A stretch of 64,000 bases of DNA, from assembly GCA_004332335.1 (NCBI GenBank), contig SISS01000015.1:103218-167217 (forward strand). The letters are read 5' to 3'. Shown here in pieces: positions 1 to 64,000 of the stretch; within the stretch, counting starts at the first letter, position 1, and each line of letters begins with the position of its first letter. Source of the DNA: Methanoregulaceae archaeon UXB-2016 (GTDB lineage: Archaea; Halobacteriota; Methanomicrobia; Methanomicrobiales; Methanospirillaceae). A program made the translations under genes and the position numbers. The notes beneath the pieces are model-generated. The model saw only the letters and a list, made by a program, of their open reading frames with translations, was not told the origin of the DNA and ran no database searches.

Positions 1-251
1 ACGAGTTCCCGACCTCCCGACCGAACCGGAACGAACGCGGCACCATCTCGATGGCGAACGCTGGCCCGAACACAGGCTCTTCGCAGTTCTTTATCAACCT
101 CGTCGACAACGCCTTCCTCGACACCAAGCACCCCGCCTTCGGCCGTGTCGCCAAGGGCATGGAGGTCGTCGACGCGATCGCCAAGGTCCCGACCGACCGG
201 GGCGACAAGCCACTCACCCCGGTCACGATCACCTCGGCCGAGATGATCTGA
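1..251 (+). CDS. Cyclophilin-type peptidyl-prolyl isomerase, C-terminal part
   Basis: The 3' end of a gene that begins before the window. The open frame starts at base 3 and runs to a TGA at 249-251; the ORF track's start at 51 is an internal Met. The residues [19 protein letters not shown] and FFINL are the classic cyclophilin core, with the Phe-rich active-site strand, followed by the usual C-terminal '[17 protein letters not shown]' block. Cyclophilins catalyse cis-trans isomerisation of X-Pro bonds during protein folding and are cytoplasmic here as far as can be seen. About 80 residues are visible of a family length of 140-170. A 210-bp gap with a probable promoter for the next operon follows. 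Confidence 0.93.
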
Positions 252-461
252 ACTCCTCCTTTTTCTTCGACCATCTTCTCCCGATTCATCACCCCTCGTC
301 ACCTCCGGGTACATCTTCACCGCTGTCACCGAGCATCCGGTCGACGCTTTCCGCGAGTCTGCACCCACCCTCGTCTTCGGGATCGGCCGCGATCCCCCGG
401 TGAGGAGAGGGAATCTTTATCACGTCGTTCGGCAACAGATCCAGAGAACGAGGCGATTATC

Positions 462-737
462 ATGGGCAAACCGGTACTGATCGACTTTTATGCTGAATGG
501 TGTGGACCCTGCAAGATGCAGACCCCGATCCTCGAGAAGCTGAAGGAGAAGATGGGCGACCGGATCGAGGTCCGCAAGCTCGATGTCGACCAGAACATGA
601 AGGAGGCGACCGACTATCGGGTCAGCGTGGTCCCGACCCTCGTGATCGAGAAGGACGGCAAGGTCATCAAGCGGATCGAGGGCGTGACCGGCGCGGCCGA
701 ACTCGAACAGATCCTTGCTCCCCTGGTGGCAGAGTGA
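462..737 (+). CDS. trxA: Thioredoxin
   Basis: A 91-residue thioredoxin-fold protein that reduces disulfides in the cytoplasm. The redox motif WCGPCK sits near residues 14-19 after the strand VLIDFYAEW, and the cis-Pro loop is seen in VVPTLVI. It is shorter than bacterial thioredoxin (about 105 residues), as is common for methanogen thioredoxins. The ATG has a GAGG-type ribosome site about 8 bases upstream, and the AT-rich stretch near 413-425 (CTTTATCA) may be its promoter. It opens a tightly packed operon: its TGA overlaps the GTG start of npdG. Being next to an F420-NADP oxidoreductase makes sense as a link between F420 and NADPH/thiol pools, but that link is inferred. Confidence 0.95.
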   Translation: MGKPVLIDFYAEWCGPCKMQTPILEKLKEKMGDRIEVRKLDVDQNMKEATDYRVSVVPTLVIEKDGKVIKRIEGVTGAAELEQILAPLVAE

Positions 738-1381
738 GGATCGGGATCGTCGGCGGGACAGGCGGAATCGGCGAGGGGATGGCCATGCGCCTCTCGCAGA
801 CCCACGAGGTCCGGCTCGGATCCCGCGACCTTTCCAAAGCGGACGAAGCGAGCCGCGAGTGCCGGCTCGCGGTCGAGGAGCGAGGCCTCCCCTGCACCCT
901 CGGCGGCTGCTCGAACCAGGTGGCGGCCGACTTCGGGGAGGTCGTGGTCCTGGCCATTCCCTTCAAGCATCTGATCGGCACGATCGAGTCCCTCTCGGGG
1001 CTCGAGGGGAAGGTCGTGGTCTCGCCGGTCAACCCGATGGAGCGGCGCGAGTTCTTCACCTACGTCCCTCCCGAGGAGGGTTCGGCCGCCCAGCTCGTCC
1101 AGCGGCTCCTCCCCGAGTCGAAGGTCGTGGCCGCGTTCAACGTGATCGCGGCGAACCGGTGGAAGGCGATCGACGAGGAGCTCGACTACGCGGTCCCGGT
1201 CTGCGGCGACGACGCCGGGGCCAAGCAGACGGTCCTCAACCTGATTCGCGGCGTCCCCCAACTGAAGGGCTACGATGCGGGCCCGCTCGCAACGGCCTGC
1301 ATGGTGGAGTGCATCACCCCGCTTCTTCTCAACGTGGCCCGGTACAACAAGATGCACGATGTCGGGATCCAGTTCCACTAG
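734..1381 (+). CDS. npdG: F420H2:NADP oxidoreductase
   Basis: A 215-residue Rossmann protein that moves hydride between coenzyme F420 and NADP. The N-terminal nucleotide loop GIVGGTGGIGEGMAMRL and the SRD following the second strand (NADP 2'-phosphate site) match archaeal Fno/NpdG. The track ORF begins at 497, but that extension is the out-of-frame shadow of trxA. The real start is the GTG at 734, which overlaps the trxA stop and places MRIGIVGG at the N-terminus. Length fits the family (about 212-225). In methanogens the enzyme supplies NADPH for biosynthesis from F420H2. The next gene begins inside its last 23 bases, so translation is probably coupled. Confidence 0.93.
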   Translation: MRIGIVGGTGGIGEGMAMRLSQTHEVRLGSRDLSKADEASRECRLAVEERGLPCTLGGCSNQVAADFGEVVVLAIPFKHLIGTIESLSGLEGKVVVSPVNPMERREFFTYVPPEEGSAAQLVQRLLPESKVVAAFNVIAANRWKAIDEELDYAVPVCGDDAGAKQTVLNLIRGVPQLKGYDAGPLATACMVECITPLLLNVARYNKMHDVGIQFH

Positions 1382-2000
1382 GGACCGGGTCCGGCTCATT
1401 GTCGACCGACTGGAGGACCGATACGGCACGATCGACTGGTGGCACGCGCCGCCGGACGAGGTGATGGTCGGGGCGATCCTGACTCAGCAGACCCGCTGGG
1501 AGAACGTGGAGCGGGCCCTCGACCGCCTCCGGGCCGGCGATCTCCTGTCGATGGCGGCGATCGAGGCCGCGCCGGCCGATCTGATCGAGGAGGCGGTCCG
1601 CTGCACCGGGTTCTTTCGCGTGAAGACGTGCCGGCTGCAGGCGCTCGCCCGGTTCGTGATCGACGAACACGGCTCGGTCGAGGCGATGGCCGCCGCCGGC
1701 ACGGACGAGCTCCGACGGGATCTCCTGGGCGTGCCGGGCATCGGTGAGGAGACCGCCGACTCGATCCTCTGCTACGCGTTCTCTCGCTGCTCGTTCGTGA
1801 TCGACGCGTATACGCGCAGGCTCTGCGCCTGCGCCGGGGTCGATGAGCCCGTCGAGGGCTACCGCCACCTCTTCGAGTCCGTGCTGCCCCCGGTGAACGT
1901 CCGGTACCGGCAGACCCATGCACATATCGTGGAATACGCTAAAAGTCAATGCAGCAGAAAGCGGTGTGAGGAATGCTCGATCAGGAGTTTGAACGCATAG
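1359..2000 (+). CDS. Endonuclease III-like DNA glycosylase (HhH-GPD)
   Basis: A 213-residue base-excision repair glycosylase. The motif ILTQQTRWENVERAL is the usual substrate helix. The helix-hairpin-helix is LLGVPGIGEETAD, and the catalytic Asp is in VIDAYTRR. The EndoIII lyase Lys (GVGxKTA) is replaced by Glu, so a monofunctional glycosylase is likely. The C-terminal cluster motif is odd: only three Cys in the pattern C-x4-C-x2-C, where the family has C-x6-C-x2-C-x5-C, and the protein ends before a fourth Cys. ATG at 1359 was chosen because it overlaps npdG by only 23 bases and gives a normal N-terminus. The 3' end overlaps the next gene by 28 bases. Confidence 0.85.
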   Translation: MSGSSSTRDRVRLIVDRLEDRYGTIDWWHAPPDEVMVGAILTQQTRWENVERALDRLRAGDLLSMAAIEAAPADLIEEAVRCTGFFRVKTCRLQALARFVIDEHGSVEAMAAAGTDELRRDLLGVPGIGEETADSILCYAFSRCSFVIDAYTRRLCACAGVDEPVEGYRHLFESVLPPVNVRYRQTHAHIVEYAKSQCSRKRCEECSIRSLNA

Positions 2001-2512
2001 GCCGGCGGCTTCGCGGCGAGGGGCTCGTCGGCGGCAGCTTCGGCAACATGTCCGTGCGCGATGGGAACGCGATGCAGATCACCCAGACCGGCTGCTATCT
2101 CGACGAACCCGGGAGCCCGGTCCGCCTGCCCCTGATCGGGCAGGCCCCGTCGAACGCCTCGTCCGAGTACCGCGTCCATCGGGCAGTCTACCTCGAGAGC
2201 CCCCACCGCGCGATCGTCCACGCCCACCCGGTACACGCGGTCGCGGCCTCGCTCCTCTACGACGAGATCGAACCGCTCGACTCGGAGGGGCAGATGCTCT
2301 GCCCGCGGATCCCGGTCGTGGAGGGGATGCCGGGCAGCCCCGAACTCGCCAGGGCCGTGGCGGATGCGCTCCGGCTCCGGAGCCTCGTCCTCGTGCGGGG
2401 TCACGGCACCTTTGCCGGCGGCGCGAACCTCGACGAGGCATGCCTCTATACCTCGCTTGCCGAACATGCCTGTCGCGTGCTCCTCCTGGTCGAGGCGCAC
2501 CGGCGCCGCTGA
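1973..2512 (+). CDS. Class II aldolase, fuculose-phosphate-aldolase-like
   Basis: A 179-residue zinc aldolase of the class II aldolase/adducin family. The glycine-rich phosphate loop LVGGSFGNMSV, the metal pair in VHAHPVHAVAA and the third metal His in RGHGTFAGG are all visible. In Methanocaldococcus the related enzyme (MJ1418) cleaves 5-deoxyribulose-1-phosphate or fuculose-1-phosphate to DHAP and lactaldehyde. Here it sits directly before an MTA/MTI phosphorylase and a DadD-type deaminase, the two other enzymes of the 5'-deoxyadenosine salvage route, so that role is the best inference. The ribose isomerase step (MJ0454-like) is not in this window. The start overlaps the glycosylase gene, and TGA is followed at once by the next gene's ribosome site. 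Confidence 0.88.
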   Translation: MLDQEFERIGRRLRGEGLVGGSFGNMSVRDGNAMQITQTGCYLDEPGSPVRLPLIGQAPSNASSEYRVHRAVYLESPHRAIVHAHPVHAVAASLLYDEIEPLDSEGQMLCPRIPVVEGMPGSPELARAVADALRLRSLVLVRGHGTFAGGANLDEACLYTSLAEHACRVLLLVEAHRRR

Positions 2513-2525
2513 GGAGGGATCGGCA

Positions 2526-3197
2526 CTGCTCGCGATCATCGGTGGCACAAGCCTGCTCGACTGCCCGTTTCCCCCGCTGGTCCCGCGGCCTATCGCGACC
2601 CCGTTCGGGACCGCGACCGTGCTCGCCGGGGACGGGGCTCTGCTCCTGCTCCGGCATCAGGGGGACCGGCCTCCGCACCGGATCAACCACCGGGCGCATC
2701 TCGCCGCCCTCGCCCTGGCGGGTGCGGACCGGGTCGTGCTGATCGGCTCGACCGGCTCCCTCCGGCCCGAGCACGCCCCGGGTTCGCTCCTGGTCCCGGA
2801 CGACTACGCGACCACAGCGCCCGTGCCGACAATCCACGACCGGGCGATCGTGCACGTCTGCCCGGGGTTCTCCGAGGCCATGAGGGCGCAGCTCGCGGCG
2901 ATCGTGCCCGAGGCGCACCACGGCGGCGTCTACGTCCAGACCCCCGGTCCGCGCCTCGAGAGCCGAGCCGAGATCCGTGCCATCGCCGCGTACGGCGACG
3001 TGGTCGGGATGACCTGTGCCTCCGAGGCGACGCTCGCGAACGAGCTCGGCCTCGAAGTGGCCGCGCTCTGCACGGTCGAGAACTACGCCCACGGCCTCGA
3101 GGAGGGCCGGGTCTCGTACGAGGCGATCGTCGAGGCCGCAAAGGCGAACCGCGACCGGATGGCCCGGCTTGTCAGCCGGATCATCGAGAGGATGTGA
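2526..3197 (+). CDS. MTA/MTI (5'-deoxy-nucleoside) phosphorylase
   Basis: A roughly 223-residue purine nucleoside phosphorylase of the MTAP branch. The N-terminal AIIGGTSLLD is the phosphate-binding strand, followed by IGSTGSLRPEHAPG and the substrate block QTPGPRLESRAEIRAI ... VVGMTCASEATLA. The purine-specificity position reads ENYAHGL, with Asn rather than the Asp of adenine-specific MTAP, which fits a 6-oxopurine substrate (5'-methylthioinosine or 5'-deoxyinosine) after deamination by the downstream deaminase. Start choice: the frame has no ATG at the expected place. A strong GAGGAGGGA site at 2511-2519 lies 6-7 bases before CTG 2526, so I favour a CTG start; ATG 2466 would overlap the aldolase gene by 47 bases. 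Confidence 0.85.
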   Translation: MLAIIGGTSLLDCPFPPLVPRPIATPFGTATVLAGDGALLLLRHQGDRPPHRINHRAHLAALALAGADRVVLIGSTGSLRPEHAPGSLLVPDDYATTAPVPTIHDRAIVHVCPGFSEAMRAQLAAIVPEAHHGGVYVQTPGPRLESRAEIRAIAAYGDVVGMTCASEATLANELGLEVAALCTVENYAHGLEEGRVSYEAIVEAAKANRDRMARLVSRIIERM

Positions 3198-3204
3198 GAC
3201 GACA

Positions 3205-4521
3205 ATGGAGACCGAGATCTTCGAGAAGCGGGTGCCGCTCCTGATCAGGGGCGTGTGCCATGGGGGCCGGACCGTCGATGTGGCGATCGCCGGAGACGGG
3301 ACGATCGCCGAGATCGGCGAGCGGGTCGGGCGCGAGCACGAGCACGACTACGTGATCGAGGGGCGGGGCCGAGTGCTTCTGCCCGGGCTCGCGAACACAC
3401 ATACGCACGCGGCCATGACCCTCCTCCGGGGGTACGCGGACGACATGCTCCTGCAGCCCTGGCTCTCCGAGCGGATCTGGCCGCTCGAGGCCCACCTGCA
3501 GGCCGACGACGTCTACTGGGGCACGCGCCTCGCCTGCCTTGAGATGGTCATGACCGGCACGATCGGGTTCAACGACATGTACTTCTTCATGGAGTCGGCC
3601 GCCCGGGCTGCGGACGAGGCAGGCCTTCGTGCGATCCTGAGCTACGGCTTCATCGATCTCGGCGACCCAGAGAAGCGCGAGCACGAGTGCAGGGCGACCG
3701 AAGGGCTCGCCGATCACGTCGCGCGGATGGCGAACCCGCGGATCGGCGCGGCCGTCGGCCCTCACGCGGTCTACACGGTCTCGGCGGAGGGGCGGGCCTG
3801 GTGCGCCGGGTTCGCGAAGGAGCACGGCCTCGGGGTCCACGTCCACCTTGCCGAGACCCGGACAGAGGTCGACGACGCGGTCACGGCCACGGGGAAGCGC
3901 CCCGTGCAACACCTGGACGAGGCGGGGCTCCTGGGGCCGCGCACGGTCGTGGCCCACGGCTGCTGGCTCGATGACGCCGAGTGCGGACTGCTCGCCGAGC
4001 GGGGCACGACCATATCGCACAACCCGGCCTCGAACATGAAGCTCGCGACCGGGCGCGCCATGCCCTACCCGGACCTGAAGGCGGCCGGCGCCAGGGTCGC
4101 GCTCGGCACGGACGGCTGCGCCTCGAACAACAACCTCGACCTCTTCGAGGAGATGAAGACGGCGGCCCTCCTCCAGAAGTTCGCCTGGAACGACCCGACC
4201 ACGCTCCCTGCGGCCGAGGCGCTCGAACTCGCGACGGTCCACGCCCACGCCGCGCTCGGGTGGGCCGGCGGCCGGCTCGAGGCCGGGGCTCCGGCCGACC
4301 TGATCCTGCTCGAGATCGCGACGCCCTGCAACACCCCGCTTCATCACCCGGTCTCGAACGCGGTCTACGCCTGCTCGGGCAGCGCGGTCACGACCACGAT
4401 CTGCGACGGGCGCGTGCTCATGCACGAGCGCGTGGTCCCGGGCGCGGCAGAGGTTCTGGCAGGGGCGCGGCAGGCAGCCACCTCGCTCCTGGGCAGGGCG
4501 GCCGCGGCGCGCGGGGATTAA
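3205..4521 (+). CDS. dadD: 5'-deoxyadenosine / MTA / SAH deaminase
   Basis: A 438-residue amidohydrolase of the MtaD/DadD family. Metal ligands are in ANTHTHAAM (HxH), HVHLAET and ALGTDG; the substrate blocks GANLD-like DGCASNNNLDLFEEMKTAALL and ISHNPASNMKLATG are intact. Family members deaminate 5'-deoxyadenosine, MTA, SAH and adenosine to the inosine forms; in methanogens this removes the 5'-deoxyadenosine left by radical-SAM enzymes. The neighbours are a phosphorylase with a 6-oxopurine-type Asn and an aldolase, which together make a three-step salvage cassette. ATG 3205 was chosen over the track's 3016, which reads through the phosphorylase gene out of frame. It ends 8 bases from the convergent acyl-CoA synthetase gene. 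Confidence 0.92.
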   Translation: METEIFEKRVPLLIRGVCHGGRTVDVAIAGDGTIAEIGERVGREHEHDYVIEGRGRVLLPGLANTHTHAAMTLLRGYADDMLLQPWLSERIWPLEAHLQADDVYWGTRLACLEMVMTGTIGFNDMYFFMESAARAADEAGLRAILSYGFIDLGDPEKREHECRATEGLADHVARMANPRIGAAVGPHAVYTVSAEGRAWCAGFAKEHGLGVHVHLAETRTEVDDAVTATGKRPVQHLDEAGLLGPRTVVAHGCWLDDAECGLLAERGTTISHNPASNMKLATGRAMPYPDLKAAGARVALGTDGCASNNNLDLFEEMKTAALLQKFAWNDPTTLPAAEALELATVHAHAALGWAGGRLEAGAPADLILLEIATPCNTPLHHPVSNAVYACSGSAVTTTICDGRVLMHERVVPGAAEVLAGARQAATSLLGRAAAARGD

Positions 4522-4528
4522 AAAAGAG

Positions 4529-6229
4529 TTACGCGGTCTGGATCCGCGAGGCGTTCTCGAGGCCGAGCTCGGCGATCGAGACCTCGCGCATTTTGTATTT
4601 CTGGATCTTGCCCGAGACCGACATGGGAAAGTCGTCGGCGAATTTTACATATCTCGGGATCTTGAAGTGGGCGATCTTTCCACGGCAGAAGTCGCGGATC
4701 TCGTCCACGGTCGCGGTCTCGCCCTCCTTGAGCGCGACCCAGGCCATCAGCTCCTCGCCGTACTTCTCGTCGGGGACGCCGATCACGTAGACGTCGCGGA
4801 CCTTCGGGTGGTGGTGGAGGAACTCCTCGATCTCGCGGGGATAGAGGTTCTCGCCGCCCCGGATCACCATGTCCTTGAGCCGTCCCTCGATCTTGAAGTA
4901 GCCCTCCTCGTCCATCACCCCGAGGTCGCCCGTGTGGTTCCAGCCGTTCCGGTCCAGGGTCAGGTGGGTCGCGGAAGGGTTGTTGTAGTAACACTTCATG
5001 ACCATGTAGCCCCGTGCGCAGATTTCGCCGATCTCGCCGCGCGGCAGGATCCGGCCAGTGACCGGGTCGATGATCTTCAACTCGGCGTGAGGGAAGGCCT
5101 TGCCGATGGTCGAAACGCGCCGCTCGACCGGGTCGTCGGTCGTGGTCATGGTGACCCCGGGGGAGGTCTCGGTCTGGCCGTAGACGATCACGATCTCGGA
5201 CATGTTCATGCGGGTGTTGACCGCCTTCATCACCTCGACCGGGCAGGGCGAGCCGGCCATGATCCCGGTCCGGAGCGTGCCGAGGTAGTAGTTCTTGAAG
5301 TTGGGGTGCTCGAGTTCGGCGATGAACATGGTTGGGACGCCGTGAAGGGCCGTGCATCCCTCGTCCTGGACCGTTCGGAGGACGGCCTCGGCGTCGAAGG
5401 CCGGCCCCGGCAGGACCATGGTCGAGCCGTGGGTCATGCTGGCCATGTTCGAGAGAACCATGCCGAAGCAGTGATAGAACGGCACGGGAATGCAGAGCCG
5501 GTCCTTCTCGGTAAAGCGCATCCCCTCGCCGATGATGTAGCCGTTGTTCAGCACGCCGTGATGGGTCAGCACCACGCCCTTCGGGAAGCCGGTCGTGCCG
5601 CTCGTGTACTGGATGTTGATCGGGTCGTCGAAGTCGAGGGTCTCAGCGCGCGCCGCGAGGTCGTCGTGGCTGATCACCTCGCCCTTCTCAAGCACCTCGC
5701 TCCAGCGGAACATGCCATTGTACGGGATCTCTCCGGCAAAGATCGCTGTCTTGAGGAACGGATATTTCTCGGACCGGATCCGGCCGGCCTTGCACTCGTA
5801 GGCCTCGGGGCAGGCCTCGTAGAACATCCCTACATAGTCCGAGGTCTTGAACCGGCCCTGGACGATCAGGGTCTGGATCTCGGCCTGCTTGAGCGCGTAC
5901 TCGAGCTCGTATGTCCGGTAGGCCGGGTTGATGTTGACAAGGATCGCGCCGATCTTGGCAGTCGCGAACTGCGTCACGATCCACTCGGCGTGGTTCATCA
6001 TCCAGATGCCGACGCGATCGCCCTTCTCGACACCGAGGGCCATCAGGCCGCGCGCGAGCCCGTCGACCCGCTCCTTCAGCTCCCGGTAGGTCCAGCGGAT
6101 CCCCTGATGAACCGAGACGATCGCCTCGTTCTCGGGGTATCGGGTGGCAATCTCATCGAACATCTCCCCCATCGACTTCCCGATCAGGGGGATCTCGGCC
6201 GATCCGGTCGCGTAGCTGATCAGCACCAT
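4529..6229 (-). CDS. AMP-binding acyl-CoA synthetase
   Basis: A 566-residue adenylate-forming enzyme that activates a carboxylic acid as acyl-AMP and then acyl-CoA. The phosphate loop YTSGTTGFPKG lies near residue 225, YGQTETSPG is the A5 motif, HTGDLGVMDEEGYFKIEGR is the A7/A8 region, and the catalytic Lys is in VSGKIQKYK near the C-terminus. The sequence is closest in feel to medium/long-chain FadD-type enzymes (FCS/LCS), and the true substrate cannot be read from it. Methanogens of this order carry several such genes for fatty-acid or lipid precursors. The ATG at 6229 has an AGGT site 6 bases away. It is transcribed divergently from the tRNA-Trp gene across 105 bp. Confidence 0.92.
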   Translation of the reverse strand: MVLISYATGSAEIPLIGKSMGEMFDEIATRYPENEAIVSVHQGIRWTYRELKERVDGLARGLMALGVEKGDRVGIWMMNHAEWIVTQFATAKIGAILVNINPAYRTYELEYALKQAEIQTLIVQGRFKTSDYVGMFYEACPEAYECKAGRIRSEKYPFLKTAIFAGEIPYNGMFRWSEVLEKGEVISHDDLAARAETLDFDDPINIQYTSGTTGFPKGVVLTHHGVLNNGYIIGEGMRFTEKDRLCIPVPFYHCFGMVLSNMASMTHGSTMVLPGPAFDAEAVLRTVQDEGCTALHGVPTMFIAELEHPNFKNYYLGTLRTGIMAGSPCPVEVMKAVNTRMNMSEIVIVYGQTETSPGVTMTTTDDPVERRVSTIGKAFPHAELKIIDPVTGRILPRGEIGEICARGYMVMKCYYNNPSATHLTLDRNGWNHTGDLGVMDEEGYFKIEGRLKDMVIRGGENLYPREIEEFLHHHPKVRDVYVIGVPDEKYGEELMAWVALKEGETATVDEIRDFCRGKIAHFKIPRYVKFADDFPMSVSGKIQKYKMREVSIAELGLENASRIQTA

Positions 6230-6334
6230 TCGTTACCTGTTTATGACGGCAGGAATATAGCAGTGCTGATAGGCCTCGTCGGGTTCGAGAGAAGAAGAAA
6301 TTTAAGCTCGGCGACCAACAAAATATACTGCATT

Positions 6335-6484
6335 GGGGTCGTGGCCTAGTCCGGAATGGCGACGGGCTCCAGCGGTTTCGTGCGGGTGATGAACAATGGG
6401 TCTACTGATTGGTGATGACCCGTTGGAGCACTGACGCACATCGGAGAGACCCGTCGATCGTGAGTTCAAATCTCACCGACCCCA
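6335..6484 (+). tRNA. tRNA-Trp (CCA), interrupted by an intron
   Basis: The acceptor arms GGGGTCG (6335-6341) and CGACCCC (6477-6483) pair perfectly, with discriminator A at 6484. The T arm is GTGAG/TTCAAAT/CTCAC, the anticodon stem is ACGGG/CCCGT, and the anticodon CCA is at 6369-6371. The anticodon loop is interrupted after position 37 (G6372); position 38 resumes at A6449, so exon 1 is 6335-6372 and exon 2 is 6449-6484, giving a 74-nt mature tRNA. No CCA tail is encoded. This is the standard archaeal location for a bulge-helix-bulge intron in tRNA-Trp. The AT-rich AAATTTAA about 33 bases upstream is a plausible promoter element. Confidence 0.96.
6373..6448 (+). ncRNA. tRNA-Trp intron carrying a box C/D 2'-O-methylation guide
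   Basis: The 76-nt intron contains box C GTGATGA (6386-6392), D' CTGA (6405-6408), C' GTGATGA (6412-6418) and D CTGA (6431-6434), closed by a GTGCG/CGCAC stem. Counting the fifth guide base before D' (G6400) pairs it with C39 (6450), within 8 pairs including one wobble. The fifth base before D (G6426) pairs with C34 (6369), with pairing running from G31 into the first intron bases. This matches the established Haloferax tRNA-Trp intron, which guides methylation of positions 34 and 39 (U39 there, C39 here). The methylation itself is inferred from the pairing rule. Confidence 0.9.
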
Positions 6485-6490
6485 CATTTC

Positions 6491-7031
6491 TCAGGTCATC
6501 TGGCTCTTCTTCCGGTGAGACTGTTCCATCGCGTTCTGATCGCCGGCCTCCGCCTCGCGGTAGAGGGGCGCCGATATCTCCCCGTCGTCCTCGAGATAAC
6601 CGAGACGGACTCTCTCGATCGAGTCGATCCCCCTCGCCCGCAGCGAGGACTTGATATCGTCCATGGTCATGCGCTCTTTCTGCATGACCTGCCGGCCCGG
6701 CTTCCCGTCCCGGATCAGCTCCATCGCCTCGCCCGAGACGAGCTTCTTGAACCCCGGAGAACGGTACTGGGCGAGTGACATCAGGTAGTTCGTCGCGAAG
6801 AGAGTTGCGGCCACGATCCGGCCGGCCGTGATGGACCGGTCGTTCGCGTTCAGGGCGGTCGAGACTGACTCGGAGATAATCAGGAGGAGAACGAGGTCGA
6901 ACGGAGTCAGCTGGCTGAACTATGCTTGCCGATCAGCCGGAACGCCACCAGCAGCGTAAGTAGATCACGACGCCGCGGAGGACGAGCTCGTAGACGGGAG
7001 ACTCCGGCATGAGCAGTTGTTCAAGCGACAT
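6491..7031 (-). pseudogene. YetF/DUF421-family membrane protein, frameshifted
   Basis: The C-terminal 107 residues are open (track ORF 6491-6814) and match the DUF421 soluble domain: GFKKLVSGEAMELIRDGK, then QKERMTMDDIKSSLRARGI. Reading upstream on the same strand, the conserved membrane part FSQLTPFDLVLLLIISES is in the same frame but lies just after an in-frame TAG near 6920. The preceding LTLLVAFRLIGK is in another frame, and the N-terminal MSLEQLLMPESPVYELVLRG (ATG at 7031) is in the third. Two one-base losses, near 6960 and 6922, would explain all of this. Intact homologues have two or three membrane helices and about 160-220 residues. Either a decayed gene or two sequencing errors. Confidence 0.75.
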
Positions 7032-7142
7032 GGTGAGCAGAAGAGTGGGATGTGTTTAAACCTTTCTGCGAATTGGCCCCCATCAATCTCTATGTAGCAC
7101 CATTGGTCCTCTTTCTGACATCAGGGATCGGGCGCGGGGCGA

Positions 7143-7153
7143 TTTTTTTAATA
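7143..7153 (+). promoter_or_regulatory. Probable TATA box of the fae-hps gene
   Basis: An AT-rich run (TTTTTTTAATA) in otherwise GC-rich sequence, 41-51 bases before the ATG at 7194. That fits an archaeal TATA element with transcription starting about 25 bases downstream and a short leader carrying the AGGGG ribosome site. Confidence 0.5.
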
Positions 7154-7193
7154 CTGCCCCCCAACTAATGAGAGCACGCAGGGGTAATTGTCG

Positions 7194-8375
7194 ATGTATC
7201 TTATTGGAGAAGCACTGGTGGGCGACGGCCCCGAACTCGCCCATGTCGACCTGATGGTCGGAGACAAGAACGGCCCGGTCGGGCAGGCGTTCGCGAACGC
7301 CCTCTCGCAGCTCTCGGCCGGCCACACGCCGCTCCTCGCGGTGATCCGTCCGAACCTGATGACCAAGCCGGCGACGCTCGTGATCCCGAAGGTGACCATG
7401 AAGAAGGGCGAGCAGGTCCGAGAGATGTTCGGGCCGGTCCAGGCCGCCGTGGCCAAGGGGATCGCAGACGCCCTCGAGGAGGGGGTCTTCGGTGATATCG
7501 ACGTGGACGACATCGTCATCCTCGCCTCGATCTACCTGGCCCCCGACGCCGTGGACTACAACCGGATCTACCGGTACAATTACGGCGCGACCAAGCTCGC
7601 GCTGACCCGGGCCCTCGAACGCTTCCCGCCGACAAAGACCCTGCTCTACGAGAAGGACCGCGCCGCCCACGCCGTGATGGGTTTCAAGGTCCAGCGTCTC
7701 TGGGACCCGCCGTACCTGCAGGTCGCGCTCGACCTGGTGAGCATGGACAAGATCCGGCAGGTGCTCGAGGAGCTCCCCGATTCGGACCACCTGATCATCG
7801 AGGCCGGCACCCCGACGATCAAGCAGTTCGGCCTCTCGGTGATCTCCGAGATCCGGAAGATCCGGCCGAACTCCTTCATCATCGCGGACATGAAGACCCT
7901 CGACACGGGCAACCTCGAGGCCCGGATGGCCGCCGATGCGACGGCCGACGCCATCGTCGTCTCGGGGCTGGCACCGCTCGCGACGATCGAGAAGGTGCTG
8001 GCCGAGGCGAAGAAGACCGGGATCTACTCGGTGATCGACATGCTGAACGTCACGGACCCGGTCGCCATCATCGCCGCTCTCAAGATCAAGCCCGACATCG
8101 TCGAGCTCCACCGTGCGATCGACTGCGAGGAGTCCTGCCACGTCTGGGGCAACATCGAAGGGATGCGCCAGGCGGCCGGCGGCAAGCTTCTAGTCGCGAC
8201 GGCCGGCGGGATCCGGGCTGAGAAGGTGCGCGAGGCGGTCTCGCTCGGCGCAGACATCCTGGTGGTCGGGCGCGCGATCACGGCCTCGAAGGACATCCGC
8301 CACTCGGCCGAAGAGTTCCTCGAGCAGCTCAACCGTGAGGAGATCGACCAGTTCCGGATCATGACCGATTTTTAG
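7194..8375 (+). CDS. fae-hps: Fae-Hps: formaldehyde-activating enzyme fused to 3-hexulose-6-phosphate synthase
   Basis: A 393-residue two-domain enzyme. Residues 1-160 are Fae, which joins formaldehyde to tetrahydromethanopterin (MYLIGEALVGDGPELAHVDL, DKNGPVGQAFANALS with its catalytic His). Residues 165-393 are the KDPG/OMPDC-type barrel of Hps (IIADMKTLDTG, then GGIRAEKV and VVGRAITAS phosphate loop). In methanogens without an oxidative pentose pathway the fusion runs the RuMP route backwards to make ribulose-5-phosphate and hands the released formaldehyde to H4MPT. The track starts at TTG 7188; I chose ATG 7194 because the AGGGG site at 7179-7184 is correctly spaced for it. It stands alone, with a T-run after the stop. 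Confidence 0.95.
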   Translation: MYLIGEALVGDGPELAHVDLMVGDKNGPVGQAFANALSQLSAGHTPLLAVIRPNLMTKPATLVIPKVTMKKGEQVREMFGPVQAAVAKGIADALEEGVFGDIDVDDIVILASIYLAPDAVDYNRIYRYNYGATKLALTRALERFPPTKTLLYEKDRAAHAVMGFKVQRLWDPPYLQVALDLVSMDKIRQVLEELPDSDHLIIEAGTPTIKQFGLSVISEIRKIRPNSFIIADMKTLDTGNLEARMAADATADAIVVSGLAPLATIEKVLAEAKKTGIYSVIDMLNVTDPVAIIAALKIKPDIVELHRAIDCEESCHVWGNIEGMRQAAGGKLLVATAGGIRAEKVREAVSLGADILVVGRAITASKDIRHSAEEFLEQLNREEIDQFRIMTDF

Positions 8376-8400
8376 GTCACGTGTTCCTAACCCTTCAAAA

Positions 8401-8412
8401 AATTTCTTTTTT
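8401..8412 (+). terminator. Oligo-T terminator after fae-hps
   Basis: Twenty-five bases after the TAG of fae-hps the plus strand reads AATTTCTTTTTT, the T-rich type of site at which archaeal polymerase stops. No strong hairpin precedes it. Confidence 0.5.
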
Positions 8413-8581
8413 ATACCTGGGTAATACATACGACCGATTCTGTCTCCCCACGCATCGAAAGGCGAGAGGGCCCACAGAGATCCATCATATACTCGAATCC
8501 GCCACGAGATTCCTCATTTCTCCTTTCCTGTCACTTTCAAACCATTAAGGATATAATCTCTATATTCTAACATTTTTGATC

Positions 8582-9337
8582 ATGGATGTAACACTTATCT
8601 CAAAAATGTTTGAGGAATTGCCCAGACAAGGTCCCGGATCGGATGAATCAACTGCTCATGCATATTCTCAGATTCCCACAATTCCCAAAGGGGGGAAAAT
8701 ACTTGATATCGGGTGTGGATCGGGTATGCAGACTCTAACTCTTGCAAGGCTCTATCCCGATTGTATGATCACGGCAGTAGATGTCCATCAGCCATTTCTC
8801 GATGATCTTGAACTCCGGGCAAAGAATGCAGGATTCGATGGCAGAATTGTTCCTCATCGAGCGTCAATGGATAACCTCTCATTCGAAAAGGCCTCATTCG
8901 ATATCATCTGGTCAGAAGGTTCTGCATTTATTATGGGATTATCTCCCGCTCTCAGGTACTGGAAAAATTTTTTGAAACCTGATGGATGCCTGGTCGTATC
9001 GGATTGTACCTGGTTTACTGATTCGGCATCCGAAGAATGCAAGGAATTTATGGGTGCATCGTGCCCTGATATGAAATCAGAACCCGATACTGAAGAAGTA
9101 ATCCGGGATGCCGGGTATTCTATCATCAGCACATTCCGGCTTCCTGATTCAGGCTGGTGGGATCACTATTACTCTCCGTTAACCGAAAGGATTCCATTTT
9201 TGAAAGAGACTCATGCGAAAAACAGTGATGCGCAGATGATCATCCGTGGATTAGAAAAGGAGATGGAGATTCATCGGAAGTATTCGAATGAATATGGGTA
9301 CACTTTTTTTGTTCTCAAAAACAGGTGTACGGATTGA
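8582..9337 (+). CDS. Class I SAM-dependent methyltransferase
   Basis: A 251-residue Rossmann methyltransferase. SAM motif I is ILDIGCGSGMQTL near residue 42, motif II is ITAVDVHQPFLDDL, and motif IV is FDIIWSEGSAF. The substrate is unknown; the protein resembles the loosely defined Methyltransf_11/25 group. ATG 8582 is preferred over the track's TTG 8576. No clear ribosome site is present, but GGATATAATCTCTATATTC upstream is a likely promoter. The gene is visibly richer in A+T, with third positions often A/T (AAA, ATT, GAT, GGA), unlike the GC-ending codons of the core genes around it, which suggests acquisition from elsewhere. It has no operon partners. Confidence 0.88.
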   Translation: MDVTLISKMFEELPRQGPGSDESTAHAYSQIPTIPKGGKILDIGCGSGMQTLTLARLYPDCMITAVDVHQPFLDDLELRAKNAGFDGRIVPHRASMDNLSFEKASFDIIWSEGSAFIMGLSPALRYWKNFLKPDGCLVVSDCTWFTDSASEECKEFMGASCPDMKSEPDTEEVIRDAGYSIISTFRLPDSGWWDHYYSPLTERIPFLKETHAKNSDAQMIIRGLEKEMEIHRKYSNEYGYTFFVLKNRCTD

Positions 9338-9680
9338 GGTAGAGCGAGAGGTACGAGAGATCCTGATTGCCGGAATTATTCGATGGACCATACCAGTTCT
9401 CTCTCCTGGCAGATGTCAAGGCCTGAATAGAGATACAGATGGATGGTCTCGGGATGGAGTCTGGGAGAACCCACCCGACCATTCCATCTCACAATGAAGT
9501 CCTTTTTCATGACCGACGTTTTAGTCGGTCATCTCTTCTATATTTTTTTACTGGCCGGCTCGAGACGCGGACAAGGACAGATTCTGAACGGACGAGCGCC
9601 AGGTCCTGCCCGAGCTCGCGACGGAGAACGGACGTCGCCCTCATGCCTTCCTTCACACGAAGTGAACCAAAAAAGGGGTC
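9338..9680. other. Intergenic stretch without a recognisable gene
   Basis: I find no supportable coding sequence on either strand. Several track ORFs here are short and resemble nothing. The only structure seen is the hairpin at 9511-9530 followed by a T-rich run. Confidence 0.5.
9511..9530 (+). terminator. Perfect hairpin followed by T-rich run
   Basis: GACCGAC and GTCGGTC form a 7-bp perfect stem around a GTTTTA loop, and ATATTTTTTTA follows at about 9540. It may end transcription of the methyltransferase gene from 170 bases upstream, or be a leftover of a mobile element edge. Confidence 0.4.
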
Positions 9681-10157
9681 TCAGGACATCAGGAGCGACG
9701 CCCCGACGAACCCGAGCATCGCGAACGCGAAGACCAGGGAGAAGATGGCCCGACCGCGCCTTGAGCCGGCATCGGGTCCGATCGAGAGCCGCGCATGGAG
9801 CAGACCGGCCTGGAGAAGGTAGACGGCGTACCCGAGGATCACGGCCGCGCCCGCGCGGGGACCGAACGAGGCGAGCACGGCGACCAGCGCTGCGACTGCG
9901 AATGCGAGGTTCGCAAACCCGACCTCGTACTGGAAGTAGGGGACCGGCACCGCCCACCCGAGCCGGGCGGCATCTTCGCGATGGAGGAGCACATGCGAGA
10001 CGAAGGCGATCAGGCCGACGATGCCGACGGCGAGCACGGCAACGAGCGATACGCCGAGGGACTGGTTGCCGGAGAAGAGGAGATAGAAGCCGAAGAAGAT
10101 GCCGACTGTTGCGATGAGGTTTCTCACGATCGAGAGGCTCTGGATGAACGAGGCCAT
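9681..10157 (-). CDS. Small multi-pass membrane protein (possibly DUF6790 family)
   Basis: A 158-residue hydrophobic protein with about five predicted membrane spans: residues 12-32 (IATVGIFFGFYLLF), 35-55, 80-95 (FANLAFAVAALVAVL), 104-120 and 138-156. Between spans 2 and 3 there is a hydrophilic loop HVLLHREDAARLGW and a motif FQYEVGFANL. It resembles the small DUF6790-type membrane proteins of methanogens, but I am unsure of that assignment and no function is known. GC-rich codon use matches the core genome. It lies next to the IS element's left end, which starts 33 bases beyond its start codon, so its promoter may have been moved or cut by the insertion. Confidence 0.75.
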   Translation of the reverse strand: MASFIQSLSIVRNLIATVGIFFGFYLLFSGNQSLGVSLVAVLAVGIVGLIAFVSHVLLHREDAARLGWAVPVPYFQYEVGFANLAFAVAALVAVLASFGPRAGAAVILGYAVYLLQAGLLHARLSIGPDAGSRRGRAIFSLVFAFAMLGFVGASLLMS

Positions 10158-10190
10158 GCATTACTTCTTCTATGCTGTGAGTTAAAGCCT

Positions 10191-10209
10191 GAGGAGGATA
10201 GCTCATAAC
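10191..10209 (+). repeat. IS5 element, left terminal inverted repeat
   Basis: GAGGAGGATAGCTCATAAC; partner of the repeat at 11304-11322, with 15 of 19 bases matching in inverted orientation. Confidence 0.65.
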
Positions 10210-10309
10210 GGCCGGTTATCCGTCGCTTCTCATGGATCCACCTGGGCTCTTCGTCGCTTCCGTCTCTTCTGGCCCTGTTTCCCCTTGACCCCCTCGTCGA
10301 ACGCGAGAG

Positions 10310-11263
10310 CTACCGCTCTGCCCGTGTCCTTCGTTGGATGGTCCGGAGCTGGATGAGGTTATAGTCGAGACAGGATATGACGTTCATCAGATGCACCCGG
10401 GCCTCGGTCGTGACCAGAACGTGTCCCGCGTGAAACTGTCGTTTGATCACGGCATACGGTCGTTCGACGAGGGCTCGGGTACGACCGATCGCCCGGTTCC
10501 GTCGTTTCTCTTTGATGGAGAGGGGATGTCCCCGAACCGCACGATGCATCGTTTTATCCATTGATGCCGCCGGCTTCACGCCGAAATAGCCTTTATCCCG
10601 GTAGACGGTCTCTCCGGATTTCGAGAGGTCGATACGACTGTCATGCGTCGATGCCGTCGTCGTTGCCAGGCGGCGGATCAGCTGATACTCTGTGTCGATG
10701 AGGGTGTGGAGTTTGTACCCGAAAGGCGATTTCTTTCCCTTCTTCGCCCAGGTACCGTCCCGGCTTCGCCGGGTGCGTGCCTGATCGCCGCGAGGAGTAT
10801 CGGCCGATGCGTGGCCGGGATCGGCAGTGATGAACGTGGCATCCTGGATCACCCCCCGATGGTTCTTCAGACCGCGGGCATCGATCTGCTGCTGGAGGTC
10901 GGTCCAGAAGTCGTCGATCACCCCGGCGTCGACCAGGCGATTCTTGAAGGCCCAGATCGTCGAACGGTCGGGGATCGTGGCAGGAAAGCCAAGGAAATGA
11001 CGGAACGAGATCCGATCGCCCGCCTGGCGTTCGAGCTCGTAATCGGAGAGGCCATACCACTGCTGCAGCACGAGCAGCTTCCTGAGCACGATCACATCGG
11101 TATGAGGACGGCCCCCCTGATCGGTATCACTCTGGAACAGAGCGGATAACCGAGGACGAAACGGTTCCCAGTCGATCAGACCGTCGACCTCACTGAGCGG
11201 GTCACCACGGGCAGCGATGGCCGCATACTCCTGGTGGAGAAAGTAATTCCCGAACGTGCTCAT
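10310..11263 (-). CDS. IS5-family DDE transposase
   Basis: A 317-residue transposase. The N-terminal substrate-recognition part FGNYFLHQEYAAIAARGDP ... RKLLVLQQWYGLSDYELE is typical of the IS5 group. The catalytic residues are Asp in IQDATFITAD, Asp in YRDKGYFG and Glu in ALVERPYAVIKRQF, all present. GYKLHTLID is the usual strand before the second Asp. The track start is GTG 11284; ATG 11263 is the more usual N-terminus (MSTFGNYF), and neither has a good ribosome site. The frame has no breaks, so the enzyme is probably functional. It sits inside the inverted repeats described separately. Confidence 0.92.
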   Translation of the reverse strand: MSTFGNYFLHQEYAAIAARGDPLSEVDGLIDWEPFRPRLSALFQSDTDQGGRPHTDVIVLRKLLVLQQWYGLSDYELERQAGDRISFRHFLGFPATIPDRSTIWAFKNRLVDAGVIDDFWTDLQQQIDARGLKNHRGVIQDATFITADPGHASADTPRGDQARTRRSRDGTWAKKGKKSPFGYKLHTLIDTEYQLIRRLATTTASTHDSRIDLSKSGETVYRDKGYFGVKPAASMDKTMHRAVRGHPLSIKEKRRNRAIGRTRALVERPYAVIKRQFHAGHVLVTTEARVHLMNVISCLDYNLIQLRTIQRRTRAER

Positions 11264-11303
11264 CCAGAAAGATCGATCAATCACCAGATAAAGGTGAGCT
11301 GGG

Positions 11304-11322
11304 GTTTGTAGCTATTCTCCTC
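11304..11322 (-). repeat. IS5 element, right terminal inverted repeat
   Basis: Read on the minus strand GAGGAGAATAGCTACAAAC; pairs with the left repeat at 10191-10209. Confidence 0.65.
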
Positions 11323-11686
11323 TAATTGTTCTTGCGTGATGTTAAAAGGGGCGTAGTGAGATTGAGCAAGAGGAATATCATCCATATTGAGAAATTTAGG
11401 GTTCTCTCCACTATACTATTACGCTCTTCTAGTCCACCCCACTCTTCCTTTTTCCTCCGCGCCACTGGTTGAGGCAGAGAGAATCATCTGTTTCATAACA
11501 TTAGTCTCAATCAATGAGAGCCCGAGCGCTCCTCGCTCCCCTGGTCTTCGCCGCGATACCGTGTGTCTCAGCCGAAGAGGTGTAGAGTCTCCTGAGAATC
11601 GCTTATAACGAGCGCTTCCCTGTCATCCCCGAAGCATACCCTCTGAGGCGGGGTCGGTCCCCTGGACACCCTGGATCGGCGCTGCC
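11323..11686. other. Gene-poor flank of the IS element
   Basis: No full gene found. The stretch is mixed in base composition. It contains the short signal-peptide-like reading frame listed at 11514-11585 and otherwise nothing I can interpret. Confidence 0.5.
11514..11585 (+). pseudogene. Orphan signal-peptide-like reading frame
   Basis: Too short for the ORF track. ATG 11514 gives 23 residues, MRARALLAPLVFAAIPCVSA then EEV and TAG: a basic start, a hydrophobic core and an AxA-like cleavage site, with nothing after it. It looks like the first exon-sized piece of an exported protein whose body has been lost or frameshifted, next to an IS element. It could equally be chance. Confidence 0.25.
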
Positions 11687-12880
11687 TCACCGTCTCGCTC
11701 CAGGATACCCCCGGACAAAGCGTGTAAAGGGCGAGCCCGCAGCAGCGTTCCACCCGGTCCTTCCGAACCCGTCGGGCCGGGAGGGCGAGGGCTGGATCAT
11801 CGGCCCGATCGTCGGAGATCGGCCGAAGGCGTCGGCGGGGGTGCCGCCGGCCACGTACCGACGCACGCCGAACGAGCGCCCAGGTCTCTCCGGGGGCGTG
11901 GGCTCGATGGGGGGAGTCGCGGGCGCCGTGAGGGTGGGCGTGATCGTGGGGAGAGGGCCGGTCACCATCGTCATGGCGAGCGAGACCGACCAGGGCATGG
12001 ACGGCCCCTCCACGTTCAGCACATAGGCCCCGCCCGGCACCGCGAGTTCTCCTGTCACTCCGCCACCCGCGACGCCGGTCGAGGCTCCCGACCAGACGAC
12101 AGAGCCCGATTCATCCAGCATCACGACCTGGAGGGCCGGCATGGCCGGCACGACAAGACGGAGAATCCCCGCCGGGAGGAGGAACGGACCGCTCGCCCGG
12201 TCCTTTATCCCCTCGATGGTGAGTCCACCTGAGGCGTCCTCGGCGGACGTCCACAAAACGGGGGCCAGGAAGGCCGACCATGCGGCGCTGTCGAACCCGT
12301 CCAGGTTCAGGTAGTAGAGGCCGTCGGTGGGAATGGCGGCGTACCACGAGGTGTTCCCACCGGTTAGGGTGTTCACCCAGGTCGTGGCGACCGAGTAGCC
12401 CCGTGGATCCATGAGCTGCGCGCGCGCCGCGCCGTTCGAGCTGAGTTCCAGGCGGACGACTCCCGCTCCAAGCCAGATCGGGCCGCTGCCGAGGTCGCCG
12501 TTTCCGGACCATGCGGTCCGGTTCCCGAGCTCGATGGCCGACTCTGAGGCGAGCGACGTGAGCTGAGCGGACCACGCTCCTCCATGCCCCTCCACCACCA
12601 GGGTGTGACGACCCTGGGTGGTGACCCCAATGTCGACCGAACCTGAACCGCCGTGCATGCTCGGGACGCCGATCGAACCGACCATGAACCCCGCCGGATC
12701 GACGACCTTTGCGAAGAGGTTCGTCTCTGATGAGACCGTGAGGCGGTAGACACCGGTCTCCAGCGGGAACGGATCCGTGGCGTGGTCACCCGTCGCGGAC
12801 CATTCGAACGCGGAGACGGCGCCGGAGAAGGAGACGAAGAGGAGAAGGAGGACGAAGACGGGCCTGCAGGAGCGGGACAT
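11687..12880 (-). CDS. Secreted protein with three tandem beta-type repeats
   Basis: A 397-residue exported protein of unknown function. Residues 1-24 are a clear signal peptide (VFVLLLLFVSFSGAVSA). Three repeats of about 90-100 residues follow. Each opens with a short 'GD/KD...PF/IxLxxGVxRLxL' pattern (DPFPLETGVYRLTV, SGPIWLGAGVVRLEL, SGPFLLPAGILRLVV), then 'xxVxDxxGxxV', and ends with 'Y/HxLxVEGxxxxWSxxL', like the PPC/CARDB-type beta-sandwich modules of surface proteins. A Thr/Pro linker (about residues 310-335) leads to a Gly/Pro/Arg-rich tail with no membrane anchor, so it is either released or held by other means. GC-rich codons match the core genome. Confidence 0.82.
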   Translation of the reverse strand: MSRSCRPVFVLLLLFVSFSGAVSAFEWSATGDHATDPFPLETGVYRLTVSSETNLFAKVVDPAGFMVGSIGVPSMHGGSGSVDIGVTTQGRHTLVVEGHGGAWSAQLTSLASESAIELGNRTAWSGNGDLGSGPIWLGAGVVRLELSSNGAARAQLMDPRGYSVATTWVNTLTGGNTSWYAAIPTDGLYYLNLDGFDSAAWSAFLAPVLWTSAEDASGGLTIEGIKDRASGPFLLPAGILRLVVPAMPALQVVMLDESGSVVWSGASTGVAGGGVTGELAVPGGAYVLNVEGPSMPWSVSLAMTMVTGPLPTITPTLTAPATPPIEPTPPERPGRSFGVRRYVAGGTPADAFGRSPTIGPMIQPSPSRPDGFGRTGWNAAAGSPFTRFVRGYPGARR

Positions 12881-12970
12881 GATCAGTGGGGACCGGATAG
12901 ATGGATAAAAGTTGTGGCCACTGCACCGGCGGTGCCGGCGCAGGTGGAGGCGTCCCGTCTCTCGTTGAGC

Positions 12971-13627
12971 TCAGGGCAGTTCGATCGACTCGCCCGGCGC
13001 GAGCACGGCCACCCGCACGTCCGTGGTCCGCTCGAGCGCCGCCTTGAATGCCTGCGGATCCTGGGCGATCACCGGCCAGGTGTTGTAGTGGATCGGCACC
13101 ACGAGCGGCGCGCCGATCCACCGGGCCGCGCACATCGCGGCGGCGGGATCCATCGTGAACCGCCCGCCGATCGGGAGGAGGGCCACGTCGGGGGAGTGGA
13201 GCGCGCCGATCACCTTCATGTCCGAGAAGAGGGCCGTGTCGCCCGCATGATAGACCGTCAGGCCGTCCATCTCGATCACCATGCCGGCCGCGTCCCCCCC
13301 GGGCAGGCGCTCGCCCTCCAACTCCAGCATATGGGAGTGGACGGCCTGGGTCATCGTGACCCGGACGCCGTCGACCTCGACTCCGCCGCCCGTGTTGATC
13401 CCCTGGGTCGGGACGCCGCGGCGCGCGAGCTCCTTTGCGATCTCGTTCGTCGTGATCGTCGGGCGTGCAAGGGCGACGGTCTCCCCGATGTGGTCGTGGT
13501 GGCCGTGCGTGACCACGACCAGGTCGGGGTCGGCGGGGAGGCGTTCGTTCAGGACGTACGGGTCGACCAGGACCCGGCGAGAGCCCTCAAGGAGGACGCA
13601 GGCATGTTCAACATAGGTCAGCCGCAT
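12971..13627 (-). CDS. Metallo-beta-lactamase-fold hydrolase, UPF0173 family
   Basis: A 218-residue metal-dependent hydrolase. The zinc-binding motif is THGHHDH (HxHxDH) near residue 41, followed by VHSHMLE, the Asp of YHAGDTALF, and the C-terminal His in VVPIHYNTWP. The N-terminus MRLTYVEHACVLLEG, 'strand plus H', is diagnostic of the UPF0173/UlaG-like group, and length is normal. The substrate is not known; relatives act on phosphodiesters or lactones. It starts at ATG 13627 and is followed by an independent gene, so no operon clue is available. Confidence 0.9.
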   Translation of the reverse strand: MRLTYVEHACVLLEGSRRVLVDPYVLNERLPADPDLVVVTHGHHDHIGETVALARPTITTNEIAKELARRGVPTQGINTGGGVEVDGVRVTMTQAVHSHMLELEGERLPGGDAAGMVIEMDGLTVYHAGDTALFSDMKVIGALHSPDVALLPIGGRFTMDPAAAMCAARWIGAPLVVPIHYNTWPVIAQDPQAFKAALERTTDVRVAVLAPGESIELP

Positions 13628-13681
13628 GAGGGATGGATCGGCGGCGGGCGGATATGGAAGTTGCGATCAAAAAGGGGGGGT

Positions 13682-14293
13682 TCAGGAGATCTCGGCCAGT
13701 TCGGCCTCGGTGGTATCGATCGAGTCGCCGAGCCCGTCGTTGGTGGCAGAGCGGGTCATCTGCTCCGAGAGGTCGCGGTCCTCCATGATGTCCTTGATCC
13801 GCTCGAGATAGAGATCGAGCGTGTGGTCCTCCTCCTGCTCGAGCACGTGCCTGTACTCACGGAGGGTCGAGGGCGAGACATTGAGCCGGTCCGCGATGTC
13901 CTTCATATTCAGGCTGGCGTCGACCATGTCTTTCAGTTCCTGCTTCTCGAAGGGCATGCGGAAGTCGAGGTCGCGGAAGAGCTTCAGCCGGATCCGTGCG
14001 CGTGCTACCGTCTTCGAGAGCTTCTCGTCTCCGAGGTCGCGGGCGATCTCCGTATCGTTTCGTCCCACGTGGAAGTCTGATACGAGCTTGGCGAGCTGGA
14101 GGGGCTTGAGCTTCGTCTTGAAGAACCCCTGGTCGAGCACTTCGCGCATCACCAGTGCGATCTCGCGCTCGACGGCATCGCGGTCACGCAGCGACCCGTG
14201 GATCTTCTTCATGGGCTCCACTATCTTGGTCTTACTGGTTATGTTCGAGAACAGCTGCAGGAGCTGTGCTTTGCGTCGGTCGTCAGCCACCAT
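13682..14293 (-). CDS. Conserved archaeal helix-turn-helix protein
   Basis: A 203-residue, mostly helical and charged protein. Residues 125-150 (MKDIADRLNVSPSTLREYRHVL) form a good helix-turn-helix, suggesting DNA binding or a sigma-like fold. A second similar unit may exist around residues 78-100 (DTEIARDLGDEKLSKTVARAR). The overall look resembles the archaeal family named 'conditioned medium-induced protein 4' after a haloarchaeal member, but I hold that only loosely. No membrane segment or cofactor motif is seen. It is transcribed divergently from glyS, with its own TATA box (TATAAATA) 43 bases upstream, so it is probably a single-gene transcript. Confidence 0.78.
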   Translation of the reverse strand: MVADDRRKAQLLQLFSNITSKTKIVEPMKKIHGSLRDRDAVEREIALVMREVLDQGFFKTKLKPLQLAKLVSDFHVGRNDTEIARDLGDEKLSKTVARARIRLKLFRDLDFRMPFEKQELKDMVDASLNMKDIADRLNVSPSTLREYRHVLEQEEDHTLDLYLERIKDIMEDRDLSEQMTRSATNDGLGDSIDTTEAELAEIS

Positions 14294-14607
14294 GATTCAT
14301 CACTGCCGGATACGGTATTATAAGATTATGTATGGTATTTATAGATGATCCTCGTGCATAAGTGAAAGGGACCAAAATTTTTGGTATTATCCGGTAATCT
14401 CCTCAATTAGGGCATATACCGCGCATACCATTGCCATGCGGCAGCCTTATATGAAAGTCACCCTGAATGCCTGACTTCATAGTCGGGGCTACAATATATC
14501 CTTTCTGGTCGTTATGGGCCCTTTCGACGTCGCGCAGGGTCTCGGCGGTGCGGTGCTGCAAATCATCCTTAATATGGTGCGGTCGACTAATGATGGGAGA
14601 CGCGATC
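14294..14607. other. Divergent promoter region upstream of glyS
   Basis: About 310 bp with no supportable gene. AT-rich blocks at 14315-14345 serve the minus-strand HTH gene, and AATATATCC near 14491 may serve glyS, which would leave a leader of about 90 bases. I see no riboswitch-like or T-box-like fold. Confidence 0.45.
14336..14343 (-). promoter_or_regulatory. TATA box of the HTH gene
   Basis: Minus strand TATAAATA, 43 bases before the ATG at 14293 and in an AT-rich block, so transcription would begin at about 14312 with a leader of about 20 bases. Confidence 0.55.
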
Positions 14608-16344
14608 ATGGCAGGAGATGTATACGAGCGGGTGATGGACCTTGCCCGCCGGCGGGGTTTTGTCTGGCCGACCTCGGAGGCCTACGGTGCGGTCGCGGGG
14701 TTCATCGACTATGGCCCCCTCGGCGCGATGATGAAACGTCGGATCGAGGATGCCTGGCGAGGCTTCTATGTCGTCCGCGAGGGGTTCTACGAGATCGAGT
14801 GCCCGACGATCGGCCAGGAGGCGATCTATCTTGCCTCGGGCCACGTCAAGGGGTTCACGGACAAGATGTTCCAGTGCCCTCACTGCAACGAGTACCTGCG
14901 GGCCGACCACGTGGTCGAGGGCGGGGGACGATGTGCGAACGCAGCCGTGCTCGACGAGGAGGCGCTCTGCCGCGAGCTCGAGGACCTGGCCTGCCCGGCC
15001 TGCGACGGGCGGATCGGCGAGGTCCAGGTCTTCGGCTTCTCGCTGATGTTCCAGACCTCGATCGGCCCAGGGTCCCAGCGGACCGGGTATCTCCGGCCCG
15101 AGACGGCCCAGGGAATCTTCACCGACTTCGCCCGGCTCCTCCGGTTCTACCGCGACAAGCTCCCCTTCGGCGCGACCCAGATCGGCAAGTCTTACCGGAA
15201 CGAGATCTCGCCCCGGCAGGGCATGATCCGGCTTCGCGAGTTCACCCAGGCCGAGGCCGAGATCTTCGTCCACCCGGCCAAGAAGGAGCACCCGAACTTT
15301 GCCCGCTATTCCGGGTACCGGATGCCGCTCCTCGGCCACCCCGCGCAGCAGGCCGGCACGCCGGCCGTCGAGATGAGCATGGCCGAGGCGGTCGCATCGG
15401 GCACGGTCGCGAACGAGTACGTGGCCTACTACCTCGCGCTCACCCACGAATTCCTGACGCAGGTCGGGGTCGCCCCCGACCGGCTCCGCTTCCGCCAGCA
15501 CCTCCCCGACGAGCGGGCCCACTACGCCTGCGACTGCTGGGACGCGGAGTGCCTCTCGGGCCGGTTCGGCTGGGTCGAGACGGTCGGGATCGCCGACCGG
15601 ACCGACTACGACCTCCGGGCCCACGCGGCCCACTCGGGCCAGGCCTTCACGGTCTTCATCCAGTATCCCGAACCGATCCGCCGGAGCGAGACCCGGGTCG
15701 TGCCCCGCATGGGCGCCCTGGGCCCGCGGTTCCGCGGCGGGGCCAAGCAGGTCGCAGACGCGATCGCGGCGACCGATCCGGCTACGGCGTCCGCCCCGGC
15801 CGGGTTCACGATCGAGGTCGACGGTAAGCCCATCGAGATTACGCCCGACCTCTACGATGTTCGCGAGATCGAGGTCGAGGTGCAGGGCGAGGAGGTGATG
15901 CCCCACGTGATCGAGCCGAGTTACGGGATCGATCGGATCCTCTACGCGGTCCTCGAGCACTCGTTCGATGAAGAGGCGGTCGAGGGCGAGACCCGGACAG
16001 TGCTCCGGCTCTCCCCAGCCGTCGCCCCGATCCAGGTCGCGGTCTTCCCGCTGATGAGCCGCGACGGCATGGACGAGGTCGCCATGGCGATCACGGACGA
16101 GCTCAAGGCCGCGGGACTCATGGCCGAGTACGACGATTCGGGCGCGATCGGGCGGCGGTACCGCCGCCAGGACGAGATCGGGACGCCACTGGCGATCACG
16201 GTCGACTATGACACCCTCGACGACGGCACGGTCACGCTCCGCGACCGTGACTCGATGCGCCAGGTCCGGCTCTCGACGGCGTCCCTTGCCGAGACCTGCC
16301 GGGCGCTCTGCAGGGGCCGGCTCCGATTCGACGGGCTCGAATGA
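14608..16344 (+). CDS. glyS: Glycyl-tRNA synthetase
   Basis: A 578-residue class II alpha2 GlyRS of archaeal/eukaryal type that charges tRNA-Gly. The N-terminal RRRGFVWPTSEAYG ... YGPLGAMMKRRIEDAW is the family hallmark. Motif 2 is IGKSYRNEISPRQGMIRLREFTQAE, motif 3 is EPSYGIDRILYAVLEH, and the C-terminal anticodon domain is VAPIQVAVFPLM onward. Two Cys pairs (CPHCNEYL and CPACDGR, residues 89-130) form the archaeal zinc insertion. ATG 14608 is preferred, with GGGAGA 7 bases upstream; the track's 14467 start has no support. It overlaps hef by 4 bases (ATGA), so the two are translationally coupled. Confidence 0.96.
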   Translation: MAGDVYERVMDLARRRGFVWPTSEAYGAVAGFIDYGPLGAMMKRRIEDAWRGFYVVREGFYEIECPTIGQEAIYLASGHVKGFTDKMFQCPHCNEYLRADHVVEGGGRCANAAVLDEEALCRELEDLACPACDGRIGEVQVFGFSLMFQTSIGPGSQRTGYLRPETAQGIFTDFARLLRFYRDKLPFGATQIGKSYRNEISPRQGMIRLREFTQAEAEIFVHPAKKEHPNFARYSGYRMPLLGHPAQQAGTPAVEMSMAEAVASGTVANEYVAYYLALTHEFLTQVGVAPDRLRFRQHLPDERAHYACDCWDAECLSGRFGWVETVGIADRTDYDLRAHAAHSGQAFTVFIQYPEPIRRSETRVVPRMGALGPRFRGGAKQVADAIAATDPATASAPAGFTIEVDGKPIEITPDLYDVREIEVEVQGEEVMPHVIEPSYGIDRILYAVLEHSFDEEAVEGETRTVLRLSPAVAPIQVAVFPLMSRDGMDEVAMAITDELKAAGLMAEYDDSGAIGRRYRRQDEIGTPLAITVDYDTLDDGTVTLRDRDSMRQVRLSTASLAETCRALCRGRLRFDGLE

Positions 16345-18584
16345 GCCAGATCCAGCACCCGCTGATCCGCCCGGGCGCGCTCGAGGCGCGACAGTACCAG
16401 CTCGCGATCGCAATGCAGGCGCTCGACGGGAACACGCTGGTCGTTCTCCCCACGGGCCTGGGCAAGACCGCGATCGCCCTCCTCGTCGCGGCGGCCCGGC
16501 TCAAGGAGGACGGGGCGCGGGTGCTGATGCTCGCGCCGACCAAGCCGCTCGCCGAGCAGCACTACCGGTTCTTCAAGGACTTTCTCCAGCTCCCGGACGA
16601 GGACCCGTTCGTGCTCTTCACGGGTGAGACCCCGCCGGCCGAACGGGTGCGGGGCTGGGAGCGGTCGCGGGTCTGCTTCGCGACCCCCCAGGTGATCAAG
16701 AACGACTGCCTCGCCGGCCGGTACTCGCTCGAGGACGTGGCCCTGCTCGTCGTGGACGAGTGCCACCGCGCGGTCGGCAACTACGCCTACACCTTTCTCG
16801 CGGAATGGTACGCCCGGACGGCCGCGCACCCCCTCGTCCTCGCCATGACCGCTTCGCCGGGCGGGGACCAGGAGAAGGTCCGCGCCGTCTGCACGACCCT
16901 CGGGATCACGCGGGTCGAGACCCGGATCGAGACCGACCCCGACGTCGCCCCCTACGTCCACGAGCGGACCCTCGAGTACGTCAAGGTCGAGCTCCCCTCC
17001 GAGCTCGTCGAGGCCCGGAGCCGGCTCCACCACCTCGTCGACCAGCGGCTCGAAGCCCTCCGTCGGCTCGGTTTCCAGGTCCCCGACCGCGAGCGCCTCT
17101 CGATGCGGGTCCTGAACTACCTGAACGCGACGATCCAGGAGCGGATCGCCGACCGGGATGCGGCCGCGTTCCAGGCGGCATCTATCCAGGCCGAGCTGAT
17201 GAAGCTTCGCCACGGGCTCACCCTCTGCGAGTCCCAGGGCTCGGAGGCGCTCTCCCGGTTCCTCGAGCGGCTCGCTATCGAGGGCGCCTCGGGCTCGGGG
17301 ACGAAAGCGAGTCAGCGGCTCGCGGCGGACCCGGTCTTCGGCGAGCTCGTGGCCACGGCCCGCGCCTGGGAGGGCGAGCTCCATCCGAAGTACCCGCTCG
17401 TCCGGGCCGTGGTCGAAGAGCAGCTCCGAAAAGACCCCGAGAGTCGGATCATCGTCTTCGCCTCGTACCGGGATACGGTCCAGGCGCTCGCGGCCCACCT
17501 CACGGCCTGCGGTATCCCGTCCGAACGGTTCGTGGGCCAGGCTTCACGCGATTCGGAGAAGGGGCTCTCGCAGAAGCAGCAGATCGACGCGCTCCGGCGC
17601 TTTCGCGCGGGCGAGTTCCGGGTCCTGGTCGCGACCTCGGTCGGGGAGGAGGGGCTCGACATCCCCTCGACCGACCTCGTGGTCTTCTACGAGGCGGTCC
17701 CGTCCGAGATCCGGTCGATCCAGCGCAAGGGAAGGACCGGGCGCTCGGGCGAGGGCAAGATCGTGGTGCTCGTCACCAGCGGCACCTCGGACGAGACCTT
17801 CCGCTATGTCTCGCAGTCGCGCGAGAAGTCAATGCAGAAGGGCCTCGCCCGGCTCCGGGCCCCGGCGCCTCCCGTCCAGGTCGAGCTCGACACGGGCGGG
17901 ATCCCGGGCGAGGACCGGCTCCAGCAGCGGCTGGCCGAGTTCCTGCCCGAGGGGCCGCGCGTGGTCGCCGACGACCGCGAGACGTCGTCGCGGGTGGTCG
18001 AGGGCCTCCGGCTCGCGGGCGCGGCCCTCGAGATCGCCCATCTCGAGAACGGCGACTACGCGATCGGCGAGCGGATCCTGGTCGAGCGCAAGACAGCGCG
18101 CGACTTCGTGGACACGCTCGTCGAGCGCGACCTCCTGGGACAGGTCCGGGCGCTCGCGGACGCGGTCCCGCGGCCGATCCTCGTGATCGAGGGGGGCGAC
18201 CTCTATGCCCAGCGGAACATCCACCCGAACGCGATCCGGGGCGCGCTCGCCGCGATCGCGGTCGACATGGGGGTCACGCTCTTCTTCACGGCCGACGACC
18301 GCGAGACGGCCGAGCTCCTGCTCGTGCTCGCCCGGCGCGAGGAGGGTGCGCGGGGCGAACACAAGGTCCACCCCCGGAAGACCCACCGCTCGGTCCGCGA
18401 ACAGCAGGAATACGTGCTCTCGTCACTGCCCGATGTGGGCCCTCGAACCGCCCGGGCTCTGCTCGAGGAGTTCGGCTCGATCCTCGGGGTCATCACTGCG
18501 GATTTGGCGGCGCTCGAGGCCGTCCCGGGGGTCGGCGAGAAGACGGCCGAGCGGCTTGTTGCGTTCGTGCGCGAGGGCGCCTGA
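16341..18584 (+). CDS. hef: Hef helicase/nuclease
   Basis: A 747-residue archaeal FANCM/XPF-like protein that processes stalled forks. The SF2 helicase occupies residues 1-480: Walker A PTGLGKTAIAL, motif II VVDECHRAVG, motif VI QRKGRTGRSGEG. An XPF-type nuclease follows (residues about 535-670) with the metal motif GDYAIGERILVERKTARDF, catalytic residues intact. A tandem helix-hairpin-helix DNA-binding end (LPDVGPRTARALLEEFGSI, VPGVGEKTAERL) closes the protein. In some archaea the helicase or nuclease half is inactive; here both look active. It starts within the glyS stop and is followed convergently by a zinc-ribbon gene. Confidence 0.95.
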   Translation: MSQIQHPLIRPGALEARQYQLAIAMQALDGNTLVVLPTGLGKTAIALLVAAARLKEDGARVLMLAPTKPLAEQHYRFFKDFLQLPDEDPFVLFTGETPPAERVRGWERSRVCFATPQVIKNDCLAGRYSLEDVALLVVDECHRAVGNYAYTFLAEWYARTAAHPLVLAMTASPGGDQEKVRAVCTTLGITRVETRIETDPDVAPYVHERTLEYVKVELPSELVEARSRLHHLVDQRLEALRRLGFQVPDRERLSMRVLNYLNATIQERIADRDAAAFQAASIQAELMKLRHGLTLCESQGSEALSRFLERLAIEGASGSGTKASQRLAADPVFGELVATARAWEGELHPKYPLVRAVVEEQLRKDPESRIIVFASYRDTVQALAAHLTACGIPSERFVGQASRDSEKGLSQKQQIDALRRFRAGEFRVLVATSVGEEGLDIPSTDLVVFYEAVPSEIRSIQRKGRTGRSGEGKIVVLVTSGTSDETFRYVSQSREKSMQKGLARLRAPAPPVQVELDTGGIPGEDRLQQRLAEFLPEGPRVVADDRETSSRVVEGLRLAGAALEIAHLENGDYAIGERILVERKTARDFVDTLVERDLLGQVRALADAVPRPILVIEGGDLYAQRNIHPNAIRGALAAIAVDMGVTLFFTADDRETAELLLVLARREEGARGEHKVHPRKTHRSVREQQEYVLSSLPDVGPRTARALLEEFGSILGVITADLAALEAVPGVGEKTAERLVAFVREGA

Positions 18585-18941
18585 TCAGCCGAGGAGCTCC
18601 CACCCGGCCGCCACGCACTTCATGAGCGTGCGGCAGCGCTCGGGGTCGGGCTCGGCCCGGACCCGCTCGAGAAGGCAGGCGAGGGTGGTCCGGAGCTCGT
18701 CGTCCAGGGGGCCGTGCATCCGAGCGTCCCCGCTCTCCTTCGGAGCCGTCGTCGTCGTCGGTGCTGCCATGACGGTCTCCGGGGCCTCGGCGGGCTGCTC
18801 TGCCTGGCGGGCCGTGCAGACCACGCAGCTCGTCTCGCCCTTCATCTCGAAGAGGGGACAGCCGCAGTCGGGGCAGGCCCGGGCGAGCATCTTTCCGCCG
18901 CGGAGCAGGTGATCGGCCATGATCTCGTCTTCGTTCTTCAT
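18585..18941 (-). CDS. Sjogren/scleroderma autoantigen 1 (p27)-family zinc-ribbon protein
   Basis: A 118-residue protein with the family signature LLRGGKMLARACPDCGCPLFE followed by TSCVVC, a CxxC...CxxC zinc ribbon at residues 20-45. A low-complexity Ala/Thr/Pro linker (about residues 48-68) leads to a helical C-terminus. Archaeal members are small and of unknown biochemical role; a nucleic-acid or protein-binding role is inferred from the ribbon. The track begins at a TTG; ATG 18941 (MKNEDEIM) is the sensible start, and ATG 18920 is possible. It converges on hef and is divergent from the UPF0147 gene. Confidence 0.88.
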   Translation of the reverse strand: MKNEDEIMADHLLRGGKMLARACPDCGCPLFEMKGETSCVVCTARQAEQPAEAPETVMAAPTTTTAPKESGDARMHGPLDDELRTTLACLLERVRAEPDPERCRTLMKCVAAGWELLG

Positions 18942-19017
18942 TCGCAAGAGATAGATTTATCAACTTATTTATGGTTGTATGGGTCACCTAGTACGACGGT
19001 ATCAGGGGGACATGAGA

Positions 19018-19281
19018 ATGACCGCACAGGACGAACGGATCGGCACCTGCATCCAGATGCTTCAGCATATCATGGAGGACTCCTCCATCCCGCGCAACAT
19101 CCGACGTGTCGCCGACGAGACGAGGAACGTGCTGCTCGACACCTCGAAGACCGTCGGCCTCCGCGCCGCGACCGCGATCTCGAAGATCGACGAGATCAGC
19201 AACGACCCGAACATGCCGGTTCACGCCAGAACGCGTATCTGGGAACTGGTCTCTCAGCTCGAGTCGATTCCGCTCGACTGA
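19018..19281 (+). CDS. UPF0147 family protein
   Basis: An 87-residue all-helical archaeal protein of unknown function, highly conserved among Euryarchaeota. Recognisable blocks are [35 protein letters not shown] and [23 protein letters not shown] 19018 was chosen because AGGGGGA (19004-19010) is spaced 7 bases from it; ATG 19012 would be too close and the track start 18979 too far. The upstream AT-rich TTATTTATGG (18965-18975) is a likely promoter. It is monocistronic. Confidence 0.9.
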
Positions 19282-19602
19282 GCATACGACTGCCCCGCCT
19301 CCCACACACTCTCCGCCCCCATTCCTCTTCTGACGTCGCATCCGCTCCGGTGGAGAGACGTGCAGCCCGGCGGGCCGGTGATGGACGGCGGGATCTCGAT
19401 CATCGGACGAACCCTTCGCCTGTTGCCTGCCAGCCCGGGGTCCGGCCGGACACGCGCTACGGATCCCGATGGAACGCCCGTCGTTTTGGAGTGGGATCGG
19501 GGGCGCCGCGTCACCGCATCGGCCCATCCGTTGACCGGCCCGGCGGTCAATCAATCAATTTATTGTCGGGCCGGTCGAATGATCGAAGTAGGAGACCACG
19601 AC
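19282..19602. other. Intergenic region upstream of the RND exporter
   Basis: No supportable gene in about 320 bp. The track ORF that starts at 19360 reads through here, but the real start is at 19603. It contains an AT-rich promoter-like core (AATCAATTTATTG, about 19553-19565) framed by a perfect inverted repeat, listed next. Confidence 0.5.
19533..19576 (+). promoter_or_regulatory. Inverted repeat framing the RND exporter promoter
   Basis: GACCGGCCCG (19533-19542) and CGGGCCGGTC (19567-19576) are a perfect 10-bp inverted pair with 24 bp between them that holds the TATA-like AATTTATT. Either two operator half-sites or a stem-loop at the 5' end of the message; the protein that would bind is unknown. 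Confidence 0.4.
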
Positions 19603-21864
19603 GTGAAGGCACCGTTTGAAGCGATCGCCGGTGCGATCAACGCCCATCCCCGGGTCGTCCTGGCCATGCTCGCGACCGCGATCCTCCTCGCACTCGCCGG
19701 CACGACCATGATCACGATGGCGACCGGTAACGACACCTACCTCGACAAGGACTCGCCCCGGGGTATGCTGCTCGCGAAGTACATGGACACCTTCCAGTCG
19801 GACGCGACCATGGTCCTGATCGAGGCCGACGACGTCCTGAATCCCTCGATCCTCGCCTACATCGATCGGCTCCAGGGCGAGCTCAGGACCGAGGCCCACG
19901 TCACCTCGGTCGCCTCCGTCGTGGACATGGTCCGTCAGATGAACGGCGGCGCGCTCCCGACCTCGACGGCCGAGATCCAGGCCGCCCAGGACCGGGTGCC
20001 GGCCGATCTGCTCGCGCGCTACCTCCCGTCGCGGACCATGACGATCTCGATCGTCACGCTCGATCCGGGCCTGGACGAGCAGACCCAGTACAACCTCCTC
20101 GACTCGGTCCGGGAGCGGGTCCGCCTCTCGAACCCGCCGCCGGGCGTCACCGTGACCGTGACCGGCAACGCCGCTTTCAGCCAGGAGATGGGCGCGGAGA
20201 TGGGCTCCTCGATGGGGATGCTCGTCTTGGCGGCCATGGTCCTGATGGTGATCGCGGTCGGCCTGCTCTTCGGCCATGTCCGGCACCGGTTCCTCTCGGT
20301 CGGGATCGTGGCCACGGGGCTGATCCTGACCTTCGGGATCATCGGGTGGGCCGGGATGTCGATCGACATGGTCACGATCGCCGCCTTCCCCGTGCTGATC
20401 GGGATCGGGATCGACTACGCGATCCAGTTCCACTCCCGTTTCGACGAGGAGGCGCGCCGTGGCACTTTGCCCGAGGCTGTTCGGATGACCGTGACCCGGT
20501 CCGGCCCCTCGATCCTCTACGCGATGCTCGCGACCTCGATGGGCTTCATCGCCCTGCAGGTCTCGCCCCTGCCCATGATCCGCTCCTTCGGCCAGGTCTG
20601 CATCATCGGCGTGCTCGCCTGCTACCTCGTCACCCTCATCGCGGTCCCGACCTTCGGCCTCCTGATCAACTACAGGCCCAAGGCCATCAGGCATCCCACG
20701 GGCACCCACGGCGAGCCGAAGAGGAACGCGGAGGAGGTCTACAACCACCTGCTCGGCCGGCTCGCCTCGAGGGTCGCGCGGAACCCGGTCCCGGTCCTGC
20801 TCTTCGTGGGTCTGATCGCCTTCATCGGCTTCCAGATGGACGGCGAGATCATCATCACGACCGACGAGGATACGTTCGTGCCGAAGGATATGCCGGCCAA
20901 GGTGAACCTCGAGAAGGTGAGCCGGACCATGGGCTCGACCGACTCCACGCCCATCTTTGTCCGCGGAAGCCAGGTGCTCTCACCCGAGAGTTTGCGATGG
21001 ATGGCCGAGTTCCAGGCGTACGAGGAGACCCACAACGACAAGGTGACCGGGACCAGCTCGATCGCGACCGCGATCCGGGAGGCGAACGGCGGCGTGCTGC
21101 CCACCATCCGGGCCGAGATCGATGCGGCCCTCGCGCTGATTCCCGAGGAGACGAAGAGCCGGTTAATCTCGGGCAACACCGAGGCCCTGATCACGATCAA
21201 CACCGTGGCCATGACCAACACTCAGGGGCTCTCCATGATCGACCAGCTCCGCAGGACGCTCGAGTGGACGGCCCCGCCGCCCGGGATCACGGCGTCCCTC
21301 ACGGGTCAGGGCGAGATGTTCACGAACCTGATCAAGGAGATCGAGGACGGCAAGCTGACCATGACCCTGCTCGGCTTCGGCCTGATCTTCGGGTTCCTCC
21401 TCCTGGTCTACCGCCGGCTGGGCAAGGCGATCACGCCGCTCGTGCCAATCGCGTTCATCGTCGGCTGGAACGGCCTGATCATGTACGTGCTCGGGATCGA
21501 TTACACGCCCCTGACTGCGACCCTTGGTTCGCTCTCGATCGGGGTCGCCTCGGAGTATACGATCGTGATGATGGAGCGGTGCTACGAGGAGTGGGAGGAG
21601 GGGCTCGGCCTCTTCGAAGGGATTGTCCACTCGATCCGGCAGATCGGGACCGCGATCTCGGTCTCAGGGCTCTGCACGGTCTTCGGGTTCTCAGCCCTGA
21701 TCCTCTCCAACTTCAACATCGTCTCGAACTTCGGGCTCGTGACCGTCCTCTCGGTCGGCTTCTCGCTGATCGGCGCGATCACGATCATGCCGGCTGTTCT
21801 GGCCCTGATCGGCAGTCGTGGGAAGAATGCCCCGCACCGCGAGGCCGAGGTCCAGCCGGCCTGA
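19603..21864 (+). CDS. RND-superfamily exporter, archaeal HAE3 type
   Basis: A roughly 753-residue membrane transporter built from two similar halves, each with one leading span, a large extracytoplasmic domain (residues about 35-190 and 420-570) and five clustered spans. The sterol-sensing/MMPL-like TM4 carries IGIGIDYAIQFHSRFDEE in half 1 and SIGVASEYTIVMMERCYEE in half 2. The relay Asp is kept in half 1 (GIDY) but is Glu in half 2 (SEYT). GTG 19603 with AGGAG 8 bases upstream fits best and puts the first span at residue 18. The family exports hydrophobic compounds or lipids such as hopanoid-like molecules, and the substrate here is unknown. No periplasmic adaptor is encoded nearby. Confidence 0.88.
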   Translation: MKAPFEAIAGAINAHPRVVLAMLATAILLALAGTTMITMATGNDTYLDKDSPRGMLLAKYMDTFQSDATMVLIEADDVLNPSILAYIDRLQGELRTEAHVTSVASVVDMVRQMNGGALPTSTAEIQAAQDRVPADLLARYLPSRTMTISIVTLDPGLDEQTQYNLLDSVRERVRLSNPPPGVTVTVTGNAAFSQEMGAEMGSSMGMLVLAAMVLMVIAVGLLFGHVRHRFLSVGIVATGLILTFGIIGWAGMSIDMVTIAAFPVLIGIGIDYAIQFHSRFDEEARRGTLPEAVRMTVTRSGPSILYAMLATSMGFIALQVSPLPMIRSFGQVCIIGVLACYLVTLIAVPTFGLLINYRPKAIRHPTGTHGEPKRNAEEVYNHLLGRLASRVARNPVPVLLFVGLIAFIGFQMDGEIIITTDEDTFVPKDMPAKVNLEKVSRTMGSTDSTPIFVRGSQVLSPESLRWMAEFQAYEETHNDKVTGTSSIATAIREANGGVLPTIRAEIDAALALIPEETKSRLISGNTEALITINTVAMTNTQGLSMIDQLRRTLEWTAPPPGITASLTGQGEMFTNLIKEIEDGKLTMTLLGFGLIFGFLLLVYRRLGKAITPLVPIAFIVGWNGLIMYVLGIDYTPLTATLGSLSIGVASEYTIVMMERCYEEWEEGLGLFEGIVHSIRQIGTAISVSGLCTVFGFSALILSNFNIVSNFGLVTVLSVGFSLIGAITIMPAVLALIGSRGKNAPHREAEVQPA

Positions 21865-21872
21865 ACCTCTTT

Positions 21873-22286
21873 TTAGCCGAACACGGTCACCGTGACTCGT
21901 CGCGAACGCGTGGGACGGATATCGAGCTCGAGCAGGACCACCTGCTGCCAGGTGCCGAGCAGGAGCCGACCGTCGGCGATCGGTATGGTGAGGGACGGAC
22001 CCACGATCGCGGCCCGGACGTGCGACCGGCCGTTGCCGTCGCCCCAGGCACGGTCGTGGGCGTACACGCTCTCCCGAGGCGCGATTACGTCAAGGGCGCG
22101 GGCGAGGTCCTCGAGCACCCCCGGCTCGTTCTCGATCGTGGTCACGGCGGCTGTCGATCCGCCGACGAAGACGTTCGCAAGACCGGACGAAAGACCGCTC
22201 TCCGCGACGGCGCCGGCCACCTCCGCCGTCAGGTCGACGACCTCGCCCTCGCCGTGGGTCTGCACGGCAACCTCCTTCTGAAACAT
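21873..22286 (-). CDS. YjbQ/UPF0047 family protein
   Basis: A 137-residue protein of the YjbQ (COG0432) family. Motifs seen: FVGGSTAAVTTIENEPG, GDGNGRSHVRAAIVGPSL and the end GRLLLGTWQQVVLLELD. Members show weak thiamine-phosphate-synthase activity in vitro, but the real role is unsettled. The first motif is usually HTTA (C/S) with a His; here it reads STAAVTT, so the His usually found there appears missing. The track ORF extends upstream to 22697 without support; ATG 22286 matches the family N-terminus. It shares a short divergent promoter region (22287-22384) with the PhoU-like gene. Confidence 0.85.
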   Translation of the reverse strand: MFQKEVAVQTHGEGEVVDLTAEVAGAVAESGLSSGLANVFVGGSTAAVTTIENEPGVLEDLARALDVIAPRESVYAHDRAWGDGNGRSHVRAAIVGPSLTIPIADGRLLLGTWQQVVLLELDIRPTRSRRVTVTVFG

Positions 22287-22384
22287 TGGTGCTCCGCACT
22301 CGTTGTGGCCGCGCGGCTGTAAGCACCTGTCGGTCCGCAGGGCCGTTCGAAACCTTATTATTGCATAACGAATTATCGTTTCAA

Positions 22385-24342
22385 ATGCCCGAGCGCTTGA
22401 CCCAGAAGGCAGAGATCGTCGCCGAGCTGGGCGAGCAGGCCGTTCTCCTTCCCGCGCTCGTCCAGCAGGCGCTCGCCGCAAACGACCGGACCAAGTACTA
22501 CTTCTCCCTGCTCCAGACCGCGCGGCAGCAGGCCGAGCGCCCGGACAGGACCGTCCCGCTCCTTCGCGTCGAGCGTGAGGCCGCCGGGATAGAGGACGCC
22601 GCGCTCGACAGGGTTGTGCTGGGAGCAGCCCGGATCGGGGACGAGCGGTACCGGGTCCCCCACCTCGGCCGCATCCTCGAGGGGATCGGGCAGGCAATGG
22701 ACGAGATGGTCAGGCCGTTCGCGATCTCGAACGCGCGCCCGAGGCCCTCGCCTACCGGGCCCGCCTGGAGGTGCTCACTGCCGTCCTGGGCGCCGAGGGC
22801 CTGGACGAGATCGACGGGGCGCGGATCACGGCGATCACCTCGGGTGACCGCTCCGCAGGGGACAGTCTGCACCTCCTCGTGATGGATCTCCACCGCGCCC
22901 TGAACACTCTCCTCGAACAGCTCGCCAACGTGACGATCGACGGTGCCCGCACCTACCTGCTCGGCGATGGGGACCGGGAACTCGTGCAGGCCTTCATGAA
23001 GGGTCTGAACCGTACGGCCCCCCTCAAGTTCAATCATCCCGGCCTCGGCACGACTGTGACACGCGCCGGCGAGCGACTCGTGATCCAGAATGACATCGGC
23101 GTGACCGACGCCCACGTCCTCGTCGTCGCGGTGACCTCGGAGACGGTCACCGTCACCTACACCGACGTGCACATGGCGCGCCTCGCGTTCTTCCATTCGC
23201 TCTTCGATGACTGGGTCGTCGAGTGGTCGGACACCCTCTCGCGGCGGACCACCAGAAAGCAGAGCGGCGGGATCTACCACCTCTCGGTCGGGACGTTCGC
23301 CGTGCCCGACCGGGAGAGGTGCTGCGCGTTCCTCGCCCACCTCGGCTCGCGCCTGGTCTTCCTGATCGACTGGAACAAGGCCCGCAAACAGCTCCGCAAC
23401 TTCCTCCTCAACAAGGATGCCGTGGCCGTGATCCAGCAGGCCGCGCGGCAGGAGACCGGGCACCGCGGGTTCCTCGAGCTCGGCGGCGACCAGCTGATCT
23501 ACGCAGCCCTCGACCTCGCCACCAGGGTGCCCCTCCGCTACGGCGAGCCCCTCCACCAGATCCTCGGTCGCGAGAAGACCATGGAGTACCTCTCGTGGGT
23601 CCTCCAGGCCTCGGCCGAGGGGCTGCTGCGGGGCGAGTCCCGCCTGCTGATCCAGGACCGGTGCCGCGGGGAGCTCCTCCGATACTTCAGGACTGCCCAG
23701 GTCGAGCTTCTCGAGCGTGCCACCGCCCACGCAACCCTGCTGATCGACGTCGCGCTCACACTCCAGACCTCGGTGATCGCCCTGCGGTCCGGCTCCGGGA
23801 CAGATCGCCTGCCGCGGAACGCGACCCGGGCCAAGCGCTGGGAGCGGGAGGCGGACCAGATCGTCTCCGAGGTCCGGACGCTCTCAAGAAGGACCGAGGA
23901 GATCGAGTTCTTCTCGAGCCTGATCACGGCCCAGGACGACGCGCTCGATTACCTCGAGGAGGGCTGCTTCTACTCGACTCTCCTCACGGACGCCACCCGA
24001 TACCCGGAGAGCAGCTCCGGTCTCGAGGAGATGGCCGCCCTCTCGGTCTCCGCCGCACGCGAGTTCATCCGCGCCCTCTCGGCCGCGCAGTTCACGCGCT
24101 CGGGCTCGAGCCGCGAGGAGATGCAGGAGTTCTTCTCCGCGGCCAACCGGGTGATCGCGATCGAGGAGGAGTGCGACGACGCGTATCGTCGGACCGAGCA
24201 CTGCCTGATCCGGGAGGTGGACAACGACGGCCCGCTCTACGCCTGCACCCGGCTCTCCCTCGCGATCGAGGAGTCGACCAACTCCCTGATGAAGGCCGTC
24301 TACGTCCTCCACGACAACATCCTCGAGGAGCTCCGGCGATGA
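22385..24342 (+). pseudogene. Large helical protein with PhoU/DUF47-like C-terminus, one frameshift
   Basis: ATG 22385 opens 105-110 good residues (MPERLTQKAEIVAELGEQ ... ILEGIGQAMDEMV). Sense then passes to another frame, where VRDLERAPEALAYRARLEVL continues to the TGA at 24342; one base is missing near 22700-22715. The joined product is about 650 residues, soluble and rich in helix. The last 200 residues (RTEEIEFFSSLITAQDDALDYLEEG ... LAIEESTNSLMKAVYVLHDNI) look like the DUF47/PhoU four-helix bundle; the middle is not recognised. The downstream PPDK-like gene starts inside its stop codon (ATGA). The clean remainder suggests a very recent break or a sequencing error. If the gene is truly broken, translation could restart at GTG 22771. 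Confidence 0.65.
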
Positions 24343-25925
24343 CGGGGACGATCGCGGTCTTCGGGACCAATCGCGACACGGGTGCCGTATCGCGCGACAG
24401 ATACGGGAACAAGGCCGCGGTCCTGGCCGAGATGACCGAACTCGGGATCCCCGTCCCGCCGGGCTTCGCACTGCCGGTCGAGGTCTGCGAGGAGTATTAC
24501 TCCGTGGATCGGCAGCTTCCGGCGTGGGCGCACGACCAGCTCGCGCTCGGGATCGGGAAGCTCGAGAACACGACCGGCCTCGGGTTCGGGTCGCCTCGCC
24601 GCCCGCTCATGATCTCGGTCCGATCCGGGGCCGCGGTCTCAATGCCGGGGATCATGCAGACGATCCTGAATGTCGGCCTCTCCAGGGAGACCGTCGGCGG
24701 TCTCATCTTTCGCACCGGGAACCCCCGCTTCGCCTGGGATTGCTACCGCCGGCTCCTCGCCCAGTTCGGGGAGGTCGTCCGGGGGCATGACCCGATGCGA
24801 TACGGGGTACTCCTTCGCGAGGCGATGGAGGAGGAGGGAGTTCCGGACGAGGCAGAGCTTGGCACCGCGAGCTTCAGAGCGCTCGCAGGCCGGTACGAGC
24901 GGGTGCATGCAGAGCTCGGAACGCCCTTTCCATCCGATGCGGTAACCCAGCTTAAGGAATGTACCGTAGCCGTGCTCGAGTCCTGGGGAGGACCCCGTGC
25001 GGACGCCTTCCGGCGCCTGGGGATGGCCGGAGCGGCCCGTGGCACGGCCGTTACGGTGCAGGCGATGGTCTTCGGCAACCTCGGGTCCGCCTCGGGGGCG
25101 GGAGTGGCCTTCACGCGGAATCCCTGGAGCGGCGAGCCCGGCCTCCTCCTCGACTTCCGCTTCGGGGCGCAAGGCGAGGAGGTCGTCTCGGGAGAGCAGT
25201 CCGGCCTCGACCAGGAGACGTTCGCGCGCGTGATGCCCGAGCAATACGAGGCACTCGGCAAGATCGGGACGCAGCTCGAGCGACACTACGGCGACATGCA
25301 GGACGTCGAGTTCACGATCGAGGAAGGGCTGCTCTTCATCCTCCAGAGCCGGACGGGCAAGCGTTCCCCGCTCGCGGCGCTCCGGATCGCGGTCGACCTC
25401 GTCGCCGACGGTCTGATCGGCCCGTCCGCGGCGCGCGACCTGCTCGCCGGGATCGACCTCGGCGGCATCCGGATCCGTCGCGTGCTGGGGGGCGGCGACC
25501 CGCTTGGGGTCGGTACACCCGCCTCCGGCGGGGTTGCGTCGGGCACGATCGCCTTCACCGGCGACCGGGCCGAGGCGGACGGCGCTGACGGAGCCGTGAT
25601 CCTGGTCCGGCCGACCGCATCGCCCGACGATATCGCCGGGATACATGCTGCCTCGGGCCTGCTCGTAGCGCGGGGCGGCCGGACCTCGCATGCGGCCGTG
25701 GTCGCGCGCCAGCTCGGCAAAGTCTGCGTGGTCAACTGCCGGACGCTCTCCTTCGATCCCCTCCGCCACCGGTGCACGATCGGGGAGACCGTCCTCCGCG
25801 AGGGCGACCTGATCTCGCTCGACGGCGACACCGGGCGCATCTACCGCGGCGAAGTCACCACCGTCGAGGAGAGGCCGAGCGCGCTCGTGCGTGCTGCCCG
25901 TGCCTGGGACTCGCAGCACCGCTGA
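24339..25925 (+). CDS. PPDK-like phosphotransferase lacking the PEP/pyruvate barrel
   Basis: A 528-residue protein with the first two-thirds of pyruvate phosphate dikinase. The nucleotide-binding part has GNKAAVLAEMTELGIPVPPGF, SVRSGAAVSMPGIMQTILN, FAWDCYRRLLAQFGEVV and MQDVEFTIEEGLLFILQSR. The swivelling domain follows with the phospho-His in GGRTSHAAVVARQLGK (near residue 450), then a normal domain end. The protein stops where the 330-residue TIM barrel should begin, although nothing looks broken. It can presumably take phosphate from ATP on to the His, but needs another acceptor domain. The upstream PhoU-like protein overlaps by 4 bases and is the obvious candidate partner. Function is inferred only. 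Confidence 0.85.
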   Translation: MTGTIAVFGTNRDTGAVSRDRYGNKAAVLAEMTELGIPVPPGFALPVEVCEEYYSVDRQLPAWAHDQLALGIGKLENTTGLGFGSPRRPLMISVRSGAAVSMPGIMQTILNVGLSRETVGGLIFRTGNPRFAWDCYRRLLAQFGEVVRGHDPMRYGVLLREAMEEEGVPDEAELGTASFRALAGRYERVHAELGTPFPSDAVTQLKECTVAVLESWGGPRADAFRRLGMAGAARGTAVTVQAMVFGNLGSASGAGVAFTRNPWSGEPGLLLDFRFGAQGEEVVSGEQSGLDQETFARVMPEQYEALGKIGTQLERHYGDMQDVEFTIEEGLLFILQSRTGKRSPLAALRIAVDLVADGLIGPSAARDLLAGIDLGGIRIRRVLGGGDPLGVGTPASGGVASGTIAFTGDRAEADGADGAVILVRPTASPDDIAGIHAASGLLVARGGRTSHAAVVARQLGKVCVVNCRTLSFDPLRHRCTIGETVLREGDLISLDGDTGRIYRGEVTTVEERPSALVRAARAWDSQHR

Positions 25926-25931
25926 CCTGTC

Positions 25932-27044
25932 TCACGCCTGCACTTTGGCCCTGCGGAGGGCCGTGAGTCCCATCACCACGATCAGGTAGAACGCGAGCGA
26001 GAGCAGGATCACCTCGACGAAGATCAGGCCCCAGCGGAACAGCGCGGCCTCGAAGGCAAGGGTCTCGGCATAGAGCGGCCCGAACGCGTTCAGACCCGCG
26101 ATCGTCATCTGCCGGGTCAGGATGAAGGAGACGAGGGGGAAGGTCACTAGTGCGGAGACCACGACGGCGATTCCCTCGCGTCGGGTTAGGACCTGTGGCT
26201 CGAGGAGCACGAACGGCACCAACACGGCGAGCGCCGGGACGAGAAGTGGGAGCACGATCGCCTCGGTCCCGGCCATGCCGGGGTGTGCCTGCGTGAACGC
26301 GGTCACGGCAAGGGCGCCGGCGACGGCTGGGAAGAGCAGGAGCATGTGAACTCCCTTCTCGGGGACGATCCGGATGAACTGGAGCAGGGCGAGCGCGAGG
26401 AGCCCGCCGGCAACCGCTTCGCCGATCGCGAGCCCGGCGAGCAGGAGGAGGGCGCCAAAGAAGAGGCCCGAGACGATCGAGGACATCCGGTCCCCGATCT
26501 CGTCCACGAAGAGGGCGAGTGCGTACCCGATCCCGGCCGTGAGCAGGCCGAAGAGGAAGAGAGCGAGCCCGGCGATCGGCCAGGCTACGGCCGCCTCGAT
26601 CCCGAGCAGACCGGCCAGGAGCACGCCGAGGCCGGTCAGGGGTGTCGATGCGAACAGGAAGAGGAGGCCGATCGAGACCGCGCTGGCGACGAGGATCGCC
26701 GCCGTCGACGAGAGCCGGTCGAGGGCGTACTCGAAGGCGGGACGTGCGATGAGGGTCGCGAGCGATGCGATCACGGCGAGAAGCAGGAACCCGACCCCAT
26801 CGCGGCCTGTCGGCGGGGCCGCGTACAGTGCGAGAGAGAACGCGAATGTGAGCAGGAGCGGGACCAGCTGCTGCCAGCGCTCGGTCACGCTTCGCTGGAG
26901 GGCCTGGTAGAGGACGGGCGGGACAAGGACCACCGGTGCGAACCAGATCCAGGAGAGGTCGGGCGTGAGCGAGACGAAGAGATCGGGTGTCGTAGAAGAG
27001 AGCTCATCGGGGGAGGGTAAAATGATTGGCTTTTCTATCTCCAT
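25932..27044 (-). CDS. Multi-pass membrane protein of unknown function
   Basis: A 370-residue protein with about 10-11 predicted spans, starting near residue 30 (WIWFAPVVLVPPVLYQAL) and continuing through VPLLLTFAFSLALYA, FLLLAVIASLATLIA, AAILVASAVSIGLLFLF, IAGLALFLFGLLTAGI and others to the last span VEVILLSLAFYLIVVM. The N-terminal 25 residues are hydrophilic and lie in the cytoplasm or outside. No transport signature was recognised. Its stop lies 7 bases from the convergent PPDK-like gene, and its start is 72 bases beyond the gyrA stop on the same strand, so it may be read from the gyr operon. Confidence 0.82.
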   Translation of the reverse strand: MEIEKPIILPSPDELSSTTPDLFVSLTPDLSWIWFAPVVLVPPVLYQALQRSVTERWQQLVPLLLTFAFSLALYAAPPTGRDGVGFLLLAVIASLATLIARPAFEYALDRLSSTAAILVASAVSIGLLFLFASTPLTGLGVLLAGLLGIEAAVAWPIAGLALFLFGLLTAGIGYALALFVDEIGDRMSSIVSGLFFGALLLLAGLAIGEAVAGGLLALALLQFIRIVPEKGVHMLLLFPAVAGALAVTAFTQAHPGMAGTEAIVLPLLVPALAVLVPFVLLEPQVLTRREGIAVVVSALVTFPLVSFILTRQMTIAGLNAFGPLYAETLAFEAALFRWGLIFVEVILLSLAFYLIVVMGLTALRRAKVQA

Positions 27045-27116
27045 GCGCGCTCATCGGACTCGGACGGGAGAAAAAGAGAGATCGTTTCGATCGCTCTCCC
27101 GCCACGGCGAGCGAAT

Positions 27117-32080
<4,964 letters not shown>

Positions 32081-32170
32081 GTGATACAGTGATCCCTGAA
32101 GCATAAAAGGGCTGTCGGCGGGTCAGGCGGGGCCTGGGGAGACTCCCCACGCAATCGGATCATCGCCTCC

Positions 32171-32920
32171 TCAGGAACCCGGGGTCGGCCGAGCCTCGTC
32201 GGGCACGTCGACCACGACCACCGTGATGTTGTCGAGTCCGCCGCGGTCGTTCGCGCGGTTCACCAGCTCGCGGCAGCACCGCATGGGCTCCGCGAACCGG
32301 GCGAGCACCTGCTCGATCTCTGGGTCGTCGAGCATCCCTGAGAGGCCGTCCGAGCAGAGGAGGAGCCGGTCTCCGGGCTGATGGGGGATCGTTCGGAACT
32401 CGGGGGCCTCGCCCCCGGCATGTCCGAGGGTGCGGGTCACCACGTTGCGCTGGGGGTGATGTCGGGCGCCCTCGGCGCTGATCCGGCCGGAGGCGAGGAG
32501 CTCCTGGACCACCGAGTGGTCCCGGGTCAGGGACGAGAGGCGGCCCTCCCGCAGCAGGTAGGCGCGGCTGTCCCCGACATGGGCCACCAGAAACGAGTCC
32601 TCGAGGCCGACCGCGAGCACCACGGTTGTGCCCATGCCGGTGAGGCGCGGGTCCGCGGCCGCCTTCTCGATGACGGCCCGGTTCGCCCCGGCGACTACGG
32701 CCAGCACCCCGGGCTCTGCCGGGGGTGCGCAGGAGAGGCGAACGAGGGCGTCGCCGATCTGCCGTGCCGCGATCCGGCTCGCGACCTCCCCGCCCGGGCA
32801 GCCCCCGAGGCCGTCGGCCACGACGAAGACCTGTCGGCCTGCGTCCGCGTAGACCGCGTCCTCGTTCTTCGTCCGCGTTCGCCCCTGATCGGTCAGCCAA
32901 CCGGCCCTGAGAGCCCGCAT
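32171..32920 (-). CDS. PP2C-family serine/threonine protein phosphatase
   Basis: A 249-residue metal-dependent phosphatase of the bacterial Stp1/PrpC type. Motifs in order: WLTDQGRTRTKNEDAVY, FVVADGLGGCPGGEVAS (metal Asp and Gly), GMGTTVVLA, HVGDSRAYLL, SLTRDHSVVQELL, LLLCSDGLSGML and the final Asp in GGLDNITVVVV. All catalytic Asp residues are present. It removes phosphate from Ser/Thr in proteins; no partner kinase lies in the window. A GGGAGG site lies 4-5 bases before the second of two ATGs, so 32920 is slightly favoured over 32923. It is downstream of the ECF metal importer on the same strand and may be cotranscribed. Confidence 0.93.
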   Translation of the reverse strand: MRALRAGWLTDQGRTRTKNEDAVYADAGRQVFVVADGLGGCPGGEVASRIAARQIGDALVRLSCAPPAEPGVLAVVAGANRAVIEKAAADPRLTGMGTTVVLAVGLEDSFLVAHVGDSRAYLLREGRLSSLTRDHSVVQELLASGRISAEGARHHPQRNVVTRTLGHAGGEAPEFRTIPHQPGDRLLLCSDGLSGMLDDPEIEQVLARFAEPMRCCRELVNRANDRGGLDNITVVVVDVPDEARPTPGS

Positions 32921-32987
32921 CATACCTCCCTCCGCTGCATGGTGAGGGTGGGGACGTCGTGTATATGAACCCTTCAGCCCGGGTGCG

Positions 32988-33803
32988 TCACGAGAACAGG
33001 AGCACGGCCGCCGGCCCCCCGATCACGACGGCCATGCAGGCGGCCAGGGTCCCCCATTCTGGGGCAGTGAGCGGCTTCCTGGGCACGAAGAGGAAGGCGT
33101 CCTTGCCGTACCCGCGACAGAGCATGGCCGTGTAGGTCCGCTCCCCCTGTTCGTACGAACGGATGAACATGGTCCCGATCGTGTTGCCCATCTGCCGGAT
33201 GCGGTAGGCGTACGGCAGGGACCGATCGAAGGGGTCGAAGCACCGGGTTGCGAGGGCGTTTCGGACCCTGAAGAACATCTGGCCGAAGACGAAGAGGTAC
33301 CGGGTCATCATCCCGAGGATCAGGGTGAACTCCGAAGGGAAACCGAGCCGGCGAGCTCCCATCAGCAGGTCCTGGATTGTCGTGGTCGAGGAGAGAAGAA
33401 TGATAAAGCCGATGCAGAGCACGAACCTGATCCCGACCTGGGCGGCCAGTTCGAGCGCTTCTGCCGTCAAGGCGATCCCGAACGGCAACGTGGCGACGAC
33501 GATCGGCGAAACAACGGGCGTCGCCGGGAAGAGCACCTGAAAGAGCAGGATCGAGAGGCCGAAGGGGAGGATCGCGAGCATCCGGAGGAGGAAGGTTCGG
33601 ACCCGGACCCGCGAGACGGCGAGGAGCAGCGCGAGCAAACTGGCGAAGGTGAGGGCGAGCATAAACGTCCCCTCCCCCCGCGGGAACGAGACCAGCGCGA
33701 CAATCGCGCTGAAGCAGATCACGATCTTGACCCGGGCGTCGAGCCGGTGTACCGGACTATCGCCGTACGCAAGCCGCTCGATCTCAAAGAGGTCCTCGAT
33801 CAT
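32988..33803 (-). CDS. cbiQ: Energy-coupling-factor T component of cobalt/nickel importer
   Basis: A 271-residue membrane subunit, equivalent to EcfT. It has about 5-6 spans (residues 27-45, 47-65, 70-95, 105-130, 150-165, 245-265). The cytoplasmic coupling helices carry the usual Ala-Arg-Gly type signatures: MGARRLGFP (near 150) and AMLCRGYGKDA (near 225). It links the two CbiO ATPases to the substrate-binding CbiM. It starts 4 bases inside the cbiO stop and is the last gene of the cbiM-N-O-Q run. Confidence 0.93.
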   Translation of the reverse strand: MIEDLFEIERLAYGDSPVHRLDARVKIVICFSAIVALVSFPRGEGTFMLALTFASLLALLLAVSRVRVRTFLLRMLAILPFGLSILLFQVLFPATPVVSPIVVATLPFGIALTAEALELAAQVGIRFVLCIGFIILLSSTTTIQDLLMGARRLGFPSEFTLILGMMTRYLFVFGQMFFRVRNALATRCFDPFDRSLPYAYRIRQMGNTIGTMFIRSYEQGERTYTAMLCRGYGKDAFLFVPRKPLTAPEWGTLAACMAVVIGGPAAVLLFS

Positions 33804-34639
33804 GGGGAGAGGCGCACCTTCAGTGCAGTGGCGAGGTTCCTCTCGACCTCGTCGAAGGCATAAGCCACGGGCAGGTCCGCCCCCCGCCGGCGGAGCGAAC
33901 GGCAGAGCCTCGGGAGGACCGGGATGTCGAGCCGGGCCCGGTGGAGCATCTCCTCCTGCTCGAAGATCTCGGGCACCGTTCCCTGCGCCTGGATGGATCC
34001 CTGGTCCATGACATAGACGTAGTCGGCGAACTCGGTCACAAGGTCGAGCTCGTGCGTCGAGATGATCACGGTCATGCCGTACCGCTCCGCAAGGGAGTTG
34101 ACGAACCGGATCAGGTCGTCACGGCCCCTCGGATCGAGGCCGGCCGTGGGCTCGTCCATGACCAGGACCTCGGGCTCCATCGCGAGCACGCCCGCGATCG
34201 CGACCCGCTTCTTCTCGCCGCCCGAGAGGTGGTGCGGGGCGCGGTGGCGCAGGTATTCGATCCCGAGAAGCCCGAGGACCTCGTCGACCCGATGTATCAC
34301 GGTCGTCTCGTCGAGCCCGAGGTTCGTCGGACCGAAGGCGACGTCCTGCTCGACCGTCGGCGCGAAGATCTGATCGTCCGGGTTCTGGAAGACGACGCCC
34401 ACGAACTTCCGAACCTCCTTTATATTCTTCTTCGTAACCGGCTCGCCTCTGACCAGCACCTGCCCCTCCTTGGCCAGAAGAACCCCGTTGAGGTGACGGA
34501 AGAGCGTCGACTTGCCCGCTCCGTTCGGGCCGATCACCGCGATCCTCGCGTTTCGCGGCGCGACGAAGTTGACGCTGTCGAGGGCGCGGACGCTGTCGCG
34601 GTAGGCAAAGGAAAGGTTCTGCGTCTCGATCAGGTGCAT
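33800..34639 (-). CDS. cbiO: Energy-coupling-factor ATPase of cobalt/nickel importer
   Basis: A 279-residue ABC ATPase. Walker A GPNGAGKSTL, Q-loop VFQNPDDQIF, signature LSGGEKKRVAIAGVLA, Walker B VLVMDEPTAGLD and the switch His in IISTHELD are all intact. The 'NPDDQ' Q-loop is typical of ECF-type ATPases. It powers metal uptake with CbiQ and CbiM. A 39-bp gap separates it from the upstream PDGLE gene, and it overlaps cbiQ downstream. Confidence 0.95.
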   Translation of the reverse strand: MHLIETQNLSFAYRDSVRALDSVNFVAPRNARIAVIGPNGAGKSTLFRHLNGVLLAKEGQVLVRGEPVTKKNIKEVRKFVGVVFQNPDDQIFAPTVEQDVAFGPTNLGLDETTVIHRVDEVLGLLGIEYLRHRAPHHLSGGEKKRVAIAGVLAMEPEVLVMDEPTAGLDPRGRDDLIRFVNSLAERYGMTVIISTHELDLVTEFADYVYVMDQGSIQAQGTVPEIFEQEEMLHRARLDIPVLPRLCRSLRRRGADLPVAYAFDEVERNLATALKVRLSP

Positions 34640-34678
34640 GGTGGATGCCGTTACACAATCGGAGACAAAAAAGATAAA

Positions 34679-35026
34679 TTATGGGGTGTCGGACCGGCCG
34701 ATCTTCTTGATGCCGAAGCCGAGCCCCAGCACTACGACGAGGGCAAGGAAAATGCCGCCCACCATAAGAGCGACGTCTGTCAGCTTGGACGCCCCTTCGA
34801 CTGTGTAGTCTGGGAACGGTGCCTCGTACTCGAACGAACCGGGGAGGGACGCCTCGTCAACCTCGGCGTCGGGATTCGCAGGCTGGGTCAGCTCCTTCTG
34901 GCCCTGGACGATCAGGGCCGTGCTGTCGAGCCCGTCGGGATCGCCCGATGCGAAGAAGACCGCAGCTGCACCGATCACCAGGGCAAGGACTATCCCCCCG
35001 ACGACGAATCCCATCTTCGAGATCAT
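34679..35026 (-). CDS. PDGLE-domain subunit of cobalt/nickel importer (CbiN-like)
   Basis: A 115-residue protein with an N-terminal span (residues 5-28), an external loop that starts with the family signature DPDGLDSTAL, and a C-terminal span (residues 85-107, MVGGIFLALVVVLGLGFGI). PDGLE subunits replace or accompany CbiN/NikN in archaeal and bacterial ECF metal importers and are needed for CbiM activity. It overlaps the cbiM stop by 4 bases, which fixes the partnership. Whether the cargo is Co2+ or Ni2+ cannot be told from this protein. Confidence 0.88.
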   Translation of the reverse strand: MISKMGFVVGGIVLALVIGAAAVFFASGDPDGLDSTALIVQGQKELTQPANPDAEVDEASLPGSFEYEAPFPDYTVEGASKLTDVALMVGGIFLALVVVLGLGFGIKKIGRSDTP

Positions 35027-35661
35027 GTGGGTACCCCCACCGACTTATCCAGGATATCCGGGCGCGAGCTCGCGATCAGGGCGAGGACCACGGCCGTGAT
35101 CAAGGCCTCGATAACCCCGATCAGGGCGTGGTAGAGGCCCATACTGATCATCCCGGGGACGAGGGGGAAGGTGCCGGCGACAAAGAGCTCCACCGAGGCG
35201 GCGAGCGCGGGAATCAGGCAGGCGAGCCAGGCCGCACCGGCTGCTGATGCGTACATGCTCTTCGTGAGCCGCATGAGACCATGGTACCCGTAGTACCCGA
35301 CGAAGCCGCCGATCACTCCCATGTTGATGATATTCGCGCCCATCACCGTGATCCCGCCGTCGCCGAAGAGGACACCCTGAACGATCAGGACCAGCGACAG
35401 GACGATGATCGCCGCAAAGGGTGATCCAAGTGCGATGGCAACGAGTGCGCCTCCGACGAGGTGTCCGCTCGTGCCCATCGTAACCGGGATGTTGAAGGCC
35501 TGGAGAGCAAAGACGCCAGCGGCCAGAACCGCAAGGAGTGGAAGCTTCTCCTCGTTCATCTCGTTCCTGACCCAGCGAAGGGCGAGGGCGATAAAGACTA
35601 GGGCGATCAGCCAGTAGATGGCGCCCTGCCAGATAGGGATGAATGCATCGGGGATGTGCAT
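35023..35661 (-). CDS. cbiM: Cobalt/nickel-binding S component
   Basis: A 212-residue membrane protein that binds the metal ion. The N-terminus MHIPDAFIP carries His2, which is the metal ligand with the N-terminal amine, so the start must be exactly ATG 35661; the track's 35706 start would destroy the site. The core MGTSGHLVGGALVAIALG and VQGVLFGDGGITVMGANIINMGVIGG hold the other conserved residues. It leads the cbiM-PDGLE-cbiO-cbiQ operon. An imperfect palindrome 15-45 bases upstream may be a metal-responsive operator. Methanogens need both Ni (F430, hydrogenase) and Co (corrinoids). Confidence 0.94.
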   Translation of the reverse strand: MHIPDAFIPIWQGAIYWLIALVFIALALRWVRNEMNEEKLPLLAVLAAGVFALQAFNIPVTMGTSGHLVGGALVAIALGSPFAAIIVLSLVLIVQGVLFGDGGITVMGANIINMGVIGGFVGYYGYHGLMRLTKSMYASAAGAAWLACLIPALAASVELFVAGTFPLVPGMISMGLYHALIGVIEALITAVVLALIASSRPDILDKSVGVPT

Positions 35662-35675
35662 GATGTCACCAAATC

Positions 35676-35706
35676 GTGTTACTATTCTGGTAATTAGTAT
35701 TATCAC
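35676..35706 (-). promoter_or_regulatory. Imperfect palindrome before cbiM, possible metal-regulator site
   Basis: On the plus strand GTGTTACTATT and, at the other end, GTATTATCAC are arms of a 31-bp dyad (about 8 of 11 positions symmetric) in an AT-rich block that also holds the promoter. The GTGTTAC arm resembles arms described for some NikR boxes, but the spacing does not fit those well. The identity of the regulator is inferred and weak. Confidence 0.35.
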
Positions 35707-36110
35707 GTGGTTAAAAAACGTTGCCTTTCGATATTACCTCCGTCCAATCCAGAAAAAAGTTATATCTCATCCCCATCTTCGGACGACCCTTTCCGTTCAG
35801 GAGGTTGATGTGATCATATCAGGGAACTCAAAAGATGCCGCGATACCGACCAAGCGGAATCCGGGTCTGATCGATACAATGAGGGGCGTCTCCAGTTCTG
35901 CACCACGGTCTGTTTACGGAGTGGGCCCAGCCGTGACCTCCATGTCGAACCCCCCTTGCTCCGGTCGAAACCCTCTCGACAGTATGAGCCTCTCGATAGA
36001 TACCGTCGCCGCACATAAGGGTCACGAACAGGTCGGACGGGGTTACCGGGTAATCGGCCTCTTGCCGCCAAGCACCTCAGGGATTAAGACGACGACATCA
36101 GGGGATCCAA
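35707..36110. other. Region upstream of cbiM without a convincing gene
   Basis: The reading frame from 35618 is long but resembles nothing. One detail stands out: AGGAGG (35799-35804) sits 5 bases before GTG 35810 and after a TATA-like GTTATATC, which is a complete expression signal. The frame it opens (MIISGNSKDAAIPT...) has no recognisable domain and runs out of phase with the PKD fragment at 36111-36365. I read this as the decayed front of a surface-protein gene. Confidence 0.35.
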
Positions 36111-36365
36111 CAATCTCCTTACGAAGTGTCGGTCCCGAGGGGCGCCGCGGTCAAGTTCACGGTGACGCCGGCGGCCGGCAAGACCGTCAAGTCGGCCTGG
36201 TGGTCGTTCGACGCCCCGGCCCACCTGAAAACCTGGAACTCGCGAAGCATCAACCCGACGTTCTTCTACCCGATCAAGGGCACCTTCAGCCCGTTCCTCC
36301 GGATCACCTACACGGACGGGACGATCGAGGAGGTCCACCGGGTCAGCTACATCACGGTCGTCTGA
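36111..36365 (+). pseudogene. Isolated PKD-like domain, remnant of a surface protein
   Basis: Residues SPYEVSVPRGAAVKFTVTP, then VKSAWWSFDAP and NPTFFYPIKGTFSPFLRITY up to YITVV and TGA make one complete PKD-like beta-sandwich of about 80 residues. There is no signal peptide or start with a ribosome site in this frame; GTG 36126 is the first possible start and lies inside the domain. PKD modules in methanogens occur in long exported surface proteins, so this is best read as a leftover of one, or as a gene joined by a frameshift near 36112 to the frame opened at 35810. Confidence 0.5.
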
Positions 36366-36489
36366 CCCCCGGGCATTTCCCGCCTGAACTTTTTTCGAAC
36401 ATCTCCTAAAGCGAGCCTGCTACAATAGGCCCCGCTGATCTACGTGTGACCACGAATCCGGGCATACTCCAGGGAGAACGATATGGGCT

Positions 36490-36890
36490 GTGATGCCGAG
36501 AAACAGCCAATACAGCGGCGAGCTCAACTCCGGCGGAACGTTCACGATCACAGCACTGGCTCAGGTGCCGACCGGGGAAACGGTCAGGGACGCAATCCTG
36601 TTCTTCTTCCATACCTGGAGTCACGCGGAAAATCGGAGAATCGAGCTCGAGAGGCAGACCGAGATCGGTAACGCGCCCCCTTCATCCCTCCGTTCCTGCT
36701 CCGACTGGGAGCGGATGCTACTGAACGATTGTCCGAGCGGAACCAGGGCATCGATCTCTAGGAAGAATACGCGTCAGTGAGCCGATGAGGATAACAGTTG
36801 GGAATATTATGATAGAACTCCCTGTTCGCCAGAGCGGGCTATGTGCTGGTCGTCGGGTACGAGTCGGGCGGGGAGGCGGTGGAGTACTGA
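36490..36890 (+). pseudogene. Decayed exported-protein fragment
   Basis: Two pieces in different frames read like real protein: NSQYSGELNSGGTFTITA, then TGETVRDAILFFFHTW with RRIELE (36496-36660), and, after frame breaks, LFARAGYVLVVGYESGGE followed by AVEY and TGA at 36888-36890. The first resembles the beta-rich 'YSGxLxxGxTxxVxA...IP' modules of methanogen surface proteins. There is no intact start or continuous frame. Together with the PKD fragment this makes 35.7-36.9 kb a graveyard of surface-protein genes. Confidence is limited because no single motif is diagnostic. Confidence 0.3.
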
Positions 36891-37038
36891 GTCGTCGAGG
36901 GGGCGGACATATTCATTGCGATGACGGGGAGACGGATGAGCAGGCGACGACTCGCGTCTTGTTCGAGGGCCTGCATCCGTATGAGACAGCGCCATACGGT
37001 CATCGGTTGCGCACACCTGTATCCTGTGCCCGTCTTCA

Positions 37039-38205
37039 TCAGGAGGAATCCCGGCCGACGATCTCGGCGATCCCGAGGCGCATCAGGATCGGCAGGACCG
37101 ACCAGAGGGACGGCATCCGGCAGAGCCGGGAGAGGAGGGCGCTCGGTCGGTCCATGTCGCCGGACTCCACGATCGCCTGGATCACTTTCGGGCTGCCGAA
37201 GGCCCGGATGAGCCGGTCGATCTCCTCGGGCGTCACACGGCGGCGGGCGAGCTGGAGGCGGTAGCCGAGGGCGAGCTCGCGCCCGTAGTCGGCCTTCCAG
37301 CGGACCTCGTACGCTGCAAGGGCCTCGTCCGAGAGGTCCCCGGCCTCGAGGCAGGCCGCAGCGGTCTCGGCCGCGTACCGGCCCGAACGGACACCTGTGT
37401 AGATCCCTCCGCCCGAGGTCGGCTTGGCCAGCCCGGCCGCGTCCCCGACGAAGAGCGTTCTTTTCCCGTAGGTCCGGGGCATGGTCCCGAGCGGGATGGT
37501 GCCCGAGACATGGTGGATGACCGAACCGGGCCACCGCGAGAGGAATGCCTGGAACTGCTCGCGGACCCCGGTCTCGCCGCAGAGGCCGACCCGGACCACC
37601 CGGTCCGAGACCGGGATGCGCCAGGCAAAGAACTCGGGTGCGGCGTTCGGATAGAGCTCGACGAACCGGGTGTCGACCGCCTCGGGGAGCAGGACGTCAG
37701 CCTGGACCCCCGCGAGGTGCGTCGGCGACCGATCCATACCGAGCGAGCGGGCGACCGTGCCCTTCGGGCCGTCGGCCGCGATCAGGATGCCGAAGCCGAT
37801 CTCGGTCGCGTTGGGGCCGCCCGTGACCACGCGGTCGTCCACGACCTGCCGGACCGGGCTCTTCAACCGGAACTCAGCCCCGGCATAGGCGGCAGCGCGG
37901 GCCATCTCCAGGTCGAGGTCGCCCCGATCTACGATGAGCGCCTTGGTGCAGCCCGCATCGAAGAGGAGCTCGCCACCGAGGTCGGAGACGATCCGCGCCC
38001 CCTGGACACGGTTCCGGACCGGGCGGTCGGAGACCAGGCACTCGGCGAACGCGGCGGTCGAGAGAAGCCCGGCACACTGGACCGGGTGGCCGATGCTCGC
38101 GTGTTCCTCGAGAACCAGGGTTGAGAGCCCGAGAGATGCGGCCCGCTCCGCAGCGGCCGATCCCACCGGGCCCGCGCCGACCACGACGCAGTCATAGCGC
38201 TCCAT
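37039..38205 (-). CDS. Geranylgeranyl reductase-family FAD-dependent oxidoreductase
   Basis: A 388-residue flavoprotein. The N-terminal Rossmann loop is VVVGAGPVGSAAAERAASLG, followed by the family motif VQCAGLLS (the 'PxxCGG'-like position) and the second FAD motif LFVGDAAGLAKPTSGGGIYTGVRSG near residue 270. The archaeal members saturate the isoprenoid chains of membrane lipids; others hydroxylate small molecules, so the lipid role is likely but not proven. ATG 38205 (MERYDCVVVGAG) is preferred to TTG 38214. It follows the ion-channel gene on the same strand, with the stop of that gene 10 bases away, so they may share a transcript. Confidence 0.87.
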   Translation of the reverse strand: MERYDCVVVGAGPVGSAAAERAASLGLSTLVLEEHASIGHPVQCAGLLSTAAFAECLVSDRPVRNRVQGARIVSDLGGELLFDAGCTKALIVDRGDLDLEMARAAAYAGAEFRLKSPVRQVVDDRVVTGGPNATEIGFGILIAADGPKGTVARSLGMDRSPTHLAGVQADVLLPEAVDTRFVELYPNAAPEFFAWRIPVSDRVVRVGLCGETGVREQFQAFLSRWPGSVIHHVSGTIPLGTMPRTYGKRTLFVGDAAGLAKPTSGGGIYTGVRSGRYAAETAAACLEAGDLSDEALAAYEVRWKADYGRELALGYRLQLARRRVTPEEIDRLIRAFGSPKVIQAIVESGDMDRPSALLSRLCRMPSLWSVLPILMRLGIAEIVGRDSS

Positions 38206-38214
38206 CTGCCTCAA

Positions 38215-38943
38215 TTATTGGCGTTCCTCCTCAATAACGGTGTGTGATGCCTGCTCTTCGTTTCCCTGGGACTCCCGGTCGCGCTCGACGAAGATCGAGG
38301 CGAGGGCCGCGGTCACGTACCCGAAGACCGAGAACGAGTAGAGGCCGAGGAGAAACGCGAGGATCCGGCCGGCGCCCGTCGTGGGCCAGGTCGACGATCC
38401 GAGCGTGATCAGCATCATCCCGCTCCACCAGAGGGCGTCGCCGAAGCTGGTGAAGCCGGGGTTCGTCTCGTGCTCGAAGGTGAAGATCCCGGCCGCGCTG
38501 GCCAGGCCTACCATCCCCGAGACGAGGACCACGTAGGGTAGGCGCCGGTTTCCGATCGTCCCTCGCCAGGAGCGCATACCCCGGTTCAGCCCAGTGACGA
38601 TCCGCGCCAACCGGAGGCCCCGGATAACGGACGCAGCCCGGAGGACCGCGGCAAACCGAATGAGCCGGAAGGCGGGCACGATGAGCGAGATGATCGTGAG
38701 CCAGTTCGCGACGAGGAAGCCCCGCCGGTCCGTGGCCAGCGAGAGCCGGACGGCGAATTCGATGAGGAAGACGGCCCAGATGGCGTTCGTCGCCGTCTCG
38801 ATCAGGGGCGAGGGATACCCGATGAACTCGAGGACCAGCAGCACGATCCAGCCGATGGCCAGGAATGCCATGGGCCACTCGGTCCAGATCTCGAACTCCT
38901 CGAGCAGCTCCTGGCGTTCCTGGAGGGGGTCGTCCGGGTCCAT
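38215..38943 (-). CDS. Voltage-gated-type ion channel with atypical filter
   Basis: A 242-residue 6TM channel subunit: S1 residues 24-42 (AFLAIGWIVLLVLEFIG), S2 52-70, S3 80-95, S4 with Arg every third position (RLIRFAAVLRAASVIRGLRLAR), S5 135-155, pore helix ALWWSGMMLITLG, and S6 ILAFLLGLYSFSVFGYVTAALASIF. The filter that in K+ channels reads TVGYG is LGSSTWP here, so K+ selectivity cannot be assumed. A charged cytoplasmic tail (ERDRESQGNEEQ) ends the protein. ATG 38943 lies 43 bases before the helicase gene's stop, so it is downstream of that gene. Confidence 0.88.
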   Translation of the reverse strand: MDPDDPLQERQELLEEFEIWTEWPMAFLAIGWIVLLVLEFIGYPSPLIETATNAIWAVFLIEFAVRLSLATDRRGFLVANWLTIISLIVPAFRLIRFAAVLRAASVIRGLRLARIVTGLNRGMRSWRGTIGNRRLPYVVLVSGMVGLASAAGIFTFEHETNPGFTSFGDALWWSGMMLITLGSSTWPTTGAGRILAFLLGLYSFSVFGYVTAALASIFVERDRESQGNEEQASHTVIEEERQ

Positions 38944-38986
38944 CGCATCGCAATGGTCCCGGACAGAGAAAAAGTTTGAGCCCGGA

Positions 38987-40597
38987 TCAGCGCGTGACGG
39001 TGATCCCCCGGCCCTTGATCCGGCGGTGGGACATGATCTCGATGACGCGGTCAGCCTCGGCCTCCGGGACTTCGATGGAGGAGCGGTCGTCGTCGACCTG
39101 GATCAGCCCGAAGCTCTCTCCGGGAATTCCGGTCTCTCCGGCAAAGGCCCCGAGGATATCGCGCGGCCGCACGCTCTGGTTCCGGCCAGCTCCGATCACC
39201 AGCCGGACCGTCCCGGGCGTCGCGCGCGAGCGTCCGCCCTGTTCGGTCGGTCCGGCCGCCTCGTCATTCTGGAGGCGGAGGAGGGCGGCCGCGATCTCGA
39301 GGGAGCTAAAACCCTCGAGCATCAGCCGCTCGAGCCGGGCGACGTACCGCTCGAGCCCGCCTTCGGCGATCGCGCGGCGCAGCCGCTCCTCGAACATGTG
39401 GGTCCGGACCTCCTCGACGTCGGCTAGGCTCGGCACCTGCCGCTGGACGATCTTCGTCTTCGTGTACTTCATGATGTCGCGCAGCTTCCAGTGCTCGCGG
39501 CCCGTGACGAAGGTGAACGCCTGCCCGGTCCGCCCAGCCCGGCCTGTCCGGCCGATCCGGTGGACGTAGTACTCCTCGTCCTGGGGGAGGTCGAAGTTGA
39601 AGACGGTCGTGATCTCCTCGACGTCGATCCCGCGAGCGGCCACGTCCGTCGCGACGAGAACATCGATGGCTCCCGCGCGGAAACGCGCCATCACGCGGTC
39701 GCGCTGGCTCTGCTTCATGTCGCCGTGCAGCCCCTCGGCCGAATAGCCGCGTGCGCGGAGCTGGGAGACCACCTCGTCGACGTTCCGCTTGGTGTTGCAG
39801 AAGACGAGCGCCCGGCCCCCTTCGCTCAGGTCGAGTAGACGGGAGAGAGCCTCGATCTTCTCGCTCTCCCGAACCTCGAAATAGACCTGCTCGGTCAGGG
39901 GGACGGTCAGCTCTCGGTGCACGGACCGGACCTCGACAGGGTCGTGCAGGTATCGCTGCGCGAGCGCGCGGATCTCGGGCGAGATGGTGGCCGAGAAGAG
40001 GAGGGTCTGCCGGTCGGACGGAGTCTTATCCAGAATCTCGGTGATGTCGTCCCGGAAGCCCATGTCGAGCATCTCGTCGGCCTCGTCGAGGACCGCGAAG
40101 CGGACCTTGTCGAGCAGGAGGGTGCCGCGGTGGATGTGGTCGAGGACGCGGCCGGGCGTGCCGATCACCAGCTGGGCCCCTTTGCGAAGGACGGTCATCT
40201 GGCGTTCGATCGGCTGACCTCCATAGATCGGCACGACCGTGATTCCCCGGCGGAACCGCGCGAGCTTGAAGAGCTCCTCGGCCACCTGTACGGCGAGTTC
40301 GCGGGTCGGGCAGAGGATGATGGCCTGCACGTTTCGGTCTGCGGGGTTCACCTTCTCGACGAGCGGCATGCCGAATGCCGCCGTCTTCCCGGTTCCGGTC
40401 TGAGCCTGGCCGATCACGTCGCGACCCGCGAGGGCTGCGGGGACCGCCTGCTGCTGTATCGGGGTGGGCTCCTCAAACCCAAGGGCTGTGATCGCCTTGA
40501 TTACGGACTCCGAGAGACCGAGCGCCGTAAAACGGTCGGTCGGTCCGGACTCCGGGGCGGTCTCATCTTCGCGCCGTTCGGGCGCCGTATCTGTCAT
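38987..40597 (-). CDS. DEAD-box RNA helicase with DbpA-like RNA-binding end
   Basis: A 536-residue RNA helicase. In order: the Q motif GFEEPTPIQQQAVP, AQTGTGKTAAF, PTRELAVQ, TPGRVLDH, DEAD, SAT, ARGIDV and HRIGRTGRAG. After the helicase core (to about residue 400) comes a helical segment. The last 75 residues (TVRLVIGAGRNQSVRPRDIL ... SSIEVPEAEADRVIEIM) match the DbpA/CsdA-type RRM fold that directs such helicases to ribosomal RNA. The ribosome-assembly or cold-stress role is inferred. ATG 40597 lies just after a TATA-like GTATATGG, so the message is short-leadered; the track's 18 extra residues are not needed. Confidence 0.94.
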   Translation of the reverse strand: MTDTAPERREDETAPESGPTDRFTALGLSESVIKAITALGFEEPTPIQQQAVPAALAGRDVIGQAQTGTGKTAAFGMPLVEKVNPADRNVQAIILCPTRELAVQVAEELFKLARFRRGITVVPIYGGQPIERQMTVLRKGAQLVIGTPGRVLDHIHRGTLLLDKVRFAVLDEADEMLDMGFRDDITEILDKTPSDRQTLLFSATISPEIRALAQRYLHDPVEVRSVHRELTVPLTEQVYFEVRESEKIEALSRLLDLSEGGRALVFCNTKRNVDEVVSQLRARGYSAEGLHGDMKQSQRDRVMARFRAGAIDVLVATDVAARGIDVEEITTVFNFDLPQDEEYYVHRIGRTGRAGRTGQAFTFVTGREHWKLRDIMKYTKTKIVQRQVPSLADVEEVRTHMFEERLRRAIAEGGLERYVARLERLMLEGFSSLEIAAALLRLQNDEAAGPTEQGGRSRATPGTVRLVIGAGRNQSVRPRDILGAFAGETGIPGESFGLIQVDDDRSSIEVPEAEADRVIEIMSHRRIKGRGITVTR

Positions 40598-40699
40598 GTT
40601 CCATATACTCGCGCTGCAGCTACTTTTTTGTTTTGAGCAGAAAGGGGGCAAAGGAGGATGATCCTCGAACGTAACCTTCTTCAGCCTACAGAAAAACTC

Positions 40700-40709
40700 T
40701 TTTATAACG
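40700..40709 (+). promoter_or_regulatory. TATA box of the cohesin-type surface protein gene
   Basis: TTTTATAACG in an AT island 49-58 bases before the ATG, divergent from the helicase promoter. Confidence 0.55.
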
Positions 40710-40757
40710 TATGTGCACTCGGCCGGGTCCAGGATGGGCGCTGGTCAGGAGCCGGTT

Positions 40758-42062
40758 ATGAACAGTCGCTGTCTACCACTCATTCTTCTGCTGCTCTGCT
40801 GCTCTGTCTCCCTCGCATCTGCCGGAGGCATGGCGAAGATCTCAGTCTCTCCAGCCGAGGCCAACTGGAAGACCGGCCAGACGGTCGAGGTCAACGTAAT
40901 GCTCGACAACAACCTCAACCCCCTGGCCAAGGATATCTCGATCTACCTCGACTGGAACGCGGAGATGCTCAAGTACGATAGCTGTGACTTCAAGGTCGGC
41001 CACAGCACGGCCTCCGGGCTCCTCTCGTCGCACGAGCTCAACCTGATGGTCGGCGATTTCACCGACGGCTATAAGAACGGCGACTATCCCCTTGCCGCTC
41101 TGAAGTTCCGCGTGATCGGCCCGGGCGACACCCCGATCCTGGTCAAGGTCGCCAGGTTGAACGACATGGAAAACAACCCCGTGAAGTTCGTGACCGGCAA
41201 GGGGATGTACTCGATCATGGGTGACGCGGTTGACAAGCCAAGCACGCTTCCGACCTCGGTCGCGACCACGTATGTGCCTTCCAACGGGCAGCCCACCGTG
41301 ATCGTCGTCACGCCGGGCACCTTCACGGTCCCCCCGACGGTCGTCGCTCCACCGACGGTCCTGCCGACCACGTACCAGGCACCCACCGTAATCCCAGTCC
41401 AGCAGAACACCGTTGCGCCCGGCAGTGTCCCGGCCTGGCCGGTGCTCACGGCCGGCGCCACGGTCCCGACGACCCTGCCGACAACCCAGATGACCACAAT
41501 CCCCACAGCGATCCCCACGACCGTGGTCACGACCGTCATCACGACCGTGCCCACGCAGGTCTTCACGACCGTGCCGACCCGGGCTCTCGTTACCACAGCT
41601 CCGACGACGACCGTGCCGACCACGACCGTCACCACGACGGTTCCGACGACCACCGTGACGGAGGAAGAGACCTGGACCCCGATCCCGACGACGTTCGGGC
41701 AGATCGCCTACCAGACGGGTGGCATAGGCATTGAAACGCCGACTCCTGAGGAGACGCCCGAGGAGACGCCGTCGATCGGTCGGACCCTTCCCTCTCCTCT
41801 CGGCGGAGCCTCGAACTGGACGGACGAGGACGAGGAGGTCGACGGTGCGGAGTGGCCTGCAAACGAGAACCCGACCCAGACGCCGGCGTTCGGCGGCAGG
41901 ACCGGCAATGACTCCGTGGTCAACAACACCTCGGCCTCTCTCGGACCGGTCGGATCGATCTTCGGCGATGCCTGGATGATCATTCTCGCGGGAGTCGCGG
42001 GTATTGCCCTGGTAACGGTCGGCGTGGTTGCGGTCCGGCGGACGCGCGACGACGAACTCTGA
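40758..42062 (+). CDS. Membrane-anchored surface protein with cohesin-like domain
   Basis: A 434-residue exported protein. It has a signal peptide (residues 1-23, LPLILLLLCCSVSLASA), then a domain of about 140 residues that resembles type I cohesin/carbohydrate-binding folds (KISVSPAEANWKTGQTVEV, ISIYLDWNAEMLKYDSCDF, LAALKFRVIG). A 160-residue Thr/Val/Pro-rich stretch with many TTVPTT units, likely O-glycosylated, follows. Then come an acidic segment and a C-terminal span (WMIILAGVAGIALVTVGVVAV) with an RRTRDDEL tail inside. The stalk design places the cohesin-like head outside the cell; no dockerin partner is encoded here. ATG 40758 has CAGGAG 6 bases upstream. Confidence 0.88.
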   Translation: MNSRCLPLILLLLCCSVSLASAGGMAKISVSPAEANWKTGQTVEVNVMLDNNLNPLAKDISIYLDWNAEMLKYDSCDFKVGHSTASGLLSSHELNLMVGDFTDGYKNGDYPLAALKFRVIGPGDTPILVKVARLNDMENNPVKFVTGKGMYSIMGDAVDKPSTLPTSVATTYVPSNGQPTVIVVTPGTFTVPPTVVAPPTVLPTTYQAPTVIPVQQNTVAPGSVPAWPVLTAGATVPTTLPTTQMTTIPTAIPTTVVTTVITTVPTQVFTTVPTRALVTTAPTTTVPTTTVTTTVPTTTVTEEETWTPIPTTFGQIAYQTGGIGIETPTPEETPEETPSIGRTLPSPLGGASNWTDEDEEVDGAEWPANENPTQTPAFGGRTGNDSVVNNTSASLGPVGSIFGDAWMIILAGVAGIALVTVGVVAVRRTRDDEL

Positions 42063-42071
42063 TCACCTCCT

Positions 42072-42077
42072 TTTTTC
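42072..42077 (+). terminator. Oligo-T after the surface protein gene
   Basis: A TTTTTT run 10 bases past the stop, following CACCTCC. A plausible archaeal stop signal. Confidence 0.4.
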
Positions 42078-42156
42078 CGTAAGATCTATTGCGGCAGCTC
42101 AGTATCGAGCTCCCTGAGGGATCGGCTATGGCCGACGAACGCTCTAAAAAAGAAGA

Positions 42157-44001
42157 TTATCTCGGGGTGGGCGTCGCGAGCTCGGCGCTCTCGATCTTCG
42201 CGATCAGCCCCTCGAGAACCTCCTCGCGCATCCCTTCGACGAACTTGATCGAGCCGACCACGAGGTGGCCACCCCCGCTGATCCCGCCGCCGGTGATCTC
42301 TACCCGGAGTTCGCGGACCATGCGCGGGATATTCATCAGGACTCCACGGGACCGGAGGACTGCGAAGTCGGGGCCGAACCCGATCGTGACCACGGGCTCG
42401 CCCGGGTGCGCCCGGCAGAGCCGGTCGTGGACCTCGCCCGAGGTCTTGCCGGGGGGCGGGAACGTGAACTTGTGGGCGTGGATCTCCACATCGAGCAGGA
42501 AGAGGTGGGCCCCGTTCTCGAGGACCCGCTCGCGCACGTGGGGCATGGTCGCCTCCATCTGGTCGGCGATCATCGCGTTCGCTCCCTCGACGAGGAGGCC
42601 GACGAACTTTGCGTGTCGGTCGTGGTCGGGCCCGAGGTCGAGGATCTCCTTCACGATCTCGCGACCGTCGTTGAACCGGAGCCAGAACTGCTCGAAGTCA
42701 AGCGCCAGCGCCATCTGCTTGCACTCGTCCTCGGTGTAGCGGTCGGCGACGAGGTCCAGGTATCGCTGCCGCTCGGGAGCCTCGGAACGGTCTCCTACCG
42801 CGGCCACGGCCGGCAGGTGCTTGATCGCGTCCTCGACCGCGGGGTTGATCATCCGGGCGAGCTCGGTCCCGAGCATCCCAGCCGTGATCCCGAAGTCGCC
42901 GCCGACGTGGTACGGGTTGACATGGCCGACCAGGTACTGGTCGATCACGGCGTCGGGGTGGTGGTGGTCGACGACGAGGACCTTGAGGCCGAAGACCTGT
43001 GCCTGCTTGAGCGCAGGCTCGTCCTCCTCGGTCGAGCCATTGTCAGTCAGCAGGATCAGGGGCATCTTCTGCCCGTAACGGACCAGGTCCTTGGTCGCGA
43101 AGTCGAGGTCTCGCGTGATGTCCTCGATCTCGTAGAACGGCGCCTTTGACGGAGCGCGCTTGAAGAGGAAGTAGTCGGCGTCGAAGTCGCCGCCCGACTC
43201 CCGGATCAGGGAGACGACGGCCTGTTCGATCGCGACGGCCGAGCAGATTCCATCCGCGTCAGCGTGGTGGCGGAGTACGATCGGCTGCGAGACGAAGACC
43301 GCCTTCCGAATCACCTTCGCGACCTCGCGCAGCTGCGGCCGGAGGAGGGTCATCACCTCGGACTCGACCAGGAGCGGGACCTCGGGGGGCTCGGCCCGCT
43401 TTTCCAGGGCCACCTCGATCCGGTTCCGGATCTCGTCGGCCTCGGTGCCCGTGAGGACCGAGAGGGACGCGATCTCGATCTGGACCTGTGAGTTGCGCTG
43501 CATCACCTGGCCATAGACCTGGACCATGTCGCCGAGGTTTGCCTCGGGATAGGCCCGGACCCCTGCCTCGACGAAGGCGGCCCCGTTCTCGGTCCCGCTC
43601 TCGTCGACGAAGGTGAAGATCGTCGGTCCGCTTGTCTGCTTGATCTGGGCGATCTCGGCCATGACCGTGACCGTTCTCCCGATCCGGCTGCCGAGCTCCC
43701 CGAGCCGGGTCGAGGTGACCTTCCGGGTCACGTCCTTGACCTCGTAGTCGGGGAGGATCACCTCTTCGAGATCGATATTTCCGTTCGGCCGGATCTGCTT
43801 GACACGGACCAGGATCTCGGACTGCTCCTCGTGGTCGGTGCGGACGTTCGACTTGTGGACCAGGCCCTTGAGCCGGTCGGTGAGCTGGACGAAGGTCCCG
43901 AAGGCGGCAAAGCCCTGGACCCGTCCGATGTAGATGTTCCCGACCTCGACATCCGAGATGTCGCAGGCGGGACTGAGGCGGTATACGGTGACGTTGGACA
44001 T
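42157..44001 (-). CDS. S1/OB-fold DHH phosphoesterase (RecJ-like)
   Basis: A 614-residue protein. Residues 18-85 are an S1 RNA-binding domain (IYIGRVQGFAAFGTFVQLTDR), and residues 105-205 an OB-fold (GRTVTVMAEIAQIKQTSGPTIF). The DHH catalytic part follows with LRHHADADGICSAVA (HxDxDG), ILLTDNGST, VLVVDHHHPD and the DHHA1-like end GGGISGGGHLVVG. All metal ligands appear present. Archaeal relatives include RecJ-like/GAN exonucleases, and the S1 domain suggests RNA or single-strand DNA as substrate. It is a stand-alone gene with ATG 44001. The substrate is unproven. Confidence 0.92.
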   Translation of the reverse strand: MSNVTVYRLSPACDISDVEVGNIYIGRVQGFAAFGTFVQLTDRLKGLVHKSNVRTDHEEQSEILVRVKQIRPNGNIDLEEVILPDYEVKDVTRKVTSTRLGELGSRIGRTVTVMAEIAQIKQTSGPTIFTFVDESGTENGAAFVEAGVRAYPEANLGDMVQVYGQVMQRNSQVQIEIASLSVLTGTEADEIRNRIEVALEKRAEPPEVPLLVESEVMTLLRPQLREVAKVIRKAVFVSQPIVLRHHADADGICSAVAIEQAVVSLIRESGGDFDADYFLFKRAPSKAPFYEIEDITRDLDFATKDLVRYGQKMPLILLTDNGSTEEDEPALKQAQVFGLKVLVVDHHHPDAVIDQYLVGHVNPYHVGGDFGITAGMLGTELARMINPAVEDAIKHLPAVAAVGDRSEAPERQRYLDLVADRYTEDECKQMALALDFEQFWLRFNDGREIVKEILDLGPDHDRHAKFVGLLVEGANAMIADQMEATMPHVRERVLENGAHLFLLDVEIHAHKFTFPPPGKTSGEVHDRLCRAHPGEPVVTIGFGPDFAVLRSRGVLMNIPRMVRELRVEITGGGISGGGHLVVGSIKFVEGMREEVLEGLIAKIESAELATPTPR

Positions 44002-44116
44002 ATGGATCTATCCGGCGAGTTGATGGGGTATTCGATATTCTGTGCGCGGTTCTTCAGGTATTGGGCGGCGGCATATATAGATGCCGTTGAAACGACCGCA
44101 GGAAAAAGGGGGATGG

Positions 44117-44704
44117 TCAGGGCTTCGGCGAGGTGCGGTCAAGGGGGATGAATCTGAACGTCCCGCTCGTCCACTCGGCCGACCAGCCCGCTTTCTCCCA
44201 GCGGGGAATTCCGTCGAGGGAGCCGACAACCCAGAAGTCGTAGATCGGGATCAAGCGGTCGCCTTCGGACGTGAGCGCGCACTCTCCCGAGGCCCCTGTG
44301 AACCGGTCTGCGGTCTCGACAAACGACTCCTTCACCGCCGGGGCTGTTCTGCCTGTCCCTTGATCGGCGACACTCGCAGCGATCCAGGCCGCATCGTAGC
44401 AGCCGAGCGCCTGTACATCCGGGGTCCGGTTCAATGCGACCCGGAGGTCATCCCCGACCCGGGATCCTGCGGAGGCGCTCCCCACCGTTCCCATAATCGG
44501 CGCGACGAACCGGGTCTTCTCAGCGAAGGCGACGACCGTAGGGTCGGCGGTCACGTCGACCAGGGCGTGGATCAGGATCGGGCCCGGTGCGCCGGGTACG
44601 GCTGAGGGGGTGGCGTTCGCTGCAGGTGTCGTCGCACAGCCGGCTGCGAGGAGCAGGGCCGAGAGGATCCCGATCAGACCGAACGGCCAGCGTAATGCAG
44701 TCAT
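44117..44704 (-). CDS. Shortened LivJ-like lipoprotein
   Basis: A 195-residue exported lipoprotein: signal LIGILSALLLAAGC with a lipobox, then an Ala/Thr/Pro spacer and about 150 residues matching only the C-terminal part of type I periplasmic ligand-binding proteins of the branched-chain amino-acid class (AFAEKTRFVAPIMGTVGS, ALGCYDAAWIAA, ADRFTGASGECALTSEGDRL, YDFWVV). Full proteins have about 380-420 residues, so half of lobe 1 is absent, yet the frame is clean. It may be an internal-deletion derivative that is still expressed. No permease or ATPase of the Liv type lies nearby. ATG 44704 gives a normal signal peptide. Confidence 0.75.
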   Translation of the reverse strand: MTALRWPFGLIGILSALLLAAGCATTPAANATPSAVPGAPGPILIHALVDVTADPTVVAFAEKTRFVAPIMGTVGSASAGSRVGDDLRVALNRTPDVQALGCYDAAWIAASVADQGTGRTAPAVKESFVETADRFTGASGECALTSEGDRLIPIYDFWVVGSLDGIPRWEKAGWSAEWTSGTFRFIPLDRTSPKP

Positions 44705-44804
44705 GGTATTGGCGAAGGATCGCGCGCCTGACAAGAAAAATCTTGCGCAACCCCCGTCAAAAAGATGGGCCGGGATGGCCCGGGCACCGAACGAAAAAGG
44801 CTAT

Positions 44805-45320
44805 TCAGGCGACCGGCGCCTTGTTCTCGATGATCAGGCGGGAGGGCGACGGAAGTTTGTAACCGCCCTTGCGCATGGCCTCTTTCGCCTTGTCGATGTT
44901 CTGCTCGCTCGTGTAGACCGTGAAGATCTTCTGCTTCGAGGCGACACGCGCGGCCGTCCCGACGGCCTTGCCGAATGCGAGCCGCATCCCTTCCGAGACA
45001 CGGTCGGCGCCGGCACCAGTGGCCTGCTTGTTCTCACGCAGCACATGGTGGGGGTAGGTGCGGATCTTCAGGTGGAAGTTCTGCCGGCCGATCTCGGACA
45101 TCAGCTTCCGGTTGATCGAGACGCGGGCCGCTTCGAGTGCCGTGTGGCGGATCTGGCAGGCCTCCTCGACCACGAGCGAGACCTGGACAGGAAAGTCCGT
45201 CGAGAGGTTGCCCATCTCGAACTGAACGATCTTCGAGCCGGGAACGCCGCCCATGTATTCACGCCGCGTATATGCCTTCTTTGAAAGATTCCTGTACATC
45301 TTGCCGGGTTTTCGAACCAT
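44805..45320 (-). CDS. rpl10e: 50S ribosomal protein L10e (uL16)
   Basis: A 171-residue archaeal uL16-type protein of the large subunit, contacting the A site and the peptidyl-transferase region. The N-terminus [31 protein letters not shown] and the block [38 protein letters not shown] are family-specific. Basic and of normal length. It stands alone, with AT-rich sequence (CTATAAAA) 30 bases before the start and the ABC ATPase gene ending 64 bases further upstream on the same strand. Confidence 0.97.
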
Positions 45321-45384
45321 GGTATATACTCCTCGTTAGCGCTCCGTGCTCTATAAAATTGAGACGAAGGCTATTAAACCTTCC

Positions 45385-46139
<755 letters not shown>

Positions 46140-46143
<4 letters not shown>

Positions 46144-46943
46144 CGTTCGAGCTCCCTCCACCGGAACCGCCGCTCCTCGATCCAGCGCAATGCGATATCG
46201 ATCCCGAGCCCGATGATACCGATCATGATCATGCCCGCGATGATCACCTGCACCTGGCTGAAGTTGTAGGAGTAGAGGATCAGATACCCGAGACCCGAGT
46301 TCGTGCCCGGCATCATCTCGGCTGCAACCACGCACATCCAGGCGATTCCGAAGCCGACCCGCATTCCGGTCCAGATGGTTGGGAGGGCGCCGGGCAGGAT
46401 CACCTTGGTCAGCACCTGACGCTCGGTCGCCCCGAGGGTCATCGCGGCCTCGATCCAGGTCCGCTTGACCGACCGGACCCCGTCGAGCGTGTTCAACAGC
46501 ACGGGGAAGAACGACCCGAGGGCGATGATGAAGACCATCGAGGTCAGGCCGATCCGGAACCAGGCGAGGGCGAGCGGGACCCAGGCAAGGGGAGGGATCG
46601 GCCGGAAGATCTGAACGAGAGGATCCATGAGTTCGTCCACGCGGGGCCAGCGCCCCATCGCGACCCCGAGGGGGATCGCGAGGGCCGCTCCGACGGCGAA
46701 GCCGATCAGGACCCGCTCGAGCGAGACGAGGGCGTTCTCCACGAGCGAACCCGTCCCGAGGATCGATGCGAACGGCGTGGCGAGCACGGCCGCCACCGAC
46801 TCCAGGCTCGGCAGGACGAACTGGTTATTGATGACAATCGCCGCGATCTCCCAGGCGATCAGAAAAAGGACGGGCATGACCGCCCAGCGGAGCCCCCGGG
46901 CCACGCGCTGGTACCGGCGGCGCTTCTGAACGGTCTCCCTCAT
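46140..46943 (-). CDS. ABC transporter permease, SsuC/TauC type
   Basis: A 267-residue membrane subunit with 6 predicted spans (first VMPVLFLIAWEIAAIVI). The coupling EAA loop is EAAMTLGATERQVLTKVILPGALPT, followed by the typical MRVGFGIAWMCVVAAEM segment. It forms the channel with the ATPase encoded directly downstream and receives solute from the permuted binding lipoprotein encoded upstream. The ATG has GGAGGAG 3-7 bases upstream. Only 24 bases separate it from the binding-protein gene's stop. Confidence 0.94.
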
Positions 46944-46967
46944 GCTCCTCCACTAGAACTCTGTTGA

Positions 46968-48194
46968 TTACCCCTCGGTGACGGTGAAGCCCGAGTCCTT
47001 CAGGGAGAACCGGAACATCACGTCCTGGATCGAGCCTTTTGAGGGGGCGGCGATCTTCAGGGGCTTCCCTTCGAACGAGCGGGTTCGGGCCCAATCGGCA
47101 AAGGAGGGCCAGTCCGTGGCCGGTGAACCGGCGACCGCGACAATTCCCGATCCCTCAGTATTGATGGGCTGGAGTACCTTAATAGGAGTTCCCCTGTCGA
47201 TCGCGGCGATCGCGGGGGGCACGCCGGCAAAGCCCATCTGGGCGTTGTTCGTCGCCTCCATCTGCATCAGCTCGGGACCGGCATTCGCCGAGATCAGGCG
47301 AACCTCGGCCACGCTCTCGCCGTTTACGACGAGGTCGCAGACCTCGGGCTTGGCCTGGGTCGGGTCACGGGGCTTGAGCATGATCCCGTAGTTGTCGTTC
47401 ATCCACTGGTGCTTCTTGATCGCAACCAGCAGGCCGCCCGAGTGCATGTCGGCCTTGAGGTAGCCGAGCGTGACCGGGCTCGACAGCTTCGCCGGGGTGA
47501 CGATCTTCTTCTGGGCGATCATCTGTGACGCGGACTCGTACGGTCCGACATCGAAGAGGATCTCGTCCAGCTCGGCTCCGGTGGCGTTGCCCAGGCGTCC
47601 CTGCACGATCCCCAGGCTCTTCTGGGCCGCGACGAACTGACGGGTTCCGTTTCTCCAGCCCTCGGTCGGTTCGGAGGTATACCGGACGGTCTTGATTGCA
47701 TCGGTCGTCACGCCGACGGACCCGACCGAGACGTTGCCGTAGGTGAAGTTGGCCTTGCCCACGAGCCAGTCGGCCAGGATATCGGCGGCCTCATCGGGGT
47801 GCTCGGTGGTGTAGGTGTTGCCGAGGATCGTGACGGCCGAGATCGCGTTGACGAAGTCGGGGTTCGCGGCGAGCAGGTCGTCACGGGCCGTGATTACGCA
47901 GCACGGGTGATTCTCCCACATCCCGGTGGGCGGCATTTCGGGCGAGTATGCCACGACCTGGCCGATCTTCGACTGGGTCGCGATCGACACGAACGGCTGC
48001 CAGGCGATGTATCCGTCGACCTGCTTGGTGGCCAGCAGGTTCGGCATGGGGCCGACGCCCTGGCTGTAGAGGATGCCGACTGTTGCATTCTTCGCCGTCT
48101 GGTTGCCCCCAGACGGAGTCGTGGTGCAGCCGGCGATGCAGAGGCCCGCGACGGCCAGAACGGCCAGCGCGAGCATCATCGTACGTGAGTCCAT
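46968..48194 (-). CDS. Solute-binding lipoprotein, NMT1/SsuA type, apparently circularly permuted
   Basis: A 408-residue lipoprotein: signal peptide and lipobox (VLAVAGLCIAGC), then the two halves of an SsuA-like protein in reversed order. Residues about 38-230 hold what is normally the C-terminal half (GVGPMPNLLATKQVDGYIAW, ENHPCCVITARDDLLAANPD, TTEHPDEAADIL). Residues about 240-408 hold the normal N-terminal half (VTLGYLKADMHSGGLLVAIK, MGFAGVPPAIAAIDRGTPIK, FEGKPLKIAAPSKGSIQDVM) and stop at SGFTVTEG, exactly where the N-terminal piece would continue. So no part is missing; only the order is swapped. ATG 48194 is used, as the track's extra 55 residues precede the signal peptide. It leads the importer operon. 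Confidence 0.87.
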   Translation of the reverse strand: MDSRTMMLALAVLAVAGLCIAGCTTTPSGGNQTAKNATVGILYSQGVGPMPNLLATKQVDGYIAWQPFVSIATQSKIGQVVAYSPEMPPTGMWENHPCCVITARDDLLAANPDFVNAISAVTILGNTYTTEHPDEAADILADWLVGKANFTYGNVSVGSVGVTTDAIKTVRYTSEPTEGWRNGTRQFVAAQKSLGIVQGRLGNATGAELDEILFDVGPYESASQMIAQKKIVTPAKLSSPVTLGYLKADMHSGGLLVAIKKHQWMNDNYGIMLKPRDPTQAKPEVCDLVVNGESVAEVRLISANAGPELMQMEATNNAQMGFAGVPPAIAAIDRGTPIKVLQPINTEGSGIVAVAGSPATDWPSFADWARTRSFEGKPLKIAAPSKGSIQDVMFRFSLKDSGFTVTEG

Positions 48195-48433
48195 GACAGA
48201 ACGATGTGAGGGGCGGGATGATATACGTTTTCCTGTTAGCCTGTGAATTTCTCTTTTAAGCCCACTCTTCATTGGAAAATTATCCTTATGTAAAATTATT
48301 GGCAGGATCATGTCCACATATCCTCCAGAAGGACGGTAGTTTGGGCCGAGCGGCCGCACGGTCTCTATCTCCGCTTGTTCGATCCGGCTCCGACATCCTC
48401 ATCTCGCCTCATGCCGACCTAGTAGGGAACGGC

Positions 48434-49912
48434 ATGGCTCGGGACGTGGTACGGAGCGGGCGCCTTGCGGGGGAGCGGGCCGGCGATATCGCCCGGTACC
48501 TCTCGTCCTCCTGGGCGGATCGGTGGATCGGCGAGGCGGACCTGCTCGTGGACATGGCGCATGTGCTGATGCTCGGGCAGCAGGGGATCATCGGGGACGA
48601 GCACGTCCGGGCGCTGCTGCAGGGGCTCGTCCGGCTGCACGACGACGGTCTTCCGGAGTCGGTCTATGATCCCGTGTACGAGGACGTCCACGCCGGGATC
48701 GAGACCCACCTGACGGCGATGGTCGGGGAAGAGGCCGGTGGGCGCCTCCACATCGGCCGGTCGCGGAACGACGAGGTGGCGACCTGCATGCGCCTGCGCC
48801 TGCGCGATGAGCTCCTGGCGCTCGCGGACGAGGTCTGCGCCCTGCGGCGTGTCCTCACAGAGATCGCGTCGGCGCATGAGGAGAGCGTGATGCCCGGCTT
48901 CACCCATCTCCAGCACGCCCAGCCCACCACCCTCGCCCACCACATGCTCGCCTATGCGTCGGCCTTCGAGCGGGACTGGGGCCGGCTCATCGACGCCTAC
49001 GGCCGCGTGAACCGCTCGCCTCTCGGCGCTGCCGCCTTCGCCTCGACCGGGTACCCGATCGACCGCGAGTCGACCGCGGCCCGGCTCGGGTTCTCGGATC
49101 TCGTCGAGAACTCGATGGACGCGGTCTCGGGGCGCGACTTTGCCCTCGAGCCCCTCTCGGCCGCAGCCGTCCTGATGGCAACGGCCAGCCGACTCGCGGA
49201 CGAGCTCGTGCTCTGGTCCTCGTCGCTCGTGGGCTTCGTCGAGCTCGACGATGCCTACTGCTCGACCTCCTCGATCATGCCCCAGAAGAAGAACCCCGAC
49301 ACACTCGAGCTCCTCCGGGCGAAGGCGGCCTCGGTCGCGGGCGAGCTCGGGGCCGCGCTCGGGATCGTCAAGGGGCTTCCGCAGGCCTACAACCGCGACC
49401 TGCAGGAGCTCTCGCCCCACCTCTGGCGCGGGATCGACGAGGCCCGCACCTCGGTCCGCATCCTCACGGGGGCGGTCGGGACGGCCCGCTTCGAGACGGA
49501 GAGGATGGCGGCCCAGGCCGGTCTCGGCGGCTCGACCGCGACCGAGCTCGCGGACACGCTCGTGCGCGAGTTCGGGCTTCCCTTCCGCACAGCCCACCAC
49601 GTGGTCGCTCGAGCCGTGCGCGAGGGCCGGCTCGACCTGGCCGGGCTCGAGGCCGCAGGGGTGACGATGGCCGGGCTCTCACTCGTCGAGCGGGGCCTCG
49701 ACCAGGCCCGTGTGGACCGGGCCCTCGACCCCCGTGAGTCGGTCCGCGTCCGGGGAGCCCCGGGCGGGCCGGCGCCGGCCGCAGTCCGGGCACAGCTCGA
49801 GACCCTCTCGGCCGGCCTGCGCCGTGACGGGATGTTTATCGATCAGGAGAAGAAACGGGTCGAAACCGCGATCGACGGGCTGCTCGCGTCGGCCCGGGAG
49901 GTAATAGGGTGA
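48434..49912 (+). CDS. argH: Argininosuccinate lyase
   Basis: A 492-residue enzyme that splits argininosuccinate to arginine and fumarate in the last step of arginine synthesis. The signature SSIMPQKKNPDTLELLRAKA is present, as are GRSRNDEVATCMRL, the catalytic-His region FTHLQHAQPTTLAHH and the N-terminal RYLSSSWADRWIGEADLLVD. Start: ATG 48434, with TAGGGA 5-6 bases upstream; the track's earlier start adds 54 unrelated residues. Its TGA overlaps the GTG of gatD, coupling arginine synthesis to tRNA-dependent Gln formation; that genomic pairing is unusual but known in this order. Confidence 0.95.
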   Translation: MARDVVRSGRLAGERAGDIARYLSSSWADRWIGEADLLVDMAHVLMLGQQGIIGDEHVRALLQGLVRLHDDGLPESVYDPVYEDVHAGIETHLTAMVGEEAGGRLHIGRSRNDEVATCMRLRLRDELLALADEVCALRRVLTEIASAHEESVMPGFTHLQHAQPTTLAHHMLAYASAFERDWGRLIDAYGRVNRSPLGAAAFASTGYPIDRESTAARLGFSDLVENSMDAVSGRDFALEPLSAAAVLMATASRLADELVLWSSSLVGFVELDDAYCSTSSIMPQKKNPDTLELLRAKAASVAGELGAALGIVKGLPQAYNRDLQELSPHLWRGIDEARTSVRILTGAVGTARFETERMAAQAGLGGSTATELADTLVREFGLPFRTAHHVVARAVREGRLDLAGLEAAGVTMAGLSLVERGLDQARVDRALDPRESVRVRGAPGGPAPAAVRAQLETLSAGLRRDGMFIDQEKKRVETAIDGLLASAREVIG

Positions 49913-51147
49913 TACAGGAGTTAGCCCCGGGGGACCGGGTCGCCTGCACGGTCGGCGACACGGAGCTTACGGGCACATACATAACGGACCGCGCGGGGAT
50001 GCGCGTGGTCAAGCTCGACAGCGGCTACAACATCGGGGTCGGTCCCGAGCGGGTCGACCTGGTCGAGCATATCCCGCTCGCGCCGCAGCCGGCCCTCGAG
50101 GTCGAACAGGACCCGAACCTTCCCGAGCTCGCGATCGTCTCGACCGGCGGCACTATCGCGAGCCGGATCGATTATCGGACCGGGGCCGTGACCAGTCAGT
50201 TCACGGCCGCGGACATCCTCCGTGCGATCCCGGGCCTGGCCGAGATCGCCCGCTACCGGACCCACGTCCTCGCGACCATCCTCTCGGAGAACATGACACC
50301 GGCCCTCTGGCAGGAGCTCGCCCGCGCCGTCCATGACGCGATCGCAGACGGAGCGTCCGGCGTGATCGTCACTCACGGCACGGACACGATGTCCCACTCG
50401 GCCGCGGCCCTCGCGTTCATGCTCCAGACGCCGGTCCCGGTCGTCTTCGTCGGTTCCCAACGCTCGGCCGATCGCCCCTCGTCGGACAACGTGATGAACG
50501 GGATCTCGGCCGCGGCGGCCGCGGTCTCTGACCTGGGCGAGGTCGCGGTCGTGATGCACGAAGGGCCTTCGGACGACCGCTGCGCCCTCCACCGCGCGGC
50601 ACGGGTGCGCAAGCTCCACACCTCGCGGCGGGACGCTTTCCAATCTGTGGAGTCGTCGCCGATCGGGCACGTCGACTACCCGGCCCGTACAGTCCACCTC
50701 TCCCGCGATGCGGTCCGACGCGGAAGACGGGCTCTCGCGCTCGACGACCGGCTCGAGCCGCGCTGCGGCCTGATCCAGTTCTATCCCGGGATGGAGCCGG
50801 CCCTGCTCGACTCCTTCGCCGGCTATAAGGGACTCGTCGTGGCCGGGACGGGCCTCGGGCACGTCTCGACCCCGTGCATCGAACGGCTCGGCGCGCTCGT
50901 CGCGAACGGGACCGCGGTCGTGATGACCTCGCAGTGCCTGTACGGTCGGGTCTGCGACCGTGTCTACGACACGGGGCGGGACCTGCTCGCCTGCGGCGTG
51001 ATCGAGGGGGCCACCATGCTCCCCGAGGTCGCGCTGGTCAAGCTGATGTGCGTGCTCGGCAGGACGCGGGACCCGGACGAGGTCCGGCGGCTGATGCAGG
51101 CCGATCTCGCCGGAGAGGTCCTCGGGAGGACGCCGCATGGACTCTGA
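49909..51147 (+). CDS. gatD: Glu-tRNA(Gln) amidotransferase subunit D
   Basis: A 412-residue asparaginase-like subunit that frees ammonia from Asn or Gln for GatE. An N-terminal Tudor/SH3-like strand domain (residues 5-60) is followed by the asparaginase core: STGGTIASRIDYRTGAV holds the first catalytic Thr, and VTHGTDTMSHSA holds the second Thr and Asp. FVGSQRSADRPSSDNVMN and MTSQCLYGRV are typical of archaeal GatD. GTG 49909 overlaps argH by 4 bases, and the end overlaps gatE by 11 bases. Confidence 0.96.
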   Translation: MIQELAPGDRVACTVGDTELTGTYITDRAGMRVVKLDSGYNIGVGPERVDLVEHIPLAPQPALEVEQDPNLPELAIVSTGGTIASRIDYRTGAVTSQFTAADILRAIPGLAEIARYRTHVLATILSENMTPALWQELARAVHDAIADGASGVIVTHGTDTMSHSAAALAFMLQTPVPVVFVGSQRSADRPSSDNVMNGISAAAAAVSDLGEVAVVMHEGPSDDRCALHRAARVRKLHTSRRDAFQSVESSPIGHVDYPARTVHLSRDAVRRGRRALALDDRLEPRCGLIQFYPGMEPALLDSFAGYKGLVVAGTGLGHVSTPCIERLGALVANGTAVVMTSQCLYGRVCDRVYDTGRDLLACGVIEGATMLPEVALVKLMCVLGRTRDPDEVRRLMQADLAGEVLGRTPHGL

Positions 51148-52969
51148 ACTCACCGGCCTTGTGGCCGGCCTCGAGATCCACCAGCAGCTCGACACGGCCT
51201 GCAAGCTCTTCTGCGGCTGCCCGACCCGGATCCGGCCGGTCGAGGAGCACGACGGCGAGTTCTTCCGGTACCTCCGCGCGACTGCTTCCGAGCTCGGTAA
51301 GATCGACCGGGCGGCCGAGGAGGAGATGAAACAGGTCCGGCGGTTCCGGTACCTCGCCTACGACACGACCTGCCTGGTCGAGAACGACGACGAGCCCCCA
51401 TCACCCCTGAACGATGAGGCGCTCGAGTGCACACTCCAGGTCGCCAAGACCTTCGGCATGACCCCGATCGAGCAGGTCCACGTGATGCGGAAGCTCGTGA
51501 TCGACGGCTCGAACACGAGCGGGTTCCAGCGGACGGGCCTGGTCGCGGTGGGCGGCACGCTCCCGAACGGCGGGAGGATCGAGTCGATCTGCCTCGAGGA
51601 GGAGGCGGCCCAGCGGGTCGAGGAAGCCTGCTTCTCGCTCGACCGGCTCGGGATCCCGCTGGTCGAGATCACGACCTCGCCCTGCCTCCGGTCCCCCGAG
51701 GAGGTCCAGGAGACGGCCGCATACATCGGGATGGTGCTCCGGTCGACGGGTAAGGTCAAGCGCGGGATCGGCACGATCCGGCAGGACCTGAACGTCTCGA
51801 TCCCCGAGGGCGCCCGTGTCGAGATCAAGGGGGTCCAGGAGCTCGACCTGATTGCCGAGGTGGTCCGGCGCGAGGTCCGGCGGCAGCAAGGCCTCCTGGC
51901 GATCCGTGCCGAGCTCCTCTCTCGCGGGGCCGGAATCGATGAGGAGCCGGTCGACGTGACCGGGCTCTTCAAGAACACGGGATCGGCGATCCTGAAGAAG
52001 GCCCCCGTCATCCTCGGGGTCCGGCTCCGGGGCTTTGCGGGCCTCGTGGGGCAGGAGCTCCAGCCAGGCCGGCGGCTCGGGTCCGAGCTCTCGGACTACG
52101 CGAAGCGCTGCGGGGTCGGCGGGATCTTCCACACGGACGAGCTCCCGGCCTACGGCGTGACAGGTGAGGAGGTGACCTCCCTCCGGGGAGCGCTCGAGGC
52201 TCAAGACGACGACTGCGTCGTGATCGTCGCGGCGGATCGGAAGCGCGCCCAGTGCGCTGTGCGCCAGGTGGTCCGGCGGGCGCAGCTTGCGCTCGAGGGC
52301 GTGCCCGAGGAGACGCGGAAGATGCTCGAGGGCGGCTCGAGCGCGTACATGCGCCCGCTCCCGGGCGCGGCCCGGATGTACCCCGAGACCGACGTCCTCC
52401 CCGTGGCGATCACGGCCGAGCGGTGGGCCGGGGTCGCCGTCCCCGAGCTTCTGACCGAGAAGGCGCTCCGCCTCAAGCGAGAGTCGGGGCTCGACCCGGC
52501 CGTCGCCCGCCAGCTGGCCCACTCGGACCGGCTCCCGCTCTACCTCCGGGCGGTCGAAGCCGGGGTACGACCGACCCTCGCAGCTCGGACCGCCCTCGCG
52601 ACCCTGAAGGAGCTCGGGCGGGACGGGGTCCCGGTCGAGCGGCTCGAGGACGAGGACGTGACTGCGATCCTCACGGCGGTCGAGGAGGGGCGGGCTGCGA
52701 AGGAGGCTGTGCCCGACCTCCTCCGGGCCGTGGCCGCAGGCTCGAGCGTCAAGGATGCTCTGGCCACCCTCGCTCCGACCGTCGGAGCCGACGAGCTTGA
52801 GGCCATCGTCGCCCGGATTGTCGGGGAGAGAACCGAGTTCGTCCTCGAACGGGGCATGGGGGCGCTCGGGCCCCTGATGGGGCTCGTGATGGCCGAGGTC
52901 CGCGGCTCGGTCGACGGAAAACGGCTCTCGGAACTGCTCCGTTCGGCCCTCAAACACGCGCTTGAATAA
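51137..52969 (+). CDS. gatE: Glu-tRNA(Gln) amidotransferase subunit E
   Basis: A 610-residue GatB-like kinase/amidase subunit specific to archaea. GLEIHQQLDTACKLFCGCPT carries the Cys pair of the zinc site. VMRKLVIDGSNTSGFQRT, EEEAAQRV and RTGKVKRGIGTIRQDLNVSI are core motifs. Residues about 275-390 are the AspRS-type GAD insertion (LRLRGFAGLVG..., GVGGIFHTDELPAYG), and the C-terminal helical and tail (YqeY-like) domains follow. With GatD it converts Glu-tRNA(Gln) to Gln-tRNA(Gln). The start overlaps gatD. It ends 48 bases before an RGG protein gene. Confidence 0.96.
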   Translation: MDSELTGLVAGLEIHQQLDTACKLFCGCPTRIRPVEEHDGEFFRYLRATASELGKIDRAAEEEMKQVRRFRYLAYDTTCLVENDDEPPSPLNDEALECTLQVAKTFGMTPIEQVHVMRKLVIDGSNTSGFQRTGLVAVGGTLPNGGRIESICLEEEAAQRVEEACFSLDRLGIPLVEITTSPCLRSPEEVQETAAYIGMVLRSTGKVKRGIGTIRQDLNVSIPEGARVEIKGVQELDLIAEVVRREVRRQQGLLAIRAELLSRGAGIDEEPVDVTGLFKNTGSAILKKAPVILGVRLRGFAGLVGQELQPGRRLGSELSDYAKRCGVGGIFHTDELPAYGVTGEEVTSLRGALEAQDDDCVVIVAADRKRAQCAVRQVVRRAQLALEGVPEETRKMLEGGSSAYMRPLPGAARMYPETDVLPVAITAERWAGVAVPELLTEKALRLKRESGLDPAVARQLAHSDRLPLYLRAVEAGVRPTLAARTALATLKELGRDGVPVERLEDEDVTAILTAVEEGRAAKEAVPDLLRAVAAGSSVKDALATLAPTVGADELEAIVARIVGERTEFVLERGMGALGPLMGLVMAEVRGSVDGKRLSELLRSALKHALE

Positions 52970-53017
52970 CAGTACATTTATGCGACGGAGCACGCAATAG
53001 ATAAAGGAGTTCGATTC

Positions 53018-53329
53018 ATGGGAAAGACAGGCACGACCCAGTGGGTCCAGATCAAAGGCGTCAAGGGGCAGCTCCGGCTCGTCCCGGCCAAGGAGGGCGA
53101 GCTCAAGAAGCCCGGCCCGAACCAGCGCTTCAAGACGGGTATCAACCTCAAGAAGCTCGAGGCCGCCTCTGACAGCCGCGGCGGGCAGCGCCGTGGCGGC
53201 CGCCGCGGCGGTCGCGGCGGTGCGCGTGGGCGCGGCCGGCCCGGCGAGACCGAGGAGAAGCTGACCCGGATCCGCGTGCAGCGTGCAAAGGTCTCGGTTG
53301 TGGGCGCGAAGGCCCGCTCGGGCCGCTAA
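53018..53329 (+). CDS. Small basic RGG-box protein (possibly DUF5350)
   Basis: A 103-residue, very basic protein. Residues 1-50 (TTQWVQIKGVKGQLRLVPAKEG) form a compact conserved beta-type head that resembles the archaeal DUF5350 proteins, an assignment I hold with moderate confidence. Residues 53-78 are an RGG/GR-rich tract (GGQRRGGRRGGRGGARGRGR), typical of RNA-binding tails. The end ETEEKLTRIRVQRAKVSVVG is again ordered. AAAGGAG 6-8 bases before the ATG is a near-perfect ribosome site, suggesting high expression. A ribosome- or RNA-associated role is inferred from charge and the RGG tract only. Confidence 0.8.
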   Translation: MGKTGTTQWVQIKGVKGQLRLVPAKEGELKKPGPNQRFKTGINLKKLEAASDSRGGQRRGGRRGGRGGARGRGRPGETEEKLTRIRVQRAKVSVVGAKARSGR

Positions 53330-53359
53330 CTAACCTTTTTTAGGGATCCCCGCATCCTA

Positions 53360-53722
53360 ATGGGCATGGACCTCAAAGTTGCCCTCGCGTCGTACACGGC
53401 GGCCGAGCACCTGAAGAACTCGCTGATCACGGTATCGCAGCTTCTCGCGACGGTCCCGTCCTATCCCGAGGCCGAGCGGCCCGGTGCGGCACGCATGCTC
53501 GTCTCCCTGCTCGGGGTCGTGCGCGGCGACGCCCACCGCGCGTACCAGGTGACCGGGGAGCAGCCGTTCCAGCGCACGACAGAGACCCTCTCTGAGGCGA
53601 TCAGCCTGACCGAGAGCCGCGAGTACGATCAGGCCGCGGAACGGGTCGGCGGCGCGATCTCGCAGGTGACCACCGCGGCACAGGGAGCGTGGGGGCAGCT
53701 CTCCGCCAATGGACTCGTCTGA
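53360..53722 (+). CDS. Small helical protein, function unknown
   Basis: A 120-residue soluble helical protein, probably a four-helix bundle (ASYTAAEHLKNSLITVSQLL, ERPGAARMLVSLLGVVRGDAHRAY, FQRTTETLSEAISLTESREYDQAAERVGG). No cofactor motif is seen. ATG 53360 is adopted; ATG 53366 gives MDLKV and is nearly as good. A TTTTTT run before it (53335-53340) may end the RGG gene's message or be part of a promoter. It overlaps the following nitroreductase gene by 14 bases, so the two are likely expressed together. Confidence 0.7.
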   Translation: MGMDLKVALASYTAAEHLKNSLITVSQLLATVPSYPEAERPGAARMLVSLLGVVRGDAHRAYQVTGEQPFQRTTETLSEAISLTESREYDQAAERVGGAISQVTTAAQGAWGQLSANGLV

Positions 53723-54236
53723 GTTTTACGGATTCCTGGCGAACCGGGCGTCGATCCGGTCGTACTCGGGCGACGCCCTGGAGCCGGAGGCTCTCGCCTA
53801 CATCCTCTCCTGCGCCTCGACGGCGCCGAGCGCGGGCAATCTCGAGTCGTGGGATGTTGTGGTCGTGACCGACCCCGAGCAGCGCAACCAGCTCGCGGAG
53901 GCCGCCCTCGAACAGGCGCATGTGAACGAGGCCCCGACGGTCCTGGTGGTCTGCGCCAACTACGTTCGGGCGATGTCGCGGTACGGCGACCGCGGGATCC
54001 TCTACGCCCTCTGCGACGCCTCGATCGCGGCCACCTATATGATGCTCGGGGCGCACGCCCGCGGGCTCTCGTCGTGCTGGACCGGGGTGTTCGACGACGA
54101 TGACGTACGGACGGTCCTCGGACTGCCTCAGCATATCCGTCCGCTCGTCCTCCTGACGGTCGGACCCGGCGAGCAGACAACCGGCATGACGGCGCGTCTG
54201 CCGGTCGAGGAGCATGTTCATCTCGATTCCTGGTAG
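53709..54236 (+). CDS. Nitroreductase-family flavoprotein
   Basis: A 175-residue FMN-binding oxidoreductase. FMN-phosphate residues are in NRASIRSYSGDALE, the dimer/FMN block is CASTAPSAGNLESWDVVVVTD, and the C-terminal part has ATYMMLGAHARGLSSCWTG and the final VGPGEQ. It is short (family 170-220) but complete. The substrate is unknown; methanogen members may reduce quinone-like or nitro compounds with NAD(P)H. It overlaps the upstream helical gene and is followed 6 bases later by the UPF0212 gene. Confidence 0.9.
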   Translation: MDSSEFYGFLANRASIRSYSGDALEPEALAYILSCASTAPSAGNLESWDVVVVTDPEQRNQLAEAALEQAHVNEAPTVLVVCANYVRAMSRYGDRGILYALCDASIAATYMMLGAHARGLSSCWTGVFDDDDVRTVLGLPQHIRPLVLLTVGPGEQTTGMTARLPVEEHVHLDSW

Positions 54237-54242
54237 GACCCA

Positions 54243-54737
54243 ATGACAGATTACCTGATAACGATGGAGTCGGCCTGGATCATTCATGATGCCCGGTCGC
54301 TCGACGATGCGATCTCGATCGCGATCGGGGAGGCCGGAAAGAGGCTCAACCCGACGGCAAAGTACGTGGAGATCGAGACGGGGCTGATGGGCTGCCCGTA
54401 CTGTGAGGAGTCGCTCAACTGCGCCCTCGTGGTGGCGAACACGGGCCTGGTCGGGCTCGTCCTGGAGATGAAGGTCTATAAGGCCGAGTCCGAGGAGCAC
54501 GCACAGCGGATCGCGAGGTCCGTGGTCGGCAAGGCCCTGCGCGACATCCCGCTCAAGGTCCTGGAGACACGGGTGCTCGGGGAGACGAAGACGAAGCCTG
54601 AGACCAGAGGGAAGCCCGAGGCCAGAGCGCAGTCTGAGACCAAAGAGAAGCCCGAGGCGAAGCCGAAACCCGAGACGAAGGCGGACCGCCCGGCCGCCCC
54701 GAGACCGCCGGCAGGACAGCACCCCTGGCGGAGATGA
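54243..54737 (+). CDS. UPF0212 (DUF555) protein with charged repetitive tail
   Basis: A 164-residue protein. Residues 1-110 are the archaeal DUF555 domain: [39 protein letters not shown], the metal-type CPYC (residues 55-58), and [43 protein letters not shown]. The last 50 residues are a low-complexity tail of six 'KPE/T' units ([20 protein letters not shown]), absent in most family members that I recall. Function is unknown; the gene usually lies near translation or nucleoside genes. It is followed by the kinase gene after 4 bases. Confidence 0.86.
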
Positions 54738-54741
54738 TCCG

Positions 54742-55632
54742 GTGATCACCGTTGTCGGGCACACAGCTGTCGACCATATCAGCTGTGTGACCGCCCTGCC
54801 GGGCTCGAACGGTTCGACCTCGATCACGGACCGGCAGATCCTCTTCGGCGGCGGTGCCGCGAACATCGCGGCCGGGATTGCCCGTCTCGGCGGCGAGGCA
54901 GAGCTCCTTTCGGCGGTCGGCGGCGACTTTGCCGGATCCGAGTACGACCGCTGGCTCAGGGAGCTCGGCGTACACGAGCGCTTCTACACGGTCGAGGAGG
55001 CCCATACGGCCACTGCGTTCATGTTCACCGACGGCATGGGCGCCCAGATGACCTTCTTCGAGTGGGGCGCCTCGGTCGCGTTCTCGCGCGAGGAGGCGCC
55101 GGCCCTCGACTTCGTTCATATGGCGACGGCCGATCCGACCTTCAACCGGCAGGTGGCCGAACGGGCGCGGTTTGCCTCGTTCGATCCGGGCCAGGACCTG
55201 CACCGCTACTCGGCCGAGGACCTCGAGGCGATCCTCGACGAGATCGACATCCTCTTCGCCAACCACCACGAGGTCACGGAGATGTGCCGGCTCCTCGGCC
55301 TCTCCCGGGCCGAGCTGATCGCCCGGGTGCCGATCGCCGTCTTCACCGAGGGGCCCGAGGGCTCCTGCCTGGCCACCGACGGCACGGAGATCCACGTACC
55401 CGTCGTGCCGGTCAGCATGGCCGACCCCACGGGGGCGGGCGACGCTTACCGAGCGGGGTTCCTGACGGCCTACACAAGGGACCTCCCCCTCGAGACCTGC
55501 TGCCGGGTCGGGACCGTGACCGCGTCGTTCACGGTCGAGCACCCGGGCTGCCAGACGAACCTGCCCGACTGGGAGACGATGCGTGCGCGGTACGAGCGGC
55601 ACTTCGGTGCGCTTATCCCGTCTCCGCCATGA
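54742..55632 (+). CDS. PfkB-family kinase, probable nucleoside kinase
   Basis: A 296-residue ribokinase-fold enzyme. Substrate loop GGGAANIAAGIARLGG, then the anion hole and catalytic base in ADPTGAGDAYRAGFL (GAGD), all intact. ANHHEVTEMC is the usual NxxE Mg-binding position. The closest known archaeal relative type is the broad-specificity nucleoside kinase (MJ0406), which phosphorylates inosine, guanosine and cytidine, and could feed nucleosides from salvage back to nucleotides. That assignment is inference. GTG 54742 has GGAG 7-10 bases upstream within the previous gene's end. Confidence 0.87.
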   Translation: MITVVGHTAVDHISCVTALPGSNGSTSITDRQILFGGGAANIAAGIARLGGEAELLSAVGGDFAGSEYDRWLRELGVHERFYTVEEAHTATAFMFTDGMGAQMTFFEWGASVAFSREEAPALDFVHMATADPTFNRQVAERARFASFDPGQDLHRYSAEDLEAILDEIDILFANHHEVTEMCRLLGLSRAELIARVPIAVFTEGPEGSCLATDGTEIHVPVVPVSMADPTGAGDAYRAGFLTAYTRDLPLETCCRVGTVTASFTVEHPGCQTNLPDWETMRARYERHFGALIPSPP

Positions 55633-55652
55633 TACTTCTGTAGAGGTCACCC

Positions 55653-56309
55653 ATGGTCTATGCCGCACTCTCATCCGGGGGCAAGGACTCGATCCTGGCC
55701 TGCCAGAAGGCCCTCGACGCAGGGCTTGAGGTCGGGTACATGGTCACGGTCCGTCCCCGAAACCCGGACTCCTACATGTTTCACTCGGCCAACCTCGATG
55801 CGGTCCCGGCGATCGCCCGATCGGGCGGCCTGGAGTACGTCGAGATCCTGACGAGCGGAGAGAAGGAGGCCGAGCTCGTCGAGCTCGAGGCGGGCCTCGC
55901 CGCCCTCGATTGCGAGGGGATCGTGACCGGGGCCGTCGGCTCGGTGTACCAGCGCGACCGCCTGGCCGCGATCGCGGACCGGCTCGGGCTCGCACTGCTG
56001 TCGCCGCTCTGGGGCATGGACCCGGAGGCGCTTCTCTGCGAGGTGGCGGCCCGAATGGACGCGATCATCGTGGTGACCGCTGCCGACGGCCTCGACGCCT
56101 CGTTCCTCGGCGCTCACTTCGATGCGGACCTGATCGCACGCCTGCAGGCTGTGGCCGTGGTCCACCACATCCATCTCGCCGGCGAGGGCGGCGAGTACGA
56201 GTCGCTCGCCCTGAACGCTCCCTTCTACCGCCGTCCGATCACCTACGGGTCGGCCGAAGTGCGGGTCTCACCGGGACGGAGCGAGCTCCTGCTGCGGGGC
56301 TTTGCTTGA
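55653..56309 (+). CDS. dph6: Diphthine-ammonia ligase (Dph6-like ATPase)
   Basis: A 218-residue adenine-nucleotide alpha hydrolase. The PP-loop is SSGGKDSILACQKAL (SGGKDS); later blocks are IVTGAVGSVYQRDRLAAIADRLGL, LLSPLWGMDPEALL, DASFLGAHFD and the signature HLAGEGGEYESL. It amidates diphthine on elongation factor 2 in the last step of diphthamide formation. The start ATG has GGTCACCC-type sequence rather than a clear ribosome site, but the gap to the kinase is only 20 bases. Its TGA overlaps the TTG of the DUF2070 gene. Confidence 0.92.
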   Translation: MVYAALSSGGKDSILACQKALDAGLEVGYMVTVRPRNPDSYMFHSANLDAVPAIARSGGLEYVEILTSGEKEAELVELEAGLAALDCEGIVTGAVGSVYQRDRLAAIADRLGLALLSPLWGMDPEALLCEVAARMDAIIVVTAADGLDASFLGAHFDADLIARLQAVAVVHHIHLAGEGGEYESLALNAPFYRRPITYGSAEVRVSPGRSELLLRGFA

Positions 56310-58051
56310 CCGAGACGGACGACGCGGCCGATGTACGGCTTGCCGGCCTGGCCCGGTTCGTCTTCTCGGCCCCTTCGTGGCGCCGGTCGCTCGTGATCGC
56401 GCTCGTCCTCGGGCTCGCGGTCGACGTCGGCTCGTACTCGCTCGGGGGCCCGGTCCGGCTCTTCGGGAGCCTGGCGTTCACGCTCCCGGCCTTCGTTGCG
56501 TTCATCCTGACCAAGCCGATCGTGGAGCTGGCCGAGCGCCCCCTGACCTGGAACCGCTCGGCCCTGCTCGGAGCGGCCTGCATGGTCTTCATGGTCCTGA
56601 TCACGATGCCGGCCATCCTGCCGGCGCGGGGCATGGTGCCGCTCGTCTACGCCTGCGCCCTCGGTTTCATATTCGGCCTGCGCCTCCTGGTGCTGGTTGC
56701 GATCTCGGACTACCGGGTGCTGCACATGGTGATCCCGGCCTCGATCCAGTCCGTGGTGGGCGTGGGGGTCGGGACCGTGCTCTTCGGGCTCTCGTTCCTT
56801 CCCTTCGCCGTCCTGCTGATGGGTGTCTTCCTGCTCGGGTTCTCGATCCTGATCTGGCTGATCGAGCGGCCGCTCGACCGCGCCTTCGGCATCCGGGGAC
56901 TCTCGTTCCTGAACGCCTTCATCGCCCACCTGACCGACGGGTCGCGCGCGATGGAGACCTTCTTCCGGGAGATCGGCGAGGCCGTGACCGTGCCCCAGAT
57001 GAGCCTCTTCTTCAGACGCGAGGGGCGGCCGGACCTGGTCTTCACCATCCCGAATGTCCACCCAGGCCCGATGGGGGAGATCGGCGGAGGCAACCTGCCG
57101 GTCCGGTTCGTGGCCGCCTTCGAGGAGTCGGTCATGGTTCCGCACGGGTGCGCGACCCACGACTTCAACCTGGTCTCCGAGGACGAGATCCAGAAACTGA
57201 TCGAAGGGGTCGAGGCGACCAAGGCCGGGCTCGTTTTCGGCGAGCACGCCTCGCGGTCGGTCCGGCACGGGGTGGAGTCGGTCCGGCTCCTCTGCCAGCA
57301 CTTCGGGGACGCGCTCCTCCTGGTCTCGACCCGGTCGCCGCTCACGACCGAAGACCTGGACTTCTCGTTCGCACAGACCTTCGAGGCCGAGGGGCGCCGG
57401 CGCTTCGCCCACCTCGGCTTCGTCGACGCCCACAACTGCATGGCCGAGATCTCGGCCCCGGTTCTACCGGGCACTCCCGTCGGCGCCGAGTACCTCCGGT
57501 CCGTCCGGGGGGCCGTGGATGCGATGCCTGCCGAGCCGGCCGGCGCTTTCTCCGTTGGGTACGCGCGCAAACCGATCCCGTTCACGCGCTCACAGGGCTT
57601 CGGCGACCTCGGGGTCCAGGTGCTCGTGGTCGAGGCCGGCGGCCAGCGGACGGCATACGTGCTGATCGACGGCAACAACATGGTCGAGGGGGCCCGGGAG
57701 GCCCTGATCTCCCGCTGCCTGAAGATCGTGGACGAGGCCGAGATCATGACGACCGACTCGCACGTGGTGAACACGGTCACGGGCAAGAACCCGATCGGTA
57801 TGAGGGTTCCGGTCGAGGAGATCGCGCCCGTGGTCGAACGGACGGTCCGGGCGGCCTCGGCCGACCTCGCGCCGGCACGGGTCGCGGCCTCGACGGCCTG
57901 GTGCGAGGATGTCGTGGTCTTCGGGTCGACCCGGATCACGCAGCTGGCCTGCACCGTGAACGCGATGCTGGTCTTCGTCGCGCCCCTCTCGCTCGCGATC
58001 CTCCTGCTCGCGTTCGTGCTCTCGGTCGTGACCTACCTGGTCCTGCTCTGA
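56306..58051 (+). CDS. DUF2070 membrane protein
   Basis: A 581-residue archaeal protein with an N-terminal membrane part of about 6-7 spans (residues 25-200: SLVIALVLGLAVDVG, SLAFTLPAFVAFIL, LLGAACMVFMVLITMPAI, AILLMGVFLLGFSILIWL-like), a large soluble domain (residues 225-545) and two final spans (AMLVFVAPLSLAILLLAFVLSVVTYLVLL). The soluble part has HPGPMGEIGGGNLPV, a metal-type HxGP motif, and GCATHDFNLVS, suggesting a hydrolase-like site near the membrane. Function is unknown. TTG 56306 overlaps the dph6 stop and fits better than the track's long extension. Confidence 0.87.
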   Translation: MTETDDAADVRLAGLARFVFSAPSWRRSLVIALVLGLAVDVGSYSLGGPVRLFGSLAFTLPAFVAFILTKPIVELAERPLTWNRSALLGAACMVFMVLITMPAILPARGMVPLVYACALGFIFGLRLLVLVAISDYRVLHMVIPASIQSVVGVGVGTVLFGLSFLPFAVLLMGVFLLGFSILIWLIERPLDRAFGIRGLSFLNAFIAHLTDGSRAMETFFREIGEAVTVPQMSLFFRREGRPDLVFTIPNVHPGPMGEIGGGNLPVRFVAAFEESVMVPHGCATHDFNLVSEDEIQKLIEGVEATKAGLVFGEHASRSVRHGVESVRLLCQHFGDALLLVSTRSPLTTEDLDFSFAQTFEAEGRRRFAHLGFVDAHNCMAEISAPVLPGTPVGAEYLRSVRGAVDAMPAEPAGAFSVGYARKPIPFTRSQGFGDLGVQVLVVEAGGQRTAYVLIDGNNMVEGAREALISRCLKIVDEAEIMTTDSHVVNTVTGKNPIGMRVPVEEIAPVVERTVRAASADLAPARVAASTAWCEDVVVFGSTRITQLACTVNAMLVFVAPLSLAILLLAFVLSVVTYLVLL

Positions 58052-58157
58052 CGGTGAGATTCGGCCGGCTCAGACCCTCTCTGGGAGCTGGGGTGCCGTG
58101 GGCTGGCGACTACGGCCGTAAACCATTAACGCTTGCGGTGGGATTAAGTAAGACTGA

Positions 58158-58242
58158 GCGAAGGTATCCAAGCCCGGCCAACGGAGACGGACTTAAGATC
58201 CGTTCCTGAAGAGGTTCGCCGGTTCGAATCCGGCCCTTCGCA
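58158..58242 (+). tRNA. tRNA-Leu (UAA)
   Basis: The acceptor GCGAAGG pairs with CCTTCGC; the T arm is GCCGG/TTCGAAT/CCGGC. The anticodon stem ACGGA/TCCGT closes the loop CTTAAGA with anticodon TAA (58194-58196), and a long variable arm follows (CCTGAAGAGG region), as expected for tRNA-Leu. Discriminator A at 58242; CCA is not encoded. 85 nt, no intron. It lies about 100 bases after the DUF2070 gene. Confidence 0.96.
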
Positions 58243-58342
58243 TCTGATTCTCCGAGATGGTCATTCTCCTTAGAGATTTGACCCTCATTCCGTTTTGTAC
58301 TCCAATGTGCATTTCAATCTGTGGAGTGACTGCATGTTACGA

Positions 58343-59080
58343 TCACGGTTTTTTATTACGGCGTATCGTGCATTCGGTTATTTCGCAAGTTTCGGGACAG
58401 ACCGGGAGCTCGACCGACTCGCCCCTCTCTCTCTCAGCCAATCGCCGGCCCATCTCGTCCGTCCACGGGCACCCCTCCGAGCAATCCGCTAGGGCGACGG
58501 CCGGTTCGAGCAGGATCTTCCCCATCTCCAGCCACCGTTCCCGGATCTCCCCGGGGTCGACACCTGCGACCGAGAGGCACTGGAAACCGAAGAAGAGGGC
58601 TACCAGGCTCAGCGCAAGCGTATGCGGATCGGCGTCGTCCCGGATAAGTCCCTGTCGTTGCTGGGCTGCAATACCATGAGCAGCCATCTCATACCCGATA
58701 AGAATGTTCTCCGACAGATACCTCCCCACTGCAGGATTCCTTCCGACCATTGCCACGATCTCGAGGATAAGCGAATCCTGGTTGCCATCCATAGAGAGCT
58801 GTGAGTCGAGCATGGATGTCCAGCCCTGAAGGGGTGTCGCGTTCGGGAAACTCTTCACCGCCTGCTGGCGAACCAGTGCCGGGATCATCTTCACGATCTC
58901 GCCGACGAGAGCGTCTTTATTCTTGAAATAAAGATACAGCGCACTCTTTGTCACTCCAACCTGGGCCGCGATGTCGTCCATCGTTGTCGCGCAGTACCCC
59001 TTCCTGCTCATGACATCCCAGCCTGCAGCGATGATCTTTTTCCGGGCTTCTTCCTTGTATTCCGGTACGACTTTGGGCAT
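58343..59080 (-). CDS. TetR-family repressor with cysteine-rich tail
   Basis: A 245-residue regulator. The N-terminal HTH is TMDDIAAQVGVTKSALYLYFKNKDALV. Residues 65-195 are the helical ligand domain. The last 50 residues are unusual: five Cys in two groups, CSEGC (residues about 198-202) and CPETCEITEC (near 228-237), separated by a charged linker. Such a tail could bind a metal or an Fe-S cluster or form disulfides, so the protein may sense redox state. It is divergent from the PNPOx-like gene, and tandem boxes in that gap recur before the flavoprotein genes. Codons are less GC-biased than the core genes. Confidence 0.92.
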   Translation of the reverse strand: MPKVVPEYKEEARKKIIAAGWDVMSRKGYCATTMDDIAAQVGVTKSALYLYFKNKDALVGEIVKMIPALVRQQAVKSFPNATPLQGWTSMLDSQLSMDGNQDSLILEIVAMVGRNPAVGRYLSENILIGYEMAAHGIAAQQRQGLIRDDADPHTLALSLVALFFGFQCLSVAGVDPGEIRERWLEMGKILLEPAVALADCSEGCPWTDEMGRRLAERERGESVELPVCPETCEITECTIRRNKKP

Positions 59081-59119
59081 CTTGTTCCGAATAGTGTGGA
59101 GCGATCTCTAATAAAACAG

Positions 59120-59151
59120 ACTGTGGGGTAAAAATAATAACTGATTAGTAA
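59120..59151 (+). promoter_or_regulatory. Tandem operator boxes, copy A
   Basis: ACTGTGGGGTAA (59120-59131) and ACTGATTAGTAA (59140-59151): two 12-bp boxes exactly 20 bp apart, each roughly a dyad (ACy...rGT). The surrounding AATAAAACAGAC and AGTAAGTTGTAT are shared with copy B at 59808-59839. Placed between the divergent TetR and PNPOx genes, so probable self-regulation. Confidence 0.65.
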
Positions 59152-59195
59152 GTTGTATCATTTACGACGGAGAGTAGTGATCCGAGGACGACTCC

Positions 59196-59594
59196 ATAGT
59201 TACACTGACAGAGGAGATCGAAGAATCGCTGCGAGAAGCGAAGACCGCTTTCCTTGCAACATCGTCAACAGACGGCATTCCCAATGTAGTCCCGATCGCG
59301 GCGTTCACGATACTGGATGACGGGACGATGCTCATCTCGGATCAGTACTTCAACAAGACGCTGCAGAACATGAAGGAGAACCCGCAGATCGCCCTGTCGT
59401 GGTGGGGGGCCAGAGGCGGTTTCCAGATCAAGGGTACAGTCACTATTCACACGAATGAAGAGGTCTTCGGACAGAACGTTGCCTGGATGAAGGAGCGCTG
59501 GCCCAAGTTCGTGCTCAAATCCGCAGTGCTCGTGACGATCACCGATGTGTACATCGTTAAACCGGACCCCGAACCCGGGAAGAAGATCCTCTGA
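59196..59594 (+). CDS. Pyridoxamine 5'-phosphate oxidase-like FMN protein
   Basis: A roughly 132-residue split-barrel flavin protein. The track shows only the last 88 residues from ATG 59328, but the same frame upstream has the family N-terminus: LTEEIEESLREAKTAFLATS, then STDGIPNVVPIAAFTILDDG. The frame is closed by TGA at 59178-59180, and no ATG, GTG or TTG lies before the domain. GAGGA (59184-59188) is spaced 7 bases from ATA 59196, which sits where ATG is expected (IVTLTEE); CTG 59205 is the alternative. Either a rare start codon or an ATG lost to ATA. Members bind FMN or F420 and act on small oxidised molecules. Confidence 0.75.
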   Translation: MVTLTEEIEESLREAKTAFLATSSTDGIPNVVPIAAFTILDDGTMLISDQYFNKTLQNMKENPQIALSWWGARGGFQIKGTVTIHTNEEVFGQNVAWMKERWPKFVLKSAVLVTITDVYIVKPDPEPGKKIL

Positions 59595-59597
59595 TTC

Positions 59598-59616
59598 GGC
59601 GGTTGAAAGCCGCCGG
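59598..59616 (+). terminator. Hairpin after the PNPOx-like gene
   Basis: CGGCGG and CCGCCG form a perfect 6-bp stem around TTGAAAG, starting 4 bases past the stop. No long T-run follows, so it is only a possible terminator or 3'-end stabiliser. Confidence 0.4.
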
Positions 59617-59968
59617 CCTTCAGCAGCGAATATATCCAGAATTCTCTTTTCCGCCCTTCTTCGGTATCAACACTCTTCAGGGGGGTACCCAGGGCGACAA
59701 CCGTCATCGGGACAGCTCGTCGAGCCGAACGGGGTATCGGCCGATCGTTCTCGTTATCGCTCAAGGCTCTTTTCCGGAGAGGATGAAGTCATTCCGCAAT
59801 AAAACAGACCATGTGGTAAAATCAAAGACCAAGTAGTAAGTTTTATTAATTTATAGTCAGCATTCTTTGTACGCGAAGCGGGATCTTCTGCAAAAATGTG
59901 AGTCGGAAGCCGATCGTCGCCTTACCGAAACCTCCGAGACGCGAATCGTGGAAAAATAACGGTGAAAA
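59617..59968. other. Region between PNPOx-like gene and flavoprotein operon
   Basis: About 350 bp without a gene I can support. The minus-strand track ORF 59447-59764 overlaps the PNPOx gene and has no family look. The second half is AT-rich and holds operator copy B and the promoter of the flavoprotein genes. Confidence 0.45.
59808..59839 (+). promoter_or_regulatory. Tandem operator boxes, copy B
   Basis: ACCATGTGGTAA (59808-59819) and ACCAAGTAGTAA (59828-59839), again exactly 20 bp apart and inside the same longer context (AATAAAACAGAC before, AGTAAGTTTTAT after) as copy A. The core ACCATGTGGT is a perfect palindrome. It lies about 130 bases before the flavoprotein gene, so the TetR protein encoded at 58.3 kb probably controls that operon as well. 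Confidence 0.65.
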
Positions 59969-60574
59969 ATGATGAAAAAACTGAAAGTCGTCGCATTTAA
60001 CGGAAGTCCCCGGAACGATGGCAATACGTCCATCCTGATCCGGCACGTCCTTCGCGAACTCGAGAACGAAGGCATCGCCACAGAACTCGTCTCGATCGGC
60101 GGGCAGACGCTCCGGGGATGCATGGACTGCCGAAGATGTTTCGAGAACAGGGACCGGCGGTGTGTCTTTGACGACGATATCGTGAACGACTGCGTTGAGA
60201 AGATGATCGACGCCGACGGGATCATCCTCGGCTCACCGGTCTATTTCCTTGACGTGACAGCCAGGATGAAAGCCCTGATCGATCGGGCAGGCATCGTATC
60301 CCGGGCAAACGGGGGTCTCTTTCGGCGCAAGGTAGCGACTGCCGCAGTGGCGGTACGGAGGTCCGGTGCAAAACATGCCGTTGATACCATTCTCCATTTC
60401 CTGCTCTACAGCGGGATGACCATCTCGGGAACCCCGGTGATCGGGGTGGGGAAGGAGATCGGAGACGTCCTGAAGGATGAAGAAGGCCTGATGCGGGCGA
60501 GAGCTGCGGGAAAGGACATGGCCTGGCTGCTGAAGACGATCGCATTCGCAGATCACCTGGAGGAGAGCACATGA
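59969..60574 (+). CDS. Iron-sulfur flavoprotein (Isf-type NAD(P)H/ferredoxin:FMN reductase)
   Basis: A 201-residue flavodoxin-fold protein. FMN-phosphate loop AFNGSPRNDGNTSILI, then the compact cluster motif CMDCRRCFENRDRRC (C-x2-C-x2-C-x7-C), then GSPVYFLDVTARMKALIDR. This Cys pattern is that of Methanosarcina Isf, which carries a [4Fe-4S] cluster and passes electrons from ferredoxin to FMN to reduce O2 or H2O2. ATG 59969 with GGTGA 5-7 bases upstream. It overlaps the EFR1 gene by 4 bases, and operator copy B precedes it. Confidence 0.92.
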   Translation: MMKKLKVVAFNGSPRNDGNTSILIRHVLRELENEGIATELVSIGGQTLRGCMDCRRCFENRDRRCVFDDDIVNDCVEKMIDADGIILGSPVYFLDVTARMKALIDRAGIVSRANGGLFRRKVATAAVAVRRSGAKHAVDTILHFLLYSGMTISGTPVIGVGKEIGDVLKDEEGLMRARAAGKDMAWLLKTIAFADHLEEST

Positions 60575-61371
60575 AAATTAAATCACTGAAACTGGTCTGT
60601 TTCTCGCCCACGGGAACAACAAAAGCGGTTGTTCAGGGAATTGCACGCGGAATCGACCACAGCAGTGTGGAACTCATAGACATCACCAGACCAGATGCGA
60701 GAAAGAAGTCGTTACAGACATCGGAAGACGGGTTGCTGGTCATTGCAGTGCCGGTGTATATGGGAAGAGTGCCGGCACTATTGATGGAATGGCTCCAGGG
60801 GATTAATGCTCAAAAAACGCCTGTGGTATGCGTTGTCGTCTATGGTAATCGGGTCTATGAGGATGCCCTCCTCGAACTGACAGATATCATGACGCAATGT
60901 GGATGTAAACCGATCGCCGGTGCGGCATACCTCGGGGAACATTCCTTTTCCAATCCCGAAACACCAACTGCAGAGGGTCGTCCTGATGCCCAGGATCTGC
61001 GTCATGCAGAATTGTTCGGCCGTAAAATTGACGAAAAGCTTCAGTCTGTGCTGTCAGTCGATCAGATCTCTGAGGTCGACGTACCCGGCATCTATCCCTA
61101 CAGGGGAGACTCGACACTTTGGGTTGTCGACTTTATCGCGGTCAGTGACGAGTGTACGCAATGTGGGGTCTGTGCGGAAGGGTGCCCTACAGGCGCTATC
61201 GATCCGGAAAACATTGCTGTGATCGACACGGGAAAATGTATCACGTGTTGTGCCTGTATCAAGCACTGTCCCAATAAAGCCAGAACCATGAAAGCCGGAC
61301 TGGTCAGAGACGCTTCAATACGTCTCAGTACACTCTATAAAGAGCGAAAGGAGCCGGAGTTCTTTTTATAA
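60571..61371 (+). CDS. EFR1-type flavodoxin-ferredoxin fusion
   Basis: A 266-residue electron-transfer protein. Residues 1-165 are a flavodoxin-like domain (FSPTGTTKAVVQGIARGID phosphate loop, VPVYMGRVPAL). Residues 190-250 hold two [4Fe-4S] motifs: CTQCGVCAEGCPTGAI and CITCCACIKHCPNKA, both with four Cys. EFR1 proteins move electrons between flavin and ferredoxin pools; the exact partner is unknown. It is coupled to the Isf gene (ATGA overlap), and together they would form an electron chain towards a stress acceptor. Codon use is AT-richer than the core. Confidence 0.92.
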   Translation: MKIKSLKLVCFSPTGTTKAVVQGIARGIDHSSVELIDITRPDARKKSLQTSEDGLLVIAVPVYMGRVPALLMEWLQGINAQKTPVVCVVVYGNRVYEDALLELTDIMTQCGCKPIAGAAYLGEHSFSNPETPTAEGRPDAQDLRHAELFGRKIDEKLQSVLSVDQISEVDVPGIYPYRGDSTLWVVDFIAVSDECTQCGVCAEGCPTGAIDPENIAVIDTGKCITCCACIKHCPNKARTMKAGLVRDASIRLSTLYKERKEPEFFL

Positions 61372-61407
61372 TCAGAGGTGGTCTCAATTTTTGTTATCCT
61401 GCGTGAA

Positions 61408-62156
61408 CTATGGGCCGGCGTATACGTTTTCTTGAGGTGATCGATGCTCAGTGGCGGGTAAGTGCACCGTACCTTCCCCCTCCGAGATCGCACATCGGTC
61501 GACCCCGCGTCGACGGACGCCTACGATGCCGGATAGGAGGCTCGATCCGGCTTCTGCTCGTGCCCCGCCGCGCGACAATAGCCCTGCTACGGCACCGCCG
61601 ATGAACCCGAAGATCACAAGCCATTGATACGGGCCGAGCTCCCCCATTCGGTTCGCGATCTCCGCTATCGGAAATGCGATGATAATAAAGAGAGCCCCCA
61701 CGGCGATCCCGACCCACTGTCGCAGCTCGGGCGTCCAGCGGAGCGCCTGTGTCATGGATGCGGGGTGGGGAAAATCTGGCGAGGCGAGACCGAATGGCCG
61801 CACCGATGGCGCCTGAGATCGCATACGCAGGCATATAGAGGATGGCAGACGTCAGGGCGACCAGTGCGAACGGAAAGGGAGAGAGGAACCGTTCAGGGTC
61901 GGGGTGCCACTGGACGGACAGCACGATCGTCAGCAGGACCGCGGCGAAGACGCCGGTCGCCGCGCTGAGCAGGGCGCCCGTCGTCGGCCTGACGGGCGCG
62001 GCCAGGCCGGCCGCGAGCCCCCCCCGCGAGCAGGAGGAGCGGCGTGCTCGCCCACGCCGGCAGGAGGCCCGTCGCGCTGAGGGCGACGGCACCCGTGGTC
62101 GTCAGCAGGCCCGCGAGCAGGCCGATCCCCGCCTGCGGGATCGTGCCGTGGTGCAT
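61408..62156 (-). pseudogene. Multi-pass membrane protein with two or more frameshifts
   Basis: Three overlapping minus-strand frames read as one protein: MHHGTIPQAGIGLLAGLLTT (from ATG 62156, with a span ending STPLLLLAGG), then AAGLAAPVRPTTGALLSAAT through LLTIVLSVQWHPDPERF and ALVALTSAILYMPAYAISGAIG, then MTQALRWTPELRQWVGIAVG with IIIAFPIAEIANRMGELG and a final span LVIFGFIGGAVAGLLSRGG. The first break falls at a run of eight C (62020-62027), the second near 61770. About five spans, no known family. The homopolymer makes assembly error a real alternative for the first break. Confidence 0.6.
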
Positions 62157-62180
62157 GGAGAGAGATGCGGGGGACACGGG

Positions 62181-62480
62181 TTAGTCCTTCCGAAATGATC
62201 GTGTCGCGAGGTCAGCGGCAGAAACTGGCAGACCAAAAATGGTCACTGTGCCCAGACAGCTGTCATAATTGAGAAGATGGCAGACATCGGTCATCAGGTT
62301 GCGGAGATCCACGACGTCGCGATAGGTCACCTCCGGATACTCTTTGAACAAGACGAAAATCAGGTGTTGCTGTTGGGCATAGGCATACCGGGAAGAGCGA
62401 TGGGAATGCCGCAGAAGGAGAAGTTGACGGACCTGGGCATGGGGCGGCATAAGGGAAACCGGAGATACCGGTTTGATAAC
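62181..62480 (-). pseudogene. Transposase fragment
   Basis: Minus-strand residues RQLLLLRHSHRSSRYAYAQQ, then LIFVLFKEYPEVTYRDVVDL and MTDVCHLLN resemble the N-terminal 'QHLxxLVLFKEYxxxxYRxFVxxL' region of IS5/IS4-group transposases. The similarity ends at about 62235 and no catalytic domain follows, so this is a truncated copy. The rest of 62.2-62.7 kb shows nothing else. Confidence 0.4.
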
Positions 62481-62716
62481 TCTGCGGACGCCTCCTGCTT
62501 GTCCAGGATATGCTATACAGGGGGCGTGATCTATACTGGTTCCGACTTTCAAGAAATGACTCCAGGGGGTTTCTACAGAGCCCCCTTTCTACACCCATCA
62601 TCCAGACTCCACTCGTTCACAGTCCATGCTACCTTGGGACCTGCACCAAAGTCAGTGCCCGTGTGATTGACCGGGATCAAAGGCAGGGTAATTGACGAAA
62701 TAAAAAGAGGGGAGGG

Positions 62717-63379
62717 CTAACGGACCCAAACGTAAACAGGACGGGTCCTGGTAGCCGATTTACCGTTCGTGAACTTCACTGTGAGTTTCACCGTCTTCCA
62801 GCCGGTACTATAATAACGGTGGTATACGGTCTGTCCAGAGCCGGACCCGCCGTCGCCGAACGACCAGGTGTATTTGGACGGCGTGGCGCCCGAGCTACGA
62901 CCGACGAACTTGAGGCCTTGGCCTGGACCCCCCATACCCGAGAAGTCTGCGCTAACACTCGAAGTACCACCATTTCTATCGTAAAACGTAAACGTCTTGA
63001 TGCTTGAATAGTGCCCGTTGACGACCGTGCGGTAGCGATAGGTGCCGGCGGCGAACTCCATCACCCTCCACGAGGTAACTCCCTGCGCATTGGTATACGA
63101 ACTCCCGATCTTCCCCCAGGGACCACCGTTCCTGGAGTGCTGGAGATCCACGCGAGCGTATCTGCTAGACCACGTCCAACTCCCGATACTGGTCCACGTA
63201 TGGGAGTACGCGTTTGTTAACGGCCCACCGACAGCGTTGACAACGGGCGAAGCTACCGTTGAATCGGCGGGTTTCGCATCACTTACGGCGGCGATTCCTA
63301 GGGCACCTTCGGCGCTGACGACTCCCACGGCACCGAGGCCGAGGAGAAGCACAAGGAAAATGGGCAAAATTTTATGCAT
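62717..63379 (-). CDS. Secreted PKD-domain protein
   Basis: A 220-residue exported protein. Residues 1-24 are a signal peptide (ILPIFLVLLLGLGAVGVVSA). Residues 50-130 are Trp/Tyr-rich (WTSIGSWTWSSRYARVDLQ, TYRYRTVVNGHYSSIKTF). Residues 135-218 form a PKD domain (VSADFSGMGGPGQGLKFVG, YTWSFGDGGSGSGQTVYHRY, the usual WSFGDG motif). The ATG at 63379 is followed by a normal signal, so the track's upstream extension is unneeded. A surface-associated role is inferred. A 96-bp inverted-repeat element sits 52 bases upstream of its start, inside the likely promoter. Confidence 0.88.
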   Translation of the reverse strand: MHKILPIFLVLLLGLGAVGVVSAEGALGIAAVSDAKPADSTVASPVVNAVGGPLTNAYSHTWTSIGSWTWSSRYARVDLQHSRNGGPWGKIGSSYTNAQGVTSWRVMEFAAGTYRYRTVVNGHYSSIKTFTFYDRNGGTSSVSADFSGMGGPGQGLKFVGRSSGATPSKYTWSFGDGGSGSGQTVYHRYYSTGWKTVKLTVKFTNGKSATRTRPVYVWVR

Positions 63380-63431
63380 GACCTTCTCTATTTGTACAAA
63401 AACAAATAAAATCATCCTATTTTTAATTTTG

Positions 63432-63527
63432 AGGTTGTCCCAAAACTTCCCTTTGCACCTCATAGGTCTAAACACGACCCATTTCATTGATAATCTCGAG
63501 GATGTGATCGGTTTTGGGATAACCTCT
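63432..63527. mobile_element. 96-bp MITE-like inverted-repeat element
   Basis: GAGGTTGTCCCAAAAC (63432-63447) and, at the other end, GTTTTGGGATAACCTC (63512-63527) are inverted copies matching at 15 of 16 bases, with 64 bp of non-coding sequence between. Such ends are typical of IS-derived miniature elements. A clear target duplication is not visible. Confidence 0.6.
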
Positions 63528-63892
63528 TTGAAATATGGACGCGATTCAGCCATTTTCCCCGTGCGTGGACATACCTGGAGAATCCGGATGCACACGATGC
63601 CGGGAGATGCAGGAACCCCGATCTCCGGGATAAAACGGCACCCGTTGCGGTCAATTTCTTGCCTCAGCCGAGTTTACGCGAAGGTGAACGATCAGGTAAG
63701 GCCACCGCGTGCCCGGCAAAGCGCCCCCCGGACAAGGCAACCCGGTAATTATTCATATTCTGGCTCTGTAGAAAAGGTAGGATGCTTCTTAGAATAGCGA
63801 GCATTCCGAGCATCTCCAGTGCATAGACTCAGTACTTCGCTAATTTCCCTCCGCGACTATTTTCATTCATTCGCGCTCCAGGTTTCCTTCGG
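63528..63892. other. Region without recognisable genes
   Basis: About 365 bp of mixed composition. Track ORFs here are short and unlike known proteins. A short inverted pair near 63600-63630 (GCCGGGAGAT...ATCTCCGGG) could fold but has no evident purpose. Confidence 0.4.
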
Positions 63893-64000
63893 CTATCCCG
63901 GGTTTCTGAGTGCAGGAATGGTCCGCACGATCTTCAAGGTCGATCGCACCGCTTCCCAGATGAATAGTCGGAACTGGCCAAACCGAAACGCGCGCATCTC
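63893..64000 (-). CDS. Possible C-terminal end of a gene entering from the right
   Basis: A minus-strand frame open at the window edge gives 35 residues, EMRAFRFGQFRLFIWEAVRS and TLKIVRTIPALRNPG, then TAG at 63893-63895. The residue mix looks protein-like but no family is recognised. The true gene lies outside the window. Confidence 0.3.
   Translation of the reverse strand, partial: EMRAFRFGQFRLFIWEAVRSTLKIVRTIPALRNPG

Follow-up and report, generated by a model that had tools for sequence, protein, structure and literature searches.

Pyruvate phosphate dikinase (PPDK; TIGR01828, EC 2.7.9.1) passes the beta-phosphate of ATP to a histidine on a swivelling domain and from there to pyruvate in a reversible reaction (PMC5371819). 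Rifampin phosphotransferase also combines an ATP-grasp domain with a swivel histidine domain, with a swapped acceptor domain, in a single chain (PMC4844700). Dikinase chemistry can be spread over two proteins, as in the two-component dikinases HpeHI, CreHI and PpsAB, which include phenol dikinases (PMC12167813). Two prokaryotic synthases of polyphosphate (polyP) are recognised, and because polyP still accumulates in ppk mutants, further enzymes have been suspected (PMC6864096). CHAD domains bind polyP (PMC6537752).

The genes described here, gene 1 and gene 2, belong to a Methanomicrobiales MAG of 2.37 Mb, in which they lie within a 64,000-nucleotide stretch of contig C12 (the window; Table 1). 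We tentatively read the pair as a two-component PPDK-type dikinase of phosphate/polyphosphate metabolism with polyP as the most likely second substrate. Two-component dikinases are already known, so the two-gene split is not new in itself. The pair shares with HpeHI, CreHI and PpsAB two separately encoded proteins and an acceptor domain that is not the PEP barrel. In those systems, however, the ATP-grasp domain is alone and the swivel domain shares a chain with an RPH-like acceptor domain, whereas here ATP-grasp and swivel domains occupy one PPDK-type chain; the partner is a new domain with a PhoU-like tail, and the distribution differs. Rifampin phosphotransferase shares the ATP-grasp and swivel histidine domains and the swapped acceptor domain, but it is a single chain and its acceptor domain is unrelated to gene 1. 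What sets the pair apart from the known two-component dikinases is the position of the split, the PPDK type, an acceptor protein without known relative, the PhoU-like tail and the distribution. An initial annotation of this DNA had proposed an undescribed phosphotransfer system; the open literature searched gave no account of the pair, though one may exist elsewhere.

Table 1. Features of the gene pair, with positions in the window
Feature	Position	Strand	Basis
Gene 1, 5' part: N-terminal helical region, first ~115 codons	22385..22741	+	Frame of 22385; aligns to residues 2-113 of relatives
Gene 1, frameshift site in this assembly	22725..22740	+	DNA alignment with three relatives; frame change; ORF intact in relatives
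Gene 1, remainder: 535 codons and TGA	22735..24342	+	Translation; 46-78% identical to relatives
Gene 1, conserved middle domain (HPGLGTT, QNDIGxT, DVH, IDWN(R/K)ARK, GH)	22861..23479	+	Invariant columns, alignments A1, A3, A6
Gene 1, C-terminal PhoU/DUF47-like helical bundle, E/DxxxD motifs	23641..24339	+	PhoU_div match; fold match
ATGA overlap of gene 2 start and gene 1 stop	24339..24342	+	Sequence
Gene 2, barrel-less PPDK (P0001), 528 aa	24339..25925	+	Translation; Pfam and NCBIfam matches; PPDK alignment
Gene 2, ATP-grasp (nucleotide-binding) domain, ~residues 1-340	24339..25358	+	PPDK_N pieces; PPDK alignment
Gene 2, phospho-His swivel domain, ~residues 380-510	25476..25868	+	PEP-utilizers match 419-499; PPDK alignment
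Gene 2, catalytic His codon, residue 451 (GGRTSHAAVVAR) = H455 of C. symbiosum PPDK	25689..25691	+	Alignment; conservation

Gene 2 resembles PPDK in having the nucleotide-binding and swivel domains with all first-half-reaction residues, and differs from it in lacking the PEP/pyruvate barrel, in belonging to a separate tree group and in having a fixed partner protein. Its Pfam matches are PPDK_N at 120 bits and the PEP-utilisers mobile domain at 74 bits, with no PEP-utilizers_C barrel. The protein scores 491 bits against TIGR01828, under the 843 cut-off and over model positions 9-512 of 865 only, and 379 bits against NF004531 (PRK05878, short PPDK), under the 456 cut-off; it is PPDK-like and not PEP-synthase-like (491 versus 91 bits). 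Residues 16-524 align with residues 12-527 (of 873) of Clostridium symbiosum PPDK at 403 bits, and identity to PPDKs is ~40% along the length of the protein. Equivalents of K22, R92, DxE, Q335, R337 and H455 of the C. symbiosum enzyme are all present; the same alignment matches the nucleotide motifs DMQDxEF and LQxRxGKR and places H451 on H455, within GG(M/R)TSHAAVVAR of the swivel domain. The nucleotide-site and histidine residues are invariant or nearly so across 23 relatives. The initial annotation had read PPDK nucleotide-binding and phospho-histidine motifs in gene 2 and a clean end before the acceptor barrel, and the alignment bears out both, with its end at PPDK residue 527. Judged by these residues, gene 2 very probably carries out the PPDK nucleotide half-reaction.

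Gene 1 spans 22385-24342 (+) and overlaps the start of gene 2 by the four bases reported earlier. Its start is ATG 22385, with an alternative TTG at 22397 that fits the start of relatives better. The protein had been put at about 650 residues, which is the size of the single intact ORF in relatives (640-650 aa); here the frame is broken, with residues 1-~115 in the frame of 22385 and all later ones in the frame that runs through 22735. DNA alignment with three close relatives places an indel near 22725-22740. Because relatives keep one ORF, the frameshift probably stems from an error in assembly or sequencing, or else from a mutation that is very recent.

When the complete gene 1 protein of a relative was modelled with AlphaFold2 (pLDDT 87), it showed helices in its N-terminal part, a middle of mixed alpha/beta type and, at the C-terminus, a long bundle of helices. 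PhoU-like structures that match this bundle are 3l39 (E 1e-3), 2olt and 2iiu (TM 0.8 on target), which upholds the earlier view of a DUF47/PhoU-like C-terminus. By sequence, PhoU_div matches residues 331-497 of P0002 with E=1.5e-4, at 21.6 bits against the Pfam cut-off of 24.4, and a DUF47/PhoU match occurs in 8 of 17 relatives, with E reaching 2.9e-6. The fold is common to the gene 1 C-terminus and DUF47/PhoU_div regulators, but these cover only ~1/3 of gene 1 and the remainder has no counterpart in them. DUF47 is the sole Pfam similarity detected in gene 1, with none to RPH or PPDK. The middle part, which the initial annotation could not place, has no relative in Pfam, NCBIfam, PDB sequences or PDB folds, and it is strongly conserved. 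A profile of gene 1 gave only chance matches to PDB sequences. The model of residues 1-415 (pLDDT 88, pTM 0.78) has no PDB fold relative, with nothing below E 0.02 in the fold search; matches to influenza PA, Arp2/3 and glutamate dehydrogenase were discarded as noise (query TM-scores 0.1-0.2). Nor does the middle domain look like any polyP-binding fold known so far. Residues of this domain that are invariant across Bacteria and Archaea are HPGL, QNDIGxT, H239, D256, H258, R261, IDWNxxRK and GH, and six histidines of gene 1 are invariant (H158, H165, H213, H239, H258 and H355 in A6 numbering). This set of conserved residues looks enzyme-like. Since the modelled fold is no TIM barrel, gene 1 does not restore the domain missing from gene 2.

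The two genes are inseparable, as the coupled pair of the initial annotation implied, in archaea and in bacteria too. Among 61 genomes of Methanomicrobiales relatives, gene 1 and an adjoining barrel-less PPDK occur in the same 22, and seven others have a full-length PPDK and no gene 1. A named genome collection yielded 527 gene 1 relatives. The 80 kept loci come from methanogens, Methanoperedens, Thaumarchaeota, Thermoplasmata, Betaproteobacteria including Accumulibacter and Thiobacillus, Acidithiobacillus, Geobacteraceae, Planctomycetota and others. The barrel-less PPDK directly follows gene 1 in 77 of them, and the other three stop at contig edges. Three far bacterial relatives (349 genomes, Accumulibacter phylum) also carry the pair. 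In the Nitrososphaeria class, exactly five of 300 genomes have a full-length gene 1. A PPDK at the pair-level score (at least 734 bits, against at most 629 in the others) occurs in these five genomes and in no other, in each case adjoining gene 1. At least four of the five hold a second PPDK match, full-length where listed. In a tree of the shared region, all 28 paired gene 2 proteins fall on one side of a branch with support of 100/99, and full PPDKs and other barrel-less PPDKs fall outside the group. Gene 1 and gene 2 distances correlate with r=0.89 over 22 loci, part of which common descent alone would give. Gene 1 is almost certainly the functional partner of gene 2.

Barrel-less PPDKs without gene 1 do exist, in Skermanella, Azospirillum, Rhodococcus, M. 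avium and Streptomyces. They speak in part against the coupling of the two genes seen by the initial annotation, although they stand apart from the paired proteins in the tree. On the same grounds, it was rejected that every barrel-less PPDK is part of the system described here. Those of NF004531/PRK05878 type (Skermanella, Rhodococcus, M. avium) are alike in size (~500-570 aa) and in having no barrel, but they have other neighbours, with no gene 1 seen in the loci examined, and lie outside the pair group. A separately encoded barrel was also looked for in the host genome and not found: its only barrel and its only other PPDK_N protein are both part of one intact 770 aa PEP synthase.

The link to phosphate suggested by the initial annotation is real and sharpens to polyphosphate. 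The pair stands in same-strand arrays of the order ppk1-CHAD-ppx-gene1-gene2 in Methanolinea (L076), ppk1-ppx-gene1-gene2 in L144, ppk1-CHAD-phosphoesterase-gene1-gene2 in Methanoperedens (L095), CHAD-ppx-gene1-gene2 in Geobacteraceae (L112), ppx-gene1-gene2 in two loci of Thiobacillus type (L115, L123), gene1-gene2-ppx in L078 and gene1-gene2-CYTH/CHAD in Methanosarcina (L086). The identities of these polyP neighbours were confirmed by Pfam or by comparison with confirmed members. The pst or phoU genes lie near the pair in L071, in Accumulibacter (L103) and, with a CHAD gene, in Thaumarchaeota (L114). A PPK1, PPX or CHAD gene was detected within 8 kb in only 16 of 80 loci. Among loci of at least 13.5 kb, a crude count gave 9 of 40 for the pair against 1 of 20 for control loci of full-length PPDK and PEP synthase (p=0.08, not significant). 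Enrichment over controls is only suggestive, so the polyP argument rests mainly on the repeated, directly adjacent same-strand operons. The window has no polyP gene beside the pair, and the host's ppk1 and ppx are on a different contig. PPK1 is present in all 15 complete pair genomes of the order against 20 of 33 without the pair (p=0.004), in 20 of 22 against 22 of 39 when all Methanomicrobiales examined are counted, and in 19 of 24 pair genomes across phyla, two of the remaining five having PPK2. PPK1 and PPK2 share a genomic neighbourhood with the pair but have no sequence similarity to either gene, and Pfam searches of the window and relatives found their domains in neither. PPK1 also acts via a phosphohistidine. 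Overall, a role of the pair in Pi/polyP metabolism is likely.

Other neighbours are restricted to particular clades. Betaproteobacterial loci have a B12-dependent ribonucleotide reductase beside the pair instead of polyP genes, and gltA and nrdJ were set aside as clade-specific gene order. In five methanogen loci, all from one clade, a SixA phosphohistidine phosphatase adjoins the pair.

In the proposed mechanism, gene 2 would catalyse ATP + Pi <-> AMP + PPi with formation of phospho-His on the swivel domain. Gene 1, as the only constant partner of gene 2, must supply the second site; it would stand in for the PEP/pyruvate barrel, its conserved middle domain would bind the second substrate and its PhoU-like tail may bind or sense phosphate and metal. 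The initial annotation had proposed the partner protein or its ligand as phosphate acceptor, and we infer the same. The gene neighbourhood indicates polyP or Pi as second substrate; inorganic polyP itself as acceptor or donor is the most likely choice, at somewhat less than an even chance. Overall, the pair would then catalyse ATP + Pi + polyP(n) <-> AMP + PPi + polyP(n+1); this reaction would be reversible and could therefore remake ATP from AMP and PPi while spending polyP. The computed support is the domain make-up, the nucleotide and histidine residues, the fixed pairing, the PhoU fold and the polyP/Pi neighbourhood; from these we infer a physical gene 1-gene 2 complex, the identity of the acceptor and the direction of the reaction. 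Against the polyP reading, pair genomes that already hold PPK1 would not need a second synthase.

A rival reading is a phosphorelay or regulator without a small-molecule product, in which gene 2 phosphorylates a conserved gene 1 histidine and the PhoU-like tail tunes Pi uptake or polyP enzymes. The PhoU fold of the tail, the nearby pst/phoU genes, the six invariant histidines and the adjoining SixA point this way, but the SixA association is limited to one clade, the invariant D, N, R, K, H and W set of the middle domain exceeds the needs of a phosphoacceptor site and a PPDK-type conversion of ATP to AMP and PPi would be unusual for signalling; we consider such a relay unlikely. A small-molecule dikinase with an organic acceptor unrelated to polyP, with the polyP genes reflecting phosphate supply or coincidence, would follow the two-component logic of HpeHI, CreHI and PpsAB and the acceptor swapping of known dikinases (PMC12167813, PMC4844700), and clade-specific neighbours such as the B12-dependent ribonucleotide reductase and gltA are compatible with it. 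In those enzymes, however, swivel and acceptor domain stay together and the resemblance is to PEP synthase and RPH, whereas gene 1 has no detectable RPH similarity and DUF47 as its sole Pfam family, and polyP/Pi operons recur in unrelated phyla. We consider an organic acceptor unlikely.

Continued PPDK activity, with pyruvate phosphorylated by gene 2 through a divergent barrel in gene 1 or the barrel of another protein, is largely excluded. Similarity of gene 2 to PPDKs favours it, as does the lack of full PPDK in Methanomicrobiales pair genomes (0/22 against 7/39 without the pair, p=0.04); the gene 1 model is no TIM barrel and has no PPDK match, and the host's sole barrel sits within PEP synthase. 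Mutual exclusion in Methanomicrobiales had suggested that the pair replaces PPDK, which was rejected: pair and full-length PPDK coexist in at least four Nitrososphaeria genomes, so the pair is not a mere replacement. The frameshift in this assembly and the loss of the barrel in other lineages might suggest that gene 2 is what is left of a degenerating PPDK, with gene 1 beside it by accident, but the pair is intact and conserved across two domains of life, and this conservation leaves decay virtually no likelihood.

Through the two-component PPDK-type dikinase proposed here, cells may make or spend polyphosphate by a route that has gone unrecognised. Since the pair is widespread, always paired, PPDK-derived and found in polyP operons, it is a concrete candidate for a further polyP enzyme, with ~3.5 kb of DNA that include a conserved domain without known fold relative. 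A more specific version is doubtful: that, beside the two known types of polyphosphate kinase, the pair forms a third, PPDK-derived one, which transfers the ATP beta-phosphate to polyP with production of AMP and PPi or, in the opposite direction, remakes ATP from AMP and PPi by means of polyP. If true, such a kinase would be common to polyphosphate-accumulating Accumulibacter, methanogens and some Nitrososphaeria-class archaea. In the ATP-forming direction, polyP and PPi would be coupled to AMP recycling, which would presumably suit organisms that activate acetate by AMP-forming ligases. The pair also occurs on plasmids of two cultured bacteria, as WP_322847396/WP_322847397 on plasmid p1 of Methylocella tundrae and as WP_109038593/WP_109038592 in Aquabacterium olei.

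The reading frame of gene 1, compared with all close relatives, is broken in the window by an indel at 22725-22740, which is probably an assembly or sequencing error and possibly an inactivation of recent date. Pairs resembling methanogen or betaproteobacterial copies occur in loci labelled Thermoleophilia and Lysobacter (L078, L109), for which mis-binned contigs or gene transfer are possible explanations.

A gene for a SixA-like phosphohistidine phosphatase adjoins the pair or lies close to it in five Methanomicrobiales loci, and the phospho-His might be reset by this enzyme. Methanogens also repeatedly have a small conserved protein (100-120 aa) near the pair; it had no match in an NCBIfam comparison and is perhaps MTH938/DUF498-like, as judged by eye. 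The neighbour in betaproteobacterial loci L102, L106, L113, L116, L119 and L122 is a B12-dependent ribonucleotide reductase gene on the opposite strand, with family membership checked in L119 only.

Features in loci from other genomes
Feature	Locus: coordinates	Remark
SixA-like phosphatase gene	L076:11576-12076	above TIGR00249 cut-off
SixA-like phosphatase gene	L144:5811-6317	
SixA-like phosphatase gene	L083:8597-9028	
SixA-like phosphatase gene	L072:4311-4802	
SixA-like phosphatase gene	L069:793-1287	
Small conserved protein	L087:11622-11981	also L088, L091, L094, L069, L089, L090
Second type of barrel-less PPDK	L168:3926-5632; L173:3866-5581	
Short PPDK cluster	L170:3935-9300; L172:1559-5443	

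Skermanella and Azospirillum encode a second type of barrel-less PPDK (~570 aa) without gene 1 and with a pyruvate kinase gene close by, possibly another split dikinase. M. avium and Diaphorobacter plasmids carry a short PPDK, a small hypothetical protein and a second PEP-utilising enzyme, which looks like another multi-component dikinase cluster. One full-length archaeal PPDK has a ppk1 gene within 5 kb on the same strand (L147:7864-16826).
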